From the IMG/VR virus record IMGVR_UViG_3300027733_000138, positions 1 through 33,219 of that record: a DNA stretch of 33,219 bases, one strand, 5' to 3'. Below are positions 1 through 33,219 of the stretch, one piece after another; positions within the stretch are counted from its first letter, which is position 1, and the number at the start of each line of letters is the position of its first letter. A program made the position numbers and the translations under genes. The DNA is from a virus. Under the pieces are notes generated by a model that was given only the letters and a program-made list of their open reading frames with translations, had not been told where the DNA came from and made no database searches.

Positions 1-72
1 AGGATGTGGGCAATCTGAATAATCCTGAAAATTATTTTGATTTGCTTTTTTAATAAGATTTTGAATTTTCAT
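1..72 (-). CDS. Start of small early protein, cut by window edge
   Basis: These are the first 24 codons of a second copy of the 80-residue early protein encoded at 31915-32157. The start codon lies at 72-70 and the DNA is identical to 32086-32157. The gene runs off the left edge. It sits downstream of the left lysis cassette exactly as the full copy sits downstream of the right one, so the early region begins again here. Function unknown. Confidence 0.8.
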   Translation of the reverse strand, partial: MKIQNLIKKANQNNFQDYSDCPHP

Positions 73-112
73 AATTAGTTATTTTTAAGTGGTTAATTGT
101 AGAACGAAGATA
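1..112. repeat. Exact 112-bp direct repeat, left copy
   Basis: This sequence is identical base for base to 32086-32197. It holds the first 24 codons of a small early gene, that gene's leader and the -7 box of an early promoter. The copies diverge abruptly at position 113 versus 32198. The spacing of 32,085 bp would be the genome unit length if the molecule is circular or circularly permuted. Confidence 0.97.
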
Positions 113-134
113 CAAATGGGAATGATAATATCAA
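105..134 (-). promoter_or_regulatory. Early promoter candidate, left copy
   Basis: On the minus strand TTG (134-132) is followed by 19 bases and then TATCTTCG (112-105). This is close to the Bacteroidetes -33 TTG / -7 TAnnTTTG promoter pattern. The -7 box lies inside the 112-bp repeat while the -33 element lies outside it, yet the right-hand copy keeps the same 19-base spacing. That agreement is the main support. Confidence 0.6.
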
Positions 135-151
135 TATTTATATTAAATATT
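133..151. promoter_or_regulatory. AT-only inverted repeat over the left -33 element
   Basis: AATATTTA and TAAATATT form a perfect 8-base inverted repeat with a 3-base spacer. It overlaps the -33 TTG of the left early promoter, a position suited to an operator. Because it is purely A/T in an A/T-rich phage, chance is a real alternative. The right-hand promoter lacks it. Confidence 0.3.
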
Positions 152-195
152 ATTTGTAGATAGATGTAACTATCACATAATCAGTCACTTTATTT

Positions 196-531
196 TTAGT
201 TAGTAAGCAATAAAAGTGCAGAAACAACCCCCAAAATCAAGGAAATTGTCTGCCATTTGGAAACTTTTGATTCAAGTTTTTGGATTTGAATATTACTTGA
301 CATCAATTGCTCTTCTCTTTTGCGTAATTGTACACGCAATGTGTCTGAATTTGACTTTTGCCATTCAATGTTTTTTTGCAAAATGCCATTCAATTCAGTT
401 GTTGATTCAAGGTTGTTCATAATTTTCAACATTTTTCGCCCATCCATTGGTGTCAAATTTTGACAACTCAATTTTAAGATGGGTGAAAATAGCACTATCA
501 GGAATAGCAATGATATAAATTGTTTTTTCAT
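196..531 (-). CDS. Spanin-like secreted coiled-coil protein (left allele)
   Basis: This 111-residue protein has an N-terminal signal sequence (about residues 1-22, MKKQFISLLFLIVLF), a conserved Cys before LTP, a charged coiled-coil middle and a hydrophobic C-terminal segment (ISLILGVVSALLLL). The start at 531 is preferred over a longer reading frame because it gives a 125-base overlap with the upstream gene, exactly the overlap in the homologous pair at 32293-32839. Overlapping secreted and membrane genes beside an endolysin recall Rz/Rz1 spanins. A signal sequence plus a C-terminal membrane segment is also the layout of single-protein spanins. No canonical lipobox is seen at the Cys. Role inferred from topology and context. 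Confidence 0.6.
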   Translation of the reverse strand: MKKQFISLLFLIVLFSPILKLSCQNLTPMDGRKMLKIMNNLESTTELNGILQKNIEWQKSNSDTLRVQLRKREEQLMSSNIQIQKLESKVSKWQTISLILGVVSALLLLTN

Positions 532-697
532 TGTGAATCGTTTTAACTCTTTCAATCGTTGTATCAAATCTGTGTTGAATTATTTCACTTGAATCAATGA
601 AATGTTCAACTTTTGTATATGCCTTATCATAGAGGAAAAAACACGCATAAATCAATGCACCAAATAATACTAAAACTACCCAATCAACTGCTTTCAT
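407..697 (-). CDS. Inner-membrane spanin-like protein (left allele)
   Basis: This 96-residue protein has one N-terminal membrane segment (WVVLVLFGALIYACFFLY, about residues 6-23) and a long extracytoplasmic part. The region IYIIAIPDS matches IYIYLIPDS in the 109-residue homologue at 32510-32839. Topology and the 125-base overlap with the following secreted gene resemble the inner-membrane partner of a two-part spanin. Its start overlaps the stop of the upstream 104-residue membrane protein by 4 bases, indicating translational coupling. Disruption of the outer membrane at lysis is an inference from arrangement. Confidence 0.6.
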   Translation of the reverse strand: MKAVDWVVLVLFGALIYACFFLYDKAYTKVEHFIDSSEIIQHRFDTTIERVKTIHNEKTIYIIAIPDSAIFTHLKIELSKFDTNGWAKNVENYEQP

Positions 698-1008
698 TTG
701 AATGGATTTTTTAAATATGGAAGATAGGTATGGAACAATGAAAATGATGTACTAAAAATACAATAAGAAATGAACCAATGCACATCTATGTATTGAATCA
801 AAATGCACATACACAAAACCCAACACGCTTTGAAAAAATGGAAACAATCCGTGAATGTAATCAATGGGTAATGCCTCCAATATTTGCCCCAATCATATTT
901 GTTGTGCCACGCATCACTTGAAAACCAAAATCCCCAATGTGCCAAACGATTTGAAATCATTAAGTCTGACATTGCGTTCAAAAATCCTAAAATTATCAAT
1001 CCAATCAT
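694..1008 (-). CDS. Small multi-pass membrane protein in lysis cassette
   Basis: This 104-residue protein is rich in Phe, Trp and Tyr and has several hydrophobic stretches (LIILGFLNAM near the start, ACWVLCMCILIQYI and FISYCIFSTSFSLF in the second half). It starts inside the stop codon of the M15 peptidase (ATGA overlap) and ends in the start of the spanin-like gene, so the cassette is translationally coupled. A holin-like role is possible but unproven. The homologous cassette at the right edge has an unrelated 27-residue membrane peptide in this slot. Confidence 0.6.
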   Translation of the reverse strand: MIGLIILGFLNAMSDLMISNRLAHWGFWFSSDAWHNKYDWGKYWRHYPLITFTDCFHFFKACWVLCMCILIQYIDVHWFISYCIFSTSFSLFHTYLPYLKNPFK

Positions 1009-1409
1009 TTTATAACTAATATTTGTTTTCTGTTTCCTGTTGCCTTATAAGAAATGTGAATCCAACTAAAATCAAATTCATTAATTAATTGGTCAAATTC
1101 TAATTTCTTTGCAAGTTCAAATAACTTTTTGTTTTCTGATTTTGTTCCAGTTGTGATATCAATTGCTTGACCTTTTGTATGTTGGCTTGATGAACTACCA
1201 CCTACCAATTGATTCAACTTTTGAGACCTAAAAAATGAATTCACTTTGAGTGGTTTTCCGTACATTTTTCTGAGTGGTTCAAAGCAATGTTCAGCAACCA
1301 ATTTCATATTGTTTAATTCTTGGTCATTGGGCATATTATCAATCCCATTTCTGATTGCAGTTGGTGACAATACTGCCTCCTCAAAACTTATGTGTTCACT
1401 AATCCTCAT
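1005..1409 (-). CDS. Peptidase M15 endolysin
   Basis: This 134-residue zinc peptidase of the M15 (DD-carboxypeptidase-like) family is the likely endolysin, cutting peptide cross-links in host peptidoglycan. The expected ligands are visible: His77 in SSQHTKG, Asp84 in QAIDI and His118 in WIHIS. The length fits single-domain phage M15 enzymes. I chose the start MRISEHIS at 1409, which gives an 11-base overlap with the upstream gene; several in-frame Met codons lie up to 12 residues further upstream. No signal peptide is seen, so release would need a holin. A divergent copy (45 of 54 residues identical over the visible part) lies at the right edge. Confidence 0.9.
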   Translation of the reverse strand: MRISEHISFEEAVLSPTAIRNGIDNMPNDQELNNMKLVAEHCFEPLRKMYGKPLKVNSFFRSQKLNQLVGGSSSSQHTKGQAIDITTGTKSENKKLFELAKKLEFDQLINEFDFSWIHISYKATGNRKQILVIK

Positions 1410-1605
1410 AATTTTCATAATAAATTTCATCAAGAAAACCATCAATCAAAATCAATGCTTTTCTTTTGATATTGTCAATTCGCATTTTTGATTCTTCATC
1501 CAACATTGCATAGTCAAAAAATTCAACTGATGCCAATGCATTGTGACAGGTTGCAATTATTTCTGCCCTTGATTCTGCTTGTTCATATACTATTTCATCA
1601 CTCAT
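1399..1605 (-). CDS. Small acidic protein, unknown function
   Basis: This 68-residue protein is acidic and mostly helical in character (MSDEIVYEQAESRAEII at the start) with no membrane segment. Its start overlaps the stop of the metallophosphoesterase by 4 bases (ATGA) and its end overlaps the M15 peptidase start, so it belongs to the same operon. I do not recognise a family. Confidence 0.6.
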   Translation of the reverse strand: MSDEIVYEQAESRAEIIATCHNALASVEFFDYAMLDEESKMRIDNIKRKALILIDGFLDEIYYENYED

Positions 1606-2549
1606 AATTCTTTCACGATTACATTTCCATTGTCAATCAAAATACACGAATGATTCCAGTCATTTATTGGCATATAAGCAGGACTTAAATCACACAAACA
1701 TCCACTTGAATAAACTGAATATTGTTGTTTTCCCATAATAGTTGCAATGTCTCTATTCATTCTATGAAAATGACCTATGATTGCAGGTCTGTTCAACTTT
1801 AATCGTGTTGCCCTTGCAGGATTTACACCACCTGATTTCATTGGCAATTCGTGACCGTGTAACACAACATAATCCCACATATAACACCATTGCAAATTGT
1901 CAAGTTGTATGATGTCTAATTCACGCAAACCAAGTATTTCACTCAACATTATGTGTTCAATGTCCAAAAGTTCAGGTGCTTTCAAACGAATCCACTTGTC
2001 AAATCGCAAATCGTGATTGCCGTATTTGTAAATGATTAAAGCAGTTGGAAACATTTCACGCAATCCTTTCAAAAACACTTTTGCACAATCAATTTCATAC
2101 TTAATTGAATGCTTGGTTGTGTTGTTTTCGTATTTACTTATCAATGCAAAATCAAGCAAATCACCATTGATGTATATGGTATCAACTTGATTGTCCAATC
2201 CAAATTTTAATGCCTCAAATAAAACTTTGTCATCGTGGTACGGCAAATGAATATCTGAAATAATTAATACTTTTTTTCTATCCTTTGGCAAATAATATGG
2301 TTCAACTTTTTCGGTCTCACCTTTTGGCAATTCTGATTTTAATTTCTCAAAATAGTCAATGTGTTTTTTTGCATCAATTCTGTCTTTTTTCCCTTTTGTG
2401 CCTCTGTAATATCTTATTAAATTTCTGATGTGTTCAACATCTTTAAAATTGGCAGGATGGTCTTTGTATATTTTTTTAGATAGTGTTAATGTAGCAGTAT
2501 TTGGAAACTGCTTCAAATAATCAATTATCAATTTATTTGGCTTATTCAT
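1602..2549 (-). CDS. Calcineurin-like metallophosphoesterase
   Basis: This 315-residue protein has the full motif set of the calcineurin-like superfamily: SDIHLP (Asp99, His101), NGDLLDF (Asp130), YGNHD (Asn178, His179), VLHGHE (His231, His233) and GHFHR (His260, His262). These bind two metal ions for phosphoester hydrolysis. About 90 residues precede the catalytic domain and look like a small helical, possibly DNA-binding, region (ATLTLSKKIY, followed by Arg/Lys-rich sequence). It lies between the holin candidates and the lysis genes. The substrate cannot be told; phage members may act on nucleic acids or nucleotides. Confidence 0.88.
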   Translation of the reverse strand: MNKPNKLIIDYLKQFPNTATLTLSKKIYKDHPANFKDVEHIRNLIRYYRGTKGKKDRIDAKKHIDYFEKLKSELPKGETEKVEPYYLPKDRKKVLIISDIHLPYHDDKVLFEALKFGLDNQVDTIYINGDLLDFALISKYENNTTKHSIKYEIDCAKVFLKGLREMFPTALIIYKYGNHDLRFDKWIRLKAPELLDIEHIMLSEILGLRELDIIQLDNLQWCYMWDYVVLHGHELPMKSGGVNPARATRLKLNRPAIIGHFHRMNRDIATIMGKQQYSVYSSGCLCDLSPAYMPINDWNHSCILIDNGNVIVKEL

Positions 2550-2785
2550 TCACTTTTTTTTTTGACAAAAAATGTCAATGCAGATTTCAAATCATCAGGA
2601 ATAACCAGTAAGCATATACCAAAGATTCCAATGCCAATAGAATAATAAATATCAATTTCACTTTTGGTTTCATACAACAAAGGAAAAGCCATCAAAAACA
2701 ATGAATAGAAAAAGCAAATGAAACCACAAATTGTTGTGATTGGATTATGCTCAATGCTTAAATTCCTTTTGATTTTTTTAACCAT
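2546..2785 (-). CDS. Two-segment membrane protein, holin-like candidate
   Basis: This 79-residue protein starts at ATG 2785 (MVKKIKRNLS). It has a basic N-terminus and two hydrophobic stretches (TTICGFICFFYSLFLMAFPLL and YYSIGIGIFGICLLVIP), then a Lys-rich end. The frame stays open upstream to a TTG at 2899, but that part is an out-of-frame shadow of the 58-residue gene, so I reject the longer form. It overlaps the metallophosphoesterase start by 4 bases. Size, topology and position after the tail genes suit a holin or antiholin partner; this is inference. Confidence 0.6.
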   Translation of the reverse strand: MVKKIKRNLSIEHNPITTICGFICFFYSLFLMAFPLLYETKSEIDIYYSIGIGIFGICLLVIPDDLKSALTFFVKKKSE

Positions 2786-2934
2786 TTTTTTATTAACTGG
2801 GTCAATTGCCAAATTGAAATTATAACAGATAAACTGAACGATAAAAATTGAACCAATGGAAGCCAATGTGCAAGTGAACCAACAATTGCAAGTGACCAAC
2901 TGATTATATTTAATTCAATTATTTTATGATTCAT
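2758..2934 (-). CDS. 58-residue membrane protein, holin-like candidate
   Basis: This short gene starts at ATG 2934 (MNHKIIELNIISWSL), the A shared with the TAA stop of the upstream fibre gene (TAATG). It ends at TAA 2758-2760. It has two hydrophobic stretches (IISWSLAIVGSLA; WLPLVQFLSFSLSVIISIW) and a basic tail (LIKKWLKKSKGI). Small size, membrane segments, a Lys-rich C-terminus and placement before the lysis genes are holin-like. It overlaps the next membrane gene by 28 bases in another frame. Tight coupling to the upstream stop supports that it is real. Confidence 0.6.
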   Translation of the reverse strand: MNHKIIELNIISWSLAIVGSLAHWLPLVQFLSFSLSVIISIWQLTQLIKKWLKKSKGI

Positions 2935-3719
2935 TATAAGTTATTAAAATAAGTGTTCATTGTGCCATAAAAACTTGATGCTTGAGCTGCCAAGTCACCT
3001 CCGATAAATGCCATCTTGATTTGAGAACTATTGTAAACAGTACCATTTGCTGTTCTGAATAAATGAAAATTTGTTGTATCTGTAAGCCAAGACCCTTTAT
3101 AACCTCCACCACTTACTGAACCATTTAAAAATAATCTTGCATTAGTTGAATTTACATTTAAATGATTCATATTATTATTAGCCACTACTGCACCATCATA
3201 ACTACTTCCGCTTAATTGACAGCTTTGTAAATTTCCTGCTGATGATTGCCACAATCTGTTTCTATCATCAGATGCACCCATAAAAGGAGTAGCTGGTCCA
3301 TAAACCGCAGTCCCAACAAAAACACCTATTGAGGCATTTGGACTTGCAAAATTCGTTCCTGAATTAGCAGCAAAATTTAAGTTAATCGCATTACTTCCAC
3401 TGCCAGTAAAACCGCCATTAGTTGTAAAGGTTGGCAATGAATTTACCGCAGTTCCATAATTCGCTGAAGGGTTCTTCCAGTTGATTAAAGCAAATGCACT
3501 GTTACCATCACAAGCCAACATATAAAAAGCATCTAATTTATTCCAAATACCAGCCGTTTTTAAGTCAAGTATTAACTGGTTTTGTTTAGCTTGTTGTGAA
3601 TCGCTTGGTAAGGTTGCTCCTCTCGTTGTTCCATTAGTTAAAATAGCTTGATAATCGGTATCATACACAATACCTGATTGATGCATACATTCAACTCCAA
3701 CACCTAATCTGATTTTCAT
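2934..3719 (-). CDS. Fibre or receptor-binding structural protein candidate
   Basis: This 261-residue protein is rich in Gly, Ser, Asn and Thr. Its N-terminal part (about 12-75) contains YDTDYQAIL, LPSDSQQAKQNQLILDLK and WNKLDAFYMLACDGNSAFAL, a pattern I associate with Bacteroidetes phage structural proteins. The rest is beta-rich and ends in a lectin-like pattern (FHLFRTANGTVYNSSQIKMA). It is the last structural gene before lysis, fitting a tail-fibre or receptor-binding role. Translation is coupled to the 87-residue gene upstream (TAATG). Codon texture looks less AT-extreme than its neighbours, which could mean exchange. Fold and role are inferred. Confidence 0.6.
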   Translation of the reverse strand: MKIRLGVGVECMHQSGIVYDTDYQAILTNGTTRGATLPSDSQQAKQNQLILDLKTAGIWNKLDAFYMLACDGNSAFALINWKNPSANYGTAVNSLPTFTTNGGFTGSGSNAINLNFAANSGTNFASPNASIGVFVGTAVYGPATPFMGASDDRNRLWQSSAGNLQSCQLSGSSYDGAVVANNNMNHLNVNSTNARLFLNGSVSGGGYKGSWLTDTTNFHLFRTANGTVYNSSQIKMAFIGGDLAAQASSFYGTMNTYFNNL

Positions 3720-3982
3720 TATGAATACGCAATTACTGTTCCACTTGTTAATTGAAACGCAGTTATTTTGTTGTCAACACCTGCAGGTAAAAATGTACCT
3801 GCCTTAATTGTAACACCACTCAATCCTTTGCTTGATAATACTGATGTTCCATTGATTGAAAATGCACTAAAAACTGCATCAGCAACCACTACAACAGAAT
3901 TAAATTGACCTGTTGTTGCATTGGTTGTATTATTCACAATAAATCCACCTGAACCTGCAATTATTTCTTGACTTGTTGCCAT
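3719..3982 (-). CDS. Small Ser/Thr-rich structural protein
   Basis: This 87-residue protein has low charge and a beta-rich, Gly/Ser/Thr-rich composition (VVVVADAVFSAFSINGTSV, GVTIKAGTFLPAG), typical of small phage decoration or fibre components. No membrane segment or catalytic motif is seen. It starts after a 37-base gap that carries a TATATTTA box and ends overlapping the start of the fibre candidate. The precise virion role is unknown. Confidence 0.6.
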   Translation of the reverse strand: MATSQEIIAGSGGFIVNNTTNATTGQFNSVVVVADAVFSAFSINGTSVLSSKGLSGVTIKAGTFLPAGVDNKITAFQLTSGTVIAYS

Positions 3983-3994
3983 AATTTTTATCTA

Positions 3995-4002
3995 TAAATA
4001 TA
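3995..4002 (-). promoter_or_regulatory. TATATTTA box upstream of 3982 gene
   Basis: TATATTTA sits 12 bases before the start codon of the 87-residue gene. The same octamer precedes other starts at 7503, 9727, 11140 and 17958. It resembles the Bacteroidetes -7 box TAnnTTTG, but no TTG at a suitable distance is evident here, so a role in translation initiation is equally possible. Confidence 0.35.
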
Positions 4003-4019
4003 AATTTAGAATTTTTTTG

Positions 4020-4457
4020 CTATGGTATTTGACATCTATTCTGAATTTGTGGCAATTCAAAGGACAATGTCATTCGCCATCCGTTCACCATATCAGGCAA
4101 TCCTTCTCTGATTGTTTCCAACTGAACTGATTCTTGCATCACAAATCTGTCATAATAAGTTGGTGAATTTAATGCTGCCCAAATATCTTGACAAATTGAA
4201 AATGTATCCGATAAAGTATCTTGTTCATTTGATTGGTCTGCCTTTTGAATATCCAAAACCAACAAATTGATGTTCACAGTCAATGTTTTTTCGCTGATTG
4301 AACTGGGCAATAAGTTACTCCACACAAGTGGATATTGTTCTTGTTCACTTGCAGAAATATCAGATTCTTCCCCAAAAACATAGCCATTGACTTGACTATG
4401 ACTTTGGCTTATTTGTTTGACTATGTTGAGGATTTGATTGAGGCTTGTGTACACCAT
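4020..4457 (-). CDS. Virion structural or head-tail completion protein
   Basis: This 145-residue protein has no membrane segment or catalytic motif. Its order (helical N-terminus LNQILNIVKQISQ, then YPLVWSNLLP, then a beta-rich end with GWRMTLSFELPQ) and place just after the portal-connector block fit a head-completion or tail-terminator protein. A 50-base gap separates it from the connector gene. The assignment is by position and general character only. Confidence 0.55.
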   Translation of the reverse strand: MVYTSLNQILNIVKQISQSHSQVNGYVFGEESDISASEQEQYPLVWSNLLPSSISEKTLTVNINLLVLDIQKADQSNEQDTLSDTFSICQDIWAALNSPTYYDRFVMQESVQLETIREGLPDMVNGWRMTLSFELPQIQNRCQIP

Positions 4458-4507
4458 AAGTTTGAGTGATAAAAGTTTGCAGTTTAATTATGTTTTTCTT
4501 GTTTGGT

Positions 4508-5110
4508 TTAACTGTTGCAGTCATTACATCCTCTGTTTAAAAATCCTTTGTCCGTTGGAATATTTTGAAAATTATAGTCACCTCTGCAACAATTTGAACC
4601 TCCAATCACCATACCTGATGTGTAGTTAGTTCTATTGGCAAAAATGGTGTCAATGTCAACATTTGTTTGTGTCAAATACAATGGGTATGTTGTTTGATTT
4701 GCAAGTAAGAATTTGGTCAACCTTTCTGCATACCATTCTGCCTTGTTCTTTGCCCTGTCCATCAACATTTGAATCTCATCCATTGACGCAGGATTCATAT
4801 TGTCTGCATTCTGCACACCAACTGCTTTGTTGAAATACTTATAATTAATATTCAAAGGCAATTCCATACGGCAATACCAAATCATTGTTGGTTGTATGTA
4901 TAAATCCAAAAGGTCTTTGTATTTCTGACTCACCGTTCCACTTTCAATTTCACTTGAAATATCTTTGTAAAGTGATGTTCCAAGAATTGGCAGTATAAAA
5001 TAATTCTGCACATCATAAATTGTTGGTGTCACAACTTTCATATCAACATTGTCCTGAAGAATTGATTCTTGTTTCAATGTCGCTTCGCTTAAAAACATTA
5101 CTTTTGCCAT
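4508..5110 (-). CDS. Head-tail connector-like protein
   Basis: This 200-residue protein begins VMFLSEATLKQESILQDNVD and continues with YDVQNYFILPILGTSLY, the layout of Bacteroidetes phage connector proteins that I would place near the DUF6712 group. It lies directly behind the portal gene with a one-base gap, as adaptor genes do. The C-terminus carries several Cys residues (SNCCRGD, GCNDCNS), unusual for this type and possibly structural. It would sit under the portal at the head-tail junction. Confidence in the role is moderate. Confidence 0.55.
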   Translation of the reverse strand: MAKVMFLSEATLKQESILQDNVDMKVVTPTIYDVQNYFILPILGTSLYKDISSEIESGTVSQKYKDLLDLYIQPTMIWYCRMELPLNINYKYFNKAVGVQNADNMNPASMDEIQMLMDRAKNKAEWYAERLTKFLLANQTTYPLYLTQTNVDIDTIFANRTNYTSGMVIGGSNCCRGDYNFQNIPTDKGFLNRGCNDCNS

Positions 5111-5111
5111 C

Positions 5112-7088
5112 TTATTTCTTTACTCGTTTAACTAATTCTTGATTCCAAATGTGTCTGCAATAAGGAAGATTAACATCCTTTTTTGGGTCGTGATACCAAC
5201 CACCTCTTCTTGTAAATGCATCGTAATCAGGTATTCCATAAAGGTCACCAAGTTCTTGTGAAATCATATCAATGTCTTGCCTTGAAAAATATCTTGGATT
5301 ACTCATCATTGCCTCACAAAAATCCCTTGATTTACCACCTTTCACAAGTGCAGGTGCATCAACTCTTAATGCGTATTTGTAACGAATGAACAAGTCTTCA
5401 AATGAACTGATTTTCTTGTCTTGTCCTTTGCTTGTGATTACTATTTCTTTTCCAGTTGTATCAATTAATTTCTCAGCAATTAATGTTTCCAAAATACCTT
5501 TCACTTCTGACTTTGAAATGTCCAAAATTTTTGCCAATGCATCTTCGGTGATTGTTGGTGATTTCTTGATTAAATCCAATGCACCTTCTTCAATTTTAGT
5601 AAGTGCAAATTCTTGTCTTGAAAATCCTTGTTTTGTTTGTCTTAATGACTCAAAATTTTCAATTGGTTCACCATATTTTTGGAAGATAGTGAAATCAATA
5701 TTCTCATCGTTTTCTTCGTGTTTGCAATTTGCAAATTGTGATGGTGTACTTCCTATCACATCACCTCCTTCAACTGGTGGTTTATTGATGATTGCCCTTA
5801 CCTCATTATTTGTCAAAGTTGAAATCACTTTGTTTGCTACCAATGGAGACAATGCATTCAAATCATCCACAACTGATGTGTTCACATTTGCTTTAATGTC
5901 TAATGGTTTTCTTCCAATGATTCCTCTCATTTCATCTTTGGTCAAAATACTCATCAATGTTGTCTCACTGAATGATGGCATCACCGGGTCAACAGGTTTG
6001 ATGAAAATTTTTCCTTTTACAGGTGCGAAAATATCAAAGATTCTTCTTTGAATTTCTTGTTTTGGACTTACATAAGTATTCTGAAACAAATTGAACGCAT
6101 CAATCATTTCATTTCTGCCACCCAATTGTCCTTCTGTACGCACACCAAACAACATCGGTGACACTATTTTGTGTCCAACAAATATTTCCTCTTGAATGGT
6201 CTTGTTTAACGCATCATATTTTTTATCAAAATCACCTGCACTTAAATCTAAAATTTCAGGTGTACGCAATGGGTCATCAACAAAGTCAATCACCATTGTT
6301 CCTGCTTGGTCAGTTGGTGAAAATTTTGCCTTCATTCTTCTTTCTGTTGCCTTCATTTCCTCATCCGATGGTACACCATTTTTGAAGACAATCATCTTTG
6401 AACCTTTGAATGAATTTTGTATTTCAGCACGATGGAAATTAGCAATTTCGCAGTCAGTTATGATGGCAGGGACTGCACCAATGTATTCACCCAATGTGTA
6501 TGTTTTGATACCCGGTCTGTATGATTTGTAATAAAACACAAATTCACTTTGTTTTTCATTTGGATTATACAATGGTAATGGCTTCACATCATCAGGTTTG
6601 ATATTTGTGTTTTCAGCACCATCATCAGTCAACCAATTATCACTCAAATAGAATTCTGTGTTGTCAACATTTGACCTAACTTTTGAATAATCTATATGAT
6701 ACAATGCACTCAATTCACCTTTCTTGTTGTTTACACCTTTAAGATAAAAGCCACCAAATATTTCATTGTCCAAACAAGTCTTTGACATTAAATCAGTCAA
6801 TGATTCGTACTCATTTGGTGCATCAACAAACGATTTCAACAATGCAATTTGTTCACCTTCCATCCCTATTTGGTCAAAGGTAAATCCTTGACCTTTTATA
6901 TATGATTGTTTGCTTGTGATGATGGCATTATGCTTCGCTGACCTATTGAATAATGTCAATAAAAATTCAGGATAATTGTTTCCTTCTCCATACTTAACAT
7001 ACGGAATTTGTTGGTTTGATTTTGGTTCAACGAATGATGGTACTTTATCGTTGGTGAAACCAATTGATATTAATGATTCTTTAAACAT
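5112..7088 (-). CDS. Portal protein with C-terminal extension
   Basis: This 658-residue protein is the portal candidate, the dodecameric ring at the capsid vertex through which DNA enters. The first 450 residues have portal-like features (AKHNAIITSKQSYIKGQGF, then the GRNEMIDAFNLFQNTYVSPKQ region common in the central core). Residues about 498-558 look like a winged helix (DALAKILDISKSEVKGILETL). The last 100 residues hold SRDFCEAM, RRGGWYHDP and YCRHIWNQ, a tail I associate with Bacteroidetes phage portals and minor head proteins. It overlaps the upstream 140-residue gene by 8 bases. It lies after the capsid gene rather than beside terminase. Confidence 0.8.
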   Translation of the reverse strand: MFKESLISIGFTNDKVPSFVEPKSNQQIPYVKYGEGNNYPEFLLTLFNRSAKHNAIITSKQSYIKGQGFTFDQIGMEGEQIALLKSFVDAPNEYESLTDLMSKTCLDNEIFGGFYLKGVNNKKGELSALYHIDYSKVRSNVDNTEFYLSDNWLTDDGAENTNIKPDDVKPLPLYNPNEKQSEFVFYYKSYRPGIKTYTLGEYIGAVPAIITDCEIANFHRAEIQNSFKGSKMIVFKNGVPSDEEMKATERRMKAKFSPTDQAGTMVIDFVDDPLRTPEILDLSAGDFDKKYDALNKTIQEEIFVGHKIVSPMLFGVRTEGQLGGRNEMIDAFNLFQNTYVSPKQEIQRRIFDIFAPVKGKIFIKPVDPVMPSFSETTLMSILTKDEMRGIIGRKPLDIKANVNTSVVDDLNALSPLVANKVISTLTNNEVRAIINKPPVEGGDVIGSTPSQFANCKHEENDENIDFTIFQKYGEPIENFESLRQTKQGFSRQEFALTKIEEGALDLIKKSPTITEDALAKILDISKSEVKGILETLIAEKLIDTTGKEIVITSKGQDKKISSFEDLFIRYKYALRVDAPALVKGGKSRDFCEAMMSNPRYFSRQDIDMISQELGDLYGIPDYDAFTRRGGWYHDPKKDVNLPYCRHIWNQELVKRVKK

Positions 7089-7503
7089 TTTGATAAATTA
7101 TTGTGTCGGTATTGTCGGGTTGGTATAGTGTATTTGATGTGGCAGATGGAACAAGCCACATCAATCCTGATTCAAGTTGGTCACCTTTGACATTTACATA
7201 TTCAGATGCTTGTGTATAATTTGGATTGAACACACATTCATATACTATGTAATCATAAAAACCTGTGTTTGTCAAATAAACATTTCCATCCAATGATTGT
7301 GGATTTGGTTCATCATTTGTAACGAATATTTGCAGTTTGTTATATCTCTGTTTCTGCAATGAAAAATCACTTATAACCAAATAACTGACATCAAGGCTTT
7401 GTTGATTCGTTAATTCAAGCAAATAAACAGGATTAGGCAATGTGACATATTCGCTTAATGTCATTATCACATTATCGTTCAAACCAAATTCCAATCTAAT
7501 CAT
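7081..7503 (-). CDS. Virion-associated protein, unknown role
   Basis: This 140-residue protein is beta-rich with no membrane segment. It contains a regular N-terminal pattern (LSEYVTLPNPVYLLELTN) and many aromatic residues. It is placed between the tail-tube candidate and the portal. It follows a strong terminator and has its own promoter-like sequence, so it may start a new transcript that includes the portal. I do not recognise its function. Confidence 0.6.
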   Translation of the reverse strand: MIRLEFGLNDNVIMTLSEYVTLPNPVYLLELTNQQSLDVSYLVISDFSLQKQRYNKLQIFVTNDEPNPQSLDGNVYLTNTGFYDYIVYECVFNPNYTQASEYVNVKGDQLESGLMWLVPSATSNTLYQPDNTDTIIYQNV

Positions 7504-7508
7504 ACATA

Positions 7509-7537
7509 TAAATATAAAATTGGAAATTAATTGTCAA
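7509..7537 (-). promoter_or_regulatory. Promoter candidate for the portal operon
   Basis: On the minus strand TTG (7537-7535) is followed by 18 bases and TATATTTA (7516-7509), close to the Bacteroidetes TTG / TAnnTTTG pattern. It lies right behind an intrinsic terminator and only 5 bases before the start codon at 7503. If used, the mRNA would be nearly or fully leaderless. Confidence 0.45.
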
Positions 7538-7569
7538 AAAAAAAGGGAAACCAAAATGGTCTCCCCTTT
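7536..7569 (-). terminator. Intrinsic terminator after tail-tube candidate
   Basis: On the minus strand a 12-pair stem with two G-U pairs (AAAGGGGAGACC pairing with GGTTTCCCTTT) closes a short A/T loop and runs into nine T residues. It lies about 20 bases after the stop of the 172-residue gene and would end the capsid and tail-tube transcript. Confidence 0.85.
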
Positions 7570-7589
7570 CCTCCCTTAATTATGAAACA

Positions 7590-8108
7590 CTATGATAACA
7601 AACCTGTAATGATTGATGAAGAAACCTCATTTGCAAATGCTTTTTCCATACCTGTAAATGTCAATTGATATCCTGTGAAATCATTCATTGCTTGTCCACT
7701 ATTTCCTGAACCTGCAGTCACTTCCATTCCATTCAATTTTCCAAATAACCAGTATTTGCCATCCTTTGATTCCACGATAATCATCAATCTGTTCTTGATT
7801 AATAAATCCAAAACATATTGAGTTTCGTACTTTAATTGAACAAAGTTTGCAACAATTGATTGCTCATATGCAACCGTACCATTGGCTGGGTCTGCTTGAA
7901 TTGTTTGAGTGAAATTATTTGCACCTCTATTTATTAATTGAAAAGTGAAAAATTTCTTTCCTGCAGACTTGGTGATTGCAGTTACAAAACCACTCGCATT
8001 CTCAGTAATTGCCGTAACATTTGACAATTCTGTGATGTATATTTTATTGATTCCCGAAACTGCTTCTTTGCAGTCAAGTGAATATCCACTTATAATTGCA
8101 CACGGCAT
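7590..8108 (-). CDS. Major tail tube protein candidate
   Basis: This 172-residue protein begins CAIISGYSLDCKEAVSGINK and continues beta-rich to GKYWLFGKLNGMEVTAGSG and DFTGYQLTFTGMEKAFA. I associate this pattern with a widespread Bacteroidetes phage structural family likely to be tail tube. It lies directly after the major capsid gene between two GC-rich hairpins, as expected for an abundant virion protein with its own transcript control. A capsid decoration role is the main alternative. Confidence 0.55.
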   Translation of the reverse strand: MPCAIISGYSLDCKEAVSGINKIYITELSNVTAITENASGFVTAITKSAGKKFFTFQLINRGANNFTQTIQADPANGTVAYEQSIVANFVQLKYETQYVLDLLIKNRLMIIVESKDGKYWLFGKLNGMEVTAGSGNSGQAMNDFTGYQLTFTGMEKAFANEVSSSIITGLLS

Positions 8109-8124
8109 ATTTTTATAAAATTAT

Positions 8125-8148
8125 GGGGGAAGATTTTACTCCTCCCCC
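8125..8148 (-). terminator. Hairpin between capsid and tail-tube genes
   Basis: On the minus strand GGGGGAGGA and TCTTCCCCC form a 9-pair stem (one G-U pair) around a 6-base loop. A mixed A/T stretch follows instead of a clean T run. It may be a leaky terminator or processing site that keeps capsid mRNA more abundant than the downstream message. Confidence 0.6.
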
Positions 8149-8154
8149 GATTGA

Positions 8155-9117
8155 TTAAATTGTAAACTTAACGACTTCAGTTGTGATACCAATCTGTGTA
8201 CCTAATTTGAATTTCATTCTCATATACACAGTATCGTAATCTTGCGAATACCACACTTTCAATTCTTCTTCTTCATTTTCCAAGTCAACACCCAAGAACA
8301 TATTGCTTGTTCTCATTGCATACACTTTGTTTGTGCCATTCAAACCCGGTGTTGGAACAACTTTCACATTTGTACCAAGCAAAACGAATTCACCAAGTGC
8401 ATCTGTAGGCGACATATAATTTGCCTGTCCAAATACAGTTGTATTAATCATTGCCTGTTGGTACAATCTTGCAGTATCAACACCACAGAAAATTCTCAAA
8501 TCAGCCTTGTCCAAGATAGCAACAGGAATTGCATTGTAAGTTGCCTGCATTACACTAATAACATTCGCAGTTGTAATAGATGTACTTACAACTGAACTAA
8601 TGTAAGGTGATGCATTTGCTTGAATCGGACCAGTTGCTTGGTCAATGATTCTAATCAAACCATCAAACTTGTTCAAATAATCCTGCCAATTTGTTGAACC
8701 ACTCACAGACTGCCAAATTGCAGTTTCAACACGCTCACCTTGATTGCCCATTATGTGTTCCATAAATGCTTGGTCAATTTTACCCGGTAATGATTCGTAT
8801 TGTGAACCCGGTGATAATAATAACTGTGCATAGATGGTTTCCAAATCTTTCACACACCAAGATTTTTCAGCCTTGATTCTTCCAACGGTCAATGTTCTTG
8901 CGGCAATTGTGGTATCTCCTGATGCATTTGTTAATCCACAAGCAGCACCTGATTGCCATATCAATGTGTCATCAAGTGATGGGATTTGAATAGATGATTT
9001 CACTCCTGTCAATTTCTGCATATATGTTGCAGTCTTTGGCTCAAAGAATGATTTAATGATGAGCATCTGCTCATTTGTTTTGGTGTACGCACTTAATGTG
9101 CCAATTGAAAATGCCAT
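8155..9117 (-). CDS. Major capsid protein
   Basis: This 320-residue protein follows the protease and scaffold genes and is followed by a hairpin, the usual position and control of the major capsid gene. It has no catalytic motif or membrane segment. Visible features are an N-terminal helix region (AYTKTNEQMLIIKSFFEP), a middle part with IMGNQGERVETAIWQSVSG and a C-terminal part ending EEELKVWYSQDYDTVYMRMKF, a beta-rich end typical of HK97-fold shells. The DLRIFCGVDTARLYQQAM stretch resembles the A-domain of such proteins. Identity is inferred from context and pattern. Confidence 0.75.
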   Translation of the reverse strand: MAFSIGTLSAYTKTNEQMLIIKSFFEPKTATYMQKLTGVKSSIQIPSLDDTLIWQSGAACGLTNASGDTTIAARTLTVGRIKAEKSWCVKDLETIYAQLLLSPGSQYESLPGKIDQAFMEHIMGNQGERVETAIWQSVSGSTNWQDYLNKFDGLIRIIDQATGPIQANASPYISSVVSTSITTANVISVMQATYNAIPVAILDKADLRIFCGVDTARLYQQAMINTTVFGQANYMSPTDALGEFVLLGTNVKVVPTPGLNGTNKVYAMRTSNMFLGVDLENEEEELKVWYSQDYDTVYMRMKFKLGTQIGITTEVVKFTI

Positions 9118-9142
9118 TTCTTTATTTATTTAATTGTTAGAT

Positions 9143-9727
9143 TTATTTTTTCTTCCACTCATTATACGATGCAAAAACATCATATGCCGATTTGGTTTCT
9201 TTTTTCTTGAATAATACATTTTTCACAGGTTCAGGTTCACCTGCAGGTTGTTCAGATATCGCATCAACGATTTCAACAATTGCATTGAATTTTTCTGTGT
9301 TGTTTTTTGTGATGTCATTGATGTTGTTTGAAATTTCGCTGAACTTCAATTCGTATTCTGCAACCTTGTTTTCAATAGTTGAGAATTTTTCCAATAAAGA
9401 ATTGAATGCTTCCAAGTGTGATGCAAACATTTTTTCAAATTCATTTGCCATTTCACTTTCAACTTCAATTTCTTGTTCCATTTTTTTACTCTCAATCGCA
9501 GTAATCAAACCACCAACTGTTGTGATTTTTGTACCATCAACCAATTCGTGAACAGCATCAGGTGCAGGTATTGTGTTGCCATCCTCAGCAACAACCATAA
9601 TTGCCGTGCCTTCTGCCAATTCGCCTTCCCATTGAACGATTGTTCCATCAACAAGTTTTGCATCATACATTTTTTGCTCTCCAAACAATAATGTCTTGAT
9701 TTTCTCAAATGCTTCTTTCTTAGTCAT
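9143..9727 (-). CDS. Scaffold-like capsid assembly protein
   Basis: This 194-residue protein has two parts. Residues about 20-80 form a small beta-rich domain (AKLVDGTIVQWEGELAEGT, GNTIPAPDAVHELVDG) and residues 85-160 are a long acidic coiled coil (EFEKMFASHLEAFNSLLEKF). The Lys-rich end includes NVLFKKKE. Lying between the protease and the capsid gene, it is the expected scaffolding protein, cleaved or released during maturation. A TATATTTA box lies 15 bases before its start. Confidence 0.7.
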   Translation of the reverse strand: MTKKEAFEKIKTLLFGEQKMYDAKLVDGTIVQWEGELAEGTAIMVVAEDGNTIPAPDAVHELVDGTKITTVGGLITAIESKKMEQEIEVESEMANEFEKMFASHLEAFNSLLEKFSTIENKVAEYELKFSEISNNINDITKNNTEKFNAIVEIVDAISEQPAGEPEPVKNVLFKKKETKSAYDVFASYNEWKKK

Positions 9728-9742
9728 TGTATTTTTTGTTAT

Positions 9743-9750
9743 TAAATATA
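9743..9750 (-). promoter_or_regulatory. TATATTTA box upstream of scaffold gene
   Basis: The octamer TATATTTA lies 15 bases before the scaffold start codon. It matches boxes upstream of four other genes here. No clear -33 partner is seen, so promoter or leader element remain open. Confidence 0.3.
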
Positions 9751-9772
9751 GATTTATTTGTGCGTTGCTTTT

Positions 9773-11140
9773 TTAAGCAATATTTATATTAGTATTCACC
9801 ATTTGATTCAATTCTTTCAATGCGTTTTGCTTTGCCTTATGGTCATCAATCTGCTTGATGATGTCAATCATCTGTTCAATTGTTGTCAATGGCTTGTCAC
9901 CTAATTTTTCAATTCTAAAATCACCTTCAACTGAAAAGCCTTTGAACTCACCAGTCTTGATGAAATTGTTCCACACATCTTCATTGTCCACTTTATAAGA
10001 CCCAAACCAACTGCCATCAGGTAATTGCAACCCATCAGGTGCGTTGATGCCTCTCTTTGAATCAATAATGAATGATTCAATCATATACACACCATCAACA
10101 AATTCATTTGGGTTGTGCATTTTATTCACTTCATTAATATATCCCTTTTTGAAAAACTTATTTCTGATATTATAAATGTCTTGTGCAGTAAACAAACCAT
10201 AATATTCAAAGCCATTTGAATCCCTTCTATAAATTGGCAAATCTGCCACCATTAATGCACCACTGATGATGCGTTTTTCTTTGTCTGCCTTGAAACCAAA
10301 TTTTCTAAATCCACCCCATTTTGATGAGCATATAGCAATGGCTTGGTCTTGTTCATATCCATTATCCATTTCAGTTGAAATACATCTTGACATAAATTCA
10401 GATTCGCTCTCATTGTCCTTTGGTTCAATTACAAATTTTACACCTATGCCTTCCAATTTCTTGATGACATTTGCATTGTTATCATAATGACAAGTAATGC
10501 CCAATGATTTGATTTTTTCAACTTTTGCATTGTTTGAACCTGTGGCAAAAACTTTACTTGATGGAATCCTTAATTCATCAGCAACCTTCATCATCTCAGA
10601 TGTGTCTTTTCTTGCACTAATTATGTAAACATTTGCACCACTTTCAACAAGTTTCTTTGCCATATCATATCCCCTTTGTGTAGTTAATGTGTCATCAAAA
10701 TCAAATGATATTTTTTCTGATGCCAAATCAATTTGTTGCAACTTTTTACTTGCCCATTCTATGCCTTCATCACCACCCCAAGCCAACCACATCAACGCAC
10801 CACAATCTTCCTTTGGGTCACCTTTTGAATTCTCTCTGTGCCTTTCAAATGCTGACATTCTTGCAATAGTTTCACGGCTTATGTTTTCACCATTTGCCAA
10901 TTGGTTTGCTCTTGTCCAACCAACTTGTGTTCCACAATCAAGGTTGTATTTGTCACGCAATTCAATTGACCTTTTTGCATTCTCTGATGCTGCTTTTGGA
11001 TAGTCATTGTATGTTTCAAATTGTGTTTTGAATGCAATCCAATTCAACTCAATTGCTGGGTCATCTACCAATGCCACCGCAGTCACTTCTGCTTCATCGT
11101 TTTCTTCAACTACAAATCTATAAATGGGTAATTTTTCCAT
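9773..11140 (-). CDS. Capsid maturation protease with inserted HAD domain
   Basis: I place the start at ATG 11140 (MEKLPIYRFVVEEND), giving 455 residues; the frame is open further upstream only as a shadow of the tape measure gene. Residues 1-38 and 290-410 look like the two parts of an XkdF-type prohead serine protease (VALVDDPAIELNWIAF; SGALMVADLPIYRR; KMHNPNEFVDGVYMIESF; FKGFSVEGDF, with likely His342 and Ser403). Between them are a helical domain at about 47-140 (GWTRANQLANGE, DCGALMWLAWGGDEG), a HAD phosphatase-like domain at 143-235 (FDFDDTLT with Asp147 and Asp149; YIISARKD; CHYDNN) and a short Cys-containing segment (FMSRCISTEM, AICSSKW). It should cut scaffold and capsid. The phosphatase insertion is the odd feature. 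Confidence 0.75.
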   Translation of the reverse strand: MEKLPIYRFVVEENDEAEVTAVALVDDPAIELNWIAFKTQFETYNDYPKAASENAKRSIELRDKYNLDCGTQVGWTRANQLANGENISRETIARMSAFERHRENSKGDPKEDCGALMWLAWGGDEGIEWASKKLQQIDLASEKISFDFDDTLTTQRGYDMAKKLVESGANVYIISARKDTSEMMKVADELRIPSSKVFATGSNNAKVEKIKSLGITCHYDNNANVIKKLEGIGVKFVIEPKDNESESEFMSRCISTEMDNGYEQDQAIAICSSKWGGFRKFGFKADKEKRIISGALMVADLPIYRRDSNGFEYYGLFTAQDIYNIRNKFFKKGYINEVNKMHNPNEFVDGVYMIESFIIDSKRGINAPDGLQLPDGSWFGSYKVDNEDVWNNFIKTGEFKGFSVEGDFRIEKLGDKPLTTIEQMIDIIKQIDDHKAKQNALKELNQMVNTNINIA

Positions 11141-11145
11141 AACTT

Positions 11146-11153
11146 TAAATATA
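11146..11153 (-). promoter_or_regulatory. TATATTTA box upstream of protease gene
   Basis: TATATTTA lies 5 bases before the ATG at 11140, the same spacing as at 7503 and 17958. It occupies most of the 16-base gap between tape measure stop and protease start, which supports the short start chosen for the protease. Confidence 0.4.
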
Positions 11154-11156
11154 ATT

Positions 11157-12770
11157 TTAACCGATTGTTGCCTTACTTTCAATTGATTTGACTTTGTTTT
11201 GGGTGTTGGTGATGTCAGATTCAACCACATACACCTTTTGGTCAATGCCATTTGATTGTGTCTTGATTGATTCATTGCCAATTGAAACCATATTTGATGT
11301 TGGTCTAACCATCGGAGGCATTGCAGGTCTTGAAAATGATTGTGATGCACCACCACCTCCACCTTTGCTTGGGACTTTTACATCCATAATTGATTTCACT
11401 TGTGCGAATCCAACAAGTCCAGTTGCAATTGCTTGTGCTATCGCATAACCAGGAACAGGAACACCTGCAAATGCCATCAATTGTTTTGAAATTGCAGTAT
11501 ATGTTGAAATTAATGATGATGCAATGGCAAGTGCTTTCCCTTCTTCTGTGTCTTTTCCTGCCAATTGTGAGAATGTATTCAATCCACTTGCAACGGCATC
11601 CAACATTGCAAGTTTATTTTCCATTTTTTTCTTGTCAAGTTCAATTTCTGCCTTTGTCCATTGGTCTAAATTTTCATAATCCAATTTTCTGAGTTCTGCA
11701 AGTGCATCATTTTTTTGTTGTTCAGTTGATGTGACATCCTCAAAAATAGATTTTGCGGTATCAATTTTATACAATCGTTCATCTTCATCTGATTGCCTCA
11801 ATGACTCTTTTCTTTTTACTTCCTTCTTTGCTTCATCTTCATCTTTTTTGCTCAATTTAGCATAGTATTCAGCATCATCTTTAAATTGCTCATTGTATTT
11901 TTTCTGCCTTTCTTCCTTGTCTTTTTTCTCCTTTTCATTTCTCTCATCAGCATATTTTTTTTCAATGTCTTTTAGGTCTTTTTGGTATTCCTTTTCAATC
12001 AATACTTTTTGCTCTGCTAATTTACCACTTGCAATTGCCTCACTAATTTTGCGTTCCATTGAAAGCCTTGCCAATTCTTTGTCAAGTTCAGCACCTTTCA
12101 AATTGACTTTTGCTTCCCTTTCTTTTATTGATATCCTATCATTTGCCGCTTTTTTAAATTCATCGTGACCTTTCTGAACTGATTCTTGAATTTCTTTGGT
12201 GCTTAGTTTTACTTGTTCAGTTGTGCCAGTAATTAATGATTTTAAGTCTTCCCAATAACTGATGACAAGAATGATTGCCGTTCCAATACCAAGTGTGAAT
12301 GCCCCAACTGCTGCTGCTGAGAATTGTCTCAAAATAGGGATTGCATTTCTGATTTGTGAACCAAGCAATTTGATTGAATCACCCATACCCAACAATCCAT
12401 TCAAACCTGTGGCAATGGCAATTGCTGCCTGTGTCTTTGCCATCATTTCTTCAATTCGCTTGTTTTCTGCACCAAATAATTGCATTGCACCTTGCACCAC
12501 AGAAAATCCATTTGCAACACCTCCAATTGCACTTGCAAATGCTTGGAATTTAGCCTCAGGATTAAATGCATTAACTGCATTCTTTGCATCATCCATTTGG
12601 TCACGCAATTGACCTGCTCGTTTTGCAGCAGTTATGAATGCCTCACTTCCCGGTTCTAAATTTGCAAGTTCATTTGTCAATTGTCCTAATTCAGTTCTGA
12701 GTGATTTAACTGAATTTTTTGCTTCGTTGTCTTTGACTTTTACGCCAATTACTATACCTTCTTCTGCCAT
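11157..12770 (-). CDS. Tape measure protein
   Basis: This 537-residue protein is the candidate tape measure, which sets tail length and leaves the tail before DNA. It begins with a coiled-coil region (VKSLRTELGQLTNELANLEP), then Ala/Gly-rich hydrophobic stretches (ATGLNGLLGM; AVGAFTLGIGTAIILVISYW near 170), a long Lys/Glu coiled coil (about 190-380) and a second hydrophobic stretch (IATGLVGFAQV) before a Gly-rich tail. The length is short for the family and implies a fairly short tail. It overlaps the stop of the 868-residue tail gene by one base (TAATG). Confidence 0.8.
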   Translation of the reverse strand: MAEEGIVIGVKVKDNEAKNSVKSLRTELGQLTNELANLEPGSEAFITAAKRAGQLRDQMDDAKNAVNAFNPEAKFQAFASAIGGVANGFSVVQGAMQLFGAENKRIEEMMAKTQAAIAIATGLNGLLGMGDSIKLLGSQIRNAIPILRQFSAAAVGAFTLGIGTAIILVISYWEDLKSLITGTTEQVKLSTKEIQESVQKGHDEFKKAANDRISIKEREAKVNLKGAELDKELARLSMERKISEAIASGKLAEQKVLIEKEYQKDLKDIEKKYADERNEKEKKDKEERQKKYNEQFKDDAEYYAKLSKKDEDEAKKEVKRKESLRQSDEDERLYKIDTAKSIFEDVTSTEQQKNDALAELRKLDYENLDQWTKAEIELDKKKMENKLAMLDAVASGLNTFSQLAGKDTEEGKALAIASSLISTYTAISKQLMAFAGVPVPGYAIAQAIATGLVGFAQVKSIMDVKVPSKGGGGGASQSFSRPAMPPMVRPTSNMVSIGNESIKTQSNGIDQKVYVVESDITNTQNKVKSIESKATIG

Positions 12771-15376
12771 TATCCGTTTGTATTATTGTTTAATATTATG
12801 TCCCAATTTCCTTGATTCTGAACAAACCAAGCAGTATGTTTTGCCTTTAAAGTAAATGATGATGAACCACTTATTGTCTGACTTGAATTTATTGAATAAA
12901 CATCGATGTTTCTTCCAAATGCGTTGTGAAGAATTATGAATGGATATCCTGTTTTCTTTTTTAATTCATATGCATCAGGCAAAAACACATTTGATTGCTG
13001 ATTAATCAACCATATTTTTTGTGTGTAATCAACAAACACACTTGTATCTGTTGTCAATTCAATGTCTGTATATATAGATTCTCTATCTGATAAGAATTCA
13101 TTGTTGTTTTTTTTCATTAACATAGGCAAATCAAACTGAGGCAAACCCGGTAATTCAGGAGTGAATGTCGCTTGTCCACCATTTGTTGTTGTTGATTGAC
13201 TTACAAATGCAGGTGCAACCTTTAATTTCAAGAATTCAATTTGAATTGGGTCAGTTGAATTCAAATCATAGTCAACTTTGTTCAATCGGTAGTATTGATT
13301 GTCTATTTTATAGTACTTTCTAAATGACAAATTTGACATTTGCAAAGGTGTCAAGTGAAAATATGCAGTTACCAATTTTGAATCCTTGTCTGTGATTTCA
13401 TTAATGGTTTTTAACCAGTATGAATTGTACAAATTCGCAGTTGTGATTGCAGGTTTTGTACCATAAAAATATGCCTTTGCCGTTGTGCATTCAAGTGAAA
13501 ATGTTGGTGCGTTCACATCATCCAACATACCTGCATAAGGAAAAGAATTGTAATAAGTCAAACCACTCACATCTTGAATTGCCCAACTTGATGCAGTTGA
13601 TTCCAATCCACCATATTGCAAAATTCGTATGTTATACACAGGCAATTCACTATTTCCTGTTGATGGGTCTTGCGGTCTTATTTTAGTGTAAATTCTGTCG
13701 CTTAAAGTTGGTGAATCACTCAATGGTGATGGTGAAAAACCAATTTCAATTGTCTTGGTTTCCTTGATGAAATCATTAATGATATTGAATCGTTGTGTGC
13801 TGAATGGTTCACGATAAACATCTTGATATCGTTTATTGAATTCATCTTCATCTTGTGTGTACTTCATTTCAAATGTCTTGAAATCAAGCAAACCCATTGG
13901 TGAAATTTGGATGTCTTTTGATACATCTAAATAAGGTGTAAAATCAACTATGTCATTGGTGTAAAATTCATCTCTTGGTTCAATGATAAATTTCTTTTTA
14001 TCAATTTGGTCAACTTCAACATATAAATTGAAAGCCTTTATTAAGTACTTCAAAAAATCTGCTTGTTTAACTTTATTTGGCAATGATGCAGCAATATCAA
14101 TTAATTGTCCTTCTTGATACAATGGTTCAGGATTTGAAAAAATACTAAATCCACTTTGAACAACCACATTGAATTGATTTGTAATACCTGCAGATGAGAC
14201 ATAATACATTTGGCAATAAATTTTTGACCCTTGAATTATGTCTTCAAGTTTTGATTCAATGTAAACTTGTGAACTTTGACCACTTGACAAGTATAAAGTT
14301 GTACTGCCTAAAATACCTTTATTTGAATTGTATTCTTGAATAATATTAAATACAATTCTTATCTGACCTGTCCCTGTGCCTGTGATATTTATTCCACCAT
14401 TAATTGCAAATCTGTAGTTGCCGTTCAATCCACTTGGAAAAAGATATTGATGATTGGTTGTGTCAACACCAGTTGGTGATGTGTCATTGTTGTTGACATT
14501 GAATCCAATTTTGAATGTCTGCGATTGTCTTCCTGTTGAACTTGTGTAAGTTAAATTTGATGATGTGGTCATTAAGAATGTTCTGTCTTCAACCAAATTT
14601 TCAGTCATCCTAAATTCACCACCACAAAACGGAACAATTAAATTCTTGAATCTTTGACTATTAAAAAAATTTGATGTATAACGATATCCTGATTGTGCAA
14701 AAATTGAATCAACTACCTGTTTAATATAAACTGCAGGATACATTGCAGTTTGCAAAGGATAAACTATTTCTTGTAATGCAAGTGAATTGTTTCGGTCAAT
14801 CAATGGGTAAACATAACCACTTCCATTTGGATTGCCTGAACTGAAATTCACATAGGTTGTGCCATTCTTAATGATAGATGTATTCCAACTGTTGACAATG
14901 TTTGTTCTGTTCCAAGTGTGATTGTATTCAGACAAATCCAAATCAGTCAATTTCAAGTCACCCAAATCTTGAAACATATTAGCAAACTTCCCAATGATTA
15001 CACAATCGTATTCAATTGCACCATCATTGATTCTGATGCCAGTCAATTGCATATAACCTTGAATCTGTGGTATTGAATTTCTAAACAATATTGCTTCAAC
15101 TTTTAAATTAGGGTTGAAATCAGGTTGATAGTTGTATCGTGTTGAATTTATTGTTGCCCTGTCAAGGTTGAAAATGCTTGAAAAAAGTTGATTGTTGTTT
15201 GCCGTTCCCGGTATCGTGATGGTCTTGGTGAAATCTGACTTGCGTTGGTCAGGTTCTTTGATGTCAACAATTGATTTGGTCACAGGTATTGAAATGGATT
15301 CAAACAAATCCACATTATACGATTGCGAAACAAATCCACTTGCATCAAACGAATATATTTTTAATTCTGTTATCAT
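12770..15376 (-). CDS. Large tail protein, probably distal tail or tail tip
   Basis: This 868-residue protein is the largest product here. It begins MITELKIYSFDASGFVS and has SIVDIKEPDQRKSDFTKTI near residue 40, a start I have seen in Bacteroidetes phage tail proteins. The rest is beta-rich, with many Asn, Thr and Tyr residues and no catalytic motif. Its start overlaps the preceding tail gene by 4 bases (ATGA) and its stop touches the tape measure start, so it belongs to the tail operon. The exact role (distal tail, baseplate hub or fibre base) cannot be told. Confidence 0.65.
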   Translation of the reverse strand: MITELKIYSFDASGFVSQSYNVDLFESISIPVTKSIVDIKEPDQRKSDFTKTITIPGTANNNQLFSSIFNLDRATINSTRYNYQPDFNPNLKVEAILFRNSIPQIQGYMQLTGIRINDGAIEYDCVIIGKFANMFQDLGDLKLTDLDLSEYNHTWNRTNIVNSWNTSIIKNGTTYVNFSSGNPNGSGYVYPLIDRNNSLALQEIVYPLQTAMYPAVYIKQVVDSIFAQSGYRYTSNFFNSQRFKNLIVPFCGGEFRMTENLVEDRTFLMTTSSNLTYTSSTGRQSQTFKIGFNVNNNDTSPTGVDTTNHQYLFPSGLNGNYRFAINGGINITGTGTGQIRIVFNIIQEYNSNKGILGSTTLYLSSGQSSQVYIESKLEDIIQGSKIYCQMYYVSSAGITNQFNVVVQSGFSIFSNPEPLYQEGQLIDIAASLPNKVKQADFLKYLIKAFNLYVEVDQIDKKKFIIEPRDEFYTNDIVDFTPYLDVSKDIQISPMGLLDFKTFEMKYTQDEDEFNKRYQDVYREPFSTQRFNIINDFIKETKTIEIGFSPSPLSDSPTLSDRIYTKIRPQDPSTGNSELPVYNIRILQYGGLESTASSWAIQDVSGLTYYNSFPYAGMLDDVNAPTFSLECTTAKAYFYGTKPAITTANLYNSYWLKTINEITDKDSKLVTAYFHLTPLQMSNLSFRKYYKIDNQYYRLNKVDYDLNSTDPIQIEFLKLKVAPAFVSQSTTTNGGQATFTPELPGLPQFDLPMLMKKNNNEFLSDRESIYTDIELTTDTSVFVDYTQKIWLINQQSNVFLPDAYELKKKTGYPFIILHNAFGRNIDVYSINSSQTISGSSSFTLKAKHTAWFVQNQGNWDIILNNNTNG

Positions 15377-16581
15377 AACGATTGTCTGAAATTATCAAAG
15401 GTATATTCAATAGTCAATTCAATATTGCTCATTCTTCTGTCATTGACATATTTTTTGAACTCATAATTTGTATCAATTATGTTGACTGGCACATAATTAT
15501 ATGGATTAACCTCCATCATCACAATTGGTGACTCAATAAGTTGCTTCATACCATCGTATTCTGCATCACTCAAATAGTCCGAATTTATGGTAATTGAATC
15601 ACTTGCCTTTGTGTAGTAGTTGGTTTTTGCTCTGAATGTTTTTGCATATTCAAGTGGTTGGAATTTCTTGAATTGTTTGCGTTCCACATTGGTTTTGTCT
15701 CTGCTTACCTTCAAAAAAGTGAATGAATCAAATGCACCAAGATTGTTCAACCAATGCAACCTCACAGAATCGTATTTTGTGCAAGATGTGTCAATTAAAT
15801 ATAGTGTTTGAAACAATAGGTCTTCTGAAGAATTTAATCCTTCAACTGAATAATAAAATGCTTGTGAATTATTAAATGCCGTTGTGTAAACTTCTTCATA
15901 ATATCCTGATGGATTTCCTGCTTTTGCTATGTTTACTGATACAATACCATTGATTGGTGTATAACCTGCAGTTGATTGTATTATTGCTTCTTGGTTTTTA
16001 TTTAATACCGAAATTCTAATGTATGTCATAACACCTGATGGGTCAAAAAAGGTGATGAATTTTTGTTCATCCCTCCTCAACTTTTCCATAAATGTTTGTT
16101 GGTTCAATGTTCTGGATGAAGCATAGGTATTAAAGTCAATATCTAAACTTATATAGGCAGTTTTTGACCAATCTAAAAAATCAAAGATTGCATTGCTTGA
16201 CTTTTTAGGTGTGCCTGATGAACCAAATGATTCCAAATTTGAATGAATCGTTGGTGTTCCACTTACATCATAAACTTCTCCAAACTGCACATAGTATTCT
16301 GCCCTTGAATTATTACACGATTGAATGCCTGATACATCAAATGCATTAAAATCATAACTCACATAATTGCGAATAACCTCACCAATGTCAAATTTTATGG
16401 TGTTGACTGATGGTTGTTTTGGCAATAATAGTCTTGAAACAGGGTTGGTTTGTCCAACTATGTTGATATCTGCAAGAAATTGAAAATTTGGTTGTGTCGC
16501 ATTTGTGGATGAAACATCAAACACAAGTTCATTGTATGCGTTCTGCCAATCTTCAGGTGTTGTATTTATGTGTATAGCCAT
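15373..16581 (-). CDS. Tail structural protein, unknown role
   Basis: This 402-residue beta-rich protein begins MAIHINTTPEDWQNAYNELV and contains FDIGEVIRNYVSYDF (about 85-100). No membrane segment or catalytic motif is visible. It is coupled by ATGA to the large 868-residue tail gene and starts immediately after the gp10-like gene, so it is most likely part of the tail tip or baseplate. It seems to travel together with the large tail gene. Confidence 0.6.
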   Translation of the reverse strand: MAIHINTTPEDWQNAYNELVFDVSSTNATQPNFQFLADINIVGQTNPVSRLLLPKQPSVNTIKFDIGEVIRNYVSYDFNAFDVSGIQSCNNSRAEYYVQFGEVYDVSGTPTIHSNLESFGSSGTPKKSSNAIFDFLDWSKTAYISLDIDFNTYASSRTLNQQTFMEKLRRDEQKFITFFDPSGVMTYIRISVLNKNQEAIIQSTAGYTPINGIVSVNIAKAGNPSGYYEEVYTTAFNNSQAFYYSVEGLNSSEDLLFQTLYLIDTSCTKYDSVRLHWLNNLGAFDSFTFLKVSRDKTNVERKQFKKFQPLEYAKTFRAKTNYYTKASDSITINSDYLSDAEYDGMKQLIESPIVMMEVNPYNYVPVNIIDTNYEFKKYVNDRRMSNIELTIEYTFDNFRQSL

Positions 16582-17226
16582 TTATATATTTTTAAAGTTT
16601 TTAATCACATTGAATTTGTATGCTGCACCCATTGCCTCAGCCAAATCCCTCTTCAATTTATTTCTGCGTTGTGTTGTATCTGCTTTTTCTTTGAATTGCA
16701 TTGGAGCAATACCACCGATTTTTGTTCCAACTGCCATTGACTTTGCTGCCTTTTCAATCAAATCCAATTTTGCCGTTTTCTGTTTTGTCTGCTTATTGGT
16801 CTTGTATAGGCTTTTCCTTTTTCCACCAATCATTGCAGTCTTTTTTCCAGTTCGTGCAATGTAATCTTTGAATGATTTAATCATTGCAGGTGGTGTGTAT
16901 AGATTCTTAAATGAGAATTTTGAATTAGGTGCTTTGCCTTTGTTCTTAACACCTTTCACACCATCGTTGACATATCTCCAATACTTTGCATTTGAAATCA
17001 CATTCACACCAATACCATCAGCATTGTCATATGGTTCAGAAACCATTGATTCTGCCAAAGTTGATGCACCTTTTGTTCTTGCCTTCTGTTGAATTCTTTT
17101 CTTCATTATAGCAATTGAATCATTTGCAAATGTCATCAACACCGATTCAATGGTATTTTTACTTGCCGTTGTAAAGTTATCAATTGACTCCCCAAACTTT
17201 TTGCCAATTTCACTTGCTTTAGACAT
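16582..17226 (-). CDS. HK97 gp10-like tail or head-tail joining protein
   Basis: I take the start at ATG 17226 (MSKASEIGKKFG), which is preceded by the purine-rich GGGAAAGGA; the longer frame starts only at a TTG. The product has 214 residues, is very basic and has a helical N-terminus, then NAKYWRYVNDGVKGVKNK and YTPPAMIKSFKDYI, which resemble the gp10-type tail-completion family. It overlaps the end of the chaperone's -1 frame by 8 bases. It probably helps complete or join the tail. Assignment is by pattern and position. Confidence 0.6.
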   Translation of the reverse strand: MSKASEIGKKFGESIDNFTTASKNTIESVLMTFANDSIAIMKKRIQQKARTKGASTLAESMVSEPYDNADGIGVNVISNAKYWRYVNDGVKGVKNKGKAPNSKFSFKNLYTPPAMIKSFKDYIARTGKKTAMIGGKRKSLYKTNKQTKQKTAKLDLIEKAAKSMAVGTKIGGIAPMQFKEKADTTQRRNKLKRDLAEAMGAAYKFNVIKNFKNI

Positions 17227-17477
17227 TCCTTTCCCTTTCAATTTCTCTATCAGATTCCGATTTGTCAATATAAAATGAAACAGTATTCAAAAACTCAATC
17301 ACATTCATATTGAAAAAATAATCCCATTTAGTTCTGTCGTTGTTGCACATATCATTTATGTTTGCAATCCATCCCCACTTTTCTCTGAAGGAATATGTAA
17401 CTTGTCCACCAACTCCTCCGCTTGTTCCACCAAAAAGGATTGAATATTTTTGGTTAATTGACTGTAGTATTTGCAAA
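17219..17477 (-). CDS. -1 frame extension of the tail assembly chaperone
   Basis: This frame has no ATG and is readable as a separate gene only from a TTG inside the T run. It encodes 85 residues (GGTSGGVGGQVTYSFREKWG; KWDYFFNMNVIEFLNTVSFY) ending 8 bases into the gp10-like gene. A -1 shift in the T run at 17475-17483 joins it to the first 161 residues of the 200-residue frame, giving about 246 residues. This matches the lambda G/GT principle, where the longer form binds the tape measure protein. Confidence 0.6.
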
Positions 17478-17958
17478 AAAAAACCATCACTGGGTATGCA
17501 TCCTTTATTTTTAATTCATTGAAAAATAGGTCTGCCCTTTGTTTGTGATTTGTTCCATCATAAGGTAAATATTTGAACCACTTTTTTTCAACACACAATG
17601 ATGCAAGGATGTTGTGAATGTTTTGGTCAATCTTATTTGGGTCTTTGGTAAAGTATGAAACATCAATATACTGCTCAGCACTAATATCTTGTTCTCTCCA
17701 CTTCACCATAAATTTCCTGCCACCAACTTTGAATTTCAATTTTATCTTTCCATCCTTTGGAATTGACTCCAAATTCGTGATTTCACCAAGTTGTGAATAA
17801 AGGTCATTCAATGGCAATGATTCAACCTCATCCAATGTTCTGTTGGTTGCCTCAGCCAAGAATTTGCACTTGCGAATAATTGGGTCACTCTCACTTTCTG
17901 AGATGATTTTGCATTGCAAATATTGTTTGATTGTTAGGTCTGTGAATGCCTTTATCAT
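17356..17958 (-). CDS. Tail assembly chaperone, short form (G-like)
   Basis: This 200-residue soluble protein starts at ATG 17958 behind a TATATTTA box with 5-base spacing. The N-terminal 120 residues include LPLNDLYSQLGEITNLES and a VGGRKFMVKW strand. It ends in-frame after EELVDKLHIPSEKSG. Nine T residues at codons 159-162 allow a -1 shift into the overlapping frame at 17219-17476, so two products with a common start are expected. The place between terminase and tail genes fits chaperones that coat the tape measure protein during tail building. The identity is inferred from this layout. Confidence 0.6.
   Translation of the reverse strand: MIKAFTDLTIKQYLQCKIISESESDPIIRKCKFLAEATNRTLDEVESLPLNDLYSQLGEITNLESIPKDGKIKLKFKVGGRKFMVKWREQDISAEQYIDVSYFTKDPNKIDQNIHNILASLCVEKKWFKYLPYDGTNHKQRADLFFNELKIKDAYPVMVFFCKYYSQLTKNIQSFLVEQAEELVDKLHIPSEKSGDGLQT
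17475..17483 (-). promoter_or_regulatory. Probable -1 ribosomal frameshift site (T9)
   Basis: On the minus strand the zero frame reads GTT TTT TTT TGC. The heptamer T TTT TTT allows both tRNAs to slip back one base and continue with TTG CAA ATA. The new frame stays open for 85 codons. A sequencing error in the T run would give the same picture, but both frames encode plausible protein past the site. Confidence 0.55.
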
Positions 17959-17963
17959 ATGTA

Positions 17964-17971
17964 TAAATATA
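17964..17971 (-). promoter_or_regulatory. TATATTTA box upstream of chaperone gene
   Basis: TATATTTA lies 5 bases before ATG 17958, in the 22-base gap after the large terminase stop. Same box and spacing as at 7503 and 11140. There is no evident -33 TTG. Confidence 0.35.
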
Positions 17972-17980
17972 AATTTTGGT

Positions 17981-19156
17981 TTAAATTGTTATTGTTGAAT
18001 ACTTACCACTTGGTCGGTTGTTTAACTTGTTTAATGCCACATACCTCATCGGGTCAATGCAATGGTTCATTGTGTCAATGGGTTTTCCAGTTAGTTTACC
18101 ATCACGGTCAGTTTCCCATTGGTATGCTCTCAATTCTTTGATTAAATTGGTTGATGTCTTGGTGATGTTCAAATCATATCTTTTCAAAATGTCAATTCCA
18201 ATCTTGACTGAATCAGCACCTTTTTGTGCAGGATGAACATTGAATCCTTGCCTCCTTAACTCCTCAATTGATTTTGGTTCTGCACTATCACATATCAATT
18301 CATTTCTGCCAAAGTTAATTGACTTCAAAAAGTTTCCAATGTCATTGTTGGTCATATTGGTTTGATACAATAATTCATCAATCCACAATTTGCCATCCTG
18401 TTTCCACACACCAATCAAAGTGGTTGGGTCATTTGTGAATCCAAAGTCCATTGAGTACGCAACCAATTTTGCATCTGATGGTATGGCATCAACTTGTCTC
18501 CAATTGTCAATGACAACACCTTGCAATGAACCAATTTGACCTAATCCATACACCTTCCACCAGTTTTCCCAATATTTTGATGTCTTTGCTTTCTCTTTTG
18601 CTGATTCAATGTCGTTAATGATTGTCTGTGGCAATGCCTCATTGTCTTTGTAGGTTAATATCAGATGTTGTGAATCTGCCTCTCTCAGCACTTCCGTGTG
18701 ACCCCAAAATTCAGTTGTTGGATTAAAGTCAATAAAGATGTCATCACTTGTTCTGATTGCCAGTTGATAGTATGCCTCAAAACTGATGTTGTTAGCCTCA
18801 TTTATGTACAACACATTTCTTCTTGCACCACGCAATTTTGATTCTTGTTCAGCACTAAAAAATTCAATGTATGACCCATTTGTGAATTTATAAGTCAACA
18901 ATGACCTGTTCCAATTCTGTTCAAAATACCGATTTGTCCAATTCATTATTTTCAAGAAATCCTTCATTGCCCCTCTACGCAAATGGGGAACGGTCTCAGA
19001 TACAATTGAAATTTCAAGATTGGGTTTTTTAATAGCCATATCAATCAACACCGGGATGATGCCGAAAGTCTTTCCTGCAGATGTGCCACCTTGAATGACC
19101 TTCTTTCTTGCAGTCAATAACCTGATTTTGTCAATTGCCGTTGTGTATTTGAACAT
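17981..19156 (-). CDS. terL: Terminase large subunit
   Basis: This is the DNA-packaging motor and genome-cutting nuclease. I use ATG 19156 (MFKYTTAIDKIRLL), giving 391 residues; an upstream TTG adds only five. Walker A is GGTSAGKT at 23-30 and Walker B is VLYINEAN with Glu120. The nuclease acids are Asp237 (SMDFGFTNDPT), Asp290 (ELICDSAEPKS) and Asp368 (HCIDPMRY). The short spacing and motif style place it with the PBSX-like group. It acts with the small subunit encoded just upstream and the portal. Complete and apparently functional. Confidence 0.95.
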   Translation of the reverse strand: MFKYTTAIDKIRLLTARKKVIQGGTSAGKTFGIIPVLIDMAIKKPNLEISIVSETVPHLRRGAMKDFLKIMNWTNRYFEQNWNRSLLTYKFTNGSYIEFFSAEQESKLRGARRNVLYINEANNISFEAYYQLAIRTSDDIFIDFNPTTEFWGHTEVLREADSQHLILTYKDNEALPQTIINDIESAKEKAKTSKYWENWWKVYGLGQIGSLQGVVIDNWRQVDAIPSDAKLVAYSMDFGFTNDPTTLIGVWKQDGKLWIDELLYQTNMTNNDIGNFLKSINFGRNELICDSAEPKSIEELRRQGFNVHPAQKGADSVKIGIDILKRYDLNITKTSTNLIKELRAYQWETDRDGKLTGKPIDTMNHCIDPMRYVALNKLNNRPSGKYSTITI

Positions 19157-19167
19157 ATTTTTGGAAA

Positions 19168-19230
19168 TCAAAATGCGATTTGCCCATCGTGTGGTATCGC
19201 AATTTTATTGGATTCCTTTATGTGGAACAT
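19168..19230 (-). other. 20-codon reading frame between terminase genes
   Basis: ATG 19230 lies one base past the small-terminase stop and the frame runs 20 codons to TGA 19168-19170. The peptide contains IPHDGQIAF, which resembles the start of some other large terminases (PHxGQxxFH). It could be a coupled leader peptide or a relic of a former terminase start; chance is possible. It is not in frame with the large subunit. Confidence 0.3.
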
Positions 19231-19231
19231 T

Positions 19232-19660
19232 TTATTCTTTGGAATCTGTTTTCACATCACCAAAAAGTGGTTGTTCTTTGACAATCATTTCTGATTTCTC
19301 AGTCAAGCCATTCAATCGTTGTGTGATGCTTGTATTGTAGACTCCTGCCAACCCACCTTGAATTTGGTCTTCCTTGATTCTTCTTCTTATGTGTGTACAG
19401 ATGGTGGCAAAATCTGAATATCTTTGCCCTTTATTTGAAAAATAATCACCCAAATCATTGATGTGTCCATTGTCATAGCAGAAAATTTCAAATCCTTCCA
19501 TTGTCAATGCCCTTTCTCTTTTCTCATAGACAGATTTGCCATCTTTTCCAACAAAGGTATGTTTCAAAATTGGATTTGATTTTGTTTGTTCAATATAGTC
19601 ATTGAATAGTTGTTCCATTATTTCAGGTGTTTCAATGTTTTTTGGTCTTCCTCTTTTCAT
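19232..19660 (-). CDS. terS: Terminase small subunit
   Basis: This 142-residue protein should recognise the packaging site and load the large subunit. The basic N-terminus KRGRPKN is AT-hook-like. The core contains ERALTMEGFEIFCYDNG, then FATICTHIRRRIKEDQIQGG and AGVYNTSITQRLNGLTEK, a pattern I know from Bacteroidetes phage small terminases. It lies directly before the large subunit and overlaps the methyltransferase stop by 4 bases. Confidence 0.85.
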   Translation of the reverse strand: MKRGRPKNIETPEIMEQLFNDYIEQTKSNPILKHTFVGKDGKSVYEKRERALTMEGFEIFCYDNGHINDLGDYFSNKGQRYSDFATICTHIRRRIKEDQIQGGLAGVYNTSITQRLNGLTEKSEMIVKEQPLFGDVKTDSKE

Positions 19661-20331
19661 ACTTTGAATACTTTATTGTGAATTACATTAAATTGAAATT
19701 TTAAATCAGTATTGGGGATGTATTTATTTACTGCATCGGTGACTGATTGGATACCTTGAAAAAATCCAAAAGGCATATTAAGGTCATTTGCACAATCATC
19801 AACAATCAAATACTTGTCTGCGATTTTTCCATAGTTTAAAAGGTCGCTATATGCGACATCAAATGAATGTCCACCATCTATGTACACCAAATCAAACTTT
19901 TTATCACATACCTGTTCAATGATTTTTTCATCTGTTGATAGTCCTTTGTATATGTTTGGCTTTGGCAGTTCAAATAATTTATGCAAATCAATTATGTCTT
20001 GTTTATAGTTTGATTCCCAATGACCATCAGTTGAATCCAAAGGAGTGATGCCATATACTTTGACCTTCTTGCCTGATAGTTTTGCCAATAGTTTAATCAA
20101 TGCAAGTGTTTGCCCTCTAAAAACACCTATTTCAAGAAATGTGAATGATTGTGGCATCTCATCAACAATAAGTTTCCACATCCAATAGAATGCCCTTTCA
20201 CCAAACCCAAATGCGTGTGCCTCAACATAATCCCTCAATTGTTTCAATTCAGGTATTGAATTTGTCTTTTGTGTGAACTCATCTGCAATTCGTTGATTCC
20301 ACTCTTTTGTATTTTCCCAATTTATCATCAT
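19657..20331 (-). CDS. SAM-dependent methyltransferase, possibly sugar O-methyltransferase
   Basis: This 224-residue class I methyltransferase has the SAM-binding loop FLEIGVFRGQT (65-75), LVYIDGGHSFDVAYSDL near 147-163 and IVDDCAND near 175. The pattern fits the Methyltransf_24 / CmcI / TylF-like group, which often methylates sugar hydroxyls. It starts in the stop of the PLOD-like glycosyltransferase (ATGA) and ends in the small terminase start, so it is co-translated with both. It probably caps a sugar added by the neighbouring glycosyltransferases. The substrate is inferred. Confidence 0.75.
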   Translation of the reverse strand: MMINWENTKEWNQRIADEFTQKTNSIPELKQLRDYVEAHAFGFGERAFYWMWKLIVDEMPQSFTFLEIGVFRGQTLALIKLLAKLSGKKVKVYGITPLDSTDGHWESNYKQDIIDLHKLFELPKPNIYKGLSTDEKIIEQVCDKKFDLVYIDGGHSFDVAYSDLLNYGKIADKYLIVDDCANDLNMPFGFFQGIQSVTDAVNKYIPNTDLKFQFNVIHNKVFKV

Positions 20332-20951
20332 ATTAAATTATAAAATTCATCCATATATGCTTTTCCATTGCCGTGAATGAAACAAGGTGTTGTGTTTAAT
20401 TCTGTTATGACCTTTGATTCTTCAATTCTGTAATCAGTTGGTAATATGCCACACAAGGTTTGAAACACATCACGGTTTCTGTCTAAATTCAAATTGTGAT
20501 TCAATACCCAATCAGTAATTATGCGTTGGTCATCACAATCATTTGGTGTGTTGGATAGGTTCATCAATTCTAAAAACAACCAACTTTTCATATAATATGT
20601 GCCTGAATTAGGGAATTTCCATCTGTATTCTTCATCATTGTGCAAAAAATACTTGTTTCTTTCTGCATCCGGCCAACAATTCACCTCAGTTGATACCAAT
20701 GAATTCTTTCCCTCAAAGTGATGTTTGATGTTGTCATAACTATTCAGGCAAAATGTATCATATCCATCCAAAAAAATGAATTCTTCAACATCACTATTAA
20801 CCAAATATTCTTTCACTTGGTTCAACTTTGTACCAAATCCACGCCAATCTGCTCTGATAATTTCAAAATCCCATCCAAAATGATTCAATGACCTTTCAAT
20901 TTGAAATGCCCTTGACCTTTCATCAACTACAGTAATAACTTTACAACTCAT
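20328..20951 (-). CDS. PLOD-type glycosyltransferase
   Basis: This 207-residue protein resembles the glycosyltransferase domain of procollagen lysyl hydroxylase/galactosyltransferase (PLOD) proteins. Key features are EEFIFLDGYDTFC with the metal-binding LDGYD at 61-65, FPNSGTYYMKSWLF near 115-127, NDCDDQRIITDW and the C-terminal CFIHGNGKAY. It would transfer a sugar from a nucleotide-sugar donor, often to a hydroxyl group. It overlaps the GT2 gene by 11 bases and the methyltransferase by 4. Target unknown; virion protein, DNA or host glycan are all possible. Confidence 0.72.
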   Translation of the reverse strand: MSCKVITVVDERSRAFQIERSLNHFGWDFEIIRADWRGFGTKLNQVKEYLVNSDVEEFIFLDGYDTFCLNSYDNIKHHFEGKNSLVSTEVNCWPDAERNKYFLHNDEEYRWKFPNSGTYYMKSWLFLELMNLSNTPNDCDDQRIITDWVLNHNLNLDRNRDVFQTLCGILPTDYRIEESKVITELNTTPCFIHGNGKAYMDEFYNLI

Positions 20952-21699
20952 TATAAATACTTAATTTGCCATTTATTAAGTCATCCTTCATACGATTAAA
21001 CTCAGCCATATCATTTTGTGCCAATAATTTTTTTTCTTGCCAATACTGGTTTTCTTTGGTGTCTATATGGTCAATGTCAATGTGTGAAATGAATGAATTC
21101 TTAAATCCTGCCAATTTACATCTGACTGCAGAAAGTGTGTCATCAAATCCGTATATGCTTGGTTGTATCAATCCACCAATTTTTTTGATTAATGTCTTGT
21201 TGTACATCTGACAAGTGCCTATAATATGCTCAGCATCTTCTACTATTTTCCAAGATTCGCCATTTTTATGTGGCAACATTCTCAATGATGTCTTCCATTG
21301 GTCATTCCTGTGTGGGTTTTCCATCAAGTCCTTTCTTTTCAAACCAAGAATGCCAATTGATGGGTCTGCCTCCAAATATTCTTCCATTTCATCCACCCAG
21401 TTTGAATAATTGATGACAACATCATTGTCCATTTTAATCAGATGCTCATTGCCTTGTCTTAATTTCCAACCACGATTTATTGCTTTTGCCGTTCCAACAT
21501 TTTCAGACAATGTGATAATGGTGAATTGATTGTGTTTTTTCAATACCTCTTTTGTTTCTTGACAGGAATTGTTATCAATTACCACAACTTGATGCTGATT
21601 CAAATCAACTGTTTCCCATAAACAATTTAAAGTTTCTTTGGTATATGCAGTTCTTTCGTTTTCTTCCGTGTCATAAACTGCCATTGCAATCAAACTCAT
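20941..21699 (-). CDS. Family 2 glycosyltransferase
   Basis: This 252-residue GT-A fold enzyme has VVVIDNNSCQETKEVL (38-53), SENVGTAKAINRGW (65-78) and the metal/nucleotide-sugar motif KMDNDVVI with Asp91 and Asp93. Further motifs are GTCQMYNKTLIKKIGG and YGFDDTLSAVRCKLAG, the acceptor side of family 2 enzymes. No membrane segment is present, so it acts in the cytoplasm. It is in an overlapping run with the PLOD-like enzyme, the methyltransferase and terminase. The C-terminal IDHIDTKENQYW is also typical. Confidence 0.85.
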   Translation of the reverse strand: MSLIAMAVYDTEENERTAYTKETLNCLWETVDLNQHQVVVIDNNSCQETKEVLKKHNQFTIITLSENVGTAKAINRGWKLRQGNEHLIKMDNDVVINYSNWVDEMEEYLEADPSIGILGLKRKDLMENPHRNDQWKTSLRMLPHKNGESWKIVEDAEHIIGTCQMYNKTLIKKIGGLIQPSIYGFDDTLSAVRCKLAGFKNSFISHIDIDHIDTKENQYWQEKKLLAQNDMAEFNRMKDDLINGKLSIYNEL

Positions 21700-21980
21700 A
21701 CCTTCTTTGGTCTTCCTTTCTTTGGATGCTCTGTCTTAACTTGCAATTCGTACCTTTCAATCCAATACATAAAATTTTTCAATGCATCAAGATTGCAACC
21801 TGAACAATTGCCGGGTCGGATGCCTGTTATGTCTGCAACCAATTCCTTGATTTTCATCAATTGAAATGGTGAGCCAACCCAATCCGATTCGTTTTTGAAT
21901 ACATCCATAACCTTGTAAAGTGTGAATCTGTCACCTGTATCTTCAAATAGTGATTCGTAAATTTGTTGATATGTCATCAT
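21696..21980 (-). CDS. Small basic protein, possibly DNA-binding
   Basis: This 94-residue protein contains GIRPGNCSGCNLDALKNFMY and ends HPKKGRPKKV, an AT-hook-like tail suggesting DNA contact. The CxxC could bind metal but no second pair is visible. It overlaps the genes on both sides by 4 bases. Function unknown. It sits between glycosyltransferases without being an obvious sugar enzyme. Confidence 0.55.
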   Translation of the reverse strand: MMTYQQIYESLFEDTGDRFTLYKVMDVFKNESDWVGSPFQLMKIKELVADITGIRPGNCSGCNLDALKNFMYWIERYELQVKTEHPKKGRPKKV

Positions 21981-22231
21981 AGTTTTTCAATTTCTTCTTT
22001 TACTTGTAACCAATAAGTTAAATACATAGGGTGAACAGTAAAATAGTCACTACCAGTATATAATAATTTATCATCAAAATGTCCATCTTCTTCTCTGCTT
22101 TCAATTATTTCATCAACTGCAATTAAAGCACATTGTTTACTATGTATTATTGCATCTGCTGGCATTCCGTAATACCCATAATTATTATAGAATTTTTGGT
22201 ATAATTCTTCTGCTTTTTCTTGTGGTGTCAT
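21977..22231 (-). CDS. Small acidic protein, unknown function
   Basis: This 84-residue protein begins MTPQEKAEELYQKFYNNYG, and contains ADAIIHSKQCALIAVDEII, a pattern I have seen in small Bacteroidetes phage proteins of unknown role. No membrane segment. The DNA looks more AT-rich than its neighbours, suggesting it may have been gained separately. Overlaps the flanking genes by 4 bases. Confidence 0.6.
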   Translation of the reverse strand: MTPQEKAEELYQKFYNNYGYYGMPADAIIHSKQCALIAVDEIIESREEDGHFDDKLLYTGSDYFTVHPMYLTYWLQVKEEIEKL

Positions 22232-22464
22232 AGTTTAAACATTAATCGTTTGATAATTATTGACAGATATGAACCAAATCCACCAATTGCCAATGCTTCA
22301 ATAATCGGTCTCAATGGTTCACAATAGTATTGAATGATGTATGCAATCATACAAGTCCAAAAAGATAAACACACCACACAATTAAATGGCTTAAAATCCA
22401 ACCAACTTGGTATCTGATTGAGTGAAAAAAAACTCACCCACAAAAATGCAATTCCTAATATCAT
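22228..22464 (-). CDS. Small membrane protein in glycosylation block
   Basis: This 78-residue protein has two or three hydrophobic segments (MILGIAFLWVSFFSL; CVVCLSFWTCMIAYIIQYY; ALAIGGFGSYLSIII) and a basic end. It sits between the GT4 enzyme and the other sugar genes with 4-base overlaps. It may anchor or assist membrane-linked sugar transfer, but that is inference. A holin-like role cannot be excluded by topology. Confidence 0.55.
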   Translation of the reverse strand: MILGIAFLWVSFFSLNQIPSWLDFKPFNCVVCLSFWTCMIAYIIQYYCEPLRPIIEALAIGGFGSYLSIIIKRLMFKL

Positions 22465-23513
22465 TTTACTATTTTTTTATAAACTTCAAATCGTTTTGTT
22501 GCAACCTCTTTAATGTGAAATTGCTGAACATCATTGTGCAATTGTTCTGCCAATTCTTCAATCCTGTGTGGATTATCAATCAAATAAGTCATATGCTTGT
22601 ACCAGTCCTTTTTTGTATGTGCAATTAAGCAATTCACACCATCATTCAACAATGGTGTATAAGGTTGAACACCTGAAACGATTGCTGCCTTCTTTTTGAA
22701 TCCTGCTTCAAGCAATTTAAGATTGGATTTCATTGAATTGAATCGGTTGTCCCTCAAAGGTATTAATGCAATATTGATTCTGTCATAAAAATTAGCATAG
22801 TTGTAAACATCAGTTGCAGGAAAAAGAAAGAAATGGTCAGGCAATGCCGTTCCTTTTGCACTTAAAATACCTGCCATTGCTTTACTTGTTTCATTGTTTC
22901 CATCGTATCCACCATAAACCATTCGCATCTTGTTTTTATAATCTGATTTATACAATGAATACAATGAATCAACGGTCAACATTAAGTCATCAAAATGCGT
23001 AATTGAACCACTCCACCCAAATGTGGGCATATCAAATCCAAATTGTTTGACTTCAAATTGTTCATTTGGATTAATTCCATTTGGAATGACATATGCGTTT
23101 TCATTTAGTAATTCTGAATGAATCATTTTTTTCATTTCTGAATGTGTACAGGTGATGGCAGTTGCGTGATATCCACCCAATTTGATGTGATATGGATGCT
23201 TTTTCTTGGTTTGCTCATACAAAATATGACTTGATGGCAATTGATAGTCATCATCTAAATCCAAAACATATGGCACATTTGTATCTTTTAATTTTGAAAT
23301 CAATTGTTCTGTGTTCAATGTCTTTGAAATGAATCTATTGGCAACAATCAAATCATATTCTTTTAAAAATTCTTCTTTTGATGAGTCAATTTCTGTGACC
23401 ATATCAATTGTGCATTCAAAATTCTTTGCAATGTAATTGTGTGGCACAACTAATCGGTGATAATCAACACCACTAATTCGTGGATAAGATGGAACAACAA
23501 CCAATATTTTCAT
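22461..23513 (-). CDS. GT-B (family 4-like) glycosyltransferase
   Basis: This 350-residue protein is a GT-B fold enzyme. Its N-terminal domain starts MKILVVVPSYPRISGVDYHR with VPYVLDLDDDYQLPSSH near 80-95. The C-terminal domain has YVIPNGINPNEQF (about 140-150), FGWSGSITHFDDL, NIALIPLRDNRFNSMKSNLK and LLEAGFKKKAAIVSG, which match the donor-binding region of family 1/4 enzymes. No membrane segment. It overlaps the sigma-like gene by 4 bases. It is the first of three glycosyltransferases in the block. Donor and acceptor unknown. Confidence 0.83.
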   Translation of the reverse strand: MKILVVVPSYPRISGVDYHRLVVPHNYIAKNFECTIDMVTEIDSSKEEFLKEYDLIVANRFISKTLNTEQLISKLKDTNVPYVLDLDDDYQLPSSHILYEQTKKKHPYHIKLGGYHATAITCTHSEMKKMIHSELLNENAYVIPNGINPNEQFEVKQFGFDMPTFGWSGSITHFDDLMLTVDSLYSLYKSDYKNKMRMVYGGYDGNNETSKAMAGILSAKGTALPDHFFLFPATDVYNYANFYDRINIALIPLRDNRFNSMKSNLKLLEAGFKKKAAIVSGVQPYTPLLNDGVNCLIAHTKKDWYKHMTYLIDNPHRIEELAEQLHNDVQQFHIKEVATKRFEVYKKIVK

Positions 23514-23977
23514 TTCTTATTTTTTATTTTTTCTTTTACTGAACGCAATGCTGAATAACTGATTCCTGTTGCTCTTTGAACTTTCTTCATATCACCATAT
23601 TCAATATATAAACGCACAACACGATTTTCAAATTCACTCAATGACAACATCCATTTCTCTGCCTCTCTTATCTTTATTTCATTCGTGTGTTCATTATTTG
23701 GTTGGTGTTTATCCAACAAATGTTTTTGCGTCAATTCTTGTGTTTGAACATACTTTTTTCTAAACTGCCCAGTCTTGGATGACATTTGAAAAATCAATCT
23801 GTACCAATAGAAATTCAATGTTTCAATGGTTGGCAATTTTGATATGTCAGTTTCCAAAATGTGAATACAACCTTCCTGATAAATGTCTTGAAAATTAGAT
23901 GGGTTGACCTTCTTACAAATCGTTAAAAAATTTGCATCAGTTGTGATTTTCTTAATTATCTGTTCACGAACATCCAC
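23510..23977 (-). CDS. Sigma-factor-like transcription regulator
   Basis: This protein has about 155 residues from GTG 23977; the frame is open upstream to TTG 24034, but that part overlaps the preceding gene. The N-terminal half has SNFQDIYQEGCIHILETDI and LNFYWYRLIFQMSSK, like sigma region 2. The C-terminal half has LSLSEFENRVVRLYIEYGDMKK and ATGISYSALRSVKEKIK, a helix-turn-helix like sigma region 4. It could direct RNA polymerase to late genes, which follow immediately. The start has a TATATTTG box three bases before it. Confidence 0.6.
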   Translation of the reverse strand: MDVREQIIKKITTDANFLTICKKVNPSNFQDIYQEGCIHILETDISKLPTIETLNFYWYRLIFQMSSKTGQFRKKYVQTQELTQKHLLDKHQPNNEHTNEIKIREAEKWMLSLSEFENRVVRLYIEYGDMKKVQRATGISYSALRSVKEKIKNKK

Positions 23978-23980
23978 TTT

Positions 23981-23988
23981 CAAATATA
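23981..23988 (-). promoter_or_regulatory. TATATTTG box before sigma-like gene
   Basis: TATATTTG matches the Bacteroidetes -7 consensus TAnnTTTG exactly and lies 3 bases before GTG 23977, in the 19-base gap between genes. The nearest upstream TTG is about 22 bases away, a little far. It supports the short start and hints at separate expression. Confidence 0.4.
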
Positions 23989-23996
23989 AATATTTG

Positions 23997-24380
23997 TTAT
24001 TCGTTAAATTCAATTTGTTTTGACAACTTATCAACCAACAATTTCAATTCATAGTTTTCCTTTTCTAACTTGTTGCATTTGTTTTCAAGCAGTTTTGACT
24101 TTTGTCTTGCATAAACCTCTGCCGTTAATATTTCACTCCAAGTATCGTGTATGTAATATAATTGCCTCAATTTCTCTTTTAACTTTGATTTGCGAGCATC
24201 ATTTGTTATTGTGGGTATTTGCTCTTCCCATTCATTCAAAATTGATTCAAGGATGAATATGGCATTAACACGGTCAACTTTTTTGTTCTTTTGGTTCAAT
24301 TGAATTTCTTCCATTGCTTCCAATACCAAATCAAATTTGGATTGCCTTTCTGCTTGTTCAATAAGTTCTTGTGGTGTCAT
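23997..24380 (-). CDS. Coiled-coil protein, unknown function
   Basis: This 127-residue protein is mostly helical and highly charged, with a clear C-terminal coiled coil (KSKLLENKCNKLEKENYELK). The N-terminus MTPQELIEQAERQSKFDL shares its first residues with the 84-residue protein at 21977-22231. Its start overlaps the helicase stop by one base. It may partner the helicase or the sigma-like protein, but this is a guess from position. Confidence 0.55.
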   Translation of the reverse strand: MTPQELIEQAERQSKFDLVLEAMEEIQLNQKNKKVDRVNAIFILESILNEWEEQIPTITNDARKSKLKEKLRQLYYIHDTWSEILTAEVYARQKSKLLENKCNKLEKENYELKLLVDKLSKQIEFNE

Positions 24381-25258
24381 TAAAATGGTTTTTCTTCTAA
24401 ATGTTTATATAATTTTTCATTGTCTTTGAATGTTCCAAATGCCCCATAATAAGTTAAAATGGATGAACCTTTTTTGCCGACAATCTTTGGTTTGGCTTTT
24501 TCAACTTTTATCAAGGTATTGAAATTTGATGGGTCATCCCAGTTGCGATGCACAACAATCAATGATTGGGCTTTTGCATACCAAAGTGAACCACCTTCTA
24601 TTTGGTCAGGTCTTGGTGGTTGCAATTGCTCACCTTGTTTGATTGGGTCGGGATTGCGTGGATGAACCAAATTAAATCCGTGAACATCCCTTGACTTTGC
24701 AAATCTGTTAAATCGTGGCAATTCGTGTTTTAAATATTCTGAAATACTGCCCTTTGATAGCATATTATGTTCAATATCATTCCAGTTGTCTATTCCAAAT
24801 GTATTGATGTTGAAAGTCTTGACTGCATAATCAACCTCTGAATAGAAATTATCAAGTGTATTGTCTTTATCTTCAGGTTCAATAACCTTAAAGAAATCTT
24901 GAACCATTGGCAATATATTATACAATTCTTTTTCTGTTATGTAATTAGCATAAGTTTTATTAAATGACTTTCCTGTTATCATAAAAATTAATTCGGCATA
25001 TATTTCTGATGCCGTTCCTGTTTCAGGTGAATATATGCAATGTCTCCAATTATAATTTAAAGTTAGGTTTACAAGCAGATTTAAATAAAATGTAGTTTTA
25101 CCTGATGTTGGATAACCTGTGATGATGGTTGTGTTTCCCCTTCTGACTGAATAAAATTCATCTAATGACAACCAACCTGTTTTGATACCGGGATATTGTC
25201 CATTCTTATGCAAATGGAATATGTTATCCATTATTGTATTTACTTCAACTATTTTCAT
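24380..25258 (-). CDS. DnaB-like replicative helicase ATPase
   Basis: This 292-residue RecA-fold ATPase resembles the C-terminal domain of DnaB/Twinkle helicases. Walker A is GYPTSGKTT at 48-56, preceded by the family start PGIKTGWLSLDEFY. A Walker B-like segment is FGIDNWND near 150. Later motifs are FNLVHPRNP, QIEGGSLWYAKAQSLIVVHR and the end region LTYYGAFGTF. The N-terminal domain used for hexamer stability and primase contact in DnaB is absent. It likely unwinds phage DNA at the fork or loads with the DnaA-like protein. Confidence 0.78.
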   Translation of the reverse strand: MKIVEVNTIMDNIFHLHKNGQYPGIKTGWLSLDEFYSVRRGNTTIITGYPTSGKTTFYLNLLVNLTLNYNWRHCIYSPETGTASEIYAELIFMITGKSFNKTYANYITEKELYNILPMVQDFFKVIEPEDKDNTLDNFYSEVDYAVKTFNINTFGIDNWNDIEHNMLSKGSISEYLKHELPRFNRFAKSRDVHGFNLVHPRNPDPIKQGEQLQPPRPDQIEGGSLWYAKAQSLIVVHRNWDDPSNFNTLIKVEKAKPKIVGKKGSSILTYYGAFGTFKDNEKLYKHLEEKPF

Positions 25259-25261
25259 ATT

Positions 25262-26161
25262 TTAATCATTTGAGCATTCAGACCAAATTTCACAACTATC
25301 ACCACCAAGCAAATCCAATTGCCAAGTATAAACATCAGCATCATTTATTATTTTACCATTGAATTTTTTTGAATTTTCAAGTATATCAATTCCTGATTTA
25401 TTATCTCTAAAAAATGTTATATTTTTAGGTATTTCTTTGCCTTCATTAATAAATTTTTGAATTCTTTGTTGTGGGAAAAAATTACCATATTCCTTTTCCA
25501 TTCTAATCATAAAATCAAAAGCAGATGGATTTTCTTTTGCTATTTGATTCAACTTATTATATGATTTTTTCCAACAAGTTTGACAATTACCTTGATATCC
25601 TTTTAATTCCAATCTGAATGGCATTTTTTTCCAATATAAATTAATCATTGGTTTATTGCTTGGTATCATTTTATTATTAATTAAAGGATAGATATATCCA
25701 TTTTCCCTTGATTTTGGATTTATTCTATCCGCTTCATCCATTCTTATGCCAATAGCAGTATTATATTTTTCACAATTAAACCATTGTTTACCAAATTTAC
25801 TAATTGGTATACCTTTTAATTCTTTTGTACATTGTGGATTTGACTGATTTGGTATCCCGTATTTTTTTATAAATTCTTCAAATGGTTCTCCATTTCTACT
25901 TGCATTTATAAAATCAGTTTTATAAAAATTTGTTCCTTTTCTGTATTTGTGAATAATATCTGCCTCAATCCATTGAATTTTTAAATTAAAATGTTTGTCA
26001 CATTTTTCAACAAATTCAAGTGTTTGTTCATTTTCCAATCCTGTATTTGCAAATACAAAAACTATATTTTCATATCCAAATTCTTTGTAATGATTATTTA
26101 ACCATTGAGCCATAAATGCAGATGTTTCACCACCTGAAAACGATACTAATAAATTTTTCAT
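25262..26161 (-). CDS. PP-loop ATPase, PAPS reductase-like
   Basis: I start at ATG 26161, overlapping the previous stop by 4 bases, giving 299 residues. The N-terminal PP-loop SFSGGETS (7-14) activates a group with ATP, as in PAPS reductases, adenine nucleotide alpha hydrolases and DndC-type proteins. VFVFANTGLENEQTLEF (35-50), Cys111, IGIRMDEADR (138-146) and the pair NCQTC (Cys193, Cys196) follow; the Cys residues could hold an iron-sulfur cluster. The DNA looks clearly more AT-rich than its neighbours, suggesting recent gain. Sulfur transfer to nucleotides or DNA and base modification are possible roles. Confidence 0.78.
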   Translation of the reverse strand: MKNLLVSFSGGETSAFMAQWLNNHYKEFGYENIVFVFANTGLENEQTLEFVEKCDKHFNLKIQWIEADIIHKYRKGTNFYKTDFINASRNGEPFEEFIKKYGIPNQSNPQCTKELKGIPISKFGKQWFNCEKYNTAIGIRMDEADRINPKSRENGYIYPLINNKMIPSNKPMINLYWKKMPFRLELKGYQGNCQTCWKKSYNKLNQIAKENPSAFDFMIRMEKEYGNFFPQQRIQKFINEGKEIPKNITFFRDNKSGIDILENSKKFNGKIINDADVYTWQLDLLGGDSCEIWSECSND

Positions 26162-26772
26162 AATATTGGGTCTCCCTTCCAATCAAGTTTTATTTCTTTT
26201 TTAATCTCATCCATCCAACACTTTCCATTCAAATATGTCAATGGGTTTTTTCTAAATTGAACATCAGGTGTACTTGCAATATAGTCAGGTAATGTTGATT
26301 TGATTTGTTCCAATTCTTTATCACTTAATTTTTCAAACTTGTCTTTGCACTTTTTTGTATCAACTTTTTTACCATATAAATTCCAAAAGTCATCAAATGT
26401 ATATATTATATCATTTACATTAACATTAACATTAACACCTTCGTTTGCTTCAGTTTGCTTCACATTTGAAGCATTTGCTTCATTTTGCTTCATTTTGCTT
26501 CGCCTTGCTTCACCACTTTTGATGCCTCCCAATCTTCCTGATTCTGACCTTTTTGGTTTAATTTCATTGTTCCATTTTTCCAAATCTCTTTTCAATTGTT
26601 GTTTAATTGGTTCAAATGTAAGTTCAATAATTAAGTCATCAGTAATTGGATTTTGGTCATTGACATATCTCAAAATATGCTTGAATAAATCACCTGCTTT
26701 GTCAGATGGCATTTTTTCAATTGTGTGTATCAAGTCTGAATACAACACAAAACTTTTTTTACCTGTAGCCAT
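26158..26772 (-). CDS. Replication-associated protein, DUF6291-like
   Basis: With ATG 26772 (MATGKKSFVLYSDL) the protein has 204 residues; the longer frame adds sequence that overlaps a small upstream frame. The N-terminal 90 residues (IEKMPSDKAGDLFKHILRYV, DPIxxEL-type pattern) resemble the DUF6291 group of replication-linked proteins. A low-complexity linker follows (KQNEANASNVKQTEANEGVN, then repeated Asn-Val). The C-terminal domain has FDDFWNLYGKKVDTKKCKDK and FRKNPLTYLNGKCWMDE, common in DnaT/replisome organiser ends. It may help load the helicase. Confidence 0.68.
   Translation of the reverse strand: MATGKKSFVLYSDLIHTIEKMPSDKAGDLFKHILRYVNDQNPITDDLIIELTFEPIKQQLKRDLEKWNNEIKPKRSESGRLGGIKSGEARRSKMKQNEANASNVKQTEANEGVNVNVNVNDIIYTFDDFWNLYGKKVDTKKCKDKFEKLSDKELEQIKSTLPDYIASTPDVQFRKNPLTYLNGKCWMDEIKKEIKLDWKGDPIL
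26414..26515. repeat. Coding low-complexity repeats
   Basis: The plus strand shows several TTAACA units followed by many TTTGCTTCA-like units. They encode Asn-Val repeats and KQxEAN-type repeats in the linker of the replication protein. Unit lengths keep the frame (6- and 9-base steps), so copy number could vary without breaking the gene. Confidence 0.7.
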
Positions 26773-26869
26773 AAAATATGAAAGCCAACCAATCAAGAAT
26801 TTCGCAAGGGTTGATGAAGACCCAATTCCCAATCAGTTGGCAGTATTTTATTTTCTTATTTTTCATCAT
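26759..26869 (-). CDS. Possible 36-residue peptide
   Basis: A 36-codon frame begins at ATG 26869 (MMKNKKIKYCQLIG) and ends inside the start of the DUF6291-like gene. The peptide is aromatic-rich (EILDWLAFIFYGYR). It fills most of the 134-base gap between annotated genes. There is no recognisable family, and chance cannot be excluded. Confidence 0.3.
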   Translation of the reverse strand: MMKNKKIKYCQLIGNWVFINPCEILDWLAFIFYGYR

Positions 26870-26906
26870 TTGGTTGCGAAACCATTACAAATTAAACAAT
26901 AATTTA

Positions 26907-27260
26907 TCAGTTGATTTCAAGAAATTTCAACAATCCTTTCTTGGCTTGGTGGATTGCATTGGCTCTTTGGTCTAATGAATGAATCTGTTCTTTGATTTCA
27001 TTGACATCATATGAGCAGTAATACCCACGACTTGTTGCAATCAATGGCAGAATTGAATTTGACCTGATATGATTGACAAATTTACGCAATCTTGGTTCAG
27101 TTAATTTGATGCCAGTGTTTTCTTTGATTGACTTACATATTTCTTTACCTGTAATTGGATTGTTAATTGTACGCAGTTTGAAACCTGCAATCATTGATGG
27201 AAGAAAATGCATTTCATCTTCTGTCAATTCTTCTGTTATGTTTTCAAAGTTAGTTATCAT
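26907..27260 (-). CDS. DNA-binding-like phage protein
   Basis: I start at ATG 27260 (MITNFENITEELTEDE), which overlaps the upstream gene by 11 bases; the result is 117 residues. The pattern ELTEDEMHFLPSMIAGF, then KLTEPRLRKFVNHIRSNS and SRGYYCSYDVNEIKEQIHSL, is one I associate with small winged-helix proteins near replication genes in Bacteroidetes phages. It lies before the replication protein, so a role in initiation or regulation is plausible. Confidence 0.65.
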   Translation of the reverse strand: MITNFENITEELTEDEMHFLPSMIAGFKLRTINNPITGKEICKSIKENTGIKLTEPRLRKFVNHIRSNSILPLIATSRGYYCSYDVNEIKEQIHSLDQRANAIHQAKKGLLKFLEIN

Positions 27261-27441
27261 CTGAACCTCCCAACTTTTCAATTTCATTTTCCAATGATTC
27301 CAAAATTGATTTGTCTGAATAAGTCATTGAACGCATCATTTGAACCAGTATACGCATAATTTCGTGGCTTGTTGCATCATCATCCAATTCAACTGAATGT
27401 TTAATTCCATAGGCTTCAATTGTGATTTTAATCTTGTTCAT
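27250..27441 (-). CDS. Small acidic protein, unknown function
   Basis: From ATG 27441 (MNKIKITIEAYGIKHSVELD) this gives 63 residues with a beta-rich start and an acidic helical end (SILESLENEIEKLGGSDDN). The start is preceded by GGAGGT, a strong Shine-Dalgarno site that is unusual in this genome and decides against the longer frame. It overlaps the 86-residue gene by 14 bases. Function unknown. Confidence 0.65.
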   Translation of the reverse strand: MNKIKITIEAYGIKHSVELDDDATSHEIMRILVQMMRSMTYSDKSILESLENEIEKLGGSDDN

Positions 27442-27688
27442 TTTTACCTCCGTATGTTTCGTTGTAGTATTGTTCTGAATAATCAATATATTCTTGACTT
27501 GTTTTTGCAGATTGCCTTACGCCTTCAAAATGGCATTGTCTTGCAGTTTTCATAATCTGCTCCTTCTCCATTTCTTTGGCTTGTTCTATAGCCAAATTAA
27601 CTTCTATCCAATCATTTGCTCTTAATTTTAATTGATTTTCAAGCCATTCTACTGCTGTTTGTTTTGTCAAAACTTCTTCTTTTTGCAT
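27428..27688 (-). CDS. Small early protein, unknown function
   Basis: This 86-residue protein starts MQKEEVLTKQTAVEWLENQL and contains a helical run EQAKEMEKEQIMKTARQ, then SQEYIDYSEQYYNETYGG. I have seen this type among Bacteroidetes phage early proteins without known role. No membrane segment. Its end overlaps the next gene's start. Confidence 0.65.
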   Translation of the reverse strand: MQKEEVLTKQTAVEWLENQLKLRANDWIEVNLAIEQAKEMEKEQIMKTARQCHFEGVRQSAKTSQEYIDYSEQYYNETYGGKNEQD

Positions 27689-27699
27689 TTTTTGATAAT

Positions 27700-28134
27700 T
27701 TAATTTTTGATAAATGTTTCATTGACCAATTTGCCTTGCCTGTTTTTAATTTCATTGTAGGCAGAACTCAAACAATCTACAAGTTCATAGCCTTGTTGAT
27801 AACAAAGTGTGTTTAAACAATCCATTGTCATTGGGTTGATGAAATCAGGTTGAACCCTTCTGACCAAATCACCAAATGTCCAACTGGTTGAATGACCTTC
27901 ATAAAATTTGAATTCACTTATTGACCTAATTTGTAGGTTTAAAATTATCATTGTGACTGCGATGTCTCCAAAGCCATCAATGATTGCAGGTTTGTCATCC
28001 TTTATAATTGCTCTGCAAGTCTCACCGACTTCTTCCAAGAATTTCAAATATTGTTTTTCGTGAAATTCAAGTTTGTCCAATCCTCTTTGGGTTGCCCAAT
28101 CAATGATTTGGGTTTCTAATTCTTTAAATGTCAT
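27700..28134 (-). CDS. MazG-like nucleotide pyrophosphohydrolase
   Basis: This 144-residue protein has the metal-binding pattern of all-alpha NTP pyrophosphohydrolases: KFLEEVGETCRAII (Glu34, Glu35, Glu38) and DGFGDIAVTMIIL (Asp53, Asp57). Such enzymes hydrolyse NTPs to NMPs and may remove unusual nucleotides or lower alarmone levels. The second half (GHSTSWTFGDLVRRV; LNTLCYQQGYELVDCLSSAY) is part of the same helical fold. It overlaps NinG by 4 bases, in the replication block. The substrate is unknown. Confidence 0.85.
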   Translation of the reverse strand: MTFKELETQIIDWATQRGLDKLEFHEKQYLKFLEEVGETCRAIIKDDKPAIIDGFGDIAVTMIILNLQIRSISEFKFYEGHSTSWTFGDLVRRVQPDFINPMTMDCLNTLCYQQGYELVDCLSSAYNEIKNRQGKLVNETFIKN

Positions 28135-28589
28135 TTGTAATAGCCCTCGTTTTTAAAACAGTTGTCAATCATAATTCTTAAATTTTTATGTCTTTCATCA
28201 GTTGCAGATAAATCTTTAAATCTGCCATCTTGTTTGATTGTTTTTTTCCAAAGATTGATTTTTTTGGTCATTTCAGATATTTGTTTTTGGGTCAATTTAA
28301 GAACTTTATTGTTTGCATTGAATGATTCTATCATCTCAACATAATCTGTTCCGTACCTGCGTTCCAAACCGATTCTGTATGCCTTTTGATTGCCTGATAA
28401 ATGTTGGTTGCAATAGTGACATTGACCGTGTATGTTGTGAATATACCATTGCATATTAATGAACGCACCAACTGATTTAAAATGCCCTGCCTCCAATGGC
28501 TCATATGAGCCACAGGAAATGCAAGGTTTGTTTTCATCAATCAATTTCACCAACTTATTAATGGATATGCTTAGTGTTTTTTTCATCAA
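28131..28589 (-). CDS. NinG-like recombination protein
   Basis: This 152-residue protein matches lambda NinG, a putative HNH-like recombination factor. After a basic start comes CISCGSYEPLEAGHFKSVGA (two Cys and the His), then NIHGQCHYCNQHLSGN with the second CxxC pair, and YRIGLERRYGTDYVEMIE. Those Cys pairs should bind zinc. It overlaps the DnaA-like gene by 32 bases and the MazG-like gene by 4. Its role would be processing recombination intermediates together with the exonuclease and annealing protein. Confidence 0.88.
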   Translation of the reverse strand: MMKKTLSISINKLVKLIDENKPCISCGSYEPLEAGHFKSVGAFINMQWYIHNIHGQCHYCNQHLSGNQKAYRIGLERRYGTDYVEMIESFNANNKVLKLTQKQISEMTKKINLWKKTIKQDGRFKDLSATDERHKNLRIMIDNCFKNEGYYK

Positions 28590-28986
28590 GTAAGTGTTTA
28601 ACTGAATTTATTTTTTCCAAATATGTTTTATCGTTGATTTTCAACATATCTTCAACCACATTAATCGAATGGATGACAGTTGAATGGTCGTGTCCACCTA
28701 ATTCCAACCCAATGAATCGCAATGTGCCATATTCATTTTTATGGCAGATGTACCGGGCAATATGTCTCCATTCAACAATTTCACGAATGCGACTTCTTGA
28801 TTTGATTAATAATGGGTCAACATTTGAGACTTCTGAAATGTGGTTCAAAACATATTCAACTTTTTCCTTTTGGTTCAGAAATTCGTACCTGTGTAGTTGT
28901 TTGAATTCTTCCATTTCGGTTTCAAGGTTCAATTCGTATTTCTTTAAAAGAAATTGAATGAAAGTGTTTATGTATATTTTCATCAC
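28558..28986 (-). CDS. DnaA domain IV-like replication protein
   Basis: This 142-residue protein carries the DnaA C-terminal DNA-binding signature. RFIGLELGGHDHSTVIHS (90-107) matches the DnaA-box contact motif, preceded by SNVDPLLIKSRSRIREI and WRHIARYICHK, which fit helices of domain IV. The ATPase domain is missing. It may mark the phage origin and recruit the helicase, or compete with host DnaA. It overlaps NinG and the 75-residue gene. No cluster of DnaA boxes was evident by eye. Confidence 0.82.
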   Translation of the reverse strand: MMKIYINTFIQFLLKKYELNLETEMEEFKQLHRYEFLNQKEKVEYVLNHISEVSNVDPLLIKSRSRIREIVEWRHIARYICHKNEYGTLRFIGLELGGHDHSTVIHSINVVEDMLKINDKTYLEKINSVKHLLDEKNTKHIH

Positions 28987-29210
28987 TTGATTGTTTTACC
29001 ACTTCCACAATAACTTTTTGGCTTGTTTGCTTCACGGTCTTCTTTTGTCTGTGATGCGAAAATTGTCACATCTTTGCCAAACTTGTCAACCTCTTTTTTA
29101 TTGGCAAGAATTAAGTTGTTAAGATAAATTTTCCCATCTTTTCCAATGGCTTTGTGCGTATCAGGTATGTTGTCAACACAGATACTAAATGAATACATTT
29201 TGTTCTCCAT
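28983..29210 (-). CDS. Small early protein, unknown function
   Basis: This 75-residue protein begins MENKMYSFSICVDNIPDTHK and contains AIGKDGKIYLNNLILANKKE and a Lys-rich end with SYCGSG. It looks soluble. It is coupled to the DnaA-like gene by a 4-base overlap. I associate the pattern with replication-region proteins of related phages but cannot name a function. Confidence 0.65.
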   Translation of the reverse strand: MENKMYSFSICVDNIPDTHKAIGKDGKIYLNNLILANKKEVDKFGKDVTIFASQTKEDREANKPKSYCGSGKTIK

Positions 29211-29460
29211 AATAGTTTAAATTTTTATATTGGTTTAAATTGTTTTTTGCTTCATCACACTTTTTTGTTTTTAAATCCCAATCTGAAAGTGCTTGTGCTA
29301 TGATTTGATAATCTTCTTGTGTTGGGTTGTCAAGATTTAACCGTGTCCTTTGCCAGTTGTAATTTTTCCAAGCATCAAGTTGTTCTTGTTCTGCCTCTTT
29401 ATGGTCTTGTGCAAACTTCAACCTTTCAGCATATTTGCTTGTGTCTTTGACTCCTCTCAT
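29185..29460 (-). CDS. Helical charged protein, unknown function
   Basis: This 91-residue protein is helical and charged (KYAERLKFAQDHKEAEQEQL; AQALSDWDLKTKKCDEAKNN). It overlaps the next gene by 26 bases and the exonuclease stop by 4. Its link to the exonuclease suggests an accessory role in recombination, but this is only positional. Confidence 0.6.
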   Translation of the reverse strand: MRGVKDTSKYAERLKFAQDHKEAEQEQLDAWKNYNWQRTRLNLDNPTQEDYQIIAQALSDWDLKTKKCDEAKNNLNQYKNLNYYGEQNVFI

Positions 29461-30083
29461 TTGAATTGATTTTTAAGGTTTTCAAAATAGATGTCTCTTT
29501 GTTCAATGATGAATTTTGCCTTTTCTTCCAATTCATTTGCCCAATTTTCATCAAATTCAACATTTATCAAAATCATTCGTTTGTCATATGGTATGTCATA
29601 GGATTTATTGTCATTTTCCATATATGTTGTCTCAACCAAAAATGCACATATCTTCCAATGTTTTAACTCAGTCAGCCACATATACATTTGACATTGATGA
29701 TATTGTTGATGACTTATTCCATCGTGTAAATAATCAAGCCATTTTTCAAGTGATGTTGGGCATTTGTAATCAATCCCATAAGTTGTTGAAATGGCATCAG
29801 GTGTTCCACCAAAAATACCTTTTTCAAAGAATGCAGGTTTTTCTTGTACATTAAAATCAAAAAATTCTGTGAAATAATTATGTGCCAATCGTTCACCATC
29901 ATTGCCGTGTGCCATTTGCCAAGTTTCAGGTGATTTAATTTCACCAAAATACAATTCATTTGCAAGATGTTTTGCATATGTCAATTGACTTGCTTTGTTT
30001 TCTCTTTTTGGAAACAATAAATGAACTTGTGACCCTGTTATTTTTCCTGCCCTGCGTGGGTCAAATTTTTCTTCAAAACTCAT
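29457..30083 (-). CDS. YqaJ/lambda-type exonuclease
   Basis: This 208-residue nuclease chews dsDNA ends to make single strands for annealing. Visible motifs are AGKITGSQVHLLFP near the start, AHGNDGERLAHNYF with Glu64, GGTPDAIS with Asp96, and IDYKCPTS with Asp105 and Lys107, followed by HQQYHQCQMYMWLTE. This is the PD-(D/E)xK core of the YqaJ family. It overlaps the Erf-type gene by 4 bases, forming a two-part recombination system. Length is normal. Confidence 0.88.
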   Translation of the reverse strand: MSFEEKFDPRRAGKITGSQVHLLFPKRENKASQLTYAKHLANELYFGEIKSPETWQMAHGNDGERLAHNYFTEFFDFNVQEKPAFFEKGIFGGTPDAISTTYGIDYKCPTSLEKWLDYLHDGISHQQYHQCQMYMWLTELKHWKICAFLVETTYMENDNKSYDIPYDKRMILINVEFDENWANELEEKAKFIIEQRDIYFENLKNQFK

Positions 30084-30682
30084 TTTAAAAGTTGGTTTAA
30101 TTGTGATTGAAAAATAGGTGAAATTGTGTATTTGTCCAATGCTTTTTTGACTTCATCCTTTTTGCCTTGTTGAACTGCATCATACATCTTATCAAAAATT
30201 GCCTGTGTCAAATTTGGTTTGCTTGGAATTTTGATGTCATTTGAATGAGTATTGTCAGCATCATCAATTGTGCCAGTTGGAACAAGAAATGTGTAAAGAA
30301 GAGTGTATTTCAATGCATATGTCAATGCTTTGCCTGATGCCTTATCTTGCGAATCTGTTCCGTGTCCATAGCCTGACAACTGAATTGTTTCACCCGATTC
30401 GTGGCACAACAAATATGATGTTTGAACTTCTGTGAAAACTGACTGCTTGGTCTTATTACCGTACTGTCCTGATTCTTCCCATCTCTCAATGGTTGTTTTC
30501 GGTTCAATGGCAATTGGAAATATCACCAATCCATTCTTTTTCATTGACTGTCCAATGATTTTCTTGACCTCTTTGTCGCTTACTCCTTTATAGGATGATG
30601 AACCAGTCCCGACATTCATTGTTTTGTCAATTCCTTTGACCTCATCCATCACGGATAATACTGCCTTAATAAGATTTTTCAT
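30080..30682 (-). CDS. erf: Erf-type single-strand annealing protein
   Basis: From ATG 30682 (MKNLIKAVLSVMDEVKGIDK) this gives 200 residues; the longer frame overlaps the gene upstream. It has the ERF pattern: SSSYKGVSDKEVKKII, MKKNGLVIFP, then GYGHGTDSQDKASGKALTYA and KYTLLYTFLVPTGTIDDAD. ERF proteins coat single strands and anneal complementary sequences in phage recombination. The C-terminal 45 residues are a Lys-rich helical tail. It works with the exonuclease encoded immediately downstream. Confidence 0.9.
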   Translation of the reverse strand: MKNLIKAVLSVMDEVKGIDKTMNVGTGSSSYKGVSDKEVKKIIGQSMKKNGLVIFPIAIEPKTTIERWEESGQYGNKTKQSVFTEVQTSYLLCHESGETIQLSGYGHGTDSQDKASGKALTYALKYTLLYTFLVPTGTIDDADNTHSNDIKIPSKPNLTQAIFDKMYDAVQQGKKDEVKKALDKYTISPIFQSQLNQLLK

Positions 30683-30821
30683 TGTACAGATTTGAGATTT
30701 TAAAGGTGATTGATTGAATAAGAAAATCGGCTTGAAATTTCTTGAAATGGTTGTGTTCTTGGATGGCAATTTGCCTCAATTGATTGATTTTATTCAATCG
30801 GTTTAAATAGATTTGTAACAT
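30666..30821 (-). CDS. Small early protein, unknown function
   Basis: From ATG 30821 this gives 51 residues (MLQIYLNRLNKINQLRQIAI), a basic helical protein. It fills the interval between the 71-residue gene and the Erf start and overlaps the latter by 17 bases. The longer open frame to 30959 overlaps the 71-residue gene and is rejected. Leader AAAACT before ATG matches those of several early genes. Confidence 0.55.
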   Translation of the reverse strand: MLQIYLNRLNKINQLRQIAIQEHNHFKKFQADFLIQSITFKISNLYNEKSY

Positions 30822-30831
30822 AGTTTTATAA

Positions 30832-31047
30832 TTAAAGGTTGTATGGGTTAAGTGCGTTGTATAAATCGTGCTTAAGGTCATCTTTTGGGTCTTCTTCAGC
30901 CAACAATTGTCTGAAATCATCTGCAAGGTCAAACAATTCAAGTTCTTCTGCCTTGACAATCAAATCCATTGCATCCTTTTCTCCCATTGACCATTGACTT
31001 TCAAGAATCTCAATGGCGAATTGTTCCAGTTTATATTCCCTTCTCAT
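30832..31047 (-). CDS. Small acidic early protein
   Basis: This 71-residue acidic, helical protein starts MRREYKLEQFAIEILESQWS and contains AEELELFDLADDFRQLLAEE. It overlaps the 60-residue gene by 4 bases. Acidic early proteins may inhibit host enzymes, but no family is recognised and no function can be assigned. Confidence 0.65.
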   Translation of the reverse strand: MRREYKLEQFAIEILESQWSMGEKDAMDLIVKAEELELFDLADDFRQLLAEEDPKDDLKHDLYNALNPYNL

Positions 31048-31226
31048 ATGTTTTCTTGTTTTAAAAGATTGATAATTGCTTCGTTAAATAGGTCATTGAG
31101 TGATTCACCATTGCGTTTTATCTGTAGCAATTGCATTTTTCCAATACTGTCTTGATTGATTGCGAATGATGTCATTTTTCTTTTGGGCTTGACGATTGGT
31201 CTTCCCGGTCTTTTGATGTTTTCCAT
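31044..31226 (-). CDS. Small basic regulator-like protein
   Basis: This 60-residue protein begins MENIKRPGRPIVKPKRKMTS, an AT-hook-like basic arm (RPGRP), followed by a sequence that could form a ribbon-helix-helix (SFAINQDSIGKMQLL; SLNDLFNEAIINLL). This layout is typical of small DNA-binding regulators. It overlaps the next gene by 4 bases. It is a candidate early repressor or transcription modulator. Confidence 0.6.
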   Translation of the reverse strand: MENIKRPGRPIVKPKRKMTSFAINQDSIGKMQLLQIKRNGESLNDLFNEAIINLLKQENI

Positions 31227-31350
31227 ATATGTATAAAAGTGTTTGTGTAATGATTAAAAAAATGCTGAATGCCATCATAGTTGCACCATATTTGAATTCA
31301 AAATGAATTGATATTGATGCGATGAATAAAGCTAAATAGATATTTTTCAT
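31105..31350 (-). CDS. Small membrane protein overlapping regulator gene
   Basis: This 81-codon frame has two hydrophobic segments in its first 42 residues (NIYLALFIASISIHF; MMAFSIFLIITQTLLYIY) and a basic end (KHQKTGKTNRQAQKK). The second half overlaps the 60-residue regulator gene in another frame. The non-overlapping part looks like real membrane protein. The extent of the overlap (122 bases) leaves doubt; a short form ended by a sequence error is an alternative. Confidence 0.42.
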   Translation of the reverse strand: MKNIYLALFIASISIHFEFKYGATMMAFSIFLIITQTLLYIYGKHQKTGKTNRQAQKKNDIIRNQSRQYWKNAIATDKTQW

Positions 31351-31388
31351 TCTTACAAATATTAAAATTTTAAATTAATTAGACAAAT

Positions 31389-31601
31389 TTATTTTGAGCA
31401 GTATTGACAAATACCAACTCGTGTGAACTGGGTGTCCTTATTGATGAATGTCACCAATTCAATGGCAAGTGATTCACCACAACCACAATTGCAAGTTGTG
31501 TATTTGATTAAATGTTCAGAGATGCGTGAAACATTCATTTGTTTTTTTATTTCTTTTTTAGCCAATGCAATGGCTTTGTTTTGAGTTGATGCGTATAACA
31601 T
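31389..31601 (-). CDS. Small Cys-rich (zinc-finger-like) early protein
   Basis: This 70-residue protein has two Cys groups: YTTCNCGCGES and VGICQYCSK. They could form a zinc site. The N-terminus is helical and Lys-rich (AIALAKKEIKKQMNVS). It lies in the early block. No family recognised; DNA, RNA or protein binding is possible. Confidence 0.6.
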   Translation of the reverse strand: MLYASTQNKAIALAKKEIKKQMNVSRISEHLIKYTTCNCGCGESLAIELVTFINKDTQFTRVGICQYCSK

Positions 31602-31612
31602 AGTTTTATTAA

Positions 31613-31858
31613 TTAATAATTATAATTTAATTTCATAAAAATAGATACCTTATTGTTTGAATAATCAAACCAAGTATTAACTGAATTTAGACAACCACAA
31701 CAATCAAAATCGTGTCCGCATTTTCTACGATAATTATTTTTTCGGCAGTAACGATTTATATGTTTGTAATTTTTTTTATTCATTGATGAATTGATTTCTC
31801 TTACAATTGTTGTTGAATCAATATCACATTTAATTGTTTTCCATTTATTGATTTTCAT
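31613..31858 (-). CDS. Small basic Cys-rich early protein
   Basis: This 81-residue protein is basic and rich in Asn, Lys and Tyr, with a Cys cluster (HINRYCRKNNYRRKCGHDFD then CCGCLNS). A zinc site is possible. The DNA is more AT-rich than the body of the genome. It starts behind a leader shared with the following early gene copy. Function unknown. Confidence 0.55.
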   Translation of the reverse strand: MKINKWKTIKCDIDSTTIVREINSSMNKKNYKHINRYCRKNNYRRKCGHDFDCCGCLNSVNTWFDYSNNKVSIFMKLNYNY

Positions 31859-31886
31859 AATTAGTTATTTTTAAGTGGTTAAATGT
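31851..31886. repeat. Repeated leader, inner copy
   Basis: These 36 bases match 32150-32185 (and 65-100) with one mismatch. Each copy spans a start codon and about 26 bases upstream, so two consecutive early genes share the same translation leader. It contains an A-rich stretch (minus strand TTAAAAATAAC) that may act as the ribosome site. Confidence 0.8.
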
Positions 31887-31903
31887 GCGTTGGTCAGTCG
31901 CAC
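31885..31903. other. Short GC-rich hairpin
   Basis: GTGCG and CGCAC pair around a 9-base loop in the 56-base gap between two early genes. It is unusually GC-rich for this region. No T run follows, so it is not a clear terminator; a regulatory or processing role is possible. Confidence 0.3.
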
Positions 31904-31914
31904 CCCTGAGTTGA

Positions 31915-32157
31915 TTAATTATTTAATTTAAATTTAGATTGAACGCCATAAAATTGCGAATAAACAGATGCTGAAATTATTATTCCTGTTGTATAATTAT
32001 ATAAAACATCAATAACTTCTCCATCATAATCGCCTTTATTACAAGTCATAATTAAGCAATTAATATTTGGATACTCTACTCTGTCAGGATGTGGGCAATC
32101 TGAATAATCCTGAAAATTATTTTGATTTGCTTTTTTAATAAGATTTTGAATTTTCAT
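31915..32157 (-). CDS. First early protein, unknown function
   Basis: This 80-residue protein (MKIQNLIKKANQNNFQDYSD) is the first gene after the early promoter. It has several Cys (DCPHPD, NCLIMTCNKG) and a C-terminal YTTGIIISASVYSQFYGV. The first 24 codons are repeated exactly at the left window edge. Being first in the early operon it could be a host-takeover factor, but no family is recognised. Confidence 0.65.
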   Translation of the reverse strand: MKIQNLIKKANQNNFQDYSDCPHPDRVEYPNINCLIMTCNKGDYDGEVIDVLYNYTTGIIISASVYSQFYGVQSKFKLNN

Positions 32158-32197
32158 AATTAGTTATTTTTAAGTGGTTAATTGTAGAACGAAGATA
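32086..32197. repeat. Exact 112-bp direct repeat, right copy
   Basis: Identical to 1-112. It covers the 5' end of the first early gene, its leader and the early -7 box. Sequence beyond 32197 differs from that beyond 112, though the genes on both sides are homologous. Confidence 0.97.
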
Positions 32198-32219
32198 GTA
32201 TAATGGTTTACAATTGCAA
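32190..32219 (-). promoter_or_regulatory. Early promoter candidate, right copy
   Basis: On the minus strand TTG (32219-32217), 19 bases, then TATCTTCG (32197-32190). The spacing equals that of the left copy although the -33 sequence and spacer are different, supporting function. It would drive the early operon beginning at 32157. Confidence 0.6.
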
Positions 32220-32232
32220 ACACCTGCAAACA
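32215..32232. promoter_or_regulatory. Two TGCAAACA repeats over the right -33 element
   Basis: TGCAAACA occurs at 32215-32222 and 32225-32232, ten bases apart, one helical turn. The first copy overlaps the -33 TTG of the early promoter. This is the arrangement of paired operator half-sites. The left copy of the promoter lacks it. Confidence 0.4.
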
Positions 32233-32253
32233 AATTAGACAAAATAATTCCCT

Positions 32254-32269
32254 CACTTTTTGTAAAGTG
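32254..32269. other. Small hairpin after right spanin-like gene
   Basis: CACTTT and AAAGTG pair around a 4-base loop, 20-odd bases past the stop of the 113-residue gene. There is no strong T run on the minus strand. It may be a weak terminator between lysis and early genes. Confidence 0.3.
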
Positions 32270-32292
32270 CTATAAATCAGAGATATTAATTT

Positions 32293-32634
32293 TTAAAAAA
32301 TAATGATCAGGCCTAAAATAATTGCTGAAGTTGTAGCAATTAGGCTAAGTTTTTGATGGAATTTTAGTTTAGATTCAAGGACCAAGTTTTCTTTTTCTAA
32401 ACTTTTGGTTTGATACTGGTATTGCTCGGCTATATCTCGGTAGTTTCCCACCTTGCGTTCAAGAATTTCTATCACTTCTTTTTGTGTATGCGAGATTATA
32501 CTAATGCTTTTATTCTGTTCCATTATACTTAGGATTTTTCGCATTTCCGATGGAGTCAAAGTCTTGCAGTCCTGACTTGATGCTGTCAAGCAAAACGCTA
32601 TCAGGAATAAGATAGATATAAATAATTTTTTCAT
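32293..32634 (-). CDS. Spanin-like secreted coiled-coil protein (right allele)
   Basis: This 113-residue homologue of the 196-531 product has a signal sequence (MKKLFISILFLIAFCLTASS), likely cut before DCK, a conserved Cys before LTP, EMRKILSIM like the left copy's GRKMLKIM, a long coiled coil and a C-terminal membrane segment (LSLIATTSAIILGLIIIF). It overlaps the upstream gene by exactly 125 bases, as in the left cassette. Envelope-spanning topology suggests a spanin; no canonical lipobox is visible. Confidence 0.6.
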   Translation of the reverse strand: MKKLFISILFLIAFCLTASSQDCKTLTPSEMRKILSIMEQNKSISIISHTQKEVIEILERKVGNYRDIAEQYQYQTKSLEKENLVLESKLKFHQKLSLIATTSAIILGLIIIF

Positions 32635-32839
32635 TTGTTTTAATCTTGGTTTTGTAAATTAAAGAATCATATCTCTTTATAATAGTATCAATTCTAAGGT
32701 TATCGTTTAACCTATTTTGGATGGTTGTATCACTTATTTGTTGGGCTGGCTTAAACTTATACCAGTTCGTGTAAAACAAGCCAATACACAAAGCTAAAAT
32801 GATAAATAAACTAATTGCTGAATTACTTCCTTTTCCCAT
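32510..32839 (-). CDS. Inner-membrane spanin-like protein (right allele)
   Basis: This 109-residue protein has an N-terminal membrane segment (ISLFIILALCIGLFYTNWY) and an extracytoplasmic region with KTNEKIIYIYLIPDS, matching the left homologue. The first two thirds differ more than the part that overlaps the secreted gene, as expected when two frames constrain one sequence. It overlaps the 51-residue gene by 17 bases. Confidence 0.6.
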   Translation of the reverse strand: MGKGSNSAISLFIILALCIGLFYTNWYKFKPAQQISDTTIQNRLNDNLRIDTIIKRYDSLIYKTKIKTNEKIIYIYLIPDSVLLDSIKSGLQDFDSIGNAKNPKYNGTE

Positions 32840-32978
32840 TCTTTAAATAATTACCAGTCTTTTGTTTTAATTCCCATTCTTTTTCTACTTCAGCTATTAA
32901 CTTTTTTCTTTTTAATTCGTGTTCTGCAATGGCTTTTATCTGTTCAGGTGTAGCTTTGTATTTCAATAATGATTTCAT
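32823..32978 (-). CDS. Small basic protein in right lysis cassette
   Basis: From ATG 32978 (MKSLLKYKATPEQIKAIAEH) this gives 51 residues, strongly basic and helical (LKRKKLIAEVEKEWELKQKT). The longer frame starts at a GTG and is less likely because ATG 32978 overlaps the stop of the tiny membrane peptide (ATGA). No counterpart is seen in the left cassette. Function unknown. Confidence 0.5.
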   Translation of the reverse strand: MKSLLKYKATPEQIKAIAEHELKRKKLIAEVEKEWELKQKTGNYLKNGKRK

Positions 32979-33058
32979 AGTAGTGTAGATAGTAAATAGC
33001 TTACCCAAATGATGCACAAAATTAAAATGATTATGTCTTCTTTTTTCTGTTGGTTCAC
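32975..33058 (-). CDS. Tiny 27-residue membrane peptide
   Basis: GTG at 33058 overlaps the stop of the M15 peptidase and the frame ends in TGA overlapping the next ATG, so both junctions are 4-base overlaps. The peptide has a polar start (NQQKKED) then one hydrophobic segment (IIILILCIIWVSYLL). It occupies the slot held by a 104-residue multi-pass protein in the left cassette, and may be a minimal holin-like or lysis-timing peptide. Very short, so chance remains possible. Confidence 0.45.
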   Translation of the reverse strand: MNQQKKEDIIILILCIIWVSYLLSTLL

Positions 33059-33219
33059 TTTATAACTAAAATTTGTTTGCGGTTTCCTGATGACTTAAAA
33101 GAGATGTGCAACCAACTAAAATCGTACTCGTTAATTAACTGGTCAAAGTCTAAAGTTTTGGCTAATTCAAATAGTTTTTTGTTATCTGATTTGCTACCAG
33201 TAGTGATGTCTATTGCTTG
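33055..33219 (-). CDS. Peptidase M15 endolysin, C-terminal part (cut by window edge)
   Basis: The last 54 codons of a second M15 peptidase run off the right edge. It keeps AIDITTG with the zinc-binding Asp and WLHISF with the final His. It matches the left enzyme at 45 of 54 residues, with mostly conservative changes, so it is a diverged homologue, not a copy. The first zinc-binding His lies beyond the window. Confidence 0.85.
   Translation of the reverse strand, partial: QAIDITTGSKSDNKKLFELAKTLDFDQLINEYDFSWLHISFKSSGNRKQILVIK

What the first reader, a model, noticed from the sequence alone, without database searches (positions are those of the whole stretch)
19657..23513. Phage-borne sugar-modification block: three glycosyltransferases and a methyltransferase
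GT-B, GT2 and PLOD-type enzymes plus a TylF/CmcI-like methyltransferase run in overlapping genes straight into the terminase operon. This would allow building a short methyl-capped glycan. PLOD-type enzymes act on hydroxylated lysine in other systems, so glycosylation of virion protein is worth considering; DNA hypermodification or host surface change are alternatives. With four small linked genes (one membrane protein) it could be an undescribed virion or DNA glycosylation system.
Basis: partly seen in the sequence, partly recalled or inferred. Interest (0 to 1): 0.78.

Follow-up and report, generated by a model that had tools for sequence, protein, structure and literature searches.

The report
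Swappable phage glycan-building gene cassette
An uncultured phage, probably infecting Flavobacterium-like bacteria, carries a tightly packed set of sugar-adding and methyl-adding enzymes beside its DNA-packaging genes, and relatives keep one part of the set while swapping the rest, which suggests these phages dress their own particles with interchangeable sugar caps.

Summary
In detail: seven overlapping minus-strand genes run GT-B, a membrane protein, two small proteins, GT2, PLOD-type GT, O-methyltransferase, then straight into terS and terL. It is far more than chance. In relatives, a triad (GT-B, the 78-aa membrane protein, the 94-aa protein) is fixed. Between it and terS lies a variable slot, most often GT2-PLOD-methyltransferase, otherwise other methyltransferases or an unidentified enzyme. 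Every PLOD gene with room has GT2 directly upstream (50/50), and PLOD and methyltransferase are fused into one protein in seven divergent loci, so they act in one pathway. The PLOD protein keeps every active-site residue reported for the mimivirus glucosyltransferase R699, whose acceptor can be a plain hexose, so hydroxylysine is not required; none of 28 phages has a PF13640-type hydroxylase. I judge virion-protein glycosylation most likely (about 0.55): in divergent phages the GT-B gene also sits between terL and a head gene, or inside the capsid-portal block, and cultured cyanophages place PLOD-type enzymes beside collagen-like tail fibres. DNA and host-surface targets are less likely but not excluded. 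The acceptor is unproven. New variant of a known kind.

The parts
22461..23513 (-). GT-B fold glycosyltransferase (GTB), first gene of the fixed core; candidate initiating transferase
   Evidence: PF13524 1.2e-6, phrog_7162 1.4e-39; conserved in 14 divergent homologues; in other phages lies between terL and the next head gene or inside the capsid-portal block
22228..22464 (-). s78TM: 78-aa membrane protein, two predicted TM helices, invariant DFKPFNCxxCLxFW motif; part of the fixed core
   Evidence: GTB directly upstream in 68/70 and s94 directly downstream in 70/73 distinct copies with room; weak DUF1360 similarity only; TM prediction
21977..22231 (-). s84: small hypervariable protein, probably not part of the system
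   Evidence: phrog_21441, unknown function; 30-39% identity between otherwise closely related genomes, relatives also found elsewhere in genomes
21696..21980 (-). s94: 94-aa protein of unknown function, invariant TGIRPGxCxGC motif; third member of the fixed core
   Evidence: no Pfam, PHROG or cultured-phage match; s78TM directly upstream in 70/70 distinct copies with room
20941..21699 (-). GT2 family (GT-A fold) glycosyltransferase with DND metal motif; slot gene
   Evidence: PF00535 7e-15; D91-N92-D93 invariant; directly upstream of every PLOD gene with room, 50/50
20328..20951 (-). PLOD-type GT-A glycosyltransferase, predicted UDP-glucose-dependent transferase acting on a hexose
   Evidence: PF25342 2e-16; profile match to R699 6e-22 and LH3 6e-23; AlphaFold model pLDDT 86 matches R699/LH3 at TM 0.80-0.87; active-site residues conserved
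19657..20331 (-). SAM-dependent O-methyltransferase, predicted glycan cap
   Evidence: PF13578 2.7e-7; model pLDDT 84.6, fold matches MeT1, SafC, TrmR; fused to PLOD in seven divergent loci
19232..19660 (-). terminase small subunit; downstream edge of the variable slot
   Evidence: PF16677 1.7e-8; alignment to L004 and L007 resumes exactly at window 19660
17981..19171 (-). terminase large subunit (an ATG lies 15 bases inside the listed TTG start)
   Evidence: Terminase_3C 1.7e-19; start region read

Best explanation
A late-expressed, phage-specific system builds a short methyl-capped glycan on a protein of the phage's own particle. The fixed core (GTB, s78TM, s94) is proposed to add the first sugar. 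The slot enzymes then extend and cap it: GT2 adds a sugar, the PLOD-type enzyme adds glucose from UDP-glucose, and the methyltransferase O-methylates the product. Swapping the slot would change the outer part of the glycan while the core stays. Shown here: gene order, conservation, slot swapping, obligate GT2-PLOD pairing, PLOD-methyltransferase fusion, intact PLOD active site. Inferred: the order of steps, the sugars, late expression, and a virion protein (capsid, tail or fibre) as acceptor.
For: Eight genes from GTB to terS overlap. Triad fixed next to terS/terL. Slot swap in near-identical relatives: L004 (terL 98%) keeps GTB, s78TM, s94 and GT2 but has two other methyltransferases instead of PLOD and MT; homology breaks near window 21030 and resumes at 19660. 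PLOD-MT fusions in seven divergent loci. GTB also lies between terL and the next head gene (L200, L202) and inside the capsid-to-portal block of G012. No thymidylate synthase-type hydroxymethylase in 20 phages, the window included; Tet_JBP in 3 of 28, all without GT2 and PLOD in their slots. No integrase in 27 of 28. PLOD and MT profiles match 1 and 0 of 295 genomes of the Flavobacterium MAG's class. In cultured cyanophages PLOD-type GTs sit beside collagen-like tail fibres. Capsid and tail glycosylation is established in mycobacteriophages (PMC11256854; PMC12619734).
Against: No acceptor is identified and no glycan has been seen. Late position next to terminase also suits DNA-modifying genes, and Mom, ParB and Tet_JBP genes occupy the same slot in some sisters. 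The invariant membrane protein would fit envelope work better than virion work. Loci are related, so counts are not independent events. The virus record is not shown to be complete.
Confidence: 0.55

Rival explanations
1. DNA hypermodification: the enzymes glycosylate and methylate a modified base in phage DNA to block restriction.
For: Phage GTs that glycosylate DNA are known (PMC12619734). Some sister phages carry ParB, Mom or Tet_JBP genes in the same slot.
Against: The window has no enzyme that would make a sugar-accepting base: no thymidylate synthase-type hydroxymethylase, no Tet_JBP. The Tet_JBP-bearing slots carry no GT2 or PLOD. The GTB matches GT4-like models, with no match to T4 AGT/BGT models.
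Confidence: 0.17
2. Host-surface modification during infection: the enzymes alter LPS, capsule or glycolipid so that other phages cannot adsorb or released progeny are not trapped.
For: An invariant membrane protein in the core. GT2 matches a GtrB-like PHROG weakly (5e-4); the GTB profile matches a bacillosaminyl-PP-undecaprenol GalNAc transferase (1.8e-5). Pelagimyophage authors read their GTs this way (PMC7029224).
Against: No flippase, no polyprenyl-phosphate GT and no sugar-nucleotide genes seen; no tyrosine integrase in 27 of 28 phages, so probably no lysogen to benefit. All four enzymes lack TM helices. The PLOD and MT families are nearly absent from 295 sampled bacterial genomes of the likely host class.
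Confidence: 0.2
3. Collagen-type modification: the PLOD-type enzyme glycosylates hydroxylysine in a collagen-like phage protein.
For: The PLOD GT domain is homologous to LH3 and R699; cyanophages S-CAM9 and S-8S53 appear to have such a pathway beside a collagen-like tail fibre.
Against: No run of 6 or more Gly-X-Y triplets in the window or ten relatives; no 2OG-Fe(II) oxygenase of PF13640 in 28 phages; no GT25 match in the window.
Confidence: 0.03

Closest known systems
Virion glycosylation of mycobacteriophages Che8, Rita and relatives (Freeman et al. 2023, cited through PMC11256854 and PMC12619734)
   Same: Phage-encoded glycosyltransferases; capsid and tail-tube proteins carry glycans there, and the same is proposed here.
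   Different: No mycobacteriophage is named among the tblastn matches listed for GTB, and there were none for GT2, PLOD or MT (the GTB list is partial). PLOD-type GT, s78TM, s94 and slot architecture were not found described there. The 2023 paper itself was not readable.
Mimivirus R699 and human LH3 GT domain (collagen glucosyltransferases, PF25342)
   Same: Fold (TM 0.80-0.87) and all residues reported at the R699 donor/acceptor site.
   Different: Free-standing 207-aa domain with no accessory or lysyl hydroxylase domain; partnered with GT2 and a methyltransferase.
GT25-PLOD fusion with 2OG oxygenases in cyanophages S-CAM9 and S-8S53 (phrog_61 may be related)
   Same: Phage PLOD-type GT encoded beside a virion gene.
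   Different: Collagen-like tail fibre and hydroxylases present there, absent here.
GtrABC serotype conversion
   Same: A GT2-family enzyme is present.
   Different: No flippase, no membrane GT, no integrase.
T4-type DNA glucosylation
   Same: GT-B enzyme in a lytic-looking phage.
   Different: No hydroxymethylase and no T4 AGT/BGT match.

Membership tests
PLOD GT domain (PF25342) | Pfam match above the curated cut-off | tested here: met
   60.4 bits against 27, E 2e-16
PLOD GT domain (PF25342) | Non-canonical DxxD metal motif with Tyr, plus metal-binding His | tested here: met
   D62-G-Y64-D65 and H193, aligned to LH3 D112/Y114/D115/H253 and R699 D83/D86/H216
PLOD GT domain (PF25342) | R699 glucose-site residues K62, E114, W118, N138, D162, D163, Q164 | tested here: met
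   K42, E89, W93, N115, D140, D141, Q142 in the alignment; residues from PMC11838735
PLOD GT domain (PF25342) | UDP-glucose transfer activity | not testable with these tools
   needs enzyme assay
Lysyl hydroxylase/PLOD pathway on hydroxylysine | Lysyl hydroxylase in the genome | tested here: not met
   no PF13640 match in window and 27 relatives; other oxygenase families only through the Pfam scan of window proteins
Lysyl hydroxylase/PLOD pathway on hydroxylysine | Collagen-like Gly-X-Y acceptor | tested here: not met
   no run of 6 or more triplets in window and ten relatives
Phage virion glycosylation system | Phage-encoded glycosyltransferases | tested here: met
Phage virion glycosylation system | Glycan covalently bound to a virion protein | not testable with these tools
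   needs mass spectrometry
T4-type DNA glucosylation | Enzyme producing a hydroxymethylated base | tested here: not met
   no PF00303 in 20 phages, no Tet_JBP in the window
GtrABC seroconversion | Flippase and membrane-bound glucosyltransferase | tested here: not met
   no such Pfam match among window proteins; the four enzymes have no TM segment
TylF/CmcI O-methyltransferases | TylF (PF05711) or CmcI (PF04989) model match | tested here: inconclusive
   window MT matches only PF13578; slot alternative in L004 matches TylF, fused L193 matches CmcI at 0.002; CmcI is Foldseek rank 41

The most novel reading that the evidence does not exclude
A previously undescribed modular glycan-coat system of Bacteroidota phages: an invariant core (GTB, s78TM, s94) marks a virion protein and a swappable cassette between it and terS determines the outer sugars and methyl caps, so that near-identical phages differ in particle surface glycotype, with s78TM and s94 as new dedicated components.
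Probability: 0.35. Interest if true: 0.8.

Novelty: new variant of a known kind. Interest (0 to 1): 0.56.

Why it matters
Virion glycosylation by phage-encoded enzymes is established in only a few phages. A compact system in small phages of probable Bacteroidota hosts, with two dedicated unknown proteins and a swappable capping cassette, would widen this to Gram-negative hosts and give a natural set of near-identical phages differing mainly in glycan enzymes. It would also supply free-standing PLOD-type glucosyltransferases from bacterial viruses for biochemistry.

Tried and rejected
Finding a cultured phage with the block: no tblastn match for PLOD, GT2 or s94 in 50,697 phage records; MT only in two records of an uncultured 735-kb phage. 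Finding the block in a bacterial genome: the GTB scan of genome contigs gave nothing; the terL scan gave Flavobacterium and other Bacteroidota (and one Sulfurovum) loci, none showing the block genes in the fetched flanks. Naming s94, s78TM or the 222-aa slot protein (HSGGHGD motif, which reminded me of GT9 heptosyltransferases) by Pfam, PHROGs or PDB failed. Covariation of a structural protein with cassette type: per-gene identities of L003 and L004 give no clear case; a tape-measure-like protein is only 46% identical in L004, but one pair cannot carry the argument. A Bacteroidota-type promoter search gave scattered hits, one at 24013-23981 upstream of GTB inside the preceding gene, no better than the opposite strand. 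The Freeman 2023 paper is not held.

Full report
OBSERVATION. The window is a 33,219-base virus record, 33% GC, with almost all plausible genes on the minus strand. The block lies exactly where stated. In order of transcription: GTB 23513-22461, s78TM 22464-22228, s84 22231-21977, s94 21980-21696, GT2 21699-20941, PLOD 20951-20328, MT 20331-19657, terS 19660-19232, terL 19171-17981. Overlaps are four bases, eleven at GT2/PLOD. Family matches are above curated cut-offs for GTB, GT2, PLOD, MT, terS and terL.

FIXED CORE AND VARIABLE SLOT. A terL search gave 80 related viral loci. Where terL is about 72% identical or more and the contig reaches far enough, GTB, s78TM and s94 stand upstream in the same order. 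Further scans with s94, PLOD and s78TM profiles gave, among distinct copies with room, s78TM directly upstream of s94 in 70/70, GTB directly upstream of s78TM in 68/70, GT2 directly upstream of PLOD in 50/50, and MT directly downstream of PLOD in 35/58. The loci are related, so these are not independent events, and the profiles were built from window relatives. Seventy distinct slots between s94 and terL were tallied. GT2 then PLOD then MT is the commonest filling. Alternatives are Methyltransf_23 enzymes, TylF-type methyltransferases and a 222-aa protein that no library named. L004, with terL 98% identical, keeps the core and GT2 but replaces PLOD and MT with two other methyltransferases; DNA homology stops near window 21030 and resumes at 19660, the start of terS.

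PATHWAY LOGIC. In seven divergent loci (L176, L181, L193, L195, L198, L200, L202; L200 and L202 nearly identical) PLOD and MT are one protein, N-terminal PLOD and C-terminal MT. With obligate GT2 pairing, this points to one acceptor that is glycosylated and then methylated.

PLOD ENZYME. The profile of nine phage PLOD proteins matches LH3 (6e-23) and mimivirus R699 (6e-22). The AlphaFold model (pLDDT 86) matches both at TM 0.80-0.87. R699 residues reported to bind Mn, UDP-glucose and the disaccharide (PMC11838735) all align to identical residues in the window: K62 to K42, D83 to D62, D86 to D65, E114 to E89, W118 to W93, N138 to N115, D162/D163/Q164 to D140/D141/Q142, H216 to H193 (chain numbering is three higher; mapped by hand). 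LH3 uses the DxxD motif with Tyr114 and His253 (PMC6082870). R699 transfers glucose to a hexose, so a hydroxylysine acceptor is not required. No PF13640 oxygenase occurs in 28 phages and no Gly-X-Y run in the window or ten relatives.

METHYLTRANSFERASE. Model pLDDT 84.6. The best fold matches are TrmR, MeT1 and SafC at TM 0.6-0.7. As I recall, MeT1 is a polysaccharide O-methyltransferase, SafC a catechol one and TrmR a tRNA one. The fold alone does not fix the substrate.

TARGET. For a virion target: GTB is found at three places, all in the packaging/head region: upstream of terS, between terL and the next gene (L200, L202), and inside the capsid-to-portal block of G012; only 1 of 28 phages has a tyrosine integrase; and the PLOD and MT families are nearly absent from 295 genomes of the class to which the Flavobacterium MAG belongs (the MT search had no positive control among those genomes). 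Against DNA: no base-hydroxylating enzyme in the window, and Tet_JBP-bearing slots lack GT2 and PLOD. Position alone does not decide, because Mom, ParB and Tet_JBP genes share the slot in some sisters. Against the host surface: no flippase, no membrane GT, no integrase; in its favour, the invariant membrane protein. I put virion protein at 0.55, host surface at 0.20, DNA at 0.17.

PRECEDENT. Glycans on capsid and tail proteins of mycobacteriophages are reported in the literature (PMC11256854; PMC12619734). Cultured Synechococcus phages S-CAM9 and S-8S53 carry a tail-fibre gene with 55-59 uninterrupted Gly-X-Y triplets, then two genes annotated as 2OG-Fe(II) oxygenases (PF13640 confirmed for S-CAM9) and a GT25-PLOD fusion. 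That is a separate system, but it places a phage PLOD-type enzyme beside a virion protein.

HOST. The nearest isolate terminases are in Flavobacterium psychrophilum phages at 55%, and terL relatives lie mostly in Bacteroidota genomes, including Flavobacterium, so a Flavobacterium-like host is likely but not shown.

Noticed in passing
L290:3399-12255 (KU686206, S-CAM9) and L287:1-6227 (OQ504982, S-8S53): Cultured cyanophages: tail fibre with 59 (S-CAM9) or 55 (S-8S53) uninterrupted Lys-rich Gly-X-Y triplets, then genes for two 2OG-Fe(II) oxygenases and a GT25-PLOD fusion: apparently a full collagen-type hydroxylysine glycosylation pathway.
   Followed up: partly
L122:8594-9385, L163:7205-7921, L214:6076-8586: In sister phages the same slot carries DNA-modification genes: Tet_JBP oxygenase, Mom, ParB and a small P-loop kinase-like protein.
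   Followed up: partly
L176:5989-7332 and six further loci: PLOD-type glycosyltransferase fused to the O-methyltransferase in one reading frame.
   Followed up: yes
L143:4805-5344: Family of about 179-aa proteins near terS and terL in eight sister slots (F8) that looks like an HNH homing endonuclease by eye; not checked by profile.
   Followed up: no
window 25262-26182: PAPS reductase-like gene (PF01507 2e-7, phrog_424 2.6e-46) between replication genes; function in this phage unclear.
   Followed up: no
window 21977-22231: s84-type proteins ('AKQCALIAVDEI...VKKEIEKL') are hypervariable and scattered through related genomes; role unknown.
   Followed up: no
L019:7998-9224: The terL match as delimited by tblastn contains two in-frame stops; not examined for a break, insert or wrong start.
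   Followed up: no
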